This document shows, in pieces, positions 1 through 54,689 of a stretch of DNA of 54,689 bases. Both the position numbers and the translations under genes were made by a program. The notes below the pieces were generated by a model. That model saw only the letters and a program-made list of their open reading frames with translations, did not search any database and was not told the origin of the DNA. This DNA comes from Gammaproteobacteria bacterium (lineage in GTDB: Bacteria > Pseudomonadota > Gammaproteobacteria > Ga0077536), in assembly GCA_016191285.1 (NCBI GenBank), contig JACPPA010000042.1:1-54689 (forward strand), read 5' to 3'. Positions within the stretch are counted from its first letter, which is position 1. Each line of letters starts with the position of its first letter.

Positions 1-128
1 CCCTGTTTGGGAACAGTAGCACTGACATCAGAATTGCGGGCGCATAGACCGGCCGTTGAGGAGAAGAAAATTGAAGGGGTGGAGACTCCGAGTCCCACTC
101 GCCTACTTGACACGAGACGGCTAATGGG

Positions 129-148
129 TGACCCCTTGAACGCTGATT
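129..148. repeat. 20-bp direct repeat, left copy (partner 1855-1874)
   Basis: A 20-base word starting TGACCCCTTGAACG occurs here and again at 1855-1874, differing at one base. The two copies flank the DUF4258/YgiT pair and the RHS remnant. In the right copy it encodes part of the RHS C-terminal tail (DPLNVD). Read in one frame the left copy gives DPLNAD, so it may be a leftover of a second RHS tail. The rest of bases 1-261 shows no gene I can support. Confidence 0.5.
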
Positions 149-261
149 GCACAACCATCATCAGGATTTTCCTTGAGCCCAGTAAAAGTGGAAATCGTGG
201 TCTGTTCCCAAATTCGCTGTACTGTCGGTTGTCCACGTAGTAATTCTGACGAGCAATCGAT

Positions 262-588
262 ATGGCGGTTGATTTCGAGATTCGGCGACTACGTGAGGCT
301 GTCGTAGCTGGCCGGATCCATTGGCACGCACACGCATTAACGCGATTTTTGGAGCGAGGTATATCGCGCGGGGAGATTTTAGCTGCCGTGATGCGTGGGG
401 AAGTCGTTGAGACCTACCCGGAGGACCGCCCTTTCCCAAGCTGTCTCTTGTTTTTTCACGAAGTATTGCCGGTGCACGTGGTTGCAGCTGTCGATCTAGA
501 CGCCGACATCGGACACGTGATTACCGCCTACCGGCCGGATCTAGCTCACTTTGAAGTGGATCTCAAAACGAGGAGAGTCAAACCATGA
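262..588 (+). CDS. DUF4258 family protein, toxin-like partner of the following gene
   Basis: A 108-residue soluble protein. The N-terminal part (about 15-45) reads like the DUF4258 start, with a spaced H-x-H-A motif (HWHAHA) followed by a short helix (FLERGIS). The middle has the EVVETYPEDRPFPSCL stretch common in this family, and the C-terminus has the usual ITAYRPD ending. DUF4258 proteins have a RelE-like fold by family description and are often encoded just before a YgiT-type zinc-finger protein. That is the arrangement here: the stop overlaps the next start by 4 bases (ATGA). Toxin activity is inferred from this pairing, not shown. It sits next to a degraded RHS gene, in an accessory region. 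Confidence 0.8.
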   Translation: MAVDFEIRRLREAVVAGRIHWHAHALTRFLERGISRGEILAAVMRGEVVETYPEDRPFPSCLLFFHEVLPVHVVAAVDLDADIGHVITAYRPDLAHFEVDLKTRRVKP

Positions 589-830
589 TTGAGAACGTCG
601 GACACTGTCCCCTTTGTGGGGGTGAAAAGCAGCCTGGCACCACGACCTTTGCAGTAGATTTGAAATTCGGTGTTGTAGTCGTCACCGAAGTTCCGGCTTT
701 GGTCTGCACCAAGTGCGGTGACGCTTGGATCGAAAACCCGGTGGCGGAAAAGTTAGAAGAAATGGTGGTTGAGGCGCGTCGCAAACATACGGTCGTTGAG
801 GTGACGCAATGGCAGCAGGTGGCCGCGTGA
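585..830 (+). CDS. YgiT-type zinc-finger protein, antitoxin-like
   Basis: An 81-residue protein with four cysteines in two CxxC pairs (C8-P-L-C11 and C41-T-K-C44), the signature of the MqsA/YgiT N-terminal zinc domain. The helix-turn-helix half of full MqsA is absent. After the zinc domain there is only a short helical tail (VAEKLEEMVVEARR). The start overlaps the stop of the DUF4258 gene, so the two are probably translated together. In this common two-gene arrangement the zinc-finger protein is presumed to neutralise the DUF4258 partner. That role is inferred from family context. Confidence 0.82.
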   Translation: MIENVGHCPLCGGEKQPGTTTFAVDLKFGVVVVTEVPALVCTKCGDAWIENPVAEKLEEMVVEARRKHTVVEVTQWQQVAA

Positions 831-843
831 TTCTTGTTCCTAA

Positions 844-1888
844 GGAATATTGGGACCGACCGCGATCAAATCGAAAATCGACGACGAACTCAATCGCCCG
901 AAAGACGTGAAAAAAAACGGCACCACCACGCTCGCGAGCTGGACCTACTCCGATCGCCTGAACAGCACGGTCAGCTACGTCAATACCACCACCCGCACGG
1001 TGCAAGGGAATGTGACCGGAGCGCTGGCCACGCTCACCACCACGCTGAACGGTGAAGCCTCGCAATTTAATCTGTTCTACAACAAGACCGGTCAGGTCAC
1101 GAACCAGCGCCACGGTGCCGGCGTACGACTATTCCCCGCCCGCGCCGAGCAGCACCGCCTACACGCCGAACACGATGAATCAATACTCCAACGTCGCGGC
1201 GGTCACCCAGACCTTCGACAACAACGGCAACTTGACGGGCGACGGCACCTGGACCTTCGTCTACGACCCGGAGAATCGCCTGACCAGTGCCACCAAGACC
1301 GGCATCGCCGCGAGTTATCTCTACGACCGCTTCGGTCGCCGCGAGCAGAAGACCGTGGGTAGCGCCATCACGAAGTATCTGCTCGACGGTCCCTCCGTCA
1401 TTGAAGAATACGAGGGCACCAATACCCGCAGTGCGCGTTACGTCTACGCCCCGAACATTGATGAACCGATTTACATGGAGCGTGGCGGTAACCGGTATTT
1501 TTATCATCGCGATGGCAGTGGCTCGGTCATTGCTTTGACCGGGACTAATGGGATTGTGTCGGAGCGGTATACCTACAGTCCGTATGGCGAGAGTGCGAAC
1601 ACCAGTGCGGCCAATAACCCGTATCGGTATACGGGACGTGAGTTGGATGCGGAGACGGGACTGTATTACTACCGGGCACGGTATTACAGCACGGACCTTG
1701 GCCGGTTCTTGCAACCGGATCCGATTGGCTATCAGGGTGGGCTCAACTTATATGCTTATGTGGGGAATGATCCGTTGAACCTCACCGACCCGAGTGGGTT
1801 GCGCGCGCGGGATGTCGCACGACAGGGGCAGCAGTTGCTAGGAACCAACGACTCTGACCCCTTGAACGTTGATGCCGCCCCACCTTGA
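844..1888 (+). pseudogene. RHS-repeat protein remnant, frameshifted
   Basis: This is the C-terminal part of an RHS/YD-repeat protein. The first segment (frame of 850) has repeat-like GxLxTxx sequence. The second segment (frame of 1052) contains YD repeats (NNGNLTGDGTWTFVYDPENR), the RHS core ending (RYYSTDLGRFLQPDPIG) and the DPSGL junction. Then comes only a short tail of about 28 residues. The two frames join between about 1100 and 1125, so the reading frame is broken there. The normal long N-terminal half is missing, because a TAA at 841-843 precedes the readable part. Full RHS proteins are large secreted or cell-surface toxins with a variable C-terminal domain. This copy has no recognisable toxin domain and is most likely dead. 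Confidence 0.8.
1855..1874. repeat. 20-bp direct repeat, right copy (partner 129-148)
   Basis: Right copy of the word described at 129-148, with 19 of 20 bases identical. It lies inside the last codons of the RHS remnant. Confidence 0.5.
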
Positions 1889-2041
1889 TGCCGCCTAAAA
1901 TCGATTTAGGTGTTCCTGTGGATCACGTGAATATGACGATAATCGGGGGAAGCGGATTGCTTAATGGGTAGGGTAAATTTTGGTGGAAGGCGCTGCGCTT
2001 TTCCGTACGGCCGCCGCACGAGACACGTCATTTCGTCCTTG

Positions 2042-3487
2042 CTAGGTCTGCGTCCCCCCCACCGTCAGTCCATCAATCCGCAACGTGGGTTGACCCACGC
2101 CTACCGGCACCGATTGTCCGTTCTTGCCGCAGGTGCCAATGCCGTTATCGAGTGCGAGATCGTTGCCGATCATCGACACGCGTGTCAGCACGTCGGGTCC
2201 GTCGCCGACCAAGGTCGCGCCTTTGACCGGGGCGGTGATTTTTCCGTCTTCGATCAGGTAGGCCTCACTGGCGCTGAAGACGAACTTGCCATTAGTGATA
2301 TCGACCTGACCGCCGCCGAAGCTGACCGCATAGAGGCCATGTTTGACCGAGCGAATGATCTCTTCCGGCGCGTGCTTACCCGCCAGCATGTAGGTGTTGG
2401 TCATGCGGGGCATCGGCCGGTGACCATAGGATTGTCGACGACCATTGCCCGTTGATTGCGTTTTCATGAGCCCGGCGTTTTGTTTGTCGTGCAGATAGCC
2501 GCGGAGAATGCCGTCTTCGATCAACACGGTGTTCTGGCCCGGCGTGCCTTCGTCGTCGACGGCAAGCGAGCCGCGTCGATTCGGCGGGGTCGCATCGTCG
2601 ACCACCGTGCAGCCCGGCACCGCCACGCGTTCGCCCACGCGGCCGGCAAACGCCGAGGTGCCCTTGCGATTGAAATCGCCTTCCAAGCCGTGACCAATGG
2701 CTTCGTGCAACAAAATGCCAGGCCAGCCGGAACCCAGCACGACCGTCATTTCTCCGGCTGGCGCGGCGCGGGCTTCAAGGCTGACCAGCGCCTGGCGTAG
2801 CGCCTCGTCCGCGATCTGTTCGGCGTGTTGATGATCGAGAAAGTATTCATAGCCATAGCGGCCGCCGCCGCCGTGGCTCGCGCTTTCGCGACGACCGTTG
2901 TGTTCGACGATGACCGACACGTTGAGCCGCACCAGCGGCCGGATATCCGCGGCCAAGGTGCCATCCGAGGCGGCGATGAGGACCTGCGTGTAGCGTCCGA
3001 TCAGACTCGCCATCACCTGCTTGACGCGTGGATCGGCGGCGCGTACTCGGGCATCCAAACTCCGCAATAGAGCGATCTTTTCGGCCGCCGACAACGTTTC
3101 GAGCGGATCGACCGTGGCGTAACGCGCGGGTGCGCTACTGGCGGATACGATCCGCACGTCACGCGTCTGATTCTGTTGCGTAATCGCGCGCGCGGCTTCG
3201 GCAGCCTTCAGCAGCGCCGGTAAGGTCAGATCATCCGAATACGCGAAGCCGGTTTTTTCGCCGACGACCGCGCGCACGCCAACACCTTGATCGAGCGCGA
3301 ACGAGCCGTCTTTGACGATGCCATCTTCCAAACTCCACGCCTCACCGCGCGAGGTTTCGAAGAATAAATCGGCCAAGTCGACCTGCTGCCCCACGAGCGT
3401 CGCCAGCACGCGTTCCAAGGCGCCGATGTCAAGCCCGGCCGGTTCAAGTAGTGTTTGCTGGACGATTGCTAAGGTGGAATCGGTCAT
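2042..3487 (-). CDS. tldD: Metalloprotease TldD
   Basis: A 481-residue protein of the TldD/PmbA family, full length for TldD. The zinc-binding HExxxH motif ([11 protein letters not shown]) is at residues 261-266. The glycine-rich C-terminal GTCGKNGQ segment typical of TldD is present. TldD works with TldE (PmbA) as a heterodimeric protease that trims small peptides, such as microcin or CcdA precursors. The start is placed at the ATG reading MTDSTLAIV at 3485-3487. The reading frame stays open for another 102 codons upstream, but that extension overlaps the divergent aminotransferase and does not resemble the family. No pmbA is present in the window. Confidence 0.93.
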
Positions 3488-3532
3488 GCTGGTGAATGCT
3501 CGCGTGAATGAAGATAAGACTCGACTGTCGGT

Positions 3533-4810
3533 TTGACAGCGGCCCGTCGGGCCGGTAGCGTTCGGCCCCGCAATAGTCGCCGAACTCGTCAACCTAGTGT
3601 AATCGCCTTGGCTAAAGAATTCCCTCGTATTCAACGTCTTCCGCCCTACGTGTTCAACGAGGTTGGGGAATTGAAGATGGCTGCGCGCCGCCGTGGCGAC
3701 GATGTCATCGATTTCAGCATGGGCAATCCGGATCAACCGACCCCGCGCCATATTGTCGATAAGCTCATTGAAGCGGTACAACGCGGGGATACCCATCGCT
3801 ATTCAGTTTCGAAAGGCATTCCGCGGCTCCGGCGAGCGATTTGTAATTGGTATCGGCAGCGTTTTGACGTGGAGCTCGATCCCGATCGCGAGGCCATCGT
3901 GACCATCGGCTCCAAGGAAGGCCTCGCGCATCTCGCGCTGGCGACTGTCGATCGCGGCGACGCGGTGCTGGTTCCGAATCCGTCCTATCCCATTCATCCT
4001 TACGGTTTCGTGATCGCGGGCGCGGACATTCGGCATGTGCCGATCGGCCCCGGCATCGATTTCTTCGCCGAGCTCGAAAAAGCCATTCGCGATAGCTGGC
4101 CGAAGCCAAAAATGTTGTTGCTCAATTTTCCGAGCAATCCGACCACGCAATGTGTCGAGATCGATTTCTTTAAACATGTGATCGACATCGCGCGTGAGCA
4201 TGGGATTTATGTGGTGCACGATCTCGCGTATGCCGATCTGGTCTTCGATGGCTATCGTGCGCCGTCGATCATGCAAATCCCCGGAGCCAAAGATCTGGCG
4301 GTCGAGTTCTTCACGCTGTCCAAGAGTTACAACATGCCCGGTTGGCGCATCGGTTTCATGGTTGGCAACCCCGATCTGGTCTACGCCCTGGGGCGGATGA
4401 AATCGTATTTGGATTACGGCATGTTCACGCCGGTCCAAATCGCGGCCATCACCGCGCTTGAAGGTCCGCAGGACTGCGTGAGCGAAGTCCGCGAAACGTA
4501 TCAACAGCGTCGCGACGTGCTGTGCGAAGGCTTGAGTGCCGCCGGCTGGCCAGTAGAGAAGCCGCGCGGGACGATGTTCGTGTGGGCGGAGATCCCGCCG
4601 GCGTTTCAAGCGCTAGGTTCACTCGAGTTTTCGAAAAAGCTACTGCTCGAGACCAAGGTGGCGGTCTCGCCCGGCATTGGCTTCGGTCAATACGGCGATC
4701 GCTTCGTGCGCTTCGCGCTGATCGAAAATCCGCATCGCACACGTCAGGCATTGCGCAGCATTAAAGACTTGTTGCGCGATCCGGAACGGCCGCAGGCCGC
4801 GACCCGCTAG
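3533..4810 (+). CDS. alaC: PLP-dependent alanine aminotransferase, AlaC family
   Basis: A class I/II aminotransferase. It shows the AlaC-type N-terminus ([32 protein letters not shown]). The PLP lysine lies in [15 protein letters not shown], preceded by the conserved NFPSNPTTQ and DLAYADL segments. The reaction is transfer of an amino group between glutamate and pyruvate to give alanine. The start is uncertain. The first ATG in frame (3533) gives 425 residues with a basic leader of about 25 residues. A TTG at 3608 gives a protein that begins close to the usual family start. The gene lies directly upstream of hom, 24 bases from its preferred start, so the three amino-acid genes may be co-transcribed. 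Confidence 0.9.
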
Positions 4811-4834
4811 TCGATTTATTTGGAGCACGTGCGC

Positions 4835-6151
4835 GTGGATTTACCCCCAGTTAAGATTGGCTTGCTCGGCTTAGGCACGGTCGGCGGCGGCACGCTTACC
4901 GTGTTGCGGCGGAACGCGGTGCTGATCGCCGCGCGCGCGGGGCGCCGCATCGACGCCGTGATCGCCACTGCGCTTAATCCGCGCAAAGCACGCGATATCG
5001 ATCTCACCGGAATCGAGATCGTCGATGACGCGTTTACAGTGGCGGACGATCCCCGCATTGCCATTGTCGCCGAGCTCATCGGCGGCATCGAGCCGGCGCG
5101 CACCTTGGTGTTGCGCGCGATTCACAACGGCAAGCACGTGGTAACCGCGAATAAGGCGCTCATTGCCCAACATGGCAACGAGATTTTCGCGGCTGCGCAA
5201 GCGCGCGGCGTGATGATCGCTTTTGAGGCGGCAGTAGCCGGCGGCATTCCCGTCATCAAAGTCATGCGTGAAGCGCTTGCCGGCAACGATATTCTATGGC
5301 TCGCTGGCATCATCAACGGCACCTGCAATTTCATCCTGTCGGCGATGAGTGACGGCGGCCGCGAGTTCGGCGAAGTACTGACTGAAGCGCAGCGCTTAGG
5401 CTATGCCGAGACCGATCCATCGTTTGATGTCGATGGAGTCGATGCCGCGCATAAACTGACGATTCTCGCCGCGCTCGCGTTTGGGATCCCCTTGCAGTTT
5501 TCCAAAGTGTATGTCGAAGGCATTCGCCACATCACCCGCGAGGATGTGCAGTACGCGGAGCGCCTCGGCTATCGCATCAAGCATCTCGGCATCGCGCGGC
5601 AGGTCGAGTCCGGCATCGAACTCCGCGTGCATCCGACGTTGATTCCGCAGGCGCAACCCATTGCCCGTGTGAACGGGGTTATGAATGCGGTGCTCGTCCG
5701 CGGCGATGCGGCGGGACCGGTGTTGTTATCCGGCGCGGGGGCGGGCGCGGAGCCGACGGCCTCGTCGGTGGTCGCGGATTTAGTCGATGTGGTGCGTGCC
5801 CTAACGACCGATCCGGAAAATCGCGTACCGCATCTTGCCTTTCAGCCGGACACCTTGGAGGACTTGCCGATTCTCGATATCGCCGAGATCGAGACCGCGT
5901 ATTATTTGCGCTTGCTGGCGGCCGATCGGCCGGGCGTGCTGGCGGATGTCACGCGCATCTTGGGCGATCGCGGGATCAGCATCGAAGCGCTGCTGCAACT
6001 CGAACATCACGTGGCCGCGGCGGACGTGCCGATTGTTATCCTGACTCACCGGGTGAAGGAACGCGCGATGAACGAAGCCATCGTCGCAATCGAACGTTTG
6101 GATTCGATCCAGGGTCGTATTGTGCGGATCCGGTTGGAGGAGTTTGCATGA
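4835..6151 (+). CDS. hom: Homoserine dehydrogenase
   Basis: Catalyses NAD(P)H-dependent reduction of aspartate semialdehyde to homoserine, feeding threonine and methionine synthesis. The N-terminal Rossmann motif is GLGTVGGGT. The catalytic core contains TANKALIAQHG and the GIINGTCNFIL signature. A C-terminal ACT domain begins near YYLRLLAADRPGVLADV, which indicates feedback control by an amino acid, usually threonine. It has no aspartokinase fusion. I chose the GTG at 4835 because GGAG at 4822-4825 lies 9 bases upstream. A TTG at 4820 and a GTG at 4829 are in-frame alternatives. The stop overlaps the thrC start by 4 bases, so the two are translationally coupled. Confidence 0.95.
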   Translation: MDLPPVKIGLLGLGTVGGGTLTVLRRNAVLIAARAGRRIDAVIATALNPRKARDIDLTGIEIVDDAFTVADDPRIAIVAELIGGIEPARTLVLRAIHNGKHVVTANKALIAQHGNEIFAAAQARGVMIAFEAAVAGGIPVIKVMREALAGNDILWLAGIINGTCNFILSAMSDGGREFGEVLTEAQRLGYAETDPSFDVDGVDAAHKLTILAALAFGIPLQFSKVYVEGIRHITREDVQYAERLGYRIKHLGIARQVESGIELRVHPTLIPQAQPIARVNGVMNAVLVRGDAAGPVLLSGAGAGAEPTASSVVADLVDVVRALTTDPENRVPHLAFQPDTLEDLPILDIAEIETAYYLRLLAADRPGVLADVTRILGDRGISIEALLQLEHHVAAADVPIVILTHRVKERAMNEAIVAIERLDSIQGRIVRIRLEEFA

Positions 6152-7284
6152 TCGTGTCGGGAACCTTGTATCGCGGCCTCATCGAGCGTTATCGCGCGCG
6201 CCTGCCCATCGCCGCGGACACGCGAGTGATCAGCTTGTGCGAAGGCAATACGCCGCTCATCCCGCTCGAGAACCTCGCGCGTTCGGTGGGCCGCGGGCTC
6301 AGCCTTTACGCGAAATTCGAAGGCTTGAATCCCACCGGCTCGTTCAAGGATCGCGGGATGACGATGGCGGTGACTCAAGCTGCGAGTGAAGGGTCGCGTG
6401 CGATCATTTGTGCTTCCACCGGCAATACCTCGGCATCGGCCGCCGCCTATGCGGCGCGCGCGGGAATACGCTGTTTCGTCCTGATCCCCGAAGGCAAGAT
6501 TGCGCTCGGCAAATTAGCGCAGGCGACCATTCAAGGATCGGTGGTCATCCAGATCAAGGGTAACTTCGATGACGGCATGCGCATTGTCAAAGACATGGCG
6601 AGCGTGGCGCCGGTCGCGATCGTCAACTCCATTAATCCGTATCGTTTGCAGGGCCAGAAAACCGCGGCGTTTGAAATTGTCGATGCCTTAGGACGCGCGC
6701 CGGATTATCACTGCATACCCGTCGGCAACGCGGGCAATATCAGCGCGTATTGGACGGGCTTTAGCGAATACGCGGCAATTCAGCCGAAAACGGCTGCCTG
6801 TGGCTACTGCGTCGATACTTGCGCATTCCCATTCCCGGCGGTGATAGCGACACGCCCGGTCATGGTTGGTTATCAAGCGGCGGGTGCGGCGCCGTTCATT
6901 GCCGGTCATCCCGTGGCCGAACCGGAAACCGTGGCCACCGCGATTCGCATTGGCAATCCGCAATCGTGGGATCTGGCGTGGGCTGCGGTCCGCGAGTCGG
7001 GCGGGTGGTTCGATAGCCTTACCGACGACGAGATCCTGCATACGCAGCGCCGGTTGGCGGAAACCGAAGGCGTGTTCTGCGAGCCCGCGTCGGCGATTGC
7101 AGTCGCGGGTCTGTTGCGCGATATCGCGCGCGGCAGGATCGCCGATGGCAGCGTCATCACCTGTACTCTCACCGGCCACGGTCTGAAAGATCCGGACACG
7201 GCAATCAAACAAAGCCAAGGACCCATCTTGCAGGTCGCGGCCGAGAACGAGGCCGTGAAGCGCGCCATTCTCGATCACCTATAA
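6148..7284 (+). CDS. thrC: Threonine synthase
   Basis: A 378-residue PLP enzyme that converts O-phosphohomoserine to threonine. The PLP lysine is K67 in NPTGSFKDRGM. The CASTGNTSASAAAYAARAG phosphate-binding region and PVGNAGNISAYW follow in the expected order. It is the short form of the enzyme, as in many bacteria, without the N-terminal extension of the E. coli type. The ATGA overlap with hom and the short gap to the next gene suggest one transcription unit. Confidence 0.95.
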   Translation: MIVSGTLYRGLIERYRARLPIAADTRVISLCEGNTPLIPLENLARSVGRGLSLYAKFEGLNPTGSFKDRGMTMAVTQAASEGSRAIICASTGNTSASAAAYAARAGIRCFVLIPEGKIALGKLAQATIQGSVVIQIKGNFDDGMRIVKDMASVAPVAIVNSINPYRLQGQKTAAFEIVDALGRAPDYHCIPVGNAGNISAYWTGFSEYAAIQPKTAACGYCVDTCAFPFPAVIATRPVMVGYQAAGAAPFIAGHPVAEPETVATAIRIGNPQSWDLAWAAVRESGGWFDSLTDDEILHTQRRLAETEGVFCEPASAIAVAGLLRDIARGRIADGSVITCTLTGHGLKDPDTAIKQSQGPILQVAAENEAVKRAILDHL

Positions 7285-7333
7285 AACGTCGCGGCGCATC
7301 GCCGCCCGCTATCGTTGGCGCCGAGAACCTTTA

Positions 7334-8326
7334 ATGAAGCGTCTGCAGTTATTTCTGCCGAGTATTACGCTGACATCGGAGATAACCTTTGTCGATCGCG
7401 CGGCGGAATTCGGCATGCTGGCGCGCGTGCTCGGACGCGCGACCCAACACCCAGACCCAACGCCAACCGAAGCGCTGTTATGCGCCGCGTTTGGACGCAC
7501 TGCGCCGGGTGGCGTGGCGGCTTTAACGGCGCGCATCGACTTTAAAAACGAGACCGATGACGCGGAAATCCTGCGTGCTGATCCGGTTCATTTGCATGTG
7601 GATCCGAACAAAGTGCTGCTGTTTGGACCAGCACAGCTCGCGCTCACCGCAGCAGAAGCCGACGCGTTTCTGGAAGTCTTGCGCGCCGAATTCCCCTCTT
7701 TGGCGTGGCGGCGAGCGTCGCCGACTCGCTGGTACATCCGTCGCCCGTCCGACGTGTGGGCCGCCGCGCCGTCCGCGGCGTGGTTACACGGACGCTCGAT
7801 TAGTCCATTTTTCCCTACGGCGACGACCGATCGCGCGTGGCGTCGCCTGTTGAATGATGTGCAAATGGTGTTGCACGATCATCCGCTCAATCAAACTCGC
7901 GTCGCGCGTGGGTTACCTGCCGTCAATGGCGTGTGGGTATTTGGTGGCGGTTCGATTAACGCTGCGGCCGCAACGCCGATCACCCGCACCTTCGGCAACG
8001 ATGTGCTGTTACACGGCCTGGCCGCGGCGCATGGTGTTCAATCGCAGCGTAACAACACCCCTGCCGCGGCGTTAGCCGCGAGTGGTGAGGCTGTCGTGGT
8101 GGCGGGGCCGGCGTTCGGTCGCGCCGCGGAAGAGATCGCTGCGATCACTATTGCCGACATTAATAGCGATTGGCTGCCCGCGGTGTTGCGCGCGCTTCGC
8201 GTGGGGCGAATTCGCCAGCTCGACGTGGTGACCCATGGCCACCGCTCGGTATTACGCGGCTTCGGTGCGTGGCGGCCGACTTCGGCGCGCGCGAGTTTTA
8301 CCCTCGATGATAGTGAAATGATTTGA
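7334..8326 (+). CDS. Conserved protein, COG4255-like, function unknown
   Basis: A 330-residue soluble protein with no signal peptide. The layout resembles the COG4255 family, found between thrC and recJ in many beta/gammaproteobacteria and often mislabelled as phosphoglycerate mutase. Recognisable pieces are DPVHLHVDPNKVLLFGP near residue 85, LNDVQMVLHDHPLNQTR near 180 and NGVWVFGGG near 205. Its stop overlaps the recJ start by 4 bases (TTGA), so it is almost certainly in the same transcript as recJ. No catalytic motif allows a function to be assigned. The conserved linkage to hom-thrC and recJ is the only functional hint. Confidence 0.75.
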   Translation: MKRLQLFLPSITLTSEITFVDRAAEFGMLARVLGRATQHPDPTPTEALLCAAFGRTAPGGVAALTARIDFKNETDDAEILRADPVHLHVDPNKVLLFGPAQLALTAAEADAFLEVLRAEFPSLAWRRASPTRWYIRRPSDVWAAAPSAAWLHGRSISPFFPTATTDRAWRRLLNDVQMVLHDHPLNQTRVARGLPAVNGVWVFGGGSINAAAATPITRTFGNDVLLHGLAAAHGVQSQRNNTPAAALAASGEAVVVAGPAFGRAAEEIAAITIADINSDWLPAVLRALRVGRIRQLDVVTHGHRSVLRGFGAWRPTSARASFTLDDSEMI

Positions 8327-10050
8327 CAACCCCCAGCCGCATACTCCGTCGCGAGCCTGGCGACGACAGTGCCTTGCCGGCAGATCTGCATCCGGTATTG
8401 CGCCGGGTGTTCGCGGCGCGCGGCGCGCGTGACGCGAGCGCGCTCGATCATTCGTTAACGCACTTGCTGCGAACCGACACGCTGCTCGATATGGAGCGCG
8501 CGGTCGCGCTGCTGGATACCGCGCTCAGGCTGAATCAGAAAATAATCTTCGTTGGCGATTTCGACGCCGATGGCGCCACGAGTTGTGCGCTCGGGGTCCG
8601 CGCGCTGAAGGCCTGCGGTGCACAGCAAGTGGAATTCCTCGTCCCCAATCGCTTCGAGTATGGGTACGGCTTGACGCCCCCGATCGTCGAGCTGGCGCGC
8701 GCGCGTGGCGCAGAGCTATTGGTGACGGTGGATAACGGGATCTCGAGCCTTGAGGGGGTCGCCGCAGCCAAGGCGGCGGGCATGCAAGTGCTGGTGACCG
8801 ATCACCACTTGCCGGGTGCAAGGTTGCCGGCTGCCGACGCCATCGTGAACCCGAATTCCCCGGGCGATCCGTTCCCGAGCAAGGCGCTGGCCGGTGTAGG
8901 TGTGATCTTCTACGTGATGCTCGCGCTCCGCGCGCATCTGCGCGATACCGGTTGGTTTCAATCGAAAGGGATCAGCGAGCCCAATTTTGCCGACCTGCTT
9001 GATCTTGTCGCCCTCGGTACCGTCGCCGATGTGGTGCCACTTGATCTCAATAATCGGCGTCTGGTCGCGCAAGGGCTCGCGCGGATCCGCGGCGGTCGCT
9101 GCCAGCCCGGCATTGGCGCGCTGCTAAAAGTCGCCGGACGTGATCCCAAACGCATTCACAGCAGCGATCTGGGTTTCGCCGTCGGGCCACGGTTGAATGC
9201 CGCCGGTCGGCTGGCGGATATGTCGCTCGGGATCGAATGTCTATTGGCGGATGATCCGCGGCGCTGTCTCGCGATTGCGACGGAACTCGATCGATTAAAC
9301 CGCGAACGGCGTGCGCTGGAGTCGGAAATGAAGACGCAAGCGCTGGATCTGCTGGCCGCGCGGCAATGGGATGATCAGGCGTTGGCTGCCGGTCTGTGCT
9401 TGTTCGATCCAAGTTGGCATCAAGGCATCATCGGCGTGGTCGCGGGACGCATCAAAGATCTGCATCACCGGCCGGTTATCGCGTTTGCGCCCGCTGGTGC
9501 CGACGACATAAAAGGCTCGGCGCGCTCGGTGCCTGGCGTGCACATTCGCGATCTGTTGGATGCGATTGCGACCGAACATCCTGATTTGCTCAGCCGTTTC
9601 GGCGGCCACGCGATGGCCGCGGGCTTGAGCATCCGCGCCACGAATTTTGAACGGTTCCGGCAGGTGTTCGAACACGCGGTCGCCACCCGTGTCGACCCTG
9701 CATTATTAGCGCCCTTGCTCCACACCGACGGCGAACTCGCGGCGGAGCATATGACCCTTGATCTCGCGCGGCGGTTGCTCGATGCGGCGCCGTGGGGTCA
9801 AGCGTTTCCCGAGCCGCTGTTTGATGGCGAATTCGTGATCAGGGAGCTCCGTTTGGTCGGCGCCGCACATCTGCGTCTGCAACTCGTCGCCCATGGTGCG
9901 ACCTTTGCGGCCATCGCGTTTAACGCAATTGACGCCGAATGGGCGGTGCGTGGCGCCCGCGCGCGGATCGTCTATCGCCTCGCGGTCAACGACTATCAAG
10001 CAGTGGCGAGTTTGCAATTGGTCGTCGAACACGGCGAATCGGTTGCGTGA
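8323..10050 (+). CDS. recJ: Single-stranded-DNA-specific exonuclease RecJ
   Basis: A 5'-3' single-strand exonuclease used in recombination and mismatch repair. It has 575 residues, the usual length. The DHH-superfamily motifs appear in order: VGDFDADGATS (motif I), VTVDNGISS, VTDHHLPG (the DHH motif), and the DHHA1 region ending RFGGHAMAAGLS. A C-terminal OB-like domain follows. The start is a TTG at 8323 that overlaps the TGA of the upstream gene. This start gives MTTPSRILRRE and no better one is visible. Confidence 0.95.
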   Translation: MTTPSRILRREPGDDSALPADLHPVLRRVFAARGARDASALDHSLTHLLRTDTLLDMERAVALLDTALRLNQKIIFVGDFDADGATSCALGVRALKACGAQQVEFLVPNRFEYGYGLTPPIVELARARGAELLVTVDNGISSLEGVAAAKAAGMQVLVTDHHLPGARLPAADAIVNPNSPGDPFPSKALAGVGVIFYVMLALRAHLRDTGWFQSKGISEPNFADLLDLVALGTVADVVPLDLNNRRLVAQGLARIRGGRCQPGIGALLKVAGRDPKRIHSSDLGFAVGPRLNAAGRLADMSLGIECLLADDPRRCLAIATELDRLNRERRALESEMKTQALDLLAARQWDDQALAAGLCLFDPSWHQGIIGVVAGRIKDLHHRPVIAFAPAGADDIKGSARSVPGVHIRDLLDAIATEHPDLLSRFGGHAMAAGLSIRATNFERFRQVFEHAVATRVDPALLAPLLHTDGELAAEHMTLDLARRLLDAAPWGQAFPEPLFDGEFVIRELRLVGAAHLRLQLVAHGATFAAIAFNAIDAEWAVRGARARIVYRLAVNDYQAVASLQLVVEHGESVA

Positions 10051-10141
10051 TAGTGGAACGACGTCGTCGCGTCGCCAAGCTGACGGCGGCGCTGCCAGCC
10101 ATTACAATCTACCGCTACTCAATTTCGCGTTTGGATCAGGC

Positions 10142-11237
10142 ATGGAACTCACGAGTATTTTTCAGCGGATAAAAGATCTACAGCGCCGTCACGACGCGCT
10201 AAGGGGGTATCTTTGACTTCGACGTGAAGGCCGATCGCCTGGTCGAAGTCCAACGCGAACTTGAAGCGCCTGAACTCTGGAATGATCCGCCGCGCGCGCA
10301 GGCGTTGGGCAAGGAGCGGGTCGCGCTCGATCGGATCGTGTCGAACCTGCGCCTAATCGGCGGCTATGTCGGTGATGCGCGCGAACTGCTCGAACTGGCC
10401 GATGCCGAAAACGATGAGGCCGCCGCCGCCGCCGTTCTTGCTGATCTCGACCGCGCGGACCAGGGGCTGGCCGCGCTCGAATTCCAGCGCATGTTCAGCG
10501 GCGAGATGGACGGCAACAGTGCGTTCCTGGATATCCAGGCGGGTTCGGGCGGCACTGAAGCCCAGGACTGGGCAGAAATGTTGCTGCGAATGTACCTGCG
10601 CTGGGCGGAGGCACGCGGCTTCAAAGCCGAGCTGATCGAATGCTCGGCGGGTGAAGTCGCCGGCATTAAGAGCGCCGCGGTGCACGTAGTAGGTGACTAT
10701 GCCTATGGCTGGTTGCGCACCGAGACGGGAGTGCATCGCCTGGTGCGGAAATCGCCGTTCGATTCGGGCAATCGCCGCCACACCTCGTTCGCCGCGATTT
10801 TTGTCGCGCCGGAAATCGACGACGACATACAGATCGAGATCAATCCGGCCGATCTACGTATCGATACCTACCGTGCGAGCGGCGCCGGTGGGCAGCACGT
10901 CAACAAAACTGATTCGGCCATACGCATTACGCATTTGCCAACCGGCGTGGTGGTGCAATGCCAGAACGAACGCTCGCAACATAAGAATCGCGATCAGGCG
11001 TTCAAGATGCTGCGCGCCAAACTTTACGAACAAGAAATGATGAAGCGCGGCGCCGAGAAGCAGGCGTTGGAAGATGCGAAATCGGATATCGGATGGGGTC
11101 ATCAGATTCGCTCCTATGTGCTCGATCAGTCGCGCATCAAGGATCTACGCACGGGAGTGGAAACCGGCAATACCCAGGCCGTGCTCGATGGCGCGCTCGA
11201 TCAGTTTATTGAAGCCAGTCTCAAACAAGGGTTGTAG
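10142..11237 (+). CDS. prfB: Peptide chain release factor 2, with programmed +1 frameshift
   Basis: RF2 recognises UGA and UAA stop codons and triggers peptide release. The first 24 codons start at ATG 10142 ([14 protein letters not shown]) and end at an in-frame TGA at 10214-10216. The remaining sequence continues in the +1 frame from 10215 ([12 protein letters not shown]) to 11237. The shift site is intact: an internal Shine-Dalgarno-like AGGGGG, three spacer bases, then CTT TGA C. The catalytic GGQ lies in [14 protein letters not shown]. The gene is a join of 10142-10213 and 10215-11237. Simple ORF calling would wrongly start it at 10224 and lose the N-terminus. It is followed 9 bases later by lysS, the classical prfB-lysS pair. 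Confidence 0.96.
10202..10217 (+). promoter_or_regulatory. prfB autoregulatory +1 frameshift site
   Basis: The site consists of an SD-like AGGGGG, a TAT spacer, the slippery codon CTT and the stop TGA followed by C. This is the conserved RF2 recoding signal. When RF2 is scarce the ribosome slips from CTT onto TTT and makes full-length RF2. When RF2 is plentiful, translation stops here. Confidence 0.96.
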
Positions 11238-11246
11238 GAGTAGGTC

Positions 11247-12749
11247 ATGAGCGATGCCCCGGATACCAGTACCGAAACGCAAATTCTTGAGCAGCGACGC
11301 GCCAAGCTGCGCGAACTTCGCGTGCGTGGTAACGCGTTTCCGAATGACTTTCGCCGCGATCACTTGGCGGCAGAGTTGCAGCAGAAATATCACGACACCA
11401 CGGCGGAGGCGCTAGGCGCTGAAGGGGCGCGCGTACGGATCGCGGGCCGTATGATGACGCGACGCGTGATGGGCAAGGCGGCGTTCGCGCACCTCAAAGA
11501 CATGAGCGGCCAAATCCAGCTCTATGTGAAGCGCGATCGAATAGGCGAAGCGCCGTATGCCGAATTCAAGCATTGGGATCTGGGCGACATCGTGGGTGTC
11601 GAGGGGGTGATGTTTCGCACCAATGCCGGCGAGTTGTCGGTGCAAGTCGAGATCATCCGCTTATTGACGAAGTCACTGCGTCCATTGCCTGAGAAATTTC
11701 ATGGGCTCGCCGATCAAGAAGCGCGCTATCGCCAACGCTATCTTGATCTCATCACGAATGACGAAACCCGCCGCGTATTCGCGTTGCGCACTCAGACCAT
11801 TAATTTCATCCGCCGCTTTTTAACCGACCGTGGCTATCTCGAAGTGGAAACGCCGATGATGCAGGCCATTCCCGGGGGCGCTACCGCGCGGCCGTTCGTG
11901 ACGCATCACAATGCATTGGACATGCCCTTGTACCTGCGGATCGCGCCGGAGCTGTATTTAAAGCGCTTGGTGGTCGGTGGCATGGAGCGCGTATTTGAGA
12001 TCAATCGCAATTTCCGGAACGAGGGTCTGTCGCCGCGCCACAATCCCGAATTCACCATGCTTGAATTCTATGCAGCCTATGCCGATTACCGCGATTTGAT
12101 GGATTTAACGGAACACCTGCTGCGGGATTTGTGCCAGCAGCTGCTAGGCGCGACCGCGCTCACATACCAAGGCGCGACCCTTGATTTTGGCGTGCCGTTC
12201 GCGCGCCTGACGATGAAGGAATCGATTGTTAAATTCAATCCCGGCATAACAGCGCCTGAGTTAGATGAGCTTGCGAGCGCACGCGCAGTTGCCACGCGGC
12301 TCGGCATTGCGGTGGATGGCAACGCGGGTCTCGGTCGCGTGCAAACCGAAATATTCGAACGCACCGTGGAAGCGCAATTGCAGGCGCCGACTTTTATTAC
12401 CGATTATCCGGCTGAAGTCTCGCCACTGGCACGGCGTAGCGATCGCGATCCGGAGGTCACTGATCGCTTTGAGCTGATGATCGCCGGACGCGAAATCGCG
12501 AACGGCTTCTCCGAACTTAATGATCCGGAAGATCAGGCCGAACGCTTCCGGCAACAGGCAACGGCTAAAGCGGGGGGCGACCTCGAAGCCATGCACTACG
12601 ACGCTGACTATATCACCGCCCTTGAACACGGCTTGCCGCCGACCGCGGGCGAGGGGATCGGGATTGATCGATTGGTAATGTTGCTAACCGACAGCGCATC
12701 GATCCGCGACGTCGTGTTGTTCCCGCATTTGCGGCCGCGCGCGGAGTAA
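11247..12749 (+). CDS. lysS: Lysyl-tRNA synthetase, class II
   Basis: A 500-residue class II enzyme that charges tRNA-Lys. It has the N-terminal OB-fold anticodon-binding domain (about 60-150, [18 protein letters not shown]). Class II motif 1 is around [15 protein letters not shown], motif 2 is [20 protein letters not shown], and motif 3 is [11 protein letters not shown]. The length and order match bacterial LysS. It lies 9 bases after prfB on the same strand. A tRNA-Lys gene is also present in the window at 36766. Confidence 0.96.
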
Positions 12750-12762
12750 TTCGGCGCCCCGC

Positions 12763-15159
12763 TCAATGCAAATGCCGTACGTTCAACGGGCGTGGTTTTT
12801 CGAGCAATAGGCCTTGCGCATAGTCCACACCCATGCCGCGTAGCATGTCGCGCGTCGCGAGATTCGGCACGCCGCCGGCAATGGTGCGCACCCGCAAGGA
12901 TTTGGCGACTCGGGCGATGCCCAGCACAATCTCGTAATCGACCGAGTTGTAGGCAATATTCCGCACGAATTCATCGTGGATAATTAAATAGTCGACCGCC
13001 GATCGTTTCAAAATCTGGTAGGAATACGCGCCGCGACCGAAATCACCCAGCGCAACCTTGCAACCGAGATCCTTCATCGTGGCGACAAAGAACGACACCC
13101 GTTCCCATGACGCTGAGGTTGGCGACTCTAGAATCTCAAAACACAGTATTGCGGGGACGATCGCGGCGTCATCGATTAGGCGTACCGTGTAATCAACAAA
13201 TTGCTCGTCGGCGACCGACTGCGCGGACACGCCAATGCCGACAACGTCCATGCCCGCGAGCTCGGCGTGTTCCGACTTTATCGCTTCGACCGCGGCTTTC
13301 ACCAACCACCGATCGATCTCCGGTAGGTGGGGGTGATGCCCGGTCGTAGCGGGCAGTTCGCGCGGCGCAAATAGCGCACTATTATCGGCGCGCGGTTGCA
13401 ATTTCACCTCGCAATAGCTTAGGGAGTCATCCTCGGTTCCGATTGGAATGAGGGTTTGAAAAAAAAGTTCGAAGTGTTCGTAGTGCAAAGCCGTGGAATT
13501 TTTAATGAGGCGCGGTCCAGGCTGAGTGGGCGCGAACGGCCGCGCTGCGTTAGCGCCGATAATCTCGAGTCGGTTGCCGCCGTTCCGCGCGGTACAAGCA
13601 CACACGCGCTCGGCGGCGCTTAAGACGTCGCCAATATTCGTGGGTGGTGGGACGAGGCTGGTGAGGCTTAGGCTGGCGTGAATCGAAAACTGCGTACCCT
13701 GCCAGAACAAGGACATTTCGGCGATGATCGCGCGGATCCCTTCCGCTATCACGCGTGCCTTTTCCATCGGGCAACTGACCAGCAGAATGCCGAAGGCGTT
13801 GCCATCAAGCCGCGCCAGAACATCCACGCCGCGAATGCGTTGACCGAGCGTGAGTGCTAAGGTTTGGAGGACGTAATCGCCGGCTGCCGCACCATGGTTA
13901 TCGTTGATGAACGTGAAATGGTCGATGCCGACGACACACAGGGCGTGTTGTTCGTCGGGTTTGACCCCAGGTTTCGTCAGCGCAGTCTTTATTTGAACTT
14001 CGAATTCGCTACGATTGATCAATCCCGTCAACGGATCATGGGTTGTTTCCCAGGCCAGCGTCCGCGCCGCGTTGCGGCGTTCGGCGGTGTCGCGAAGCAA
14101 AAAGACTGCACCCTCGCGCGATGCTGCACTGTGCAACGGCGTGACCACGTAGTCGACGCCAAGCCGTACGCCATCACGACGATGCAACGTGGCGTGGTCG
14201 CGTGGCGGGCTGTCGCATTTGAAGCATCGCTCAAGGGCAGCGGCGGCCACGGTTTGGCTGCCGGGAACCTGGAGTCTGAGGACGCTCGTGAAGGATTTCC
14301 CACGCGCGGTCGGCAACGGATAGCCCGTCATGTTCTCCGCCGCCGGGTTCAGATATTCGACCCGGCCTTCGCCGTCGACTCGGATGACGCCGTCGCTTAA
14401 GGCATCGAGCGTGGCGGTGGTGCGCGCCACATCGGCAAACGCGTGTTTCAAGGCGCCTACCTGCGAACGAATCCCATCCAAGAAACCGGTGCTGTCGATC
14501 GTTAGTGCGAGCCTGTTGGCTGCAAGCTGAACCTGGAGCGCATTGGTCTCGTCCACCACATTGGCGACGCCAGCGGTGAGGCGGCGTTGAAATTCTGCGC
14601 TCAACACGGCGATGACTGTCGCCACGGTTACCGCAGTCGCCGCCGCCAGCATGCCGTCTCGGCTATACAGCAAATAACCGACCGGCACGAGATAACTCGC
14701 GAGTAGGCCGGCATAGGCGGTGCCGCGCGCGGCGAATATCGGAAGTCCCGAGAGAACCACGGCGAAGGTCAGTCCATAAGCCGCATAAGCAACGGGGGCT
14801 GAGGTCATGCTCGTCGCTAGGTAAGCCGCCGCGGCCCAGGCCAGGCCGTAAATTCCCGCAAATCCGACCTCGAGCGCCGCGCGATCGAGCCACGATCCAC
14901 CCACGTGGGCGGCACGGGTCGTGTAGCCGTGGTAGGCGAGCGAATTCGCGCCCAAGAATACGGCCCAGGTGAAAATTCTCGGACCCTGACCGAGACCGGC
15001 GACGACGATGACAATTCCGAGCAGATTGATCAACAACCAATGGTTGGCGGCCGTGCGCCCGACCCAGGTCAGGTAATCACTCGCCGGTGGTGGGGTAGGC
15101 TGGGTGATCCTCGCGACCAACGGCAACTCAGCGGTAATTAGACGTGCTTCCTTCGTCAT
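12763..15159 (-). CDS. Membrane PAS-GGDEF-EAL protein with degenerate catalytic motifs
   Basis: A 798-residue signalling protein. Residues about 35-205 form roughly six membrane segments. A PAS domain follows (about 245-350, DGVIRVDGEGRVEYLNPAAE), then a GGDEF-like domain (about 370-535) and an EAL-like domain (about 565-795). The diguanylate cyclase signature is changed from RLGGDEF to RLDGNAF, so synthesis of c-di-GMP is unlikely. The allosteric I-site RxxD is kept (RGVD, exactly five residues before the signature). In the EAL domain, EAL reads EVK, the DDFG motif reads GDFG, and the late EGVE-like motif reads AGGV, so hydrolysis is unlikely too. It is probably a membrane c-di-GMP receptor or scaffold. 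It converges on lysS with a 13-base gap. Confidence 0.85.
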   Translation of the reverse strand: MTKEARLITAELPLVARITQPTPPPASDYLTWVGRTAANHWLLINLLGIVIVVAGLGQGPRIFTWAVFLGANSLAYHGYTTRAAHVGGSWLDRAALEVGFAGIYGLAWAAAAYLATSMTSAPVAYAAYGLTFAVVLSGLPIFAARGTAYAGLLASYLVPVGYLLYSRDGMLAAATAVTVATVIAVLSAEFQRRLTAGVANVVDETNALQVQLAANRLALTIDSTGFLDGIRSQVGALKHAFADVARTTATLDALSDGVIRVDGEGRVEYLNPAAENMTGYPLPTARGKSFTSVLRLQVPGSQTVAAAALERCFKCDSPPRDHATLHRRDGVRLGVDYVVTPLHSAASREGAVFLLRDTAERRNAARTLAWETTHDPLTGLINRSEFEVQIKTALTKPGVKPDEQHALCVVGIDHFTFINDNHGAAAGDYVLQTLALTLGQRIRGVDVLARLDGNAFGILLVSCPMEKARVIAEGIRAIIAEMSLFWQGTQFSIHASLSLTSLVPPPTNIGDVLSAAERVCACTARNGGNRLEIIGANAARPFAPTQPGPRLIKNSTALHYEHFELFFQTLIPIGTEDDSLSYCEVKLQPRADNSALFAPRELPATTGHHPHLPEIDRWLVKAAVEAIKSEHAELAGMDVVGIGVSAQSVADEQFVDYTVRLIDDAAIVPAILCFEILESPTSASWERVSFFVATMKDLGCKVALGDFGRGAYSYQILKRSAVDYLIIHDEFVRNIAYNSVDYEIVLGIARVAKSLRVRTIAGGVPNLATRDMLRGMGVDYAQGLLLEKPRPLNVRHLH

Positions 15160-15195
15160 GCGTTAGATCCCTCTCGGTTGAACTGCCGACCTTGT

Positions 15196-15365
15196 CCTAG
15201 CAGCCTGTCGGACTTAGGAGGAATCTGCTGCGGCGCTGGGACAGCGGTCCATATCCGCGCGCATTCTCGTTAAATAGTCCCCCTATTCGCCTCGAATGCG
15301 CGCGGATCTGTCCTCGCTCTCCCACTCGCCTCGCGACGATTCCCTAAGTCCGACAGGCTGCTAGG
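15196..15365. mobile_element. 160-bp palindromic MITE-like element with 23-bp inverted ends
   Basis: Bases 15196-15218 and 15343-15365 are perfect inverted repeats (23 bp, CAGCCTGTCGGACTTAGG plus the outer CCTAG). CTAG lies immediately outside both CAGCCTG ends (15197-15200 and 15361-15364) and could be a 4-bp target duplication. Inside are further palindromes: ATCCGCGCGCATTC and its complement near 15257 and 15294, around a small AATAG/CTATT core. There is no open reading frame. It looks like a non-autonomous transposable element or large cruciform. It lies just upstream of the GGDEF/EAL gene and could affect its promoter. Confidence 0.75.
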
Positions 15366-15428
15366 GCCTGAAGCCCGCTCGCGTGAACCGCGAATATTTC
15401 CATTTGACGTGAGGCTGGCGCGGCTAAG

Positions 15429-15498
15429 GAAAACAAAAATGACACTTTTTGTTTTCTTTACTCTGAAAAGCCCAGGAGGGACTTATTCAGAGGTTCCC
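15429..15498. mobile_element. Relic of the hairpin MITE found at 48418 and 48715
   Basis: This stretch matches the right half of the four-hairpin element described at 48418-48571. It has an A/T-rich hairpin (arms 15429-15439 and 15446-15456) followed by CTCTGAA, a short spacer, then GGACTTATTCAGAGGTTCCC, then TA. The left half is not recognisable. The hairpin arms differ from the later copies at two positions, and both strands of the stem changed together (G-C to A-T). The rest of 15366-15654, up to the end of argG, contains no gene I can support. Confidence 0.65.
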
Positions 15499-15654
15499 TA
15501 ATTCGCACCGCCCACGATAGAGATAGTAGTCGCAGCGTTCGGAAAACAAGCGACGCACGGTGTGACCGGCGTCACAGCGGTGACCGGCCAAACGCGATGC
15601 CGGTCACACTTTGGATCGGCGACTGTGAATTTGTGTTAGAACGATGGCCTGGGA

Positions 15655-16872
15655 TCAGGGCTCGCGGCGTGCGGCGACGCGCATCCGCAGGGCATTCAGC
15701 CGAATAAATCCGCCGGCATCCGCTTGGTTGTAGCTCCCGGCATCGTCTTCGAAGGTTGCGAGCTTGGTGCTGAACAGGCTATCGCGAGTGGATTTTCGGC
15801 CCACCACGGTCACGTTCCCTTTGTATAGCTTGAGCCGCACGCTGCCGTTCACGCGGGCTTGAGACTCATCGATCATCTTCTGCAGCATCAAGCGCTCCGG
15901 ACTCCACCAATAACCGTTGTAGATCAAGGCTGCATAGCGCGGCATCAGATCATCCTTGAGGTGCGCCACTTCGCGGTCGAGCGTGATCGATTCAATGGCA
16001 CGATGCGCTTTGAGCAGAATCGTGCCACCCGGCGTTTCATAACAACCGCGCGACTTCATGCCCACATAGCGATTTTCAACCAAGTCCAGCCGCCCAATGC
16101 CGTTGGCGCCGCCGATACGATTCAGATCGGCGAGTAAAGTCGCGGGGGACGCGCGATGACTGTCGATGGCGACCAGGTCGCCTTGCTCGAAGTCGAGATC
16201 GATCACGGTAACTTTATCTGGCGCCGTTTCCGGCGCGACGGACCAGCGCCACATCGAGTCTTCCGCTGGCGTCCATGGATCTTCCAACACGCCGCCCTCA
16301 TAGGAAATGTGCAGCAGATTGGCGTCCATCGAATAAGGCGATTTTTTACCGGCCTGGTATTCAATCGGGATCGCGTGCTTTTTTGCATACGCCAGCAAGG
16401 TTTCGCGCGAGGTCAGATCCCATTCACGCCAGGGTGCGATGACGCGGATATCCGGCTGCAGCGCATAGGCGCCCAGTTCGAATCGGACCTGGTCGTTGCC
16501 TTTGCCCGTCGCGCCATGCGAAATCGCGTCAGCGCCCGTGATACGCGCGATTTCAACCAAGCGTTTTGCGATCAACGGGCGCGCAATCGACGTGCCGAGC
16601 AAATATTCGCCTTCGTAAAGGGTGTTGGCGCGAAACATCGGGAACACAAACTCGCGCACGAATTCCTCACGCAGATCGTCAATGAAGATTTCGCGTACGC
16701 CGAGCAATTCGGCCTTGCGCCGGGCGGGCTCCAGTTCCTCGCCTTGGCCGATATCAGCGGTGAAGGTCACGATTTCGCAGGCGTAGGTCTCCTGCAGCCA
16801 CTTGAGGATCACCGAGGTATCGAGCCCACCGGAATACGCGAGCACTACTTTTTTAACGGATATTTTAGTCAT
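15655..16872 (-). CDS. argG: Argininosuccinate synthase
   Basis: A 405-residue ATP-dependent enzyme joining citrulline and aspartate to give argininosuccinate in arginine synthesis. The N-terminal PP-loop AYSGGLDTS is the ATP-pyrophosphatase motif. The conserved [13 protein letters not shown] and [15 protein letters not shown] segments follow. The start at 16870-16872 ([16 protein letters not shown]) puts the PP-loop where the family has it. Longer in-frame extensions upstream are not family-like. The C-terminal ARREP tail is slightly longer than usual. Confidence 0.96.
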
Positions 16873-17007
16873 GATTCGGTGTCGATCGAGAATTGCGAGG
16901 AGGGCGCATTGTGCCCGCGGGTAATCACGGCTGCAACGCCGCGTCGAGCGCGAGTCTAAAATTCGCGGGTGCTTCCGCCTGCGGCCAATGTCCAGCATTG
17001 GCGACCT

Positions 17008-17472
17008 TCATGGCGCGCGCAAATGCGGCGGGAGTTTGTGTTGATTGAGTTTGGCCCGCGGCCAAATGTCGAGTAGCGCGATGTCCTCTTCGATGCCATC
17101 CATGAATTCGAGTGGCGCGATGTCCTCGACCGTAAGCCACGCGAAACTCGTGTGCTCCGCATTGAGCGTGATGACGCCGCCTAGCCAGCGCCAGTGAAAC
17201 AGATGAATTTCGTAGATGCCGCCGTAGAACGAGTCGCGAATCGGACCCAGTGTGTTGCGCAAGGTGAGCTCATGCTCGGCGCCAATCTCTTCGCGCATTT
17301 CGCGCAAAGCGCAGGCCTGCGGCGTTTCGTTCGCTTCGATGTGACCGGCTGGGAACCCCCATAGCGCCGGTCCCAATGCACGATCCGGTGCGCGCTTTAA
17401 AAACAACAGGCGGCTGGCTGCGTCTTCGATCAGACAAATGGAGAACCGCGCTTGCGGCGGAGCGGCTGCCAT
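17008..17472 (-). CDS. Nudix hydrolase, NudB-like
   Basis: A 154-residue Nudix protein. The Nudix box GHIEANETPQACALREMREE fits G-x5-E-x7-REUxEE, with an aliphatic residue and G just after. Start at the ATG 17470-17472 (MAAAPPQARFSICLIED). A further 37 in-frame codons upstream run into aceF and are not family-like. The gene starts 5 bases after the aceF stop on the same strand, so it may be read from the aceEF transcript. Nudix enzymes of this size hydrolyse nucleoside diphosphate derivatives such as dihydroneopterin triphosphate (NudB) or mutagenic nucleotides. The exact substrate cannot be told from the sequence. Confidence 0.85.
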   Translation of the reverse strand: MAAAPPQARFSICLIEDAASRLLFLKRAPDRALGPALWGFPAGHIEANETPQACALREMREEIGAEHELTLRNTLGPIRDSFYGGIYEIHLFHWRWLGGVITLNAEHTSFAWLTVEDIAPLEFMDGIEEDIALLDIWPRAKLNQHKLPPHLRAP

Positions 17473-17477
17473 ACGCC

Positions 17478-18806
17478 CTAGAGAAGCAAATGGCGAATGT
17501 CGCTCAAGATCATTTTGAGATGCCGCGTAAATTCCGCTGCGGCGACTCCATCGATCACGCGATGATCGTACGACAGCGAGCACGGCAACAGCAGCCGTGG
17601 CACGAAGGTTCCATTCCCGTAAACGGGTTTCATGGCGGCCGGTGAGATCCCGAGAATAGCCACCTCGGGCGGATTAATAATCGGCGTAAAGCCCGTGCCG
17701 CTGATCCCACCCAAGCTTGACACGGTAAAGCAGCCGCCCTGCATGTCGGCGGGGGTGAGTTTGCCATCGCGGGCTTTCAGGCTTAGGGCCCGGATCTCGC
17801 GCGCGAGGTCGTACAGCCCTTTCTTATTCGCGTCGCGAATCACCGGCACCAATAGGCCACGCTCGGTATTCACCGCCATGCCTACATGAAAATACTTTTT
17901 ATAGATGAGCGATTCGCCGTCGGGACTGAGCGAAGCGTTGAAGTCCGGATACTTTTGCAAGATGACCACGACCGCCTTCAACACAAACGCGACCAGCGTC
18001 AGTTTCGTGCCGTGCTGTTCGGCCTCGTCGAGCTTCGATTTGCGGAAGGCTTCAAGGTCGGTGATATCGACTTCATCGAATTGCGTCACATGCGGGATCG
18101 TGATCCACGCGCGGTGCAGGTTCTGGCCGGTGAGACGTCTGATCTTGCTTAAGGGCTGGGCTTCGATCGCGCCGAATTTGGTGAAATCGATGACTGGCGC
18201 CGACGGGATGGCAAAGCCGTTTGCCGCGGGTGGCGATGGTCGCTGCAGCGCTTGTTTGACATAGGCCGCGATATCTTCCTGGACGACCCGCGCTTTGCGT
18301 CCGCTGCCTTTGACTAGCGCCAAGTCGACGCCCAATTCGCGCGCGAACTTGCGCATCGCCGGGCTGGCGTAAACTCTCACGCCACTGTGCAACAGGTCGT
18401 TGCTCGAGGCCGGTGGCGCGTCGATACGCGGTCCGGGATCGGGCGAGACGAAGTCATATTTCGGCGCTTCGGTCGTTACTCGCGGCGCCGATGCCGGCGC
18501 CATGGCCGGCGGCACGGCGTTCGAAGTCGCGGGCGGTGGTGCAGCGGGTGCGCTCGTCCCCTCGTCTTCGAGCTCGATAATCGGCGCACCCTGCGACACT
18601 TTGTCACCGACCTTGACCAGAATGGCGAGCACTCGACCCGCCTTGGGCGCCGGAATATCCATCGTTGCCTTGTCGCTTTCCAACGTAACCAGGGGATCCT
18701 CGGGCTTAACGATGTCGCCGACTTTCACCAAGATGTCGATGACATCGACGGCTTCGAAATCGCCGATATCCGGCACTTCAATCTGGAGATTGGAGAGGGT
18801 ATTCAT
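17478..18806 (-). CDS. aceF: Pyruvate dehydrogenase E2, dihydrolipoamide acetyltransferase
   Basis: A 442-residue E2 core subunit of the pyruvate dehydrogenase complex. One N-terminal lipoyl domain carries the lipoylated lysine K46 in ESDKATMD. An Ala/Pro-rich linker (about 85-125) leads to the E1/E3-binding domain (VYASPAMRKFARELGVDL). The catalytic domain ends with the active-site HRVIDG near the C-terminus. Many gammaproteobacterial E2 proteins have two or three lipoyl domains, so one is at the low end. It overlaps aceE by 4 bases, typical of the aceEF operon. No lpd (E3) gene is in the window. Confidence 0.95.
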   Translation of the reverse strand: MNTLSNLQIEVPDIGDFEAVDVIDILVKVGDIVKPEDPLVTLESDKATMDIPAPKAGRVLAILVKVGDKVSQGAPIIELEDEGTSAPAAPPPATSNAVPPAMAPASAPRVTTEAPKYDFVSPDPGPRIDAPPASSNDLLHSGVRVYASPAMRKFARELGVDLALVKGSGRKARVVQEDIAAYVKQALQRPSPPAANGFAIPSAPVIDFTKFGAIEAQPLSKIRRLTGQNLHRAWITIPHVTQFDEVDITDLEAFRKSKLDEAEQHGTKLTLVAFVLKAVVVILQKYPDFNASLSPDGESLIYKKYFHVGMAVNTERGLLVPVIRDANKKGLYDLAREIRALSLKARDGKLTPADMQGGCFTVSSLGGISGTGFTPIINPPEVAILGISPAAMKPVYGNGTFVPRLLLPCSLSYDHRVIDGVAAAEFTRHLKMILSDIRHLLL

Positions 18807-21460
18807 ACAGTCGCTGGGTTTGGCTTCTCGGGATTAATGCCATATTTTTCGATGGCCTCGCTGACGCGGGCGGGCGTAATACTACCTTCGTCGGCCAGCG
18901 TCTTGAGCGCCGCCAGCACGATATAAGACCGGTTCACCTCGAAGAATTCACGCAATTTAGCGCGCGAGTCCGAGCGACCGAAGCCATCGGTGCCCAGCAC
19001 GCGGAAACGCGTCGGCACGAATTCGCGGATTTGATCGGCATACGCTTTCAAATAATCGGTGGCGGCGACCACGGGCAAGGGTGCCGTCTTCAAGCATTGC
19101 GCGAGATACGACTCGTGTGGCGGTGCTTCCGGATGCAGCAGATTCCAGCGTTCACAGTCGAGGCCATCGCGGCGGAGTTCATTGAAGCTGGTGACACTCC
19201 AGATATTTGCCACAACCCCGAAGTCTGCTTTGAGGAGTTCGGCGGCGGCGATCACTTCGCGCAAAATGGCGCCCGAGCCGAGCAGGTTGATCACGGCATC
19301 GGCAGTCTGCTGTAAGGCGTACATGCCCTTCACGATGCCGTCTTCCACCCCGGCCGGCAGCGCGGGATGCACATAGTTCTCGTTCATCACCGTGATGTAG
19401 TAGAAGCAGTTCTCCTGCTGCTCGATCATGCGTTTCAACCCATCGTGAATAATCACCGCCAGTTCGTAGGCGAAGGTCGGATCGTAGCTGCGGCAGTTCG
19501 GGATGGTCGCCGCCTGCAAGTGGCTATGTCCATCCTGATGTTGCAGGCCTTCGCCGGCCAGTGTCGTGCGGCCGGAAGTGCCGCCCAGCAAGAAGCCTCG
19601 CGCCTGCATATCGCCCGCCGCCCACGCGAGGTCGCCCACGCGCTGAAAGCCGAACATCGAATAGAAAATGAAGAACGGGATCATTTGCAGGTTGTGATTG
19701 GAGTACGCCGTCGCGGCCGCGATCCACGAGCACATCCCGCCGGCCTCGTTGATGCCCTCCTCGAGGATCTGTCCTTTGATGTCTTCGCGGTAGTACATCA
19801 ATTCATCGTGATCGACGGGTTCGTAGAGCTGGCCAACCGAGGAATAAATGCCGAGTTGGCGAAACATGCCTTCCATGCCGAAGGTGCGTGCTTCATCGGG
19901 CACGATCGGAACAATCCGTGGCCCGAGCGTCTTATCGCGGGTGAGGGCCGCGAGGATGCGCACAAAGGCCATGGTGGTCGAGATGTCGCGCTCATCGGTG
20001 CCTTTCAACATCGTGTCGAAGAGGCTTAAGTCCGGGATCTTAAGCGCTTGGTCGACGCGTGGGCGGCGGCGCGGGAGAAAGCCGCCGAGGGCCGCGGTCC
20101 GCTCGCGCAGATATTTCATTTCCGGGCTATCGTCCGGCGGCCGATAAAACGGCGCCGAGGCCAGATCGGCGTCCGACACCGGAATGTTGAACCGATCGCG
20201 AAAATGCTTCAGCGACGCTTCGCCCATTTTTTTTTGTTGATGCGTTACCATCTTGCCTTCGCCGGCTTCGCCCATGCCGTAGCCCTTGACGGTCTTGCAT
20301 AAAATGACGGTCGGTTGACCGGTGTGCGCCATCGCCGCGGCATAGGCGGCAAACACCTTGTGCGGATCGTGGCCGCCACGGTTCAGCCGCCAGATATCTT
20401 CGTCGCTCATGCTGGCGACGAGTTGTTTCAACTCTGGATATTTGCCAAAGAAGTGTTCGCGGACATAGGCGCCATTGACCGCTTTCATGGCCTGATATTC
20501 GCCGTCGACCGCTTCTTCCATGCGCTTGAGCAAGGTGCCCTTGGTGTCGCGTGCGAGCAGCGGATCCCACGCCGCGCCCCAAATCACCTTGATGACATTC
20601 CAACCCGCGCCCCGAAAATCCGATTCCAGTTCTTGAATGATCTTGCCGTTGCCGCGCACCGGTCCATCGAGGCGTTGCAAATTGCAGTTGATGACGAAGA
20701 TCAGATTATCGAGTTTCTCGCGAGCGGCGAGCGCGGCCGCGCCGAAGGATTCGGGTTCATCCATTTCGCCATCGCCTATGAACGCCCACACCTTGCGGCC
20801 GTCGGCATTGGTCATGCCGCGATGGTGCAAGTAGCGCATGAAGCGCGCTTGATAGATAGCCATGATCGGGCCGAGGCCCATCGAGACCGTTGGAAACTGC
20901 CAGAAATCGGGCATCAACCACGGATGCGGATACGAACTCAGACCCTTACCGTCCACTTCCTGACGAAAGTTGTTCAGTTGATCTTCGCTCAATAGGCCGA
21001 GCAGGAAGGCGCGAGCGTAGATCCCAGGCGCCGAGTGCCCCTGCATGAACACCATGTCGCCGCCGTGATCGGCGGTGGGCGCATGCCAGAAATGGCTGTA
21101 GCCCACTTCATACAACGTGGCCGCCGAGGCATAGCTCGCGATATGGCCGCCGAGTTCGCTGTTCTTGCGATTCGCTTTTACCACCATCGCCATCGCGTTC
21201 CAGCGATTGATTGAACGGATCCGCCATTCGAGCGCAGGGTCGCCCGGTGTGTAGCGCTCACGGTCCGGCGGGATGGTATTGAGGTAGGCGGTGTTCGCCG
21301 AATAGGGTAGGTCAACGCCCGAGCGGCGCGCAGTGCCGATTAATCGTTCAAGCAGGAAATGCGCGCGCTCGATGCCTTCGGTTTCGGCTACTGCGGCCAG
21401 CGCTTCCAGCCATTCCTGGGTTTCTTGCGGATCGATATCGTCGGTGACGCTCGTGGCCAT
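18803..21460 (-). CDS. aceE: Pyruvate dehydrogenase E1, homodimeric type
   Basis: An 885-residue thiamine-diphosphate enzyme that decarboxylates pyruvate and transfers the acetyl group to E2. It is the large homodimeric form found in beta/gammaproteobacteria, not the alpha/beta type. The ThDP motif is GDGEMDEPESFGAAALAARE. Other family blocks are GHIASYASAATLYEVG and SGRTTLAGEGLQHQDGHS. Its stop overlaps the aceF start. Bases 21461-21693 upstream hold no gene I can support. There is only a short minus-strand stretch of about 38 readable codons ending at 21566. Confidence 0.96.
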   Translation of the reverse strand: MATSVTDDIDPQETQEWLEALAAVAETEGIERAHFLLERLIGTARRSGVDLPYSANTAYLNTIPPDRERYTPGDPALEWRIRSINRWNAMAMVVKANRKNSELGGHIASYASAATLYEVGYSHFWHAPTADHGGDMVFMQGHSAPGIYARAFLLGLLSEDQLNNFRQEVDGKGLSSYPHPWLMPDFWQFPTVSMGLGPIMAIYQARFMRYLHHRGMTNADGRKVWAFIGDGEMDEPESFGAAALAAREKLDNLIFVINCNLQRLDGPVRGNGKIIQELESDFRGAGWNVIKVIWGAAWDPLLARDTKGTLLKRMEEAVDGEYQAMKAVNGAYVREHFFGKYPELKQLVASMSDEDIWRLNRGGHDPHKVFAAYAAAMAHTGQPTVILCKTVKGYGMGEAGEGKMVTHQQKKMGEASLKHFRDRFNIPVSDADLASAPFYRPPDDSPEMKYLRERTAALGGFLPRRRPRVDQALKIPDLSLFDTMLKGTDERDISTTMAFVRILAALTRDKTLGPRIVPIVPDEARTFGMEGMFRQLGIYSSVGQLYEPVDHDELMYYREDIKGQILEEGINEAGGMCSWIAAATAYSNHNLQMIPFFIFYSMFGFQRVGDLAWAAGDMQARGFLLGGTSGRTTLAGEGLQHQDGHSHLQAATIPNCRSYDPTFAYELAVIIHDGLKRMIEQQENCFYYITVMNENYVHPALPAGVEDGIVKGMYALQQTADAVINLLGSGAILREVIAAAELLKADFGVVANIWSVTSFNELRRDGLDCERWNLLHPEAPPHESYLAQCLKTAPLPVVAATDYLKAYADQIREFVPTRFRVLGTDGFGRSDSRAKLREFFEVNRSYIVLAALKTLADEGSITPARVSEAIEKYGINPEKPNPATV

Positions 21461-21693
21461 TGCAGTGTTAGTCCTCGCCGAAGCCGCGCATCAGCGCGCC
21501 GCGTTAGTTTAGCGTAATTTTCAAACCACTCACCGTAGGCCTCCTTCCGCAAGGGGAAAGGGCGCTCAATCGATGCAGTCGTCTTTCAGCCCGGGAGGTG
21601 AGAAGGTATTGGCGGTCACGGTGCCGATATCTTGAATGACGCGCCACGGCGCGTGCTCACCAATCTTGAATGCCGGGCTACAGCGTCCTTAGA

Positions 21694-22287
21694 TCAATGT
21701 TCCGCAGCTGCCGCATTACCGACCACGGGTGTGGGACAGGGTTCAGTGCGCGGGCAGTTAACGCCGTGTTGATAGATGAACTCGATGAAATCAGAGCCCG
21801 GCATGAAGCGTTCCTGCAGGCGCGGAATTTGAGCACCGCGATCGATTTCGTTTAAATAACATTCGGTGGCCTCGCCGGTCCCGGTGCACATCAAGCGTAA
21901 CGGCCGCACCTGCCCCGAGTTCGTCGACAACTCATAGCCGCTGTCGAGACGTTTCCACGTTTTAGCGAAGCGCGTGTTGGCACAGTCGCAGGCGAGGTAG
22001 CGATCAGCAAACTCGATGAGTTTGCCCACCGTCATGCCCGGCGTTTTTGAATCCGGCGCGCGGGTGTTGATCAAGCGGGCCGTGATTAGCTCGCGCGGCG
22101 TCAGCGACGGATCGACCGCCGCGGCGGGCGCGGTCGCCGGACTCGGTTCGGTCGCCGGCGGATCGTGACGCATGAAATTCGGTTTTAAATCCGGTGGTTT
22201 ACAGGCGGTTAATGTTCCGAGCGCGGCCACGGTGAGCGCGCAAGATCGGATCCCACGCCGGATCCAAGCAACTAGCGTTAGTGGCAT
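21694..22287 (-). CDS. Putative lipoprotein, function unknown
   Basis: About 197 residues. The N-terminus has two arginine clusters, a hydrophobic stretch (SCALTVAALG) and a lipobox LTAC, so it is probably a lipidated envelope protein. A Pro/Ala/Thr-rich linker follows (about 45-60). The rest has several cysteines (ACDC, LMCTG, ECYL, NCPRTEPC) that could form disulfides in the periplasm. I do not recognise the family. I chose the ATG at 22285-22287 because it gives a normal signal peptide. An ATG at 22332 would add 15 residues and overlap the upstream gene. It is the last gene of a six-gene minus-strand cluster. Confidence 0.65.
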   Translation of the reverse strand: MPLTLVAWIRRGIRSCALTVAALGTLTACKPPDLKPNFMRHDPPATEPSPATAPAAAVDPSLTPRELITARLINTRAPDSKTPGMTVGKLIEFADRYLACDCANTRFAKTWKRLDSGYELSTNSGQVRPLRLMCTGTGEATECYLNEIDRGAQIPRLQERFMPGSDFIEFIYQHGVNCPRTEPCPTPVVGNAAAAEH

Positions 22288-22303
22288 GGCGTTAGTGGTT
22301 TCT

Positions 22304-23194
22304 CTAGGAGGCAGTTTCATTGAGAAAGACATGGCGTTCGCGTTCGAAGTGAACGCGCGCGATGATCACATCTAAAATCGTCCGCACGCGCTTTTCCAAC
22401 ACCCGCCCGGGACGATAATCGGCCGGTGCGAAATAATCGATGCGATTGCCGCGGGCGAGCTCGCGACAGGTGCGAATAGAGTCTCGATGTTGGGGATTGT
22501 GCACGGCGACCGCGAACCCGCCGTACATTTTAGTCACCGTCATGCACGGCACATCGGTCAAGCCATCGCCGATATAGACCATATGGCTGAACGGGATGGG
22601 CCGTTCAGCCTCGGGCATGTATTCGTTGATCGATTCGCCACTGCGTTCGCGCCCCTTGTTGATGCGAAACAGATATTGCGTCTTGCTGGTGTCGTTGATG
22701 ACGATGGTCGGGAAGCAGGCGACTTCGTGATGGTTGAAATGGTATTGCGAGGCATAGATGCGCTCGAAATGCTGCTTAATGCTAATACCTTCGAGAATTT
22801 CACTCAGGCCCGCGGAAATAATGTAATGCCGGGTCTGCACCAAGCCCGCGGAGCGTTCGGCGACGTACCGATTCACGCGTTCAAACCAGTGGGCGACACC
22901 GGGGTAGTATTTGATCCCGCCGGCGAGCTTGCGTAATGCGTCGCGACTCAAATGCGCCTTGTTGGCCTCGATTTTCTCGACCAGTAACCGCATGTAAGTC
23001 AGGATGCTGTCGCCGCCGGTGCGCTTGACTTCGGCGTTCACTTCATCCCAAAACGCGCGCGGCGGCAGCCCCAGCTGTGGCAGTACGGTGTATTCCTGCA
23101 TCGGCTGTGGGGTCAGCGTGCCGTCGAAGTCGTAGACCAGGGCTAGTGTATTGCGGGTGAAGGGGCGCTCGGGCGCGACGGTTTTACGACTCAT
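22304..23194 (-). CDS. HAD-superfamily phosphatase
   Basis: About 296 residues. The HAD nucleophile motif is YDFDGTLTP near residue 20, motif II is around YIISAGLSEI, and motif IV is YIGDGLTDVPCM. The large cap insert between motifs I and II (EVKRTGGDSILTYMRLLVEKIEANKAHLS) resembles haloacid-dehalogenase-like proteins of the PSP (phosphoserine phosphatase) type. The substrate is unknown. The start chosen (MSRKTVAPERPF, 23192-23194) places the nucleophile at a normal distance. It is 33 bases downstream of the preceding gene on the same strand. Confidence 0.82.
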   Translation of the reverse strand: MSRKTVAPERPFTRNTLALVYDFDGTLTPQPMQEYTVLPQLGLPPRAFWDEVNAEVKRTGGDSILTYMRLLVEKIEANKAHLSRDALRKLAGGIKYYPGVAHWFERVNRYVAERSAGLVQTRHYIISAGLSEILEGISIKQHFERIYASQYHFNHHEVACFPTIVINDTSKTQYLFRINKGRERSGESINEYMPEAERPIPFSHMVYIGDGLTDVPCMTVTKMYGGFAVAVHNPQHRDSIRTCRELARGNRIDYFAPADYRPGRVLEKRVRTILDVIIARVHFERERHVFLNETAS

Positions 23195-23227
23195 CGTTGC
23201 TCCGCCCGGCGAGATTAAGATTCGCAC

Positions 23228-23725
23228 TCAAGGCTTATCTTCAGCGAGTTTGGCGAGCGCCGGCGCCAGCGCGCCCGCGCTTTGCGCTTTGCGGAGCGCG
23301 TCCAGTTCCGGCAGCGCGAGCTTGGCGTGTGTTTTCTTTAACGCCTCATAGGCGCTGAGCGCGGCGCGCATGCCGGCCTCGGGATCGTCGCCTTGTTGGC
23401 GCGTGCGCAATTGCGAATCCAAGTTGCCGCCCATGTAGGCCGCATAGAGTACGGCTTGAACGTCGCGCGGCACGTCGCGATACATCCAAAACACGACTTT
23501 GCTATTGAGCACGGTGTGGACGGCGCCGTTTTGCATGAATTTCAAAAACGTCGGGGCGTCTTGCAGATTGGCTTCGGGCGCCGCTTTAAACCGATCATAG
23601 GCCGCCAAGGCCTGTGTCGCGGTGATGGTGGGCGCCGGCTCAACCGCCCAACCAAGCCGCCCGATCAGCGTCGTCGCTAATACCGCTGACTGGAGCGTGC
23701 GGCGCGCGAAAGCTCGTATGTTCAT
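23228..23725 (-). CDS. Exported protein, function unknown
   Basis: A 165-residue protein with a probable signal peptide (MNIRAFARRTLQSAVLATTLIGRLGWA, cleavage near AVEPAP). The mature part is mostly helical, with two conserved-looking stretches: FMQNGAVHTVLNSKVVFWMYRDVP and GGNLDSQLRTRQQGDDPEAG. I do not recognise the family. Its start overlaps the stop of the upstream HAD gene by 4 bases, so the two are translated together. A periplasmic role is inferred from the signal peptide. Confidence 0.7.
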   Translation of the reverse strand: MNIRAFARRTLQSAVLATTLIGRLGWAVEPAPTITATQALAAYDRFKAAPEANLQDAPTFLKFMQNGAVHTVLNSKVVFWMYRDVPRDVQAVLYAAYMGGNLDSQLRTRQQGDDPEAGMRAALSAYEALKKTHAKLALPELDALRKAQSAGALAPALAKLAEDKP

Positions 23726-24387
23726 TGCCGATCACTCAATAACGCGAGGATCCGCACGGCCGCCGCCGGCATCGAATCGATCACTTCGTGCACCAACGCA
23801 ATGACTTCAGCCGAAGGAGGTTTTAGATCCGGCACCAGCAACGTAAACATGCCAGCAGCGGTGGCCGCGCGCGCACCGACCTCGGAATCCTCGACCGCAA
23901 TGCACGCCGTTGGCGCAACGCCAATGCGCTCGGCAGCGGCCAGAAAAATATCTGGGGCCGGCTTGCCGACACGCACTTGATCGCCCGTCACGTACACCGG
24001 TAGACGACCGAGCAAACCGGCTGCAGCGAGCGCCGATTCAGCATTCGGCGAGTGGGTCGAAGTCGCGACCGCGATCGGTATGCCGCGCTCAATTAACGCA
24101 TCGAGCAGCGCGGGTATCCCGGGTTTGGGCGCGATCCCACGCGTGTTAACCTCGTCACGATAGCGACGTTCGAAACGTCGACGGTAGTCATCCAATGGGA
24201 ACGCTACGCCAAATTCCAGTTTAAACGCCGCCTCGACCGCGCGGCTCGGCAGGCCTAACAAGCTCGCGTAAAAACTGTCGGTGACTTCGCGATCAAGCTC
24301 GACCGCCGCGAGTTGCGCAGCGGCGCGAATGATCGGTTCGGAATCGATCAACACGCCGTCCATGTCGAAGACCACCCCGCAATACAT
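23722..24387 (-). CDS. HAD-family phosphatase, beta-phosphoglucomutase/YniC-like
   Basis: A 221-residue HAD subfamily IA protein. Motif I is FDMDGVLIDSE at residue 7. A four-helix cap follows, then motif II (AVATSTHSPNAES), the conserved lysine in VGKPAPDIFLAAAERIG, and motif IV (VEDSEVGARAA). Family members are sugar-phosphate phosphatases or beta-phosphoglucomutase. The substrate cannot be fixed here. Its start shares one base with the stop of the LOG gene upstream (TAATG), and its stop overlaps the next gene by 4 bases. Confidence 0.87.
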   Translation of the reverse strand: MYCGVVFDMDGVLIDSEPIIRAAAQLAAVELDREVTDSFYASLLGLPSRAVEAAFKLEFGVAFPLDDYRRRFERRYRDEVNTRGIAPKPGIPALLDALIERGIPIAVATSTHSPNAESALAAAGLLGRLPVYVTGDQVRVGKPAPDIFLAAAERIGVAPTACIAVEDSEVGARAATAAGMFTLLVPDLKPPSAEVIALVHEVIDSMPAAAVRILALLSDRQ

Positions 24388-24935
24388 TAACGGGTCTCCA
24401 CTGCCAACAAACGCGCTAGTAGCGTTGCGCTATCGCTGGCGACTACCAACCGCTCGAGTTCTCTCGTGTCCGCGAACCCATGGTCGGCACTGTGACGGAG
24501 GGCGGCGAGCCACGGGGTGAAAAAATTATCAACATCGAGCAATCCGATCGGCTTATCGATCTGACGCAATTGGCGCCATGCGACGACTTCGAGTAATTCG
24601 TCCAAGGTTCCGATCCCACCTGGGAGGGCCACAAAGGCGTCGGCGATTTCGAGCATCATCGATTTGCGTTCGAAGAGATCCGTGACGGTGTGACAGGTCT
24701 GAAGGTCGGGGTGTGTGATTTCGCTGGTCGCAAGGAAGCTTGGAATAATGCCAGTAACATAGCCGCCGGCGCTCAACACGGCATCGGCGAGTTCTCCCAT
24801 TAACCCAACACGGCCGCCACCATACACGAGTCCGATCCCGGCGTGCGCCAGCGCCGCGCCGAATTCACGGGTGGCCTCGCGGTAGCGCACGCTGCTGCCG
24901 AGTCGAGAACCGCAGAAGACACAGATTTTTTTCAT
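24387..24935 (-). CDS. LOG-family protein (TIGR00730)
   Basis: About 182 residues. It has the KKICVFCGSRLG start and the LOG signature PGGIGTLDELLE, with the VYGGGRVGLMG nucleotide-binding segment. LOG proteins cleave nucleoside monophosphates to a base and ribose 5-phosphate. The plant-type members release cytokinins, and the bacterial role is usually unknown. The start (MKKICVFCG, 24933-24935) overlaps the stop of the upstream gene by 4 bases. It is in the middle of the six-gene minus-strand run. Confidence 0.9.
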   Translation of the reverse strand: MKKICVFCGSRLGSSVRYREATREFGAALAHAGIGLVYGGGRVGLMGELADAVLSAGGYVTGIIPSFLATSEITHPDLQTCHTVTDLFERKSMMLEIADAFVALPGGIGTLDELLEVVAWRQLRQIDKPIGLLDVDNFFTPWLAALRHSADHGFADTRELERLVVASDSATLLARLLAVETR

Positions 24936-25579
24936 TTCTTCTGCGGCGGCGGGTTCTTGTGCGAGGCCGCAGGCCCGAGCACCCATAGTAATTCGCCGCT
25001 AACCGGTTGCCAGTGATTGGTGGCATCGCGCGTGGCGCGCACCAAGCGCCCCGATCCGCACTCGGCGCCGCATTGAAACTCGATATAGACCAACGCCGAT
25101 TGCGCGCGATCGTCGAACGCCACGCGCGACACCCGCAGAAGCCCCGGACTGCCGGGATAGCGGGCAAAGAAGGCATCCCATCCGGCGCGCGGATTATCAC
25201 CCCGAAACAGGAGATCCCGGTTGGCTTCGGACATTAGGGCGTAGGTTTTAGCCACGTGAAATTCGCGCGCCAATTGCGCGCTTTTCTGATTGACGTGTCG
25301 CCATTCCCCAAGCAACTCGGGTGCCACATTGAGCTCCTTCGCGCGCACTGCAAGGGGAGTCTTGGCGGTAACCACGCCGCTGCTGTCACCGATGGTCGTG
25401 TCAGCGATCACGATTTGCTTCGCGTCGGGATCGAGACCGTGATTTAGCACGGCGGAGAGCAATTCGTATTCGAGTGGCAGCACCGCCGGCGCGGCGGCGA
25501 GCGCCGTACTGCTCACGGTGCACCCGTGGACGAACCACAGGGCGAACCACGTCAGACGGCGTAAAGGAAGGTGAAGCAT
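24932..25579 (-). CDS. Exported protein, function unknown
   Basis: A 215-residue protein with an N-terminal signal peptide (hydrophobic LTWFALWFVHGC, probable cleavage after STALAAA). The mature part has a helical first half and a beta-rich second half (VSRVAFDDRAQSALVYIEFQC) with a close cysteine pair (CGAEC). The sequence ends in a Pro/Lys-rich tail. I do not recognise the family. It heads the six-gene minus-strand cluster, where spacing is tight or overlapping throughout. Confidence 0.68.
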   Translation of the reverse strand: MLHLPLRRLTWFALWFVHGCTVSSTALAAAPAVLPLEYELLSAVLNHGLDPDAKQIVIADTTIGDSSGVVTAKTPLAVRAKELNVAPELLGEWRHVNQKSAQLAREFHVAKTYALMSEANRDLLFRGDNPRAGWDAFFARYPGSPGLLRVSRVAFDDRAQSALVYIEFQCGAECGSGRLVRATRDATNHWQPVSGELLWVLGPAASHKNPPPQKK

Positions 25580-25732
25580 GGAGCTAGCAGCTATCTTGTC
25601 GAACGGGGTGCTCGGTCAGGTAATATTGAGTCAGCGCAAGAGTCATTACAAAGTCAGCATCGATCGCCGTCAAGCAGCACGAGTCGGCGCAGGGCGCAAT
25701 CACTTGACACCGGAAAGCTTAAGAACCCCTCC

Positions 25733-26563
25733 ATGCTGCGATTTATCACGCTAGGTGCGTTAATCGGTTTGAGTCTCAACGTGGTGGCGTGGTCAACCGT
25801 CGACGATTGGGCCGCGATCGTTGTGACGCAATTGCGATCACGTCAACCCCTACCGGCACTATCGACCTATGGTGCCGGACTGGACGTGGCGAGCGCCTAT
25901 GCCGTGCAACACCAGGTGCTCGACGAATTAACGACTAACGACAAGATCGCCGGATTCCGGGTCAGCTTGACTCGGCCGCTGGGCCAGGTGCGCTTCAAGG
26001 TGCATGAGCCGGTGACTAGCGCGGTGCTGCATTCGGGGTTGCTGCGCGGTACGGCGACCTTCAAGCTCCGTGATTTTAAACGGCTTCAGATCGCGCCCGC
26101 GCTCGGCTATGTGCTTAAAGTCGCGGTCGCCAAGCGCCTTAACGACTTGAAAGAGCTCGATGCCTTGATCGGTAGCGTGGTGCCGGCGGTCGATTTCTCG
26201 AACTTTGATTTCGAGCGCGAAACCGATTGGCGGGGCGAGGATCTAATCGCCGCGAATGGAGCCTTTGTTGCGCTACTCGTCGGCAAGCCTTTAGCAGCGA
26301 TCGACGCCAACGCCGTGAACAGCGTGCTGACGGAACTCACGCGAGATGGTCAGGTGATCGATCGGGGGCGCGCCGTCAATGTCATGGGCAGTCAATACAC
26401 CGCGCTCTACTGGCTAATTAATCGATTACTGGACCAGGGCTGGGCCTTGCAGCCGGGGACGGTGCTGGTGACGGGACCGCTGAGCGATCCGGTACCCGCG
26501 AAACCCGGCAAACACATCGCACGCTATTGGGACGCGTCTGACGTGACGTTTACGGTGGAATAG
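25733..26563 (+). CDS. Exported 2-keto-4-pentenoate hydratase-like protein
   Basis: About 276 residues. The N-terminus (MLRFITLGALIGLSLNVVAW) looks like a signal peptide or membrane anchor, unusual for this fold. The rest follows the hydratase/FAH-related pattern: ALSTYGAGLDVASAYAVQHQVLDEL, then KIAGFRVSLT where active enzymes have a GYKIGLT-like block, and a late GTVLVTGPLSDP. The acidic metal-binding segment expected near residue 120 (a PEIAFVLG-like block) reads IAPALGYVLKV, so the metal ligands appear to be lost. It is probably a non-catalytic or altered relative working outside the cytoplasm. The start is the ATG at 25733. A 54-codon upstream extension overlaps the divergent gene and is not convincing. 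Confidence 0.65.
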   Translation: MLRFITLGALIGLSLNVVAWSTVDDWAAIVVTQLRSRQPLPALSTYGAGLDVASAYAVQHQVLDELTTNDKIAGFRVSLTRPLGQVRFKVHEPVTSAVLHSGLLRGTATFKLRDFKRLQIAPALGYVLKVAVAKRLNDLKELDALIGSVVPAVDFSNFDFERETDWRGEDLIAANGAFVALLVGKPLAAIDANAVNSVLTELTRDGQVIDRGRAVNVMGSQYTALYWLINRLLDQGWALQPGTVLVTGPLSDPVPAKPGKHIARYWDASDVTFTVE

Positions 26564-26598
26564 ACTCTCAACCGTTTGAGTCGCGGCGATGGACTAAC

Positions 26599-27405
26599 TC
26601 ACCGCAAGCCTTTATCGCGCACGATGGTCGCAGCGATTTCCTCGATCGAGACGGTGGTGGTATCCAAGAACTGCACGTTTTCGGCACGAAACAGTTTTTC
26701 CGCCGTACTCACTTCGCTTTGGCACTGTGCGAGCGTCGAATACGGCCCGTTGGGCCGGCGTTCATGGCGGATTCTGCTCAGTTGCTCGGGGACGATGGTT
26801 AAACCGTAGAGCTTGTCGCGACAGCCAAGCAAGGCGGGCGGCAGCCGACATTGTTCGAAATCATCTTCGGTAAGGGGATAGTTACCGGCTTTCAGTGAAT
26901 AATGCATCGCCAAGTACAGGCAAGTCGGGGTCTTCCCGCAGCGCGAGACGCCGACTAGCACCACATCGGCTTCATTTAGATCCCGGGTGCTCAGGCCATC
27001 GTCATGCTCGAGCGTGAAATTGAGCGCGCGTAATCGCCGCTCATAGACCAGGACATCGCTGATGCCGTGCATGCGGCCAGCGGTGTGCGACGATTCCAAG
27101 CCGAGCGCATCTTCGAGCGGCTCAATAAAAGTCCCGAACAAGTCGAAAACATATTCGTTACTCGAGGCGATGATGTATTGCGTGGCCGGATCGGTCAGGG
27201 TGCTGAACACCAACGGCGGCACGCCGTCGGCCTCCTTGGCAGCGCGAATAATCGCGGCCGCGCCTTGGGCGGCGATCTGGCTGGTGACGAACGGGAGTGT
27301 GCGGCTGACGAAATCGAGGTCGGGAAATTGGGTCAACAAGCTCTGCCCGAGTGTTTCGACGGTGATCCCCGTGCGGTCCGAGACATAGAAAACGCGCCGT
27401 TTCAT
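26599..27405 (-). CDS. ppsR: PEP synthase regulatory protein (kinase/pyrophosphorylase, DUF299)
   Basis: A 268-residue PpsR protein. It has the YVSDRTGITVETLG start and the P-loop GVSRCGKTPTCLYLAM. It switches PEP synthase off by ADP-dependent phosphorylation of a threonine next to the catalytic histidine, and on by Pi-dependent removal of the phosphate. It is divergent from ppsA, its target, with a 99-base shared upstream region (27406-27504). The substrate site in the ppsA product (GGRTCHAA) is intact. Confidence 0.95.
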   Translation of the reverse strand: MKRRVFYVSDRTGITVETLGQSLLTQFPDLDFVSRTLPFVTSQIAAQGAAAIIRAAKEADGVPPLVFSTLTDPATQYIIASSNEYVFDLFGTFIEPLEDALGLESSHTAGRMHGISDVLVYERRLRALNFTLEHDDGLSTRDLNEADVVLVGVSRCGKTPTCLYLAMHYSLKAGNYPLTEDDFEQCRLPPALLGCRDKLYGLTIVPEQLSRIRHERRPNGPYSTLAQCQSEVSTAEKLFRAENVQFLDTTTVSIEEIAATIVRDKGLR

Positions 27406-27504
27406 TAGTTTTTTTATCCGATATCTCTTGGCATTTAGCGGATTGAAGTGGGTCGGTTACAATCGTCCGTCCGTTCGCAACCTGACGGCACATTAGGAAG
27501 TCGC

Positions 27505-29877
27505 ATGACCGATTATATCGTTGCCCTAAACCAAACCGGAATTGATGATATCGAGCGCGTAGGTGGCAAAAACGCTTCGCTCGGCGAAATGATCCGGCAT
27601 TTAAGCGCCGCCGGCGTGCGCGTGCCCGGCGGGTTTGCGACGACCTCTGCCGCTTTTCGCGATTTCCTGGAACAAAATTCCTTAGCTGATCGCATCAATA
27701 CCCGGTTGCAGACCCTGGACACCAATAACGTTGCCGCGTTGACCGCCGCCGGGCGCGAGATCCGGCAATGGGTCAATGACACACCATTGCCAGCAAAATT
27801 GGTTAGCGCGGTTGAGGAAGCGTATGCCGGCTTGGTGAACGGCGCGGGGCGTGAGTTTTCGGTGGCAGTGCGCTCGTCGGCGACCGCCGAGGATCTTCCA
27901 ACCGCGTCATTCGCGGGCCAACAAGAGACCTACCTTAATGTCACCGGGATCGGCGAGGTAAAACGCCGCATCAAGGACGTGTTTGCGTCGCTGTTCAACG
28001 ATCGCGCGATCTCCTATCGGGTGCATCATGGTTTCGATCATCACAAAGTCGCGCTTTCGGCGGGGATTCAACGCATGGTGCGCAGTGACATCGGCGCGAG
28101 CGGCGTGATGTTTACGTTGGATACCGAGTCGGGTTTTCGCGACGTCGTGTTTATTACTTCGAGCTATGGCCTTGGCGAGCTGGTCGTGCAAGGCGCGGTG
28201 AATCCGGATGAATTCTACGTCTATAAGCCCGCGCTCGCGGCCGGTCGGCCGGCGGTGCTCCGGCGCAATTTAGGCAGCAAGCAGATCCGGATGACTTACG
28301 CGAACGGACGCAGCGATGGGCATTCGGTGGTGACCAGCGAAGTGCCCAGCGTCGATCGTCAGCGCTTCTCGCTTACCGAGGTTGAAATAAACGAATTGGC
28401 GCAGATCGCCGTCGCGATCGAGGCCCACTATCAATGCCCCATGGACATCGAATGGGCACGCGATGGCGTCGATGGTCAAATTTATATCGTGCAAGCGCGT
28501 CCCGAGACCGTGCAAAGCCGCACCGGTAGCCAAGTCATTCAGCGCTACGAACTCGCCCAACGCGGCCCGGTGCTGACCGAAGGCCGCAGCATCGGCCAAC
28601 GGATCGGCAGCGGTGTCGCCCGCATCATTACCGAACTCTCGACCATGGCCGAATTGCAAGACGGTGACGTACTGATCACCGACATGACCGATCCCGATTG
28701 GGAACCCGTGATGAAGCGCGCGGCCGCGATTGTGACGAATCGCGGTGGCCGCACTTGCCATGCCGCGATCATCGCGCGCGAATTGGGCGTGCCGGCGGTG
28801 GTCGGTTGCGGGGACGCGACAGCGCGGGTCGCCGCGGGTCAGGCAGTAACGGTGTCCTGCGCCGAAGGGGATACAGGGTTTGTATATGCCGGCGAACTCG
28901 AGTTCGCGCGTCGCGAAATCGAGCTCGCGGCGATGCCCGAATCGCCGGTCAAGATCATGATGAATGTCGGCAATCCGGATCGTGCGTTTGCGTTCTCGAC
29001 GCTGCCGCATCGCGGCGTTGGCCTCGCCCGCCTCGAGTTCATTATTAATCGGATGATCGGGATCCATCCGCGCGCATTGCTTGAGTTCGACAGCTTGCCG
29101 GTGGAGCTCCGTGACCGGATTGCTCCGCTCATCAGTGCCTACGGTTCGGCGCGCGAGTTTTTCGTGACGCGCCTGGTCGAAGGGATTGCGACCATTGGCG
29201 CGGCCTTCGCGCCGCAGCCGGTGATCGTGCGCTTATCGGATTTTAAATCGAACGAATACGCCAACCTGATCGGCGGCCAGCTCTATGAGCCGCACGAAGA
29301 AAATCCGATGTTAGGTTTTCGTGGCGCCTCGCGCTATATCGCCGAATCGTTCCGGCCGTGTTTTGAAATGGAGTGCGAGGCACTGCGGCGAGTTCGCGAG
29401 CAAATGGGGCTGACGAATGTGGAAGTGATGGTGCCCTTCGTGCGCACGCCGGACGAGGCGCGGCAAGTTATCGAGTTGCTCGCAAATTACGGTCTGCGCC
29501 GTGGCGAGCATGGACTGCGCATCATCATGATGTGTGAGCTGCCGTCGAATGCCTTGCTCGCCGAACAATTTTTGCAGTACTTCGATGGGTTCTCGATCGG
29601 CTCGAACGACCTGACGCAGCTTACGCTCGGACTCGATCGCGACTCGGGCTTGGTCGCGCATTTATTCGACGAACGTAACGACGCCGTGAAGTTTCTGATG
29701 GCGCGCGCGATTAAGGCTTGTCGCGACGCGGGCAAATATATCGGGATCTGCGGCCAGGGACCGTCGGATCATGAAGACCTGGCGGCGTGGCTGCTCGAGC
29801 AGGGCATTGAGAGTATTTCGCTCAATCCGGACACCGTGGTCGAAACCTGGATCGAACTCGCGCGGCGCGTACGGTAG
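27505..29877 (+). CDS. ppsA: Phosphoenolpyruvate synthase
   Basis: A 790-residue enzyme that makes PEP from pyruvate and ATP, used for gluconeogenesis from C2/C3 compounds. The N-terminal ATP-grasp domain starts [10 protein letters not shown] and continues through [19 protein letters not shown]. The phospho-histidine domain has [15 protein letters not shown]. The C-terminal PEP/pyruvate domain has the late catalytic cysteine region ([10 protein letters not shown]). The start ATG 27505 has TAGGAAG just upstream. The enzyme would suit growth on propane- or C1-derived pyruvate, but it is common in heterotrophs too. Confidence 0.96.
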
Positions 29878-29890
29878 CGATGTTGGTCGT

Positions 29891-29918
29891 GGCCGGGGTG
29901 GCTTTGACCACCATGGCC
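29891..29918. terminator. Hairpin between convergent ppsA and the next gene
   Basis: GGCCGGGGTGG (29891-29901), loop CTTTGA, CCACCATGGCC (29908-29918). Nine of eleven positions pair. It lies exactly between two convergent genes and may stop transcription in both directions. There is no clear T-run. Confidence 0.4.
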
Positions 29919-30646
29919 TACGCCATGATGCGTAATTGCTCTTCGAGTACTTTACGTTCCTTGGGATCGAGCGTCCCGTCTTCCAGTCGATTCTCGACCA
30001 GATGCTTGGGTACGAAGCCCTTGATGATAAGCCGTCGCTTTTCTTCCGGCAGAATGTTGTCGCGGTAGAACAGATCGCCAACGGGGATCAGTCGGCTTTC
30101 GGCAATCATGACCACTTCGTTCAAAAGCGCGCGAAACCCGCTATGGGTATTGCGCAGGCGTTCATCGACAAATTCAAATTGCGCGACACCATCGTTGTAA
30201 ACCGCGCGCATTTCTTTCTTATAGCGTTCGATGACGAGCGAACTGACCGTCGCTTCGATCCGCTCCTCGATCTTGCGCAAGCGGGTCGCGAGCAAATACT
30301 GCATGACTTGTAAATGTTGCGGGACCTTAATCACCAGTTGATAGATGGCGAGGATGTCTTTAATGCCGACGCGATCGTACACATCGTGCATAAAATACTC
30401 GTTACGCGTTTTTGCCAGCGCATCGTAGTTGGGATAACCAAGAATGGTCGTTACATCCGGCAGATCGCGTATAACCGCATTAAAACCCACCGCGCACAGT
30501 AGTTGGCCGTGAGTTAAGCCGAGTGTTTTCGCAATCGTTCGCGAGCGCCGTGCGCGCTCGTTTTTATCCCGCGCGGCGCCCGCCTTGTAGATGGTTTTGA
30601 GGAGGTCCTCGGCGTTGGCGGTCAAAATTTCTTCGAAGATCGACAT
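29918..30646 (-). CDS. Conserved-looking protein beside mtdA, function unknown
   Basis: A 242-residue soluble protein with no signal peptide or membrane segment. It is rich in charged helices (KKEMRAVYNDGVAQFEFVDERL and GDLFYRDNILPEEKRR). I do not recognise a catalytic motif or family. The start MSIFEEILTANAEDLLKTIYKAG at 30644-30646 has no long overlap upstream. A further 52 in-frame codons upstream would overlap mtdA and are Arg/Ser-rich, so they are rejected. It is encoded 64 bases downstream of mtdA on the same strand, which suggests co-transcription and a possible C1-related role. Confidence 0.7.
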   Translation of the reverse strand: MSIFEEILTANAEDLLKTIYKAGAARDKNERARRSRTIAKTLGLTHGQLLCAVGFNAVIRDLPDVTTILGYPNYDALAKTRNEYFMHDVYDRVGIKDILAIYQLVIKVPQHLQVMQYLLATRLRKIEERIEATVSSLVIERYKKEMRAVYNDGVAQFEFVDERLRNTHSGFRALLNEVVMIAESRLIPVGDLFYRDNILPEEKRRLIIKGFVPKHLVENRLEDGTLDPKERKVLEEQLRIMA

Positions 30647-30710
30647 GGAATAGCGGCTCGCGTCAGGTTCGAGGACGACCAGCGCTAGCGCTGTGGTCGC
30701 GCGCGTTGGT

Positions 30711-31580
30711 TCATGCGCGCGCCGCCAACAGCGCTTTCGCGACGGCAAAAACTTCAGGCGCGTCGAAGATCTGGTCGTTCGCCTCAAAGAGCTTCGTGAC
30801 ACACGCGCGATGGGTCTCGAGTTTCAAGCCGCCGAAGCCAAGCGCGCCGAAACAGCGTTTGCCATGGCGCACCGTCGCGCGATCATTCATTTCGAGGCCT
30901 TCAATACCTTGGGGCGGCGTGGCATTCGCATCCATGACGATTTCAAGTGTCGGGTGCTGCTGCCATTCAACAGCAGGGAGCAGCGACACGCCAGGAGCGC
31001 CGGTCGCGACCACGATGTTAACGCGCTGGAGGACTTTGTTAAGGGCGGTAGGATCGGTAACCCCTTGTGGTCGGAGAGCGACCTTGAACCTGGCGTTTAG
31101 GGCGTTGCAGACCTGAGCTGCGCGGTCGAGCTGACGCGAGGTAATACAGACCTCGGCGCCAGCGGTGGCCAACATCACGGCGGCGCGCTGCCCTACCGGT
31201 CCCGTTCCCGCCAAGATCACCGCCCGCTTACCGTGCGGATCCAGCGCCTTGCAGATATGCGCGACAGCCGCCGCGGCGGTGGTGTTCGCGCCATTGCTAT
31301 CGAGCATGACCGAGACCCGGAAATTACCGAAGAATTTCTGCGTGATGGCCGTCAGCAGCGCTTCGCCGGCGGCCATATTGCTGCCGCTGACGAACAAGGC
31401 CGTGAGTTTTTTATTCGACGGCGGGCGCGTAAAGATCGCGCCATCGATCAATTTGGCGACATTATCCGGCGCGATCCCGCCCAACGCGTTGACGTGATCG
31501 GCGCCGCCGTCGTAGCCGGCGACGGTGTCGAAGGTGTTTGGGATTGGATCAGTATCCAGTTGGAATAACAGTCTCTTCAT
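30711..31580 (-). CDS. mtdA: Methylenetetrahydrofolate / methylenetetrahydromethanopterin dehydrogenase, MtdA type
   Basis: A 289-residue enzyme that oxidises methylene-H4F (or methylene-H4MPT) to the methenyl form with NADP. The family signature runs KRLLFQLDTD, GYDGGADH (23-29), FRVSVMLDSNGANTTAAAAV and the dinucleotide-binding GTGPVGQRAAV (125-135). The ending ALGFGGLKLETHRACVTKLFE matches MtdA of methylotrophs closely and differs from the MtdB branch. The start is ATG 31580. A TTG six codons upstream is possible. The divergent neighbour is fchA, the next step of the same pathway. MtdA is characteristic of methylotrophs, so it is a metabolic marker here. Confidence 0.93.
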   Translation of the reverse strand: MKRLLFQLDTDPIPNTFDTVAGYDGGADHVNALGGIAPDNVAKLIDGAIFTRPPSNKKLTALFVSGSNMAAGEALLTAITQKFFGNFRVSVMLDSNGANTTAAAAVAHICKALDPHGKRAVILAGTGPVGQRAAVMLATAGAEVCITSRQLDRAAQVCNALNARFKVALRPQGVTDPTALNKVLQRVNIVVATGAPGVSLLPAVEWQQHPTLEIVMDANATPPQGIEGLEMNDRATVRHGKRCFGALGFGGLKLETHRACVTKLFEANDQIFDAPEVFAVAKALLAARA

Positions 31581-31718
31581 CGTCCATTTATTCTGCAATT
31601 AATCCTTAAAGACGGGCGGTGACGGCGCGGCGCCGATAGGCCGACGCAATCGCGGTCAATCGGTGCCGAGTCGTTAGTATAATCGCCAACCACCAAAACG
31701 CAGAACGAGCCACCGCCG

Positions 31719-32342
31719 ATGAGCGAGCAGCACACCATTGAAGAGTTTTTGGACGGGTTAGCCAGTCAATCGCCAACCCCGGGCGGCGGCAGTGTCGCGG
31801 CGCTGATGGGCGCCTTGGGCGCCGCCTTGGTCAGCATGGTCTGCAATTTGACGCGCGGCAAAGAAAAATATGCGAACGCCGAAATAGAAATGACCGCCGT
31901 ATTGACACTGGCCGAAGCGACGCGGGCCGATGCCATGCAATTGCTGACGGCGGATATCGCGGTGTTTGAGCAAGTGATGGGCGCTTATGGTCTGCCGCGC
32001 GAATCCGACGGCGACAAGAACGTCCGTCGCGTCGCCATCCAATCCGCCTTGAAGGCGGCGACCGAAGTCCCGTTGGCCTGCGCGCGCTGTTGTGCACGGG
32101 TGATCGATTTAAGCGAACGGGCGGCCAGCGCCGGGAATTTAAATGTCATCAGCGACGCTGGGGTCGCGGTGATGGCCGCGTTTGCCGGCCTCAAAAGCGC
32201 CGCGCTCAATGTCTACACCAATGTCCGCTTGATTACCGATGCCGAATTCGCGCGTCAGGCCAGCCACGAAATCGACGCGCTGGTTGTCGACGCCGAAACT
32301 AAGGCGCCGCGGATTTACGCTTTGGTCAAATCGAAATTGTAG
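31719..32342 (+). CDS. fchA: Methenyltetrahydrofolate cyclohydrolase
   Basis: A 207-residue protein of the formiminotransferase-cyclodeaminase C-terminal family (FchA). The N-terminal PTPGGGSVAALMGALGAALV block is the family signature. It hydrolyses methenyl-H4F to formyl-H4F. Together with mtdA (divergent, 138 bases apart) it forms the H4F branch used by methylotrophs for formate/formyl-C1 interconversion. An all-helical fold is expected, consistent with the sequence. It converges on nadC with a 15-base gap. Confidence 0.93.
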   Translation: MSEQHTIEEFLDGLASQSPTPGGGSVAALMGALGAALVSMVCNLTRGKEKYANAEIEMTAVLTLAEATRADAMQLLTADIAVFEQVMGAYGLPRESDGDKNVRRVAIQSALKAATEVPLACARCCARVIDLSERAASAGNLNVISDAGVAVMAAFAGLKSAALNVYTNVRLITDAEFARQASHEIDALVVDAETKAPRIYALVKSKL

Positions 32343-32357
32343 CGACACTTGCGGGGA

Positions 32358-33227
32358 CTAACGGTTAATGATGCGCATCGAATAATCGGTGGCACGCAGA
32401 TGTTTAGTCAGCGCCCCCACCGATACGAAGTCAACACCGGTCGCCGCGACCGCCGCGAGATCATCGAAACCGAAGCCGCCAGAGGCTTCGAGCTGGACAC
32501 GGCCGTTGGTGACCGCGACTGCCTGACGCATGGCGTCGAATGAAAAATTATCGAGCAGCAACATATCGGCGCCCGCCGCGATCGCTTCTTCGATTTGCGC
32601 GACACGCTCGACTTCAACTTCAATCGGCACGGCGGATCCGGTTTGTTGCATGCGGATTATCGCGGCGGTAACCGAGCCGGCAGCGGCGATATGGTTTTCT
32701 TTGATCAAAACCCCATCGTAAAGTCCCGCGCGATGATTGAAGCCGCCGCCACAATGAACAGCATATTTTTGCGCGCGGCGTAAGCCCGGAATCGTTTTTC
32801 GCGTATCCAGCAGCCGCGTGTTTGAGTCCTTTAAGCGCGCCACATATTGTGCGGTAAGGGTCGCGGTCCCGGACAAGGTTTGTAAGAAATTAAGTGCGGT
32901 GCGTTCGCCGGTGACAATGGTGCGAGCATTGCCGGTTATCGTGCACACCATTTGTTCCGGCGCGAGGACATCCCGGTCGGTGTGATGCCAATTGATTTTG
33001 ATGGAGGGATCAATGCAACGATAGGTCGCCTCGAACCATCGGCTTCCGCAGAGCACTGCCGTCTCGCGCGCGATGACCGTGGCCGTTGCCAGCGTGTCCG
33101 CTGGAACCAATCGGGCGGTAAGGTCGCCCGCCCCAATATCTTCTAAAAGAGCGGTTTGCACGACGGCGTTAACGTCTTGAAAATAATCGATAACCGTAGC
33201 GCCGCGATCGAAGCGTTGATGGCCCAT
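32358..33227 (-). CDS. nadC: Nicotinate-nucleotide pyrophosphorylase (carboxylating)
   Basis: About 289 residues. It makes nicotinate mononucleotide from quinolinate and PRPP in NAD synthesis. The family blocks are ALLEDIGAGDLTARLVP near the start, TGERTALNFLQTLSGTAT, LLDTRKTIPGLRRAQKYAVHCGG and VDFVSVGALTK near the end. The start is set at 33225-33227 (MGHQRFDRG). Starts further upstream add a hydrophobic leader unlike the family. No nadA or nadB lies in the window. Confidence 0.94.
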   Translation of the reverse strand: MGHQRFDRGATVIDYFQDVNAVVQTALLEDIGAGDLTARLVPADTLATATVIARETAVLCGSRWFEATYRCIDPSIKINWHHTDRDVLAPEQMVCTITGNARTIVTGERTALNFLQTLSGTATLTAQYVARLKDSNTRLLDTRKTIPGLRRAQKYAVHCGGGFNHRAGLYDGVLIKENHIAAAGSVTAAIIRMQQTGSAVPIEVEVERVAQIEEAIAAGADMLLLDNFSFDAMRQAVAVTNGRVQLEASGGFGFDDLAAVAATGVDFVSVGALTKHLRATDYSMRIINR

Positions 33228-33398
33228 GACAATGGCAAAAAGTGACATAAGGGGCGTGACTATACCGCCGAATATCGGAATCGACAGCCACATCCTGTAT
33301 TCTTCGTAACCGAACCCGTCATGGGCCTCGGCCATGGAGTCGGGACCTCACGATCTCCCTCGTGCTTTGCCATTAGCCCTGCGATTTGTGAGGCAGCA

Positions 33399-34403
33399 AT
33401 GATTCAATCACTTTCTCGACGTACCCTTGCCCCCTCGAAACCGGTGGGGACGCTGGCTGACGATGTCCGCGAGGGCTTGCTCAAGCAGCCGATGACCCTG
33501 CCGCCGAAGTATTTTTATGACGCGGTTGGATCGCAGTTGTTTGACGCGATATGTGCGACACCAGAGTACTACCTAACCCGCCACGAAAGCGCACTATTAG
33601 CGCGCCATGCGGACGCCATTATTCAGCACGTGCGGCCGGATTGTCTGATCGAATTTGGCAGCGGCGTGTCGCGCAAAACGCGTTATTTGTTGGATGCCTG
33701 CCCGCGTGCCGAATATTCACCGTTGTATGTGCCGTTCGATGTGTGTGCCGATGTCATTGACACGGCAGGCAACGAATTAATGCGGCACTACCCGTGGTTG
33801 AAGGTTCTGCCGTTAGTTGGTGACTATGGCGCCGGGCTCGGCAACCTGGCTCTCGGCGGATCACGCGCCTTGATCGTGTTTCTTGGGAGCACGCTCGGCA
33901 ATTTCGACGACGAATCGGGCATCGAGTTTCTGCACGAGATCCGTCACACCATGCGCGCCCATGATTACTTGCTGTTGGGCGCCGACCGGGTCAAAGAGCC
34001 GGCGATGCTGCATGCAGCCTATAACGATGCTGCTGGCCTTACCGCGCAGTTCAATTTGAATGTGCTCGAGGTGATGAATCGCGAGCTGAATGCAAATTTT
34101 AATTTACAAACTTTTCGTCATTACGCGTGCTACAACGTGCACGCGGCTCAGATCGAGATGTATTTAGCGAGCGCCGTTAACCAAGAGGTTGCGATCGCGG
34201 ATCTCGATCTGGAAATTAAATTTGCTAGAGGCGACGCGATTTTGACCGAGATAAGCCGCAAGTTCACGCTGCCGTCGCTCGATAACCTGCTGCAACGGGC
34301 GGGCCTCTCGCGAGTGGCCCATTTCGCGACGCCGGACGATGCCTATAGCTTGGTCCTCGCGCGGCCTGACCATCATCCGGGTTTCCCGCGTCTGGTGAAA
34401 TGA
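33399..34403 (+). CDS. egtD: L-histidine N-alpha-methyltransferase, EgtD-like
   Basis: A 334-residue SAM-dependent methyltransferase. It has the EgtD blocks PPKYFYDAVGSQLFDAIC, PEYYLTRHE, LIEFGSGVSRKT, FLGSTLGNF and LLGADRVK. It trimethylates histidine to hercynine, the first step of ergothioneine synthesis. The usual partner egtB (sulfoxide synthase) is not in the window, so full ergothioneine production is not shown here. The ATG at 33399 has GTGAGG just upstream. The stop overlaps ampD by 4 bases, probably by chance rather than function. Confidence 0.88.
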   Translation: MIQSLSRRTLAPSKPVGTLADDVREGLLKQPMTLPPKYFYDAVGSQLFDAICATPEYYLTRHESALLARHADAIIQHVRPDCLIEFGSGVSRKTRYLLDACPRAEYSPLYVPFDVCADVIDTAGNELMRHYPWLKVLPLVGDYGAGLGNLALGGSRALIVFLGSTLGNFDDESGIEFLHEIRHTMRAHDYLLLGADRVKEPAMLHAAYNDAAGLTAQFNLNVLEVMNRELNANFNLQTFRHYACYNVHAAQIEMYLASAVNQEVAIADLDLEIKFARGDAILTEISRKFTLPSLDNLLQRAGLSRVAHFATPDDAYSLVLARPDHHPGFPRLVK

Positions 34404-34981
34404 GCCAAACGTCGGGGACGGATTTCAAGGACGGTTGGTGGCGCGACGCGACGCCACATCTGTCTCCGCATGCGGAGCCGCGGTTAAATACTGTGGAAAT
34501 TGACCAAATCGTCATTCATGCCATCAGTTTGCCAGCAGGTGAGTTCGGTGGGCCGCATATCCATGCTTTATTTGCGAATACGCTCGATTGCGACCTGCAT
34601 CCCGCTTTCGCCGAGTTACGCGGTCTGCGCGTTTCCGCGCATTTTCTGATTGATCGCAGAGGACTCACCACGCAATTCGTTTCGATCGACGAGCGCGCAT
34701 GGCACGCCGGCGTTTCCAGTTTCGGTGGTCGCGCCGCGTGCAATGCGCGCTCGATTGGCATTGAGCTTGAGGGTTGCGATAGCACGTCATTTGCGCCAGC
34801 ACAGTATGAAAGTCTGAGCAAGCTGCTGGTCGCGCTGGTGGGTCGTCACCCGCGCATTCGGGCGTCCAGAATCGTCGGGCATGCGGATATCGCGCCGACG
34901 CGTAAGACCGACCCAGGTCCGCATTTCGATTGGATACGCTGCCGCCGAGATTTTATTTGCGGGATGCTGTCGGGCGTGTGA
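34400..34981 (+). CDS. ampD: 1,6-anhydro-N-acetylmuramyl-L-alanine amidase AmpD
   Basis: A 193-residue cytoplasmic zinc amidase of peptidoglycan recycling. The zinc ligands are expected in VIHAISLP (first His), WHAGVSSF and GHADIAPTRKTDPGPHFDW. It cuts the peptide from anhydro-muropeptides and in many bacteria limits beta-lactamase induction. The start overlaps egtD by 4 bases (ATGA). Its 3' end overlaps the convergent lpxH by 29 bases (34953-34981). Confidence 0.94.
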   Translation: MSQTSGTDFKDGWWRDATPHLSPHAEPRLNTVEIDQIVIHAISLPAGEFGGPHIHALFANTLDCDLHPAFAELRGLRVSAHFLIDRRGLTTQFVSIDERAWHAGVSSFGGRAACNARSIGIELEGCDSTSFAPAQYESLSKLLVALVGRHPRIRASRIVGHADIAPTRKTDPGPHFDWIRCRRDFICGMLSGV

Positions 34982-35717
34982 GGGTCGTTACCAGATCTTG
35001 AGCCGGAAGTAGACTGGTTGCCGCTGGCGTGCACCACAGAACTTCATTTCCGGCATACCAGTCGCCCAATACCACGCGTTGCGCCGGTTGACCCGCGAGC
35101 GTGAAGTGATGAATCTGTGGTCGATGTGTGTGACCGTGAATCAAGTGCGTAACTTGGTGGGCCGACATCACGCTTGCAACTTCATTTTCATCGGCATCCA
35201 TAATGAAATCGTCTTTCGCGAGCATTGATTCTTGCGTGCCGGTGCGGGTTTGGGACGCGATTTGACGGCGCTGCTCGAGCGTCTGCCCCAAAAACCGTTG
35301 TTGCTTCGTGGGGTCGCGCACTAAGCGCCGGAATTGCTGATATTGAACATCTTTCACGCACAGCAGATCGCCGTGCGTAAGCAAAGTGCGCCGGCCGAAA
35401 AGATCAATAACGTGATAGTCCGGTAGCAACGCCGCGCCGGTGCCGGCGCAGAATGCCGGCCCCATCAAAAAGTCACGATTGCCCACTGAAACAGATAGCC
35501 GCACACCGCGCGCGGTGAGGGTGTTAAGCGCATCGACCAGCGCCCGATGTAGTGGATCGGGATCATCATCGCCCAGCCAGAACTCGACGAGATCGCCGAG
35601 CAGGTAAACGGCCTCGGCGTGAGCACCGGCCACCTCCAGAAATTCAAAAAAAACCTGAGCGCGGTCGGGTCGTTGCGGACTAAGATGGAGATCTGAGGCG
35701 AATAACACTCCCCGCAT
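34953..35717 (-). CDS. lpxH: UDP-2,3-diacylglucosamine pyrophosphatase LpxH
   Basis: A 254-residue calcineurin-like phosphoesterase of lipid A synthesis. The metal-binding motifs are FASDLHLS (D9, H11), LGDLVEFWLGDDD, GNRDF, THGD and the late HGHTHRP. It makes lipid X from UDP-2,3-diacylglucosamine, so the host is Gram-negative. It lies 13 bases from the cyclophilin gene upstream, on the same strand. Confidence 0.95.
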   Translation of the reverse strand: MRGVLFASDLHLSPQRPDRAQVFFEFLEVAGAHAEAVYLLGDLVEFWLGDDDPDPLHRALVDALNTLTARGVRLSVSVGNRDFLMGPAFCAGTGAALLPDYHVIDLFGRRTLLTHGDLLCVKDVQYQQFRRLVRDPTKQQRFLGQTLEQRRQIASQTRTGTQESMLAKDDFIMDADENEVASVMSAHQVTHLIHGHTHRPQIHHFTLAGQPAQRVVLGDWYAGNEVLWCTPAATSLLPAQDLVTTLTRPTASRK

Positions 35718-35730
35718 CGAAGCAGGTACG

Positions 35731-36234
35731 TTAAATCACGCTGGCACTGACGATGGTGACGGTGTCGGCTGGAACGTCCGACATCCCACCCTTGCGGTTT
35801 GTCGGCGCCTCGCGAATTGCATTGACGACGTCCAGACCTTCGGTCACTCGGCCGAACACACAATAGCCCCAGCCATCCGCCGTTTGCGCACGATGGTTCA
35901 GAAACGCATTGTCCGCGACGTTAATGAAAAATTGAGCAGTCGCCGAGTGCGGATCGTTGGTGCGGGCCATGGCAACCGTGCCGGTTTGATTGTGCAAGCC
36001 ATTGTTGGCTTCGTTATTGACCGGGGGATGGGTTTTTTTCTGATTCAACGCGGCATCCATTCCGCCGCCTTGAATCATGAAGCCATCGATCACGCGATGA
36101 AAAATCGTATCGGCGTAAAAGCCTTCTTCGACATAGCGGAGAAAATTCGCCACCGTTAACGGCGCTTGCTCGGCAAACAGCTCGAGCGTGATTGCGCCCT
36201 TAGTGGTGTCGAGACGGACCAATTGACTAGCCAT
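35731..36234 (-). CDS. ppiB: Peptidyl-prolyl cis-trans isomerase, cyclophilin PpiB type
   Basis: A 167-residue cytoplasmic cyclophilin. The catalytic FHRVIDGFMIQGGG and SATAQFFINV blocks are present, with the family GYCVFGRV. No signal peptide, so it is the cytosolic PpiB form, not PpiA. The start (MASQLVRLDTTKG) is at 36232-36234. The gene is just upstream of lpxH on the same strand. Confidence 0.94.
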   Translation of the reverse strand: MASQLVRLDTTKGAITLELFAEQAPLTVANFLRYVEEGFYADTIFHRVIDGFMIQGGGMDAALNQKKTHPPVNNEANNGLHNQTGTVAMARTNDPHSATAQFFINVADNAFLNHRAQTADGWGYCVFGRVTEGLDVVNAIREAPTNRKGGMSDVPADTVTIVSASVI

Positions 36235-36397
36235 CGGAGTACTTGAACCTTCGGTAGTGAAAGAGCGTGCGATGTTGCGCGAAGCGCCTGGGCGCTGCAA
36301 GCACTTGGCGGGCTACGCCGGCCGTTTTAATTGATCCTAGTAGGCCCGCTGCGTATGATGGCGGGCCATTCGTAGATAACATATCCGCGACGCGGCA

Positions 36398-36474
<77 letters not shown>

Positions 36475-36503
36475 ATCGGATTTGGCGATAATACGGGGCG
36501 AAT

Positions 36504-36580
36504 GCGCCTGTAGCTCACTCGGATAGAGCATCGGCCTTCTAAGCCGAGGGTAGCAGGTTCGAATCCTGCCAGGCGCGCCA
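36504..36580 (+). tRNA. tRNA-Arg (UCU)
   Basis: A 77-base cloverleaf with acceptor GCGCCTG / CAGGCGC and encoded GCCA end. The anticodon loop is CTTCTAA, anticodon TCT. T-loop GGTTCGAATCC. Confidence 0.95.
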
Positions 36581-36668
36581 CCAACGCCGGCAGGACATCA
36601 AAGGCAACGTTACTAGTCGACGTGCAGCGAGTAACGCCAAGCGAGTGAGTGCACGACACTGACCAATG

Positions 36669-36744
36669 GCGGGCGTAGCTCAGTTGGTAGAGCACAGGTT
36701 TGTGGCACCTGGTGTCGCGGGTTCGATCCCCGTCGCTCGCCCCA
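36669..36744 (+). tRNA. tRNA-His (GUG)
   Basis: A 76-base cloverleaf with acceptor GCGGGCG / CGCTCGC (one G-U pair). The base before the acceptor is G (36668) and the discriminator is C, which fits the G-1:C73 pair unique to tRNA-His. Anticodon GTG in TTGTGGC. CCA encoded. Confidence 0.94.
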
Positions 36745-36765
36745 TTTCTCTTCATTCTTGTCCAC

Positions 36766-36841
<76 letters not shown>

Positions 36842-37297
36842 TAAAAATCAAATTGATACAATAATAATTCGATGGAGGAGTAATTGAAAAACTCATTCGG
36901 GATAATCACGGGGTAATCATTTCTGAAATTGGGGTGTCTACGTCGACTGAAACGATGTCGCAATCGATTTTTGTAGAAAGCACAGTTTGATCAGTTATCG
37001 AATGGGGAGCCGGAGTCATAGTGTTCGAGACGAAGCGCATATTCGGCGGTGAGTCGAGCTTCGACTGCGCGGGTAAATTTTCGGTCTCCAACAGCACGTT
37101 CTAATGCACGGTTCGAAATCGACGCCATTACTATCGTTTAAACTCGGTGGATTCCCTGCCAGACGACCACTAAGAAACGACGCGTAAGCCGACGCAGTGT
37201 AAAACAGGCGACCCTGGATGCGAATGTGAAATCTACTGGTCGAAATCACTCGCAACGGACCCAAAACGATCGCCTCTTAATAACTATTACCCCTCAC
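36842..37297. other. Island DNA without a supportable gene
   Basis: About 460 bases directly after tRNA-Lys, more A/T-rich than the surrounding chromosome. Several short open frames exist on both strands (for example 36906-37097 and 37016-37264 on the minus strand), but none has a recognisable domain or convincing ribosome site. An integrase gene would normally sit here and none is visible. Confidence 0.5.
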
Positions 37298-37820
37298 TAG
37301 TGTCCGGTTAAAAATCGAACAGGAATAGTTGGTTCCCGTCGTCGGGTGGCTCGGTTTTCTCGAAGACCGAGACCGACAAGATCTGTAGACAAGTGTAGAG
37401 CGAAGCATCGAGATGAAGCTCCTTGTTGACGATGGCGATGAGCACGTAGGTGGCAATGGCGCACCAGATCTGTGTTTTGACTGCGTTCTCGCTGGTGTCC
37501 AGGAAGCGCTTGATGCGCAGGTGCTGTTTGATCCACTTGAAGAACGGCTCGACCTGCCAGCGACTCTTGTACAGCGCGCAGGGCGTCAACGCCGGCAGTG
37601 CAGTGTTGGTAGTCAGGAATACCAGCGTCTTGCCCGAGTCGGCGTCCTTGGGGCGGATGCGCCGCAGATGCTCGGGGTAGTGCTTGGCCGAGTAAAAGCC
37701 ATTGAGCATGACGCGCTGATCGCAGATCACGCCGCTGGTCCGGTCGGTAGGGGCCGAGTACACGCGCCGGGCATCCTGCCAGACTTGGCGCGAGTGACGA
37801 AGAGTCGGATCGAAGAAGGG
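37298..37820 (-). mobile_element. IS4-family transposase, C-terminal fragment
   Basis: The minus-strand frame ending at 37308 encodes the last roughly 170 residues of an IS4-type transposase. The DDE-domain Y(2)R(3)E(6)K-like block reads LYKSRWQVEPFFKWIKQHLRIK, preceded by KTLVFLTTNTALPAL and followed by QILSVSVFEK. The likely element end is the AGTGTCCGGTTAAAAATC region just outside the stop (37298-37316). The 5' part is lost at about 37820, where an unrelated IS fragment begins. Not functional. Confidence 0.85.
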
Positions 37821-38087
37821 CATTTGATGCCGGATCATGTGCACATGATGATCGCGATCCCGCCGAAGCATGCGGTGTCGCAGGTGGTGGGATATATCCA
37901 AGGGAAGAGTGCGATTCATTTGGCGCGGGTATACGGGGAGCGGAAGCGCAATTTTGTGGGTCAGCATTTTTGGGCTCGCGGATACTTCGTATCGACAGTG
38001 GGTCGGGATGAGGCCACGATCCGCGCGTACATCCGGCATCAGGAGCAAGAGGACCAGCGACTAGATCAGCTGAACCTACTGCGCTGA
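37821..38087 (+). mobile_element. IS200/IS605-type (Y1/REP-associated) transposase, C-terminal fragment
   Basis: About 87 residues of a TnpA_REP-like HUH transposase. The HUH motif is intact (MPDHVHMMIAIPP). VSQVVGYIQGKSAIHLAR follows, and the probable catalytic tyrosine lies in IRAYIRHQEQED. The N-terminal part is missing, cut at the same point where the IS4 fragment ends. Immediately downstream (38088-38190) are three consecutive GC-rich hairpins, which may be the element's right-end structure. Confidence 0.82.
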
Positions 38088-38462
38088 CGGGCCACCACGA
38101 GTGGCGCCCATAAATTTGGGGCCGCGTTAGCGACCCCGTTTAGCCGCTTTGAGCGGCTCACTAATGAAGGCCTCCGGCTTTGCCGAAGGATTGTTATTCG
38201 CCCTCTATCAAGCGTTAGGCGGCGGATGGAGTCCGGATTCGATCGCCGAACTGAAATAGACGATCGGATATAGACGGATAAGTTACGTCGAGAAATATCA
38301 AGAAATTCTTTAAAATCCGCAAAGCGACAGTCTTGGCTAAGGATCTACCGAAATTACTGAGCGTCGCGAAGTTACCTCTACGAATTCGCGAATCCTCACG
38401 TGGAAATGGCGCAGCCATTCGTGCTTAACACAAAGTTAGTCGGATCTGGGGGATGCCCGAGG
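38088..38462. other. IS right-end hairpins and anonymous island DNA
   Basis: Bases 38110-38190 form three short hairpins in a row (GGGGCCGCGTTAGCGACCCC, AGCCGCTTTGAGCGGCT and CCTCCGGCTTTGCCGAAGG), probably belonging to the IS200-like end. From about 38215 to 38462 there is no gene I can support. A 67-codon minus-strand frame there has no family resemblance. Confidence 0.5.
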
Positions 38463-38825
38463 CTATTGATCTGTAAAAATCCAGTGGGTCAGACAGAAAT
38501 AAGTTGCAAGGATCATCATCTCCACGACAGCTGCCCACGCAGTTAAAATTCCAGCAGCGGTCGACAACAAAACGACAACCAAATTCGTAGGACCAAACGT
38601 CTCAAAGAGCGCAATCAATTCCACCAACATCACCAAAACCGCAATCCAGCGCAGCATGTAACGCGGAAGAAATACGCGGCGAGCTTGATTGTGACGAAAC
38701 GCGGCGGCGCGCTCCATAAACGTTCCGAAAGTAACGTCCTTGAACATCCAAAACGGCCAGATATAAAGGTACAACAGTCCGCACAACGAGGCGTTGCGCG
38801 AAGCTGGGCGGGAACGCGAATTCAT
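38463..38825 (-). CDS. Small membrane protein, function unknown
   Basis: A 120-residue protein with three probable membrane segments: LCGLLYLYIWPFWMF (near 15-30), WIAVLVMLVELIALF (near 61-75) and a long C-terminal hydrophobic span (LVVVLLSTAAGILTAWAA, then MMILATYFCLT). A basic loop (RHNQARRVFLPRYMLR) lies between the first two. I do not recognise the family. It lies inside the tRNA-Lys island. Confidence 0.55.
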   Translation of the reverse strand: MNSRSRPASRNASLCGLLYLYIWPFWMFKDVTFGTFMERAAAFRHNQARRVFLPRYMLRWIAVLVMLVELIALFETFGPTNLVVVLLSTAAGILTAWAAVVEMMILATYFCLTHWIFTDQ

Positions 38826-39197
38826 GAGCGTTTGCTCCCAAGGAATATCTTCGTTATCGGCGAGACGAGCCCCTAGATTGAATCAATCATGGGTGCGAAG
38901 GCCGTCGCCCGCGGGCACAATTTTGGTTCATAAGCTTTGCGCCCCAAAAAGTATAGAAGGCACCCGACTCATCCGCACTCTTAGCTCACGTGCAATGGGT
39001 AAAACGGCAATTCAGTTTCCACATCAATGCGATACTCAGTGGCGAATTCCTCCCCGCGAGTCGTGCCGAAGGCGCGATTTGTCGTCGCACGCTTTGTGTG
39101 CGCTGATCGCGCGGCGCGCGTGTCATTGGTGCAATATATCCGCGAGCGATGTGGAATTCGGCGAATCACGACTTGACACGGTGTGCGATTATTGATT
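38826..39197. other. Intergenic island DNA upstream of amt
   Basis: No gene can be supported. Open frames on both strands lack family features. No glnK/P-II gene is found here, although amt genes are often paired with one. Confidence 0.5.
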
Positions 39198-39212
39198 TGG
39201 CATGGAAGCTGC
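39198..39212 (+). promoter_or_regulatory. Candidate sigma-54 promoter for amt
   Basis: TGGCATG-GAAG-CTGC. The -24 GG and -12 GC doublets are exactly 10 bases apart, and the -24 box matches the TGGCACG consensus at six of seven bases. It lies 150 bases before the amt start. Nitrogen-regulated (NtrC, sigma-54) expression is usual for amt. The regulator site was not identified with confidence. Confidence 0.6.
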
Positions 39213-39362
39213 GGTGATGTTTGACGTTCGCTGCGCAGCTTCCAACGACGCCAATCTGAGCGCTCAAATATTTCGCTGAGTAGCAACCGACTTGCGTGAT
39301 AAAGCGATAGCTGACGATCGAACACGAGCAACCGTTCTGCCGGTTTCTAAAGGGGGTATCAA

Positions 39363-40793
39363 GTGCAAATATTTCCAGCGATCCGAATTCCGAGCGTACT
39401 GATCCTTATGCTCGCAGGACTCCTCATGACGTCCGCGTTCGCAGAGGAGGCGGTGGCGCCTTCGGCGGCCGCCGCAGCGGCTGCACCCGTAGCGCCTTCC
39501 ACCACTCCGGCAACAGCGCCGGCACCCGATGCCGCCGCGCCGGCGCCGGCGCCAACGGCACCATTCCTAGTCACCAACGACAAAATTAATTCCGGCGATA
39601 CCGCCTGGATGCTCACCTCCACGGCCTTGGTGTTGATGATGACCGTGCCTGGGCTGGCGCTGTTTTACGGCGGCATGGTCCGCAAAAAAAATGTCCTCGC
39701 AACATTGATGCAAAGCTTCGCGATCTGTTGTGTCGTTACAATTTTGTGGTGGCTGATCGGTTATAGCTGGGCGTTTACACCGGGAAGCCCTTATCTCGGC
39801 GGTTTGAGTCGGCTGATGATGGACGGTGTGGTCTACATGAAAGACGCTGGCAAGGTGAGCGTATCGCACCTCGCGACCACGATTCCGGAAAGCGTTTACG
39901 CCATGTTTCAACTTACCTTTGCCATCATTACGCCAGCGTTGATTGCCGGTTCGTTCGCGGAGCGAATGAAGTTCTCCGCGATGCTGTGGTTCATGGCGAT
40001 CTGGTCACTTGTCGTCTATGCCCCGATCGCCCATTGGGTTTGGGAATCGGGTGGGTGGCTCGCCGCCAAAGGCGTGCTCGATTTTGCCGGTGGTACAGTG
40101 GTACATATCAACGCGGGGATCGCCGGTCTTGCCAACGCGCTCGCCTTAGGCAAGCGCGTTGGCTATGGCAAGGAACCCATGGCACCGCACAATCTCACCC
40201 TAACGGTAATTGGTGCTTCATTGTTGTGGGTCGGTTGGTTCGGCTTCAATGCAGGATCCGCAGTCGCCGCCGATGGCCGCGCCGGAATGGCCATGGCGGT
40301 TACACAAATTGCGACTGCGGCGGCGGCACTCGCTTGGATGTTTGTCGAATGGCTCGTCAAAAAGAAGCCCAGTGTGCTTGGAATCGCGTCCGGTGCGGTA
40401 GCAGGCTTGGTTGCGATTACCCCGGCCTCGGGCTTCGTTGGTCCAACACCAGCCGTCATCATCGGTGTTGCCGCCGGGGTCGTGTGCTTTCTCGCGGCGA
40501 CCTCGCTCAAATCGATCCTCGGCTACGACGATTCGCTGGACGCGTTTGGTGTCCATTGCATTGGTGGCATCATTGGCGCGCTGTTGACGGGCGTTTTCGC
40601 GAGCAAGGAAATTAGCGGCGCGGAGGGCAGCCTTGTCACGCAGATGTGGGGTGTAGGAACGACCTTAATCTACGGATTCGTGATGAGCTTTATCATCTTG
40701 AAGGTATTGGATTCGACGATTGGTCTGCGCGTTTCCAACGAAGAAGAACGTGAGGGGCTCGATATCTCGTTGCATGGAGAACGGGTCGAGTAA
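39363..40793 (+). CDS. amt: Ammonium transporter Amt
   Basis: A 476-residue Amt/Mep channel. A signal peptide (cleavage near SAFA-EE, residue 27) is followed by an Ala/Pro-rich periplasmic segment (about 28-68), then eleven expected membrane helices. Family motifs are MVPGLALFYGGMVRKKNVL-like (TVPGLALFYGGMVRKKN), the pore region around LWWLIGYSWAF, DFAGGTVVHINAGIAGLA and SASLKSILGYDDSLDAFGVHCIGGIIGA-like sequence near the end. The start is GTG 39363 with AGGGGG 8 bases upstream. It conducts NH4+/NH3 across the inner membrane. It lies inside the tRNA-Lys island, and no P-II gene is adjacent. Confidence 0.95.
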   Translation: MQIFPAIRIPSVLILMLAGLLMTSAFAEEAVAPSAAAAAAAPVAPSTTPATAPAPDAAAPAPAPTAPFLVTNDKINSGDTAWMLTSTALVLMMTVPGLALFYGGMVRKKNVLATLMQSFAICCVVTILWWLIGYSWAFTPGSPYLGGLSRLMMDGVVYMKDAGKVSVSHLATTIPESVYAMFQLTFAIITPALIAGSFAERMKFSAMLWFMAIWSLVVYAPIAHWVWESGGWLAAKGVLDFAGGTVVHINAGIAGLANALALGKRVGYGKEPMAPHNLTLTVIGASLLWVGWFGFNAGSAVAADGRAGMAMAVTQIATAAAALAWMFVEWLVKKKPSVLGIASGAVAGLVAITPASGFVGPTPAVIIGVAAGVVCFLAATSLKSILGYDDSLDAFGVHCIGGIIGALLTGVFASKEISGAEGSLVTQMWGVGTTLIYGFVMSFIILKVLDSTIGLRVSNEEEREGLDISLHGERVE

Positions 40794-41124
40794 GCAGCGA
40801 TCTTTGCTTGTGGAGAGCACCTGACGGCGGAGCCGGCGCAACGCAGCTCTGCTGGTTTTCCTACTGAATGTTGGCGAGCGAGCGGTATCTGGAAATTTGA
40901 AAACGAAGCCGTGAGGCGTGTTCGGATCGATAGCGCTAATTCGAGTAGACGACAACGCGGGAATTCGGGATCATCGAGCACAGCTTCCGAGTACGGCCAT
41001 AGTTCCGGTCTGATGTTCCCAGATTGTTGACGTTCAAATGTCGAAAAGCTGCCCCTGAAACATTGAGGTCGTATCGAGTGTGCCAATCTGAACGCTTTAC
41101 CACGGGTCAGTGAAATATGACTGT
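40794..41124. other. Intergenic DNA at the right end of the island
   Basis: About 330 bases after amt. No gene is supportable on either strand. It ends at the duplicated tRNA-Lys 3' end. Confidence 0.5.
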
Positions 41125-41169
41125 CTCTTAATCAGTAGGTTGAAGGTTCGAGTCCCTCATGGCCCACCA
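41125..41169 (+). repeat. att-like 45-bp direct repeat, right copy (tRNA-Lys 3' fragment)
   Basis: Exact copy of the last 45 bases of tRNA-Lys, including CCA, without the 5' half of the tRNA. It cannot form a functional tRNA by itself. It marks the right border of the island starting at 36842. Confidence 0.9.
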
Positions 41170-41218
41170 ACATCATCGATCCAATCGTGATGGCGGCAGG
41201 CAAGAGGAGGAGTAGACG

Positions 41219-41971
41219 ATGGCAACCTTGTCGTTAAATGACAGCCACGACGCGGAGCACGGAAAGATCGCGGCGGATGAATTGGCGCGCCTTGTTATCG
41301 TGCACGGTGAGTGGCTGGAGTCAAACGGTCGCGCGGGTACGAAATTCGATATGCCGGGGGCCAACCTTATTTACGGCGGGTTTTTGCACGCGGACTTGAG
41401 CCACGCCAATTTGCCGGGCGCCTGCTTATTCAATGCGAATTTGCGCGAGAGCAATTTCGCTCACGCCAATTTAAGGAAGGCGAATTTGGAAGGCGCCAGC
41501 ATGGTCAATATCAATCTAAGTCATGCCAGGCTGGCGGGCGTCAACCTGACTAAAGTCGTAAGCCCCGGCGCCAATTTCGCAGATACCGACGCGACTGGGG
41601 CGCAATTGCGTGCCGCTAATTTATTAAGCGCTAACTTTTTGCGGTCGCACCTGCGCGGCGCCGACTTGAACGATGCAAATCTCGCCGGCGCGACGTTGCG
41701 CGAAAGCGTGCTCGATGACGCTAACCTCACCGCCGCCAAATTAATGTTGGTCGATTTATCCGGCGCGAGTTTGCGGGGCGCGGTATTGACCCGCGCGATT
41801 CTGTTCGGTGCAACCTTGGATCGTGTCGATCTTTCAGACGCCGATTTAAGCTCGGCGGAAGGTCTCACTCGAGAACAGCTGGACACGGCTTATGGCAATC
41901 GGACGACGCAATTGCCGATCGCGTTCACGGGCTATGTCATGCGCGAAAACCCCCATCAACTGACACCGTAG
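41219..41971 (+). CDS. Pentapeptide-repeat protein
   Basis: A 250-residue protein. From about residue 50 to 220 it is made of A(D/N)LxxA-type pentapeptides (ANLPGACLFNANLRESNFAH is one stretch), predicting a right-handed beta-helix. The N-terminal 45 residues and the last 30 are not repeats. Pentapeptide proteins range from DNA mimics that protect gyrase to structural or protein-binding proteins. Nothing here decides. The start ATG has GAGGAGG 8 bases upstream. It lies just right of the att copy and 0.5 kb before prmA, so a link to the monooxygenase is possible but unproven. Confidence 0.88.
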   Translation: MATLSLNDSHDAEHGKIAADELARLVIVHGEWLESNGRAGTKFDMPGANLIYGGFLHADLSHANLPGACLFNANLRESNFAHANLRKANLEGASMVNINLSHARLAGVNLTKVVSPGANFADTDATGAQLRAANLLSANFLRSHLRGADLNDANLAGATLRESVLDDANLTAAKLMLVDLSGASLRGAVLTRAILFGATLDRVDLSDADLSSAEGLTREQLDTAYGNRTTQLPIAFTGYVMRENPHQLTP

Positions 41972-42027
41972 GTTGGAGCAGCGGCGCAACCGCGCAATCC
42001 GGTATTAGTATTGGCCCGACATCCAAT

Positions 42028-42057
42028 GGCGGATTACGCCCTTCGGGCTGATCCGCC
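42028..42057. terminator. Hairpin between pentapeptide gene and 42068 gene
   Basis: Outer arms GGCGGAT (42028-42034) and ATCCGCC (42051-42057), inner arms GCCC/GGGC closing a TTCG tetraloop. It lies between two convergent genes and probably works as a bidirectional terminator. The word also resembles common REP-like repeats. Confidence 0.6.
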
Positions 42058-42067
42058 CTTCGCGACG

Positions 42068-42403
42068 CTAGCGCTTCTTTTCGTAGCTGTTGGATTTCGC
42101 GATATCCTTTATTTGGGCGCATTCCTGCCCAATCAATCGTTCCAATACGCTTAACCGGTCGTCTATTTGTTCAACCGGCCCAAGCAAGGCCGCATACCGC
42201 GCCAAAATCGCGGCTAAGGCCTCCACCACGAGGAGGGGATCGCGTTTATTTTCTTCGAGGAATTGGTTGGTATGGCGGAAGAGTTTTTCGACCATCTGCT
42301 GCTTGTCTGTCAGACCTTCACCGCCTGCCGACCGGTCGGACTCCGTAGCTTTTACGGCGTCGGGTGAGCCTCCGGTGGCGGTCGAATCAGGGCGGTTCGT
42401 CAT
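42068..42403 (-). CDS. Small protein divergent from prmA, function unknown
   Basis: 111 residues, soluble. The first 35 are polar and probably disordered (MTNRPDSTATGGSPDAVKATES). The rest is helical, with heptad-like spacing (VEALAAILARYAALLGPVEQIDDRLSVLERLIG) that suggests a coiled coil or helical bundle. The start at 42401-42403 faces prmA across 76 bases, so the two could share a control region. I do not recognise the family. A longer in-frame extension upstream runs into prmA and is rejected. Confidence 0.6.
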   Translation of the reverse strand: MTNRPDSTATGGSPDAVKATESDRSAGGEGLTDKQQMVEKLFRHTNQFLEENKRDPLLVVEALAAILARYAALLGPVEQIDDRLSVLERLIGQECAQIKDIAKSNSYEKKR

Positions 42404-42479
42404 AACACTCAGCTCAGCTTGCGTTGGCGCCTGCCGGAAGTATATCGTACGGCCGAGCCGCCACACGGAGAGCACGAGT

Positions 42480-44144
42480 ATGTCTGGTAACCTCACCCTT
42501 TCTAAGATCGTCAAGCAGAAGACCATCACCATCACCGAGGCGACCAAGCGCATCGCGGATTTGGGCTGGACGCCATCCTATTTCTCTGAAGTGCTGAAAT
42601 ACCCGACCGACTACAAAGTTGAAAAAGCGCCGAAGGACCCGATGAAGCAGGTCCTTAGATCCTACTTCCCGATGCAGGAAGAGAAGGACAACCGCGTTTA
42701 TGGCGCGCTGGACGCGGCACTGCGCGGCAACATGTTCCGTAACGTTGAACCCCGTTGGATCGAATGGCAGAAGCTGTTCTTAGCCATCATTCCGTTCCCA
42801 GAAATATCGGCGGCGCGATCGATGGCGATTCAATCGCAGATCGCGCCCGGTGAAGATCTGCGTACTGGCTACACCATGCAAATGATCGACGAGTTCCGAC
42901 ACTCGACCATCCAGATGAACCTGAAAAAGTGGTACATGGAAAACTATATCGATCCGGCTGGTTTCGATATCACCGAAGCCGCGTTCGGTAAATGTTATGC
43001 GACGACCATCGGGCGACAGTTCGGCGAAGGCTTCATCACGGGCGATGCGGTCACCTCGACCAATATCTATCTGCAAGTAGTCGCTGAAACCGCGTTTACC
43101 AATACCCTGTTCGTTGCGATGCCGTCTGAAGCCGCGCGCAATGGCGACTACGCGTTGCCGACCATCTTTTTGTCCGTCCAGTCCGACGAGTCACGCCACA
43201 TCGGCAACGGGCACTCGTTCCTGATGTCGATCGTCAAGGAGCCCGAAAATCTTGATCTGATCGAGCGCGATTTACGCTATGCGTTTTGGCAAAACCACGC
43301 CATTGTCGACGCGGCGATCGGCACCATCATCGAGTACGGCACACAAGACCGCGACAAGAACAAAGAGTCCTACGCCGAACTCTGGCATCGCTGGATTTTC
43401 GACGACTATTACCGGACCTACATGCTGCCATTGGAAAAATACGGCGTGAAAATCCATCACGAAGATGTCGAGGAAGCCTGGAACCGCATCGTCAAGAAGA
43501 ACTACGTGCACAAAGTGGCGCAATTCTTCTCATTCGGTTGGCCGGTCGCCTTCTGGCGCATCGACGGCATGGTGGCGAAAGATTTTGATTGGTTCGAAGC
43601 GAAATACCCGGGCTGGTATAACGAATTCGGTACGTATTGGGAAAATTACGTCAAGGCCAGCCTGCCGAACCAACCGCCACTGATGTACCTCGATTCGGGC
43701 TACGTCTATCCGCACCGCTGCTGGAGCTGCAATGTGCCAGCGCTCATCCGCGAAGATTTCTGTGTCGATGAGGTAGAAGGCGAACTCTACACTTACTGCT
43801 CCGAAATCTGTCGCTGGACCCACAAGGTCGCGTTCGCCGGCGAATACAATGGCCGGCAGACGCCCGCGATGGGACGCTTCAGTGGTCGCCGTCAATGGGA
43901 AGAGGTCTATCACGGTTGGGATTTGGCCGATGTCGTGAAGGATCTTGGATTTGTGCGATCCGACGGTCGTACCGTCATTCAGCAACCGCATTTGCACTTT
44001 GATGACAGCAAAATGTGGACGCTCGATCATTTTAAAGGCCTGGAAGTGCGCAGCCCCTTGTTGGATTTGCGGGCAATGACGCCAGAGGCTCGAAAACAGC
44101 ACATTGCCGAGTATCGCGCCGGCTTTACTTGCAAGCCTATCTAA
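42480..44144 (+). CDS. prmA: Propane monooxygenase hydroxylase, large (alpha) subunit
   Basis: A 554-residue di-iron hydroxylase subunit of the soluble di-iron monooxygenase family. All six iron ligands are visible: E108 (FPEIS), E138 and H141 (DEFRH), E203 (VAETAF), E237 and H240 (DESRH). The N-terminal PTDYKVEKAPKDPMKQ and RSYFPMQEEKDNRVYGA blocks and the late CWSCNVPALIRED segment match PrmA of propane-oxidising actinobacteria (group 5) rather than methane monooxygenase. It should insert oxygen into short alkanes, typically propane at C2. GGAGAG lies just upstream of the ATG. The next gene, the reductase, is 104 bases downstream after a strong hairpin. Confidence 0.95.
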   Translation: MSGNLTLSKIVKQKTITITEATKRIADLGWTPSYFSEVLKYPTDYKVEKAPKDPMKQVLRSYFPMQEEKDNRVYGALDAALRGNMFRNVEPRWIEWQKLFLAIIPFPEISAARSMAIQSQIAPGEDLRTGYTMQMIDEFRHSTIQMNLKKWYMENYIDPAGFDITEAAFGKCYATTIGRQFGEGFITGDAVTSTNIYLQVVAETAFTNTLFVAMPSEAARNGDYALPTIFLSVQSDESRHIGNGHSFLMSIVKEPENLDLIERDLRYAFWQNHAIVDAAIGTIIEYGTQDRDKNKESYAELWHRWIFDDYYRTYMLPLEKYGVKIHHEDVEEAWNRIVKKNYVHKVAQFFSFGWPVAFWRIDGMVAKDFDWFEAKYPGWYNEFGTYWENYVKASLPNQPPLMYLDSGYVYPHRCWSCNVPALIREDFCVDEVEGELYTYCSEICRWTHKVAFAGEYNGRQTPAMGRFSGRRQWEEVYHGWDLADVVKDLGFVRSDGRTVIQQPHLHFDDSKMWTLDHFKGLEVRSPLLDLRAMTPEARKQHIAEYRAGFTCKPI

Positions 44145-44155
44145 ACGGCACTTAA

Positions 44156-44196
44156 GGGCGAAGAATTGATGATTAAGTCTTATCGATTCTTCGCCC
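44156..44196 (+). promoter_or_regulatory. Strong hairpin between prmA and prmB
   Basis: GGGCGAAGAATTGAT (44156-44170) pairs with ATCGATTCTTCGCCC (44182-44196), with one G-U or mismatch position, around an 11-base loop. No T-run follows, so it is more likely an attenuator or an mRNA 3'-end stabiliser than a full terminator. It would give more hydroxylase than reductase. Confidence 0.7.
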
Positions 44197-44248
44197 ACCT
44201 CAGAGCTTCTATTTGTACCGACGCGGTCGCTAAACTCGGTTCCTGCCT

Positions 44249-45277
44249 ATGACTTATTCCGTGCGGCTTGAACCCATCGGCGTCGACATGACCGTGTTTG
44301 ATGACGAGACCGTGCTGCAAGCTGCGTTTCGCCAAGGCATCACACTGATGCACGGTTGCAAGGAGGGGCAATGTTCGTCGTGCAAGTCCGTGCTACTCGA
44401 CGGCGAGGCCGAACACGGCGACTTCTCGACCTTCGCCTTATCCGAGTCGGAGCAGCAGGAACAGAAGGTTTTGCTGTGCCGCCTGTTCCCCAAAACCGAT
44501 TTAGAAATCGAGCTCCTCAATTACGACGAAGAAATCCTCGCCAACTGGATCCCGGCCAAAAAAGTGGCCGGCAAGATCTCCGCCATCGAAGCGCTGACTC
44601 ACGACATTCGGAAATTCGACGTCACCGTGGACGACGCAATGAATTTTCATGCGGGCCAGTATGCGGATATCACGCTGGCGGAAACTGGGGTGACACGCTC
44701 GTACTCCATGGCCAACCCACCCAGCGAAACGCGGACGTTGTCGTTCATTATCAAGATCTATCCCGATGGCGCGTTTTCGGAACAATTAGCCACGCGCTTG
44801 AAAGTGGGCGACCCGATCGCAATCGAAGGCCCCTTCGGCACCAGCTATCGAAATCAGAATCACACCGGACCGACGCTACTGGTTGGCGGCGGTTCGGGCA
44901 TGGCGCCGCTGTGGTCGATCTTGAATGACTTAGTGGAAATCCATTCGCAGGCGCCGGTGCGGCTCTATTACGGCGCGCGCGCGAAAAGGGATTTGTTCTA
45001 TTTGGACGAGATCGCTGCCCTCGGCAAAAAACTGCCGGATTTCGCGTTCATTCCGGCGTTGTCCGAAATGGATTCCGGTGACGATTGGGCCGGCGCCACC
45101 GGGTTCATCCATGACGTCGTGGCGCGCGATTATGCCGAAGCGGGCCGTGATCGAACCTTGCAAGCGTATGCCTGCGGACCGCCGCCGATGGTTGATGCGG
45201 TGCTGCCTGTTTTGCAGAAAATTGGAGTCGACGCGGACAATATTCATTTAGATAAATTCACGCCGGCGAGCCGTTAA
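44249..45277 (+). CDS. prmB: Propane monooxygenase reductase
   Basis: A 342-residue NADH reductase that passes electrons to the hydroxylase. The N-terminal plant-type [2Fe-2S] ferredoxin domain has cysteines C37, C42, C45 and C77 (CKEGQCSSC, then LLC). An FAD domain follows, with RSYSMAN (150-156), then the NAD domain with GGGSGMAP (213-220) and the C-terminal YACGPPPMVDA. The length and order match SDIMO reductases. It is in the standard prmA-B-C-D order. Confidence 0.94.
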   Translation: MTYSVRLEPIGVDMTVFDDETVLQAAFRQGITLMHGCKEGQCSSCKSVLLDGEAEHGDFSTFALSESEQQEQKVLLCRLFPKTDLEIELLNYDEEILANWIPAKKVAGKISAIEALTHDIRKFDVTVDDAMNFHAGQYADITLAETGVTRSYSMANPPSETRTLSFIIKIYPDGAFSEQLATRLKVGDPIAIEGPFGTSYRNQNHTGPTLLVGGGSGMAPLWSILNDLVEIHSQAPVRLYYGARAKRDLFYLDEIAALGKKLPDFAFIPALSEMDSGDDWAGATGFIHDVVARDYAEAGRDRTLQAYACGPPPMVDAVLPVLQKIGVDADNIHLDKFTPASR

Positions 45278-45319
45278 GACGAGCTTCGAAATTCTCTGAC
45301 CATCGGAACGAGGAAAATC

Positions 45320-46387
45320 ATGACTCAAAACAATCAGCAATCTGGCGCCGCCGGCAGTGCAACCTTCGCGGGATCCGATAGCCGTCGTTACAACTATTTC
45401 GATTCCCAAGGCAAGCGGGCAACCCTCTACGAAGACGTCACGGTCGACGTGCAACCCGATCCTACTCGCCATTTGTTGCAGGGTTGGATCATGTCGTTCG
45501 CGGATGGTCAACCCACCTATAGCGATAAGGTAACGGCCTTGAAGTCTTCGGACTGGCATGTGTTTCGCGCGCCGGATCAAGAATGGTCGCGGACGCACTA
45601 CCAGCGGCAGAGTCATATCGAAAACACCATCAAGATGGTGGTCGAGAACGCGCGGAGCGATGGCGCACCCGGCCGCTTTGATCCGGGTTGGGTAAGTGTG
45701 CTGCAAGATCAATTCGGCGCGTTGAAGCATGCCGAATTTGGACTTGGCGTGGCGTTGATGAAAGCGCAACGCGACGGTATGACGCAAATGATCAATAACA
45801 CTATCTTGACCAACGCCTCGTATAAGCTTCGGTTGGCCCAGGACATTACGTTGTACTTGGGCGATATCGGTTTGGATATCGCCGTCGATGGCGATGCCGG
45901 TAAAAAAGCTTGGTTAGAAAACACCGCGTGGCAGGGCGTGCGCAAAGTGGTCGAGGCCATCCTCGCCGCCACCGATCACTTGGAGATTTACTTTGCCGTC
46001 AACGTGGTTTTCGAAGCGCTGGTGGGCGAACTCTTTCGCAATGGGTTCATCATGCGCGCCGGCCCTGTGCATAACGATTTTGTAACACCGGCGGTGGTGT
46101 CGGCGGCGAGTAGCGATTATCGACAGAATCTGGCCAATACCCTCACGTTGTTGCAGATGCTGGTCAACGACGTCAAACATGGCGACGCGAACAAAAAAAC
46201 GATGACCGGCTGGCTCGAAAAATATGTGCCCTTATGCACCGAGGCGGTCGGCCGCTTGAAAGCGGTGTGGATACTGCAGGCGAATGGAGACCTTAAATTC
46301 GACAACGTCGCAGCCGAGGCCAAGCACCGGTTCAACGACATCTTGGCGGAAATTCAAATCAGTCTACCCAAGGGTGCGACGCTATGA
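45320..46387 (+). CDS. prmC: Propane monooxygenase hydroxylase, small (beta) subunit
   Basis: A 355-residue helical protein of the beta-subunit family. It has the SRRYNYFDSQGKRATLYEDVT start and the PDQEWSRTHYQRQSHIE block typical of PrmC/MmoY-like subunits. It has no iron ligands; it packs against the alpha subunit to form the hydroxylase dimer core. The ATG has GAGGAAA 6 bases upstream. The stop overlaps prmD by 4 bases. Confidence 0.92.
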   Translation: MTQNNQQSGAAGSATFAGSDSRRYNYFDSQGKRATLYEDVTVDVQPDPTRHLLQGWIMSFADGQPTYSDKVTALKSSDWHVFRAPDQEWSRTHYQRQSHIENTIKMVVENARSDGAPGRFDPGWVSVLQDQFGALKHAEFGLGVALMKAQRDGMTQMINNTILTNASYKLRLAQDITLYLGDIGLDIAVDGDAGKKAWLENTAWQGVRKVVEAILAATDHLEIYFAVNVVFEALVGELFRNGFIMRAGPVHNDFVTPAVVSAASSDYRQNLANTLTLLQMLVNDVKHGDANKKTMTGWLEKYVPLCTEAVGRLKAVWILQANGDLKFDNVAAEAKHRFNDILAEIQISLPKGATL

Positions 46388-46722
46388 CCACGCAAACTTT
46401 CAAAGATCTAAAGCGTCACGACACCGTATCGCACCGCTGTGGTGTGACGATGAACGACAGCGCCGACGCGCGCGTGATTGCAGAGGTCATGCAGACAAGA
46501 CACGGCATCGAAGTTCTGCATTACCCGGCGATGATCCGCTTGGATACCGAAGGCAAAATGACCTTCGATATGCAAGAGCTGAGCGAATCGCTGGGGCGGG
46601 CATTTACCACCTATGACTTCGAAGTGGTCATGTCGACCCATTACGGGCGGATGGTCATGATCGACGAGAATACGGTGGTCTTGTTTGGCGACATGGAAGC
46701 GGCGCGGCAGTACGAAGAGTAG
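46384..46722 (+). CDS. prmD: Propane monooxygenase coupling protein
   Basis: A 112-residue effector protein of the MmoB/DmpM family. It has SHRCGVTMNDSADARVIAEVM near the start and the PAMIRLDTEGKMTFD region expected of coupling proteins. It binds the hydroxylase and couples NADH use to oxygen insertion. It overlaps prmC by 4 bases (ATGA). The operon appears to end here, since about 2.9 kb of decayed accessory DNA separates it from the chaperonin gene. Confidence 0.92.
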   Translation: MTTQTFKDLKRHDTVSHRCGVTMNDSADARVIAEVMQTRHGIEVLHYPAMIRLDTEGKMTFDMQELSESLGRAFTTYDFEVVMSTHYGRMVMIDENTVVLFGDMEAARQYEE

Positions 46723-47040
46723 TGCGTCCTAAAGCGCGTTACTCCACCTTACGCCATGCGGGTGAGTTCCGCGACCGCCGAGTCAGCGGAGGTACATCTT
46801 TCAATTCCAAGGGTTTTCCACTCATCGTGCTTGAAGCCAAAGCGGGAAATGAAAATCCCCTCCGGCACTCGAACGGCGGGCGGCATGAACGATGGAAAGA
46901 CCCGCGTAGCGCGTACGGATAAGCCTTGAGGACACCATCCGCTAATCACTGTCGGATGACTCGGCTTCGCCGCTTATCCGACCTACGGGCTACTATCGAT
47001 TTAAATAATGGTGTTTATGAGTCCGGTCTCCACCACACGT
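46723..47040. other. Post-prmD intergenic DNA with REP-like hairpin
   Basis: No gene is supportable. A palindrome at 46952-46983 (GTCGGATGA ... TATCCGAC, with inner CGGCTTCGCCG) is a typical REP-like hairpin and may terminate or protect the prm transcript. The region starts the accessory stretch that splits the prm genes from their chaperonin. Confidence 0.55.
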
Positions 47041-47346
47041 TTAGGCCCCCCGGTTTGCTCGCTCAATCGCCAGCTCGCGCGCGCGTTCGTAACTCACGAG
47101 TCGCCGAATCAGCGCGTTATAGTTGGCGTGTGCGCTTTGCGGCTCCTGACTTGCCAGTAAATCATAGAGCAGATGCTCGGGATGTTGGGGAAGTCGATTG
47201 TCGGCGGGGAGATCGAGTTCGAGGCGACGCAGACGTGGCGCGCCAATCGCCACCAACAGCGCATTAGCGGTGTGGCGGTGCGCGAGTAAGTCGTCGAGTC
47301 CTTGGGCAATCAGATCAGCACCGGGGAACTTGTCGTCAATTAACAT
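47041..47346 (-). CDS. Conserved-looking small protein downstream of a nucleotidyltransferase
   Basis: 101 residues (MLIDDKFPGADLIAQGLDDL start, at 47344-47346). It is helical and rich in Leu, Arg and Ala (NALLVAIGAPRLRRLELDLP). I do not recognise a domain. Its 5' end overlaps the 3' end of the upstream nucleotidyltransferase-like gene by 11 bases. Such tight pairing fits a two-gene module of the toxin-antitoxin type, with this as the second gene. That is inference. Confidence 0.6.
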   Translation of the reverse strand: MLIDDKFPGADLIAQGLDDLLAHRHTANALLVAIGAPRLRRLELDLPADNRLPQHPEHLLYDLLASQEPQSAHANYNALIRRLVSYERARELAIERANRGA

Positions 47347-47887
47347 CGGACTGCTGATAGTCGTTGAAGGCGGCAAGCGTGGCCATGAGCTTCTTTCTGA
47401 AGGCGTCGGCGTCGAGGGCGGGGAAGCGTGTTATTTGTTGCAAGATGGTTTCGAAGAAAGCCTGCAACTTTGCGGGCTCGATAAGCTTTCGCTCCAGCAT
47501 CGCCTGGACGTCCTTCGCGTCTTGTGCGTGCCCGCGCTCGATCTTCGATAAGGCCTGTCCGTAGAAATCATAATGTCGAAACTCAACCGCACCGATGTTC
47601 ACGATAAATAGGCTGCGTTCTTGCCAACCCGGCACGGCAGGAATGAAATCGTCGGGCGCGGCAAGTTCTATATTAATTCCCAGTTCTTCTTTCGCGTCAC
47701 GAATGGCAATAAAGACACCGTCCGGCTCGGGTTCGAGTTTTAGATCAATATCCAAAGTCATATCGCGCCAACCGAGCAGTACTGCGCTGGCGCCGCCGGT
47801 GAAATATACGGTGCCTTTGCTACGCGCGTGACGCGCGAGCAACTGCATCAGCCGTTCAATTGCTTTGAGTTCGGTTTTTTCGCGCAT
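47336..47887 (-). CDS. DUF6036-type nucleotidyltransferase, toxin-antitoxin-like
   Basis: 183 residues. The nucleotidyltransferase core motif is visible: YFTGGASAVLLGWRDMTLDIDL, i.e. a G-G/S motif with D-x-D spaced as in MNT-fold proteins. A helical C-terminus with KIERGHAQDAKDVQAML follows. DUF6036 proteins are MNT-like and often sit with a small partner in toxin-antitoxin-like pairs. The overlapping partner here is the 47041 gene. Function is inferred from fold and pairing. Confidence 0.75.
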   Translation of the reverse strand: MREKTELKAIERLMQLLARHARSKGTVYFTGGASAVLLGWRDMTLDIDLKLEPEPDGVFIAIRDAKEELGINIELAAPDDFIPAVPGWQERSLFIVNIGAVEFRHYDFYGQALSKIERGHAQDAKDVQAMLERKLIEPAKLQAFFETILQQITRFPALDADAFRKKLMATLAAFNDYQQSDVN

Positions 47888-48045
47888 GCGCGAATCGTAG
47901 CGCGCTGCCTTACCGACGACCAGTTAATCAGTGGCGGAACGCGAATAGGGTTGCATTGCCAGCAAGAAAACCTTGAGGTTGCGACGAATAACACTCGACC
48001 ATCTCGGTATGTGAAGCCGCTTCATTACCGTGGTGATGTCCGAAG

Positions 48046-48308
48046 ATGCGACTCGCGCACTCGAAACTCACCGCCCAAGGGCAAATTTCCGTTCCTGCCG
48101 AAGTACGCAAGAAACTGGTGTCGGCCCCGGTTCCATACTCGAATGGGACGAGAGTAATGACCAAGTAGTCGTTCGTTGGGCGGAGCGGAATACATCAACG
48201 GATGTGCACAAAGCCCTGTTTGGCCAGGGTAAGCCGAAGCAGAAAACGCCCACCAGCGTGTGAGAAGGGATTCGACAGCACATCCGCCAAAAGCATGCGC
48301 GCCGTTGA
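48046..48308 (+). pseudogene. AbrB/MazE-type antitoxin, frameshifted with an internal stop
   Basis: The start reads MRLAHSKLTAQGQISVPAEVRKKL, a SpoVT/AbrB-type DNA-binding domain. One base is missing near 48114-48118. In the next frame the protein continues GPGSILEWDESNDQVVV and STDVHKALFG, then stops at TGA 48261-48263. After that stop the same frame continues EGIRQHIRQKHARR to the normal end at 48308. So there are two lesions, a frameshift and a nonsense codon. The intact gene would overlap the PIN gene start by 14 bases, as in standard VapBC-like operons. Confidence 0.85.
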
Positions 48309-48657
48309 TACCGACCTCCTGGTACGGCTGTTAGTGCAAGACGCCGATGTGGTGGTGCTGGCGCTCGAGCATTTTCGCGCACGCCCTGCGCAAGGCTTTT
48401 CGGATTGTCTGGTGCTAGGGAAGCTCTGCAAAAAGCAGAGCTTCCCGCGGCACAGGGAGGCGCCGCCATTTTCGATGGTTGCAAACCATTGAAAATGAAG
48501 GGAAGCAAAAATCATACTTTTTGCTTCCCGTACTCTGAATAAGTCCAGGATGGACTTATTCAGAGGTTCCATAGAGATTGCCCATAAAACAGGTCATCTA
48601 CCGCTCGGTACGTTTGACAAGGGTCTTGCCAAGCTAGAGGGTGTGCGTGGCCTGTAG
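48295..48657 (+). pseudogene. VapC-type PIN toxin, deleted and split by a MITE
   Basis: The N-terminal PIN start is present (MRAVDTDLLVRLL, with the first catalytic Asp). It is then fused directly to a late piece (ADVVVLALEHFRARP, SDCLVL). About 65 residues of the middle are missing, by length compared with PIN toxins of about 130 residues. After codon 41 the reading frame is interrupted by the element at 48418-48571. It resumes exactly in frame as EIAHKTGHLPLGTFDKGL, ending VRGL and TAG at 48655-48657. The C-terminal GHLPLGTFD block is the conserved PIN ending. The gene is dead twice over. Confidence 0.85.
48418..48571. mobile_element. Four-hairpin MITE, copy A (intact)
   Basis: A 154-bp element flanked by TA (48416-48417 and 48572-48573). 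It consists of four consecutive hairpins. H1 48418-48446 (12-bp perfect arms). H2 48467-48497 (14-bp arms, one mismatch). H3 48500-48529 (12-bp perfect arms, A5/T5 next to the loop). H4 48533-48565 (14-bp perfect arms). The ends are imperfect inverted repeats (GGGAAGCTCTG and CAGAGGTTCCA). It has no protein-coding capacity. TA target duplication is typical of IS630/Tc1-mariner transposition. It inserted in the PIN gene. Confidence 0.85.
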
Positions 48658-48714
48658 CGGGCTTGAACTTCGAATTGTTCGCGGGCGGAATGTCCGGTAG
48701 GGGATCGATTGCTA

Positions 48715-48850
48715 GGGAAGCTCTGCAAAAGGCAGAGCTTCCCGCGGCACAGGGAGGTGCCGCCATTTTCGATGGTTGCAAACCATTGAAAATGAAGGGA
48801 AGCAAAAATCATACTTTTTGCTTCCCGTACTCTGAATAAGTCCAGGATGG
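48715..48850. mobile_element. Four-hairpin MITE, copy B (right end lost)
   Basis: Nearly identical to copy A: only two base differences were noticed, near 48729 and 48757. TA precedes it (48713-48714). It breaks off after TCCAGGATGG, lacking the last 21 bases including half of hairpin H4. Its right edge is fused to the 3' part of a RelE-type gene on the opposite strand. Confidence 0.85.
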
Positions 48851-49101
48851 ATCCCGGACGCGATCTCGAATAATGCGACATAGCCGTCCGAGCCGAAAGG
48901 AATGATCAGTTCTCGCAAAAACGAATTTTCGGAGAGTACCTTGCGGCAAGAAAAAGGCGAGAAACGCAACACATTAATCGCCTCTTTGATTCCCGCCAAA
49001 GCGCGTTCCGCCGCAATTACGTTTTTTCCCAACAGGAAATCATAGAGCCGCAAAAGGTCGTCTTCAGCCTCCCGTGTGAAGCGAACTTTGTAGCGTTTCA
49101 C
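48851..49101 (-). pseudogene. RelE/ParE-type toxin, 3' end replaced by MITE sequence
   Basis: The frame begins with GTG (MKRYKVRFTREAEDDLLRLYDFLL) and follows the RelE/ParE pattern to DGYVALFEIASG, about 83 residues. Here the host sequence ends at the MITE border (48850/48851). The open frame continues another 46 codons into element DNA (stop at 48712), giving a tail with no family resemblance. The normal C-terminus of about 13-17 residues, which carries catalytic or structural residues in RelE, is gone. Probably inactive. It lies 4 bases after a ribbon-helix-helix-like gene, its presumed antitoxin. Confidence 0.82.
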
Positions 49102-49105
49102 TTCC

Positions 49106-49375
49106 TCAATCCATGCGCTGCTTGGCCTTGGCGAGCCGGCGGGCGATTTTTGCGATTACTGTAGCAGCCGCGACGTATTTGCCGGTTGCTTCCGCACGGG
49201 TGGAGCTCGCCAGACCTCGTGCAATGAATTCCTGGCGAGCGCTGCGGTATTCAATATTCCGATTCAGGGCATCTAGGACGAAACCGGAAATCGTCTCTCC
49301 CTGTTCGAGAACGGATTCAGCCCGCTTGCGAAGTTCCGGAGAAACGCGAAGCGGTGGAATGGTTGTGGTTTTCAT
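49106..49375 (-). CDS. Antitoxin-like protein, partner of the RelE/ParE gene
   Basis: 89 residues (MKTTTIPPLRVSPELRKRAE start, 49373-49375). The N-terminal basic/beta stretch and helix with SPELRKRAESVLEQGETIS fit a ribbon-helix-helix antitoxin start. The helical C-terminus (AAATVIAKIARRLAKAK) would bind the toxin. The stop is 4 bases before the RelE-like GTG, an antitoxin-first order. A further 6 codons upstream are possible but not needed. Confidence 0.75.
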   Translation of the reverse strand: MKTTTIPPLRVSPELRKRAESVLEQGETISGFVLDALNRNIEYRSARQEFIARGLASSTRAEATGKYVAAATVIAKIARRLAKAKQRMD

Positions 49376-49591
49376 TGGAGGTCTAGCTTGCATTACAGAT
49401 GCGATACATTATACCTTTCCTGCGGCTGAGATCAGGCGGATTCTCGCATCTGCTTGCGGTCATCTTGAAGAGATTCTTCCCGCTGGCACGTAAGGCGCGG
49501 ATAATTTGACTGACTTCCGCGCGCGCATCGGAATTCTTTAAGGTGACGCAAGGCGGCGCCCCGCATAAGACAGAATCAAGAGAAATAATGC

Positions 49592-51226
49592 ATGCCCAAA
49601 ACGATGATCTTCGACCGTGAAGCCCGGGCCGCCTTAGGCCGTGGCGTGAATCAATTAACCCGCGCAGTGCAAACCACGCTCGGCCCCAAGGGCGGCAACG
49701 CCATCATCGATGTGCCGATTGGCACGCCGATTATCTCGCGCGATGGGGTCAGCATCGCGGCTGAAATCGAGCTTGAAGACCGCTTTGAAAATATCGGCGC
49801 ACAGGTGGTCCGCGAAGTTTCAAAGAAAACGAATGAAGTGGCAGGCGATGGCACCACTACCGCTACGGTGCTCGCTAATGCCCTTATTCAAGAAGGATTC
49901 AAATCGCTGGAAGGGGAGATGTCCGCGTTCGATCTCGTGCATGGGATGAATCTAGCGGTGGCTAGTGTGGTCGCAGCACTGAAGGCTTCCGCGACCCCGA
50001 CCGCCGACATCCAAGGCGCGGCTGCGTCGGTCGCCATCATTGCCGCCAACGATGAGACCACGGGCAGGTTGGTGGCCGAAGCATTATCGGCCGTTGGACC
50101 GACCGGAATTGTGACTGTCGACATTGGCCTCACGGTCGCTACCACGCTGGAAGTTGTCGAGGGCGCGTCTTATGAGCGCGGCTATGTTTCTCATCACATG
50201 GTCAATAACGTGGACTCGATGGAGATCCATCTCGAAGACGCTTTAATCTTGCTGACTAATCACGGACTCAAAACGGTTGAAGAGGTGGCGGCGCTGCGGG
50301 CGTTGGTCGGCAAAGCCCAAAAGCCGCTGCTGATTATCGCCGAGGAGTATTCCACGCAGGCCGTCGCGGCCTTGCTGGAGGATAAGACCGGACCTGCAAT
50401 CGTCGCCGTACATCCCCCTGAATACGGCAAATGGCGGCAAGCGATGATGGAAGACATCGCCATCATGACCGGCGGCCGCGTGTTCGTAAAAGAACTCGGC
50501 GGTCACTTTCGCGGCGCGACAGTGGCCGATCTCGGCACCACCAAGCGGATTAAAATCTCGGCAAATTCCACGGTCATCTCAGGCGGCGGCGGCAACGCGG
50601 ATCAAATTAGAGGCCGCCTGGAACAGATCCGCCGCCAATTGGCGCTTAATGAGGTGATGATCGAAGAAGATAAATTCAACGAGCGCTTGGCTAAATTATC
50701 TGGCGGTATCGCGGTGATTCATGCCGGCGGCGCGACCCCGGTGGAACAAAAGCGCCGCGCGCAAATGATCGAAGATGCCTTGAATGCGACACGCGCGGCC
50801 TTGCAGGAAGGCGTGGTGGCGGGTGGCGGCGCCGCTCTGATCAAGGCCTTGCCAGCGGTGGACAAGATCATCGCGAGTTTATCGGGCGCAAATCGGGAAG
50901 GCGCCGAAGTGGTGAAGCGATCGTTGATCCGTCCGCTCGCCTGCATCGCCGAAAATAGCGGGGTCGATCCCGTACGCGTGGTCAACCAAGTGATCGCGGC
51001 GAAAGACGGTATGGGTTACAACGCGCGAACCGGTGAGCTGGCCAATATGATCAACGCCGGCATCATGGATCCGGTGAAGGTTACTTATACCGCGTTGCTT
51101 AACGCGGTATCCGTTGCCGCGCTGATTTTGACCGCGCAAACGCTGATCGCTGATATTCCGGACGATGAAGATCCGACCGCCGGCCGGGCGCGTGGCGGTG
51201 GTGCGGAAAAATATGGGATGCGCTGA
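49592..51226 (+). CDS. groL: GroEL-like chaperonin dedicated to the monooxygenase (PrmG/MimG type)
   Basis: A 544-residue HSP60. The ATP-binding [11 protein letters not shown] (30-40) and [11 protein letters not shown] (85-95) are present. It differs from housekeeping GroEL: the N-terminus is [21 protein letters not shown], there is no groES neighbour, and the C-terminal GGM repeats are replaced by [10 protein letters not shown]. In actinobacterial propane monooxygenase operons a GroEL-like gene follows prmD and is needed for folding the hydroxylase. Here it is the same order but displaced by about 2.9 kb. It overlaps the transporter gene downstream by 14 bases. Confidence 0.92.
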
Positions 51227-52559
51227 TTCGGCATGGCGCCACCCACGGAAGACTAGCAGCCTACCCGAGGTCTACCGGACAGTTGCCGTGCCGTACAGCG
51301 CTGGCGTGGCGCGCAAAATGTTCGCGTTTGCCGGACCCGGCTACTTGGTCGCCGTGGGCTATATGGATCCTGGGAATTGGGCCACGGCCATTGCGGGCGG
51401 TTCGGCCTTCGGCTACACGCTGCTCTCGGTGGTGATGCTCGCCAATTTTATGGCCGTGGTGCTGCAATCCTTGTCCGCGAGATTAGGCATCGCCAGCGGG
51501 CGCGATCTCGCGCAGGCCTGTCACGATTATTATTCAGCGCCGGTGTCGTTTGGTCTATGGCTGCTCGCCGAACTCGCGGTGTGCGCCACGGATCTGGCGG
51601 AGATTATCGGCACCGCCATTGCGCTTAATTTGTTGTTTGGGATTCCGCTTGCGGTCGGCGTGGTGATTACCGTCGCCGATGTGCTACTGATTCTGATGCT
51701 GCAAGCGCGTGGCTTCCGTTACATGGAAGCACTGATCGTCTCGTTGATGCTCGTTATCGGCGGCTGCTTTGTCTACGAAGTTGTGCTATCGAATCCAAAT
51801 TGGACGCAAGTTGCGATGGGATTTCTGCCTGCATCGGCCATCGTGACAAATCCGGCGATGTTGTACGTTGCCATCGGCATCCTCGGCGCGACGGTGATGC
51901 CGCATAACCTCTACCTTCACTCGGCGCTCGTGCAGACGCGCGATTTCAATGAATCGCTCGCCGGACGCCGCGAAGCGATTCGCTACGCAACCATCGATTC
52001 AACCCTGGCGCTCGCTATCGCGTTATTGATCAACGCGGCCATCCTAATCGTCGCCGCCGCAACGTTTCACGCACATGATCACACCCAAGTCGTCGAGATC
52101 CAGGACGCGCATAAGATGCTGTCGCCGCTGCTCGGCGCGGGCGCCGCGAGTGTGTTGTTCGCGGTGGCGCTGTTGGCGTCGGGCCAGAATTCGACGATCA
52201 CCGGCACGCTCGCCGGACAAATCGTCATGGAAGGATTTCTCGATATTCGTCTGCGACCGTGGTTGCGGCGTTTGCTTACCCGGCTGATTGCGGTGGTTCC
52301 GGCGATCATCGTCACACTGCATTATGGTGCTTCCGGCACCGCCCAATTGCTGGTGTTGTCACAGGTGATCTTAAGTTTGCAATTGCCGTTCGCCGTGATC
52401 CCGCTGGTGATCTTCACCAGCGATCGCCAGAAGTTGGGCACGCTGGTGAGCCCACGCTGGTTGACCTGGATCGCGTGGCTGATGACGGCGCTGATCATCG
52501 TGCTCAACCTCAAGCTGATTCACGACGCTGTGCGCGCGTTTCTTCCAATAACGGAATGA
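51213..52559 (+). CDS. mntH: Nramp-family divalent metal (Mn/Fe) transporter
   Basis: About 448 residues with some eleven membrane helices. The Nramp metal-site motifs are DPGN (in [12 protein letters not shown]) and MPHN (in [19 protein letters not shown]). These proton-coupled carriers import Mn2+ and Fe2+. The start is placed at ATG 51213, 14 bases inside the chaperonin gene, with GGAAA just upstream. The first 30 residues are unusual for the family and a later start cannot be excluded. The overlap makes translation coupled to the chaperonin, so it could supply iron for the di-iron enzyme. That link is inference. Confidence 0.87.
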
Positions 52560-52569
52560 GGAGCTACCG

Positions 52570-53412
52570 ATGAACGATAACATAGGTTTCGACGATATTC
52601 GCCTCGAGTATCTCAGCATCGCCGAAGCGCGTCGGCGCTCCGGCCTGCGCCTGGTGCTAGGCGCGTATCCCATTCCAGGACCGTGGCGCGAGGCGTGCAA
52701 AGGACTGTTCGATGTGAAGGGCCTTACGTATGACTCGGTATGCACCGCCAACGCCGGTGCGTCGGATCTCGATTTCGGGATGAATGGCACGCAAAGCGAG
52801 CTGTATGCGTGGACCGCGCAATCGAGCGCGCCGGTTGCGATATGGAACGACGAACGGCCGCGTTCGTCGTGGATCGACCAACTTAATCTAGCCGAGCGGC
52901 TAGCCCCCGAGCCGCGACTCGTGCCGTCGGATATCACCGAACGGATGCAGATGGTTGGCTTCATCAACGAGATCGCCGGCGAGAATGGTTTCGGTTGGAA
53001 CAAGCGCCTGTTGCTCGTGCACGATGGATTGAGTGCGCTGTCACCGCAGGACGAGGGCTATACGTTCTGGAAAACGCTGGCGGACAAATACCTCTATACC
53101 CCCGAACGCGGCGTCGCCGCCAAGGCGCGCGCGATCGACGTACTAAAGTTGCTCGGCGCCCAACTCGCCCTGCAACAGCAGCGCGGTCGCCGGTATCTCG
53201 TTGGCGAACGGCTGTCCGCGCTCGACATCTACTTCGCGACCTTCTACGCACTCATCGATCCGCTGCCACCGGAAGTGTGCCCGATGGCCAGCAGTTATCG
53301 TCCGTCGTACGTCAATCACGATCCGGATATCGCGGCGGCAGTAACCCCAGCTTTGGCGGCGCACCGGGATATTATTTACCGCGAACACTTGGTGTTGCCG
53401 ATTGCGTTTTGA
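52570..53412 (+). CDS. Glutathione S-transferase-like protein
   Basis: 280 residues, soluble. The first half (about 25-115) could be a thioredoxin-like domain (LVLGAYPIPGPWREACKGLFDVKGL, later SSAPVAIWNDERPRSSW). The second half is helical, with the GST C-terminal signature GERLSALDIYFATFYALIDPL (near 215-235, N-capping box SALD). Canonical GSH-binding residues are not evident, so it may not be a standard GST. It is 10 bases after the Nramp gene on the same strand, probably in its transcript. GST-like proteins occur beside some alkene monooxygenase operons, where they detoxify epoxides; a similar role is possible here. Confidence 0.7.
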   Translation: MNDNIGFDDIRLEYLSIAEARRRSGLRLVLGAYPIPGPWREACKGLFDVKGLTYDSVCTANAGASDLDFGMNGTQSELYAWTAQSSAPVAIWNDERPRSSWIDQLNLAERLAPEPRLVPSDITERMQMVGFINEIAGENGFGWNKRLLLVHDGLSALSPQDEGYTFWKTLADKYLYTPERGVAAKARAIDVLKLLGAQLALQQQRGRRYLVGERLSALDIYFATFYALIDPLPPEVCPMASSYRPSYVNHDPDIAAAVTPALAAHRDIIYREHLVLPIAF

Positions 53413-53499
53413 TGGTGGCGACGACTGACTTTATTGAATCCGATCGCAACGGTTACCCACCGTCCACGCGGAAATCTTGACGATCAAGCGGGGATCCAG

Positions 53500-53943
53500 A
53501 TGCTACCGATAACGCAATTTCTTGCCACCCTTTGCTGCATGCTTTTTGCGGGTGCGGCGGTGTATATCAATCTCGTTGAACATCCGGCCCGCATGGGCTG
53601 TGACACTAAAACGGCGGCGACCGTGTGGGCGCCAAGTTATAAACGCGCGACGGCGATGCAGGCGTCACTCGCCGTCGTGAGTTTGGTCGCCGGCGTAGTG
53701 GCCTGGCTCTTAGGTGGAGGAAAGCCGTGGCTAGTGGGCGCGGCGCTAATTGGCCTGGTGATCCCGTTTACGTTCATCGTGATCATGCCGACTAATCATC
53801 GGCTTCTTGAGCCGGGGCGCGATCTCATGTCGATCGAGACCAGAGCATTGCTGGAAAAATGGGGCAGATTGCACGCGGTGCGTAGTGTGCTCAGTCTTAT
53901 GGCGTCGATGATTTTTTTGGTCCAGTTGTCCGGGACCTATTGA
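53500..53943 (+). CDS. DUF1772 family membrane protein
   Basis: 147 residues with four probable membrane helices (ITQFLATLCCMLFAGAAVYINLV, SLAVVSLVAGVVAWLL, LVGAALIGLVIPFTFIVI and VLSLMASMIFLVQLS). The EHPARMGCD and MPTNHRLLEP blocks match the DUF1772 (anthrone oxygenase-like) family. Function unknown. The start ATG 53500 has GGGG near the expected position. It is 87 bases after the GST-like gene on the same strand. Confidence 0.8.
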   Translation: MLPITQFLATLCCMLFAGAAVYINLVEHPARMGCDTKTAATVWAPSYKRATAMQASLAVVSLVAGVVAWLLGGGKPWLVGAALIGLVIPFTFIVIMPTNHRLLEPGRDLMSIETRALLEKWGRLHAVRSVLSLMASMIFLVQLSGTY

Positions 53944-54036
53944 GCAGTTGGGAAATCAAATAGGCCGGAAAAGCGTAGCGCCTTCCGTACAAAAGATCTT
54001 CGCAACCGCTTAATCGAGTAAATGCCAGGAGAATTC

Positions 54037-54507
54037 ATGTCAGTCCACCGCCCCGCCGAAATCAGTCACGGTTTTGTATTCGAACAACAACCCGTCGGGC
54101 AGCGTTGGTGTACGCAACGGCGCACCGTCACCGAATTCGATTTAATGAGTTTTACGACTACCTGTGGTTTCAATGAAGAGTTATTCATGAACGCGAGCGC
54201 GACTGAGGCCATGGGGTTCAAGGGCCGGCTTATTCCGGGCGCGCTGACGCTCGCGCTGGCAGAAGGGCTGGTGATTTCCAGTGGCGCCTTGTCGGGTACA
54301 GGTCTTGCGTTTCTCGGTGGGGATATCCAGGTGAAGGCGCCAGTCTTTGTTGGCGATACCTTGGAAGTCTGGGTTGAAGTGATCGAAGCGCGCATGACTT
54401 CGCGCGGCGATCGTGGGGTGGTTAAAACCCATAACGAAGTACGTAATCAGCGCAATGAAATCGTGCTCGTTTTCACGCCATCGCGAATGATCAAAGCAGC
54501 GGACTAG
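54037..54507 (+). CDS. MaoC-like hotdog-fold protein (dehydratase-type)
   Basis: 156 residues. The MaoC-type hotdog pattern appears: VTEFDLMSFTTTCGFNEELF, then FKGRLIPGALTLALAEGLV, then LGGDIQVKAPVFVGDTLEVWVEV. Family members hydrate enoyl-CoA thioesters or bind acyl chains. The typical catalytic Asp/His pair is not clearly kept (the usual Asp-Phe block reads EFDLMSF; the usual H of the N-H-D region is absent), so activity is uncertain. The ATG at 54037 has AGGAG 5 bases upstream, better than the ATG at 54022. It is the last gene of the chaperonin-side cluster. Confidence 0.75.
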   Translation: MSVHRPAEISHGFVFEQQPVGQRWCTQRRTVTEFDLMSFTTTCGFNEELFMNASATEAMGFKGRLIPGALTLALAEGLVISSGALSGTGLAFLGGDIQVKAPVFVGDTLEVWVEVIEARMTSRGDRGVVKTHNEVRNQRNEIVLVFTPSRMIKAAD

Positions 54508-54689
54508 TGCGCTTCTCAATGAACTTTCATCTGTCGGCGCATTGCAATTGTGGCTCTTCCGGTTTGAGTGTGGGTAAAAATGAGTAGATGCTCAAGTTGT
54601 AAAGCCTATTTTCATAGGGTTCGCTGCATATTTGAGGTAAGGATAAATCTGGCATGATTTGCCAATGCCTAAAACACCTAAGCGCCGCC

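Follow-up and report, generated by a model that had tools for sequence, protein, structure and literature searches.

The window, i.e., the whole stretch of 54,689 nt analysed here, contains, between a gene for a PAS-GGDEF-EAL signalling protein and the reading frame for argininosuccinate synthase (argG), a 160-bp element (15201-15360) that is set exactly between two CTAG tetranucleotides (Table 1). Its outer arms (15196-15218 and 15343-15365) are 23 nt each with 100% complementarity, each consisting of the 18-nt end CAGCCTGTCGGACTTAGG, CTAG and one matching flank base, and the arms of an inner palindrome (15250-15277 and 15283-15310) are 79% complementary. Folding of the element's interior far surpasses that of dinucleotide shuffles, with z = -8.6 for the minus strand and -5.8 for the plus strand. 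In these respects, and in the 36 bases between the left arm and the start of the signalling gene, the initial annotation of an element with perfect 23-bp inverted ends, CTAG borders and a palindromic interior was accurate. It had also been thought that the element might carry that gene's promoter, though a simple scan of 15100-15660 found no promoter, nor any terminator, and no reading frame of at least 100 aa lies inside the 160 bp. In a congener (G005) argG is followed by the related gene across a gap of 186 nt, compared with 495 nt in the window, and the bases shown for that interval hold no element.

Sixty bp to the right of the element is a second short repeat of ~79 bp (15426-15505), within which TAAGGAAAACAAAAA / TTTTTGTTTTCTTTA form an A/T-rich inverted repeat; among the matches listed in its own genome there are 38 to it, the best at 95-96%. 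Of the earlier view that the genome holds at least two short repeat families, one of them a 'hairpin MITE', the existence of at least one other family, that of the 15426-15505 repeat, stands, whether or not this repeat is that MITE.

Table 1. Coordinates of the element, its parts and the adjoining genes in the window (loop letters are those of the minus strand read as RNA)
Feature	Coordinates	Strand	Basis
PAS-GGDEF-EAL gene, ATG at 15159, 36 bases from the element's left arm	12763..15159	-	Open reading frame and Pfam
Left CTAG, presumed 4-nt target duplication	15197..15200	.	Borders in relatives; empty site of a relative
Left terminal inverted repeat, CAGCCTGTCGGACTTAGG	15201..15218	+	Perfect complementarity to right end
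124-nt structured interior, R1 (minus = RNA sense)	15219..15342	-	Covariation, strand asymmetry, R1 match of 134 bits
Internal loop 1, 3' side, GCAGCA (consensus GCAGUA)	15226..15231	-	Conserved columns
Internal loop 2, 3' side, AUGGACC	15246..15252	-	Conserved columns
Variable stem, 3' arm	15253..15266	-	Sequence varies, pairing kept
Internal loop 3, 3' side, AACGA	15267..15271	-	Conserved columns
Internal loop 3, 5' side, GAGGC	15289..15293	-	Conserved columns
Variable stem, 5' arm, 14 bp	15294..15307	-	Sequence varies, pairing kept (e.g., L020 against the window copy)
Internal loop 2, 5' side, GAGGACAG	15308..15315	-	Conserved columns
Internal loop 1, 5' side, GUCGCGA (consensus GUAGCGA)	15331..15337	-	Conserved columns, 151 sequences
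Right terminal inverted repeat (complement of CAGCCTGTCGGACTTAGG)	15343..15360	-	Perfect complementarity
Right CTAG, second copy of the presumed target duplication	15361..15364	.	Borders in relatives
argG reading frame, other side of the element	15655..16998	-	Pfam search on 15655-16869

Copies, relatives and the ends shared with IS1182

The element is mobile, multi-copy and dispersed. Far from being a single-copy sequence with no relative anywhere, it is present in its own genome in three full copies including the window's, the other two being 99% and 86% identical to it, together with half-elements and one short derivative, and it has relatives in other genomes. Two of the solo half-elements at home (C45:41595-41647 and C23:51108-51150) consist of one end and ~30 bp of interior. 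Relatives similar at the DNA level occur in 28 of 144 genomes sampled as relatives (E <= 0.001), and the exact 18-mer end is in at least 118 stretches of the GTDB collection, from beta- and gammaproteobacteria, Verrucomicrobia and others. With R1, a covariance model made from the element interior alone, the structure was found at E <= 0.001 in 87 of the 369 genomes taken from the class, representing 70 of its 272 sampled genera, and at E <= 1e-5 in 46 genomes of a phylum-level sample of 398; 38 of the 46 are outside the class, 36 of these in one family. As at most 8-9 candidates were scored per genome in these surveys, copy numbers per genome are lower bounds. The complete genome G390 has 100 matches to the model, and 20 of them are short forms with an interior of 52-60 nt. 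Both of the short forms that were read (L328:17114-17172 and L335:15768-15827) retain loop 1 but not the apex of the hairpin. Since such forms have spread in G390 without the apical loops, the apical half is dispensable for spread there, where the structure is not needed in full. Neither plasmid nor phage collections gave a match to the element (blastn, E <= 0.01), and IMG/VR gave no exact 22-mer of an element end and no confirmed relative of the transposase described next.

What moves an element that encodes no protein of its own? The initial annotation had proposed looking for an autonomous element with the same ends, and there is one in the same genome: a 1.56-kb insertion sequence (IS) on contig C51 has these ends, at two mismatches per 17-nt end, and the same CTAG borders. 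Its protein scores 334 bits against the NCBIfam model for IS1182-family transposases (cut-off 270), with Pfam domains DDE_Tnp_1_6 and DUF772. A further IS, on a Verrucomicrobiia contig (L125), likewise has the ends, the CTAG borders and an IS1182 transposase above the cut-off at 305 bits; the two transposases are 48% identical. Both ISs share with the element the terminal repeat and the CTAG border and differ from it in being ~1.6 kb with a transposase gene and in having no R1 match. It is thus the ends, not the interior, that tie the element to IS1182, and its interior is not a remnant of these two ISs. The element is a non-autonomous transposon (MITE), probably mobilised by IS1182, and the enzyme moving it in trans is most likely a transposase of that type, to judge from the shared ends and the one clean empty site dealt with below.

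In other genomes the partner is less apparent. Among 15 genomes surveyed, i.e., 14 chosen for several copies and the window's own, just four have an IS1182 match (E <= 1e-20), and in the window's own genome alone does a match exceed the cut-off of the family. At that threshold the transposase is absent from G390 and from G156, a complete genome with many near-identical copies. As a candidate autonomous partner in G156, one 1.1-kb span between inward-facing ends was examined and rejected, as it holds an ordinary gene. Nine spans of 700-3500 bp between inward ends were found in the collected loci, two with an IS1182 transposase and seven with other frames, these contents being judged by eye except in L018 and L125. 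For copy-bearing genomes without IS1182, the mobiliser may have been lost, may be elsewhere or may be a different one.

Ends and interior do not always travel together. In a test set of 53 sources, mostly Verrucomicrobia/Opitutaceae loci together with some contig ends of Proteobacteria, the window and the C51 IS, matches to R1 outside the window came from a Rhodoferax locus (one) and a single Proteobacteria isolate (four), and none of the loci recorded as Verrucomicrobia has the R1 interior, though the ends are common to both groups. Elements of 118-122 bp in Opitutaceae (among them L056, L058, L088, L143 and similar ones, of 118-120 nt) have the same terminal repeats and CTAG around an unrelated hairpin interior; some of the differences among them look compensatory, with seven distinct sequences being too few for the fold to be judged. 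Conversely, L287 and L288 (G110) and L290 and L295 (G391) have the R1 interior between terminal repeats that are far from the consensus and yet mutually inverted, for which reason the cargo seems to have changed ends there. Two observations concern individual sites. In G156, six of the eight copies read (L252, L254-L257 and L251) are preceded on the left by 18 bases that are identical or almost so, cttggtgcaatatccggg, and in a further copy, L253, a similar stretch is on the right side and inverted. In two congeners, L214 (G119) and L220 (G242) have the same flanks around elements in opposite orientation, so that either the element inverted where it was or a single CTAG received two insertions.

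Target tetranucleotide and stop codons

For the flanks, 159 distinct near-full elements were located through their interior, by means of a model or a profile restricted to it, from 213 profile matches, keeping those near full length with 60 nt of flank and dropping repeats of the same place. Both terminal repeats are present in 150 of the 159 when up to 5 mismatches are allowed in the ends, as they were for all flank counts. In relatives where the end in question was found, the left one is next to CTAG in 112 cases of 151 and the right one in 93 of 154. Whether it is a duplicated target is best seen where a site is empty. Of seven candidate empty sites fetched one is clean, the other six being not base-precise or having element remnants, and a search among loci already collected returned just two self-matches. 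The clean case, which belongs to a relative of the element and not to the window copy, has CCAG-element-CTAG in the filled locus (L199) and, within flanks ~95% identical, a single CTAA in the empty one (L315); this comparison, of the kind proposed in the initial annotation, sets one tetranucleotide against two. At another site, filled in G310, L318 (G203:C40) retains a few bases from the left end of the element, resembling a deletion remnant or an excision footprint.

CTAG contains TAG and is duplicated, and so insertion at a C-TAG stop keeps the stop codon. An open frame of at least 90 codons reaches 107 of 300 element sides, and in 78 of these 107, where one third would be expected, the tetranucleotide is in stop phase, TAG being the stop actually read in 71 of the 78. 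A stop-phase side is present in 68 of 150 elements and at 20 of 317 CTAGs outside elements, a comparison that involved simple reading-frame calls rather than annotation. On removal of both tetranucleotides most of the frames extend little, as at natural gene ends, and some by more than 100 codons. Of 150 gene 3' ends that face an element, 48 fall no more than 5 nt inside the boundary. The clean empty site and the bias in stop-codon phase support CTAG/YTAR being a 4-nt target duplication, as the initial annotation had thought possible. Part of the tetranucleotide pattern does not fit. Among the 27 of 150 elements with CTAG on neither side, direct matches number 3 (1.8 expected) and inverted ones 7 (2.0 expected), with one TTAA case counting in letters as both. 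This is the opposite of what target duplication predicts.

The interior and the strand on which it folds

MITEs are usually regarded as remnants of ISs with a passive interior. The main new point, going beyond the first reading of the element, is that here the interior is conserved and covarying, is unrelated to the two ISs with the same ends, evolves in an RNA-like manner and has a clear strand. In the sense of the window's minus strand the consensus forms an extended hairpin interrupted by three internal loops, GUAGCGA/GCAGUA, GAGGxCAG/AUGGACC and GAGGC/AACGA, and from its letters tandem G.A pairs are possible in the second. Across beta- and gammaproteobacteria the copies diverge in sequence despite a near-fixed length, 142 of the 150 measured being 161-163 nt long when taken from the G that precedes the repeat to the C that is its counterpart. 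Some loop bases are 95-100% identical in 151 sequences, and the stem between loops 2 and 3 undergoes wholesale change between copies with pairing retained.

The first alignment took only elements of 155-180 nt, with exact repeats excluded and with strand assigned from loop motifs rather than energy, and left out L118, L126 and L140, which have the same ends and another interior; alignment A1 is also without L149 (38 of 39 sequences). In the 38 sequences, 37 of 42 pairs of the structure, which was hand-drawn from the consensus of sequences that are related, have changed on both sides. All five measures of covariation exceed 500 of 500 shuffles, though shared ancestry can by itself outdo shuffles, the two measures based on numbers of pairs and of types being less prone to this. 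Not affected in the same way are a control in which the structure was slid along the alignment, with a covariation score of 0.563 for the structure in register and at most 0.150 for slid ones, and the test of strand that follows. This suggests that the interior evolves like a structured RNA of one conserved architecture with covarying stems.

How can a fold kept in a single strand be distinguished from one kept in duplex DNA? With pure DNA symmetry G.U should be as frequent as A.C, since each becomes the other on the opposite strand. Actually, G.U:A.C is 370:104 in the 117 sequences outside the training alignment and 482:140 in all 151. Choosing pairs on one strand introduces a bias, which was removed by the use of strand-neutral sets drawn without G.U from either strand. 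These give 126:16 and 126:15, and pairs drawn on the opposite strand, G.U being admitted, give 135:55. Within clusters of related copies, one-sided transitions to G.U compared with those to A.C are 66:21 in paired columns and 30:37 in unpaired ones (Fisher p = 1e-4), and with a stricter cluster cut 45:16 and 17:19 (p = 0.015). A mutational strand bias would hit paired and unpaired columns alike, and simple mutation bias is rejected as the unpaired ones lack the G.U excess. In orthologous copies, with their C-to-T drift, four of six paired-column changes gave G.U, which is too few to use alone. The terminal repeats have a weaker asymmetry (64:39) and the flanking tetranucleotides a reversed one (25:41, p = 0.06), as expected if both are read as DNA. 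The minus-type strand also folds better in 39 of 39 interiors of the first set. The initial annotation had envisaged a cruciform; with the signature of a maintained fold on one strand only, a single strand, RNA or ssDNA, is indicated rather than a symmetric DNA cruciform.

Could the arms have stayed complementary with no selection on the fold? Quasipalindrome correction is a known mutational process, and the element, a near-perfect palindrome overall, could be an ordinary palindromic MITE whose arms are kept matched by gene conversion or by repair templated within the strand. Correction of this kind takes no account of the strand and would remove loops of mismatched bases, yet the unpaired internal loops are conserved and G.U exceeds A.C several-fold, and we regard this explanation as very improbable.

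A single-stranded fold need not be RNA. It could be a hairpin of ssDNA formed during replication or transposition, in the manner of integron attC sites or the ends of IS200/IS605, and long palindromes do readily form hairpins in ssDNA. The better folding of the minus-type strand holds for DNA energy parameters as it does for RNA ones (39 of 39 in each case), and in G390 the full copies tend weakly to run against the replication fork, 51 of 80 doing so and 29 running with it (p = 0.018). However, that bias is gone once the 20 short forms are included (42 of 100 with the fork, 58 against; p = 0.13). DDE transposases, to which the IS1182 enzymes with the shared ends belong, generally act on double-stranded ends, and the G.U content of 482 of 6287 lettered cells, ~8%, suits RNA, G.T being less favourable in DNA. 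An attC site as such is rejected, for its boxes are RYYYAAC and GTTRRRY and 0 of 159 interiors have both. On this balance we consider an ssDNA hairpin unlikely, and RNA is the form of the folded molecule that we favour.

If it is RNA, for whom is it useful? One answer would be the adjoining genes, with the element as a cis-acting part of their mRNA, e.g., for protection of the 3' end, as an RNase site or as an attenuator. Effects on mRNA decay are reported for the RNAs of ERIC and Correia/NEMIS (PMC2229807, PMC10969869, in the parts consulted), and the clustering at gene 3' ends described above would be in keeping with this. However, the two orientations with respect to the abutting gene are about equally frequent, 43:35 (p = 0.43), yet one strand is selected, which would make about half of the insertions useless to the adjoining transcript, and the window copy is upstream of a gene and not at a 3' end. 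A host-useful cis element therefore appears to us quite unlikely.

Proposed explanation and known elements

The explanation that we favour, and consider probable, is a MITE mobilised in trans by an IS1182-type enzyme, whose interior is maintained as a fold of one strand, most likely as RNA. An IS1182-type transposase would move the element by way of the shared ends, and insertion at a C-TAG stop, on which about half of the relatives are placed, would leave that stop intact. The interior would act as RNA made by transcription reading through from neighbouring genes, which is proposed because no promoter was seen, and this RNA would fold into one long hairpin, its three purine-rich loops being recognised by some protein. 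As the element is placed almost at random in orientation to the abutting gene, selection probably favours a gain of the element itself, in mobility or in better-tolerated insertions, and not the regulation of particular host genes. For the RNA nature of the interior, its binding partner and its benefit, these are what we infer as most likely. More tentatively, and with doubt somewhat outweighing confidence, the element might represent a phylum-wide transposon family with a structured RNA as its only cargo, the MITE being a mobile RNA gene whose fold is conserved across at least two classes of Pseudomonadota, whose ends suffice to recruit a transposase and whose target, CTAG, allows it to settle on stop codons with the protein unchanged. 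Its RNA might then influence transposition or how well insertions are tolerated.

If confirmed, an RNA family absent from Rfam 15 would be spreading by transposition in 70 of the 272 sampled genera of the class, and would provide a testable case of a selfish element selected for RNA shape. Recreation of a TAG stop by the duplicated CTAG would likewise explain how an element of high copy number settles harmlessly at gene ends.

MITEs are a known kind of element, and for those below the comparison is with the portions of the cited sources that were consulted. MITEPsy1 of Pseudomonas syringae, 100 nt long and non-autonomous, resembles the R1 element as a small gammaproteobacterial element with a CTAG or YTAA target and a 4-nt duplication; it differs in its terminal repeat and in being related to ISPsy2 ('IS5?'), and the consulted part of its description has no conserved internal RNA structure (PMC3189936). 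ERIC (IRU, RU-1) is also a short intergenic palindrome with terminal inverted repeats, and its RNA is reported to act on transcripts in a manner for which orientation matters, but it is 127 bp, enterobacterial and has TA ends, whereas the R1 family is ~160 bp, CTAG-bordered and of other sequence (PMC2229807, PMC10969869). YPAL (RU-2) of Yersinia is similar in being ~168 bp, palindromic and mobile by empty-site comparison, and dissimilar in its internal inverted repeats and in target duplications of 3-26 bp (PMC2229807). NEMIS/Correia and BOX, RUP and SPRITE are MITE-like repeats with predicted RNA secondary structures (PMC2229807, PMC10969869, PMC3049150), though of other sequences and hosts, and in the consulted text of PMC3049150 there are 0 occurrences of covariation or compensatory change.

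No description of the R1 element was found in open-licence PMC articles, and no family reached its gathering score when window positions 14900-15700 were searched with Rfam 15, which gave two sub-threshold matches. By these two sources the R1 family, a MITE with a conserved RNA-like cargo, appears to be new. For six relative loci Rfam gave no match within the element and one outside it: in L053, positions 6901-6961 match Betaproteobacteria_toxic_sRNA (RF02278) at 51.1 bits (gathering score 50), ~0.6 kb from the element and with no overlap.
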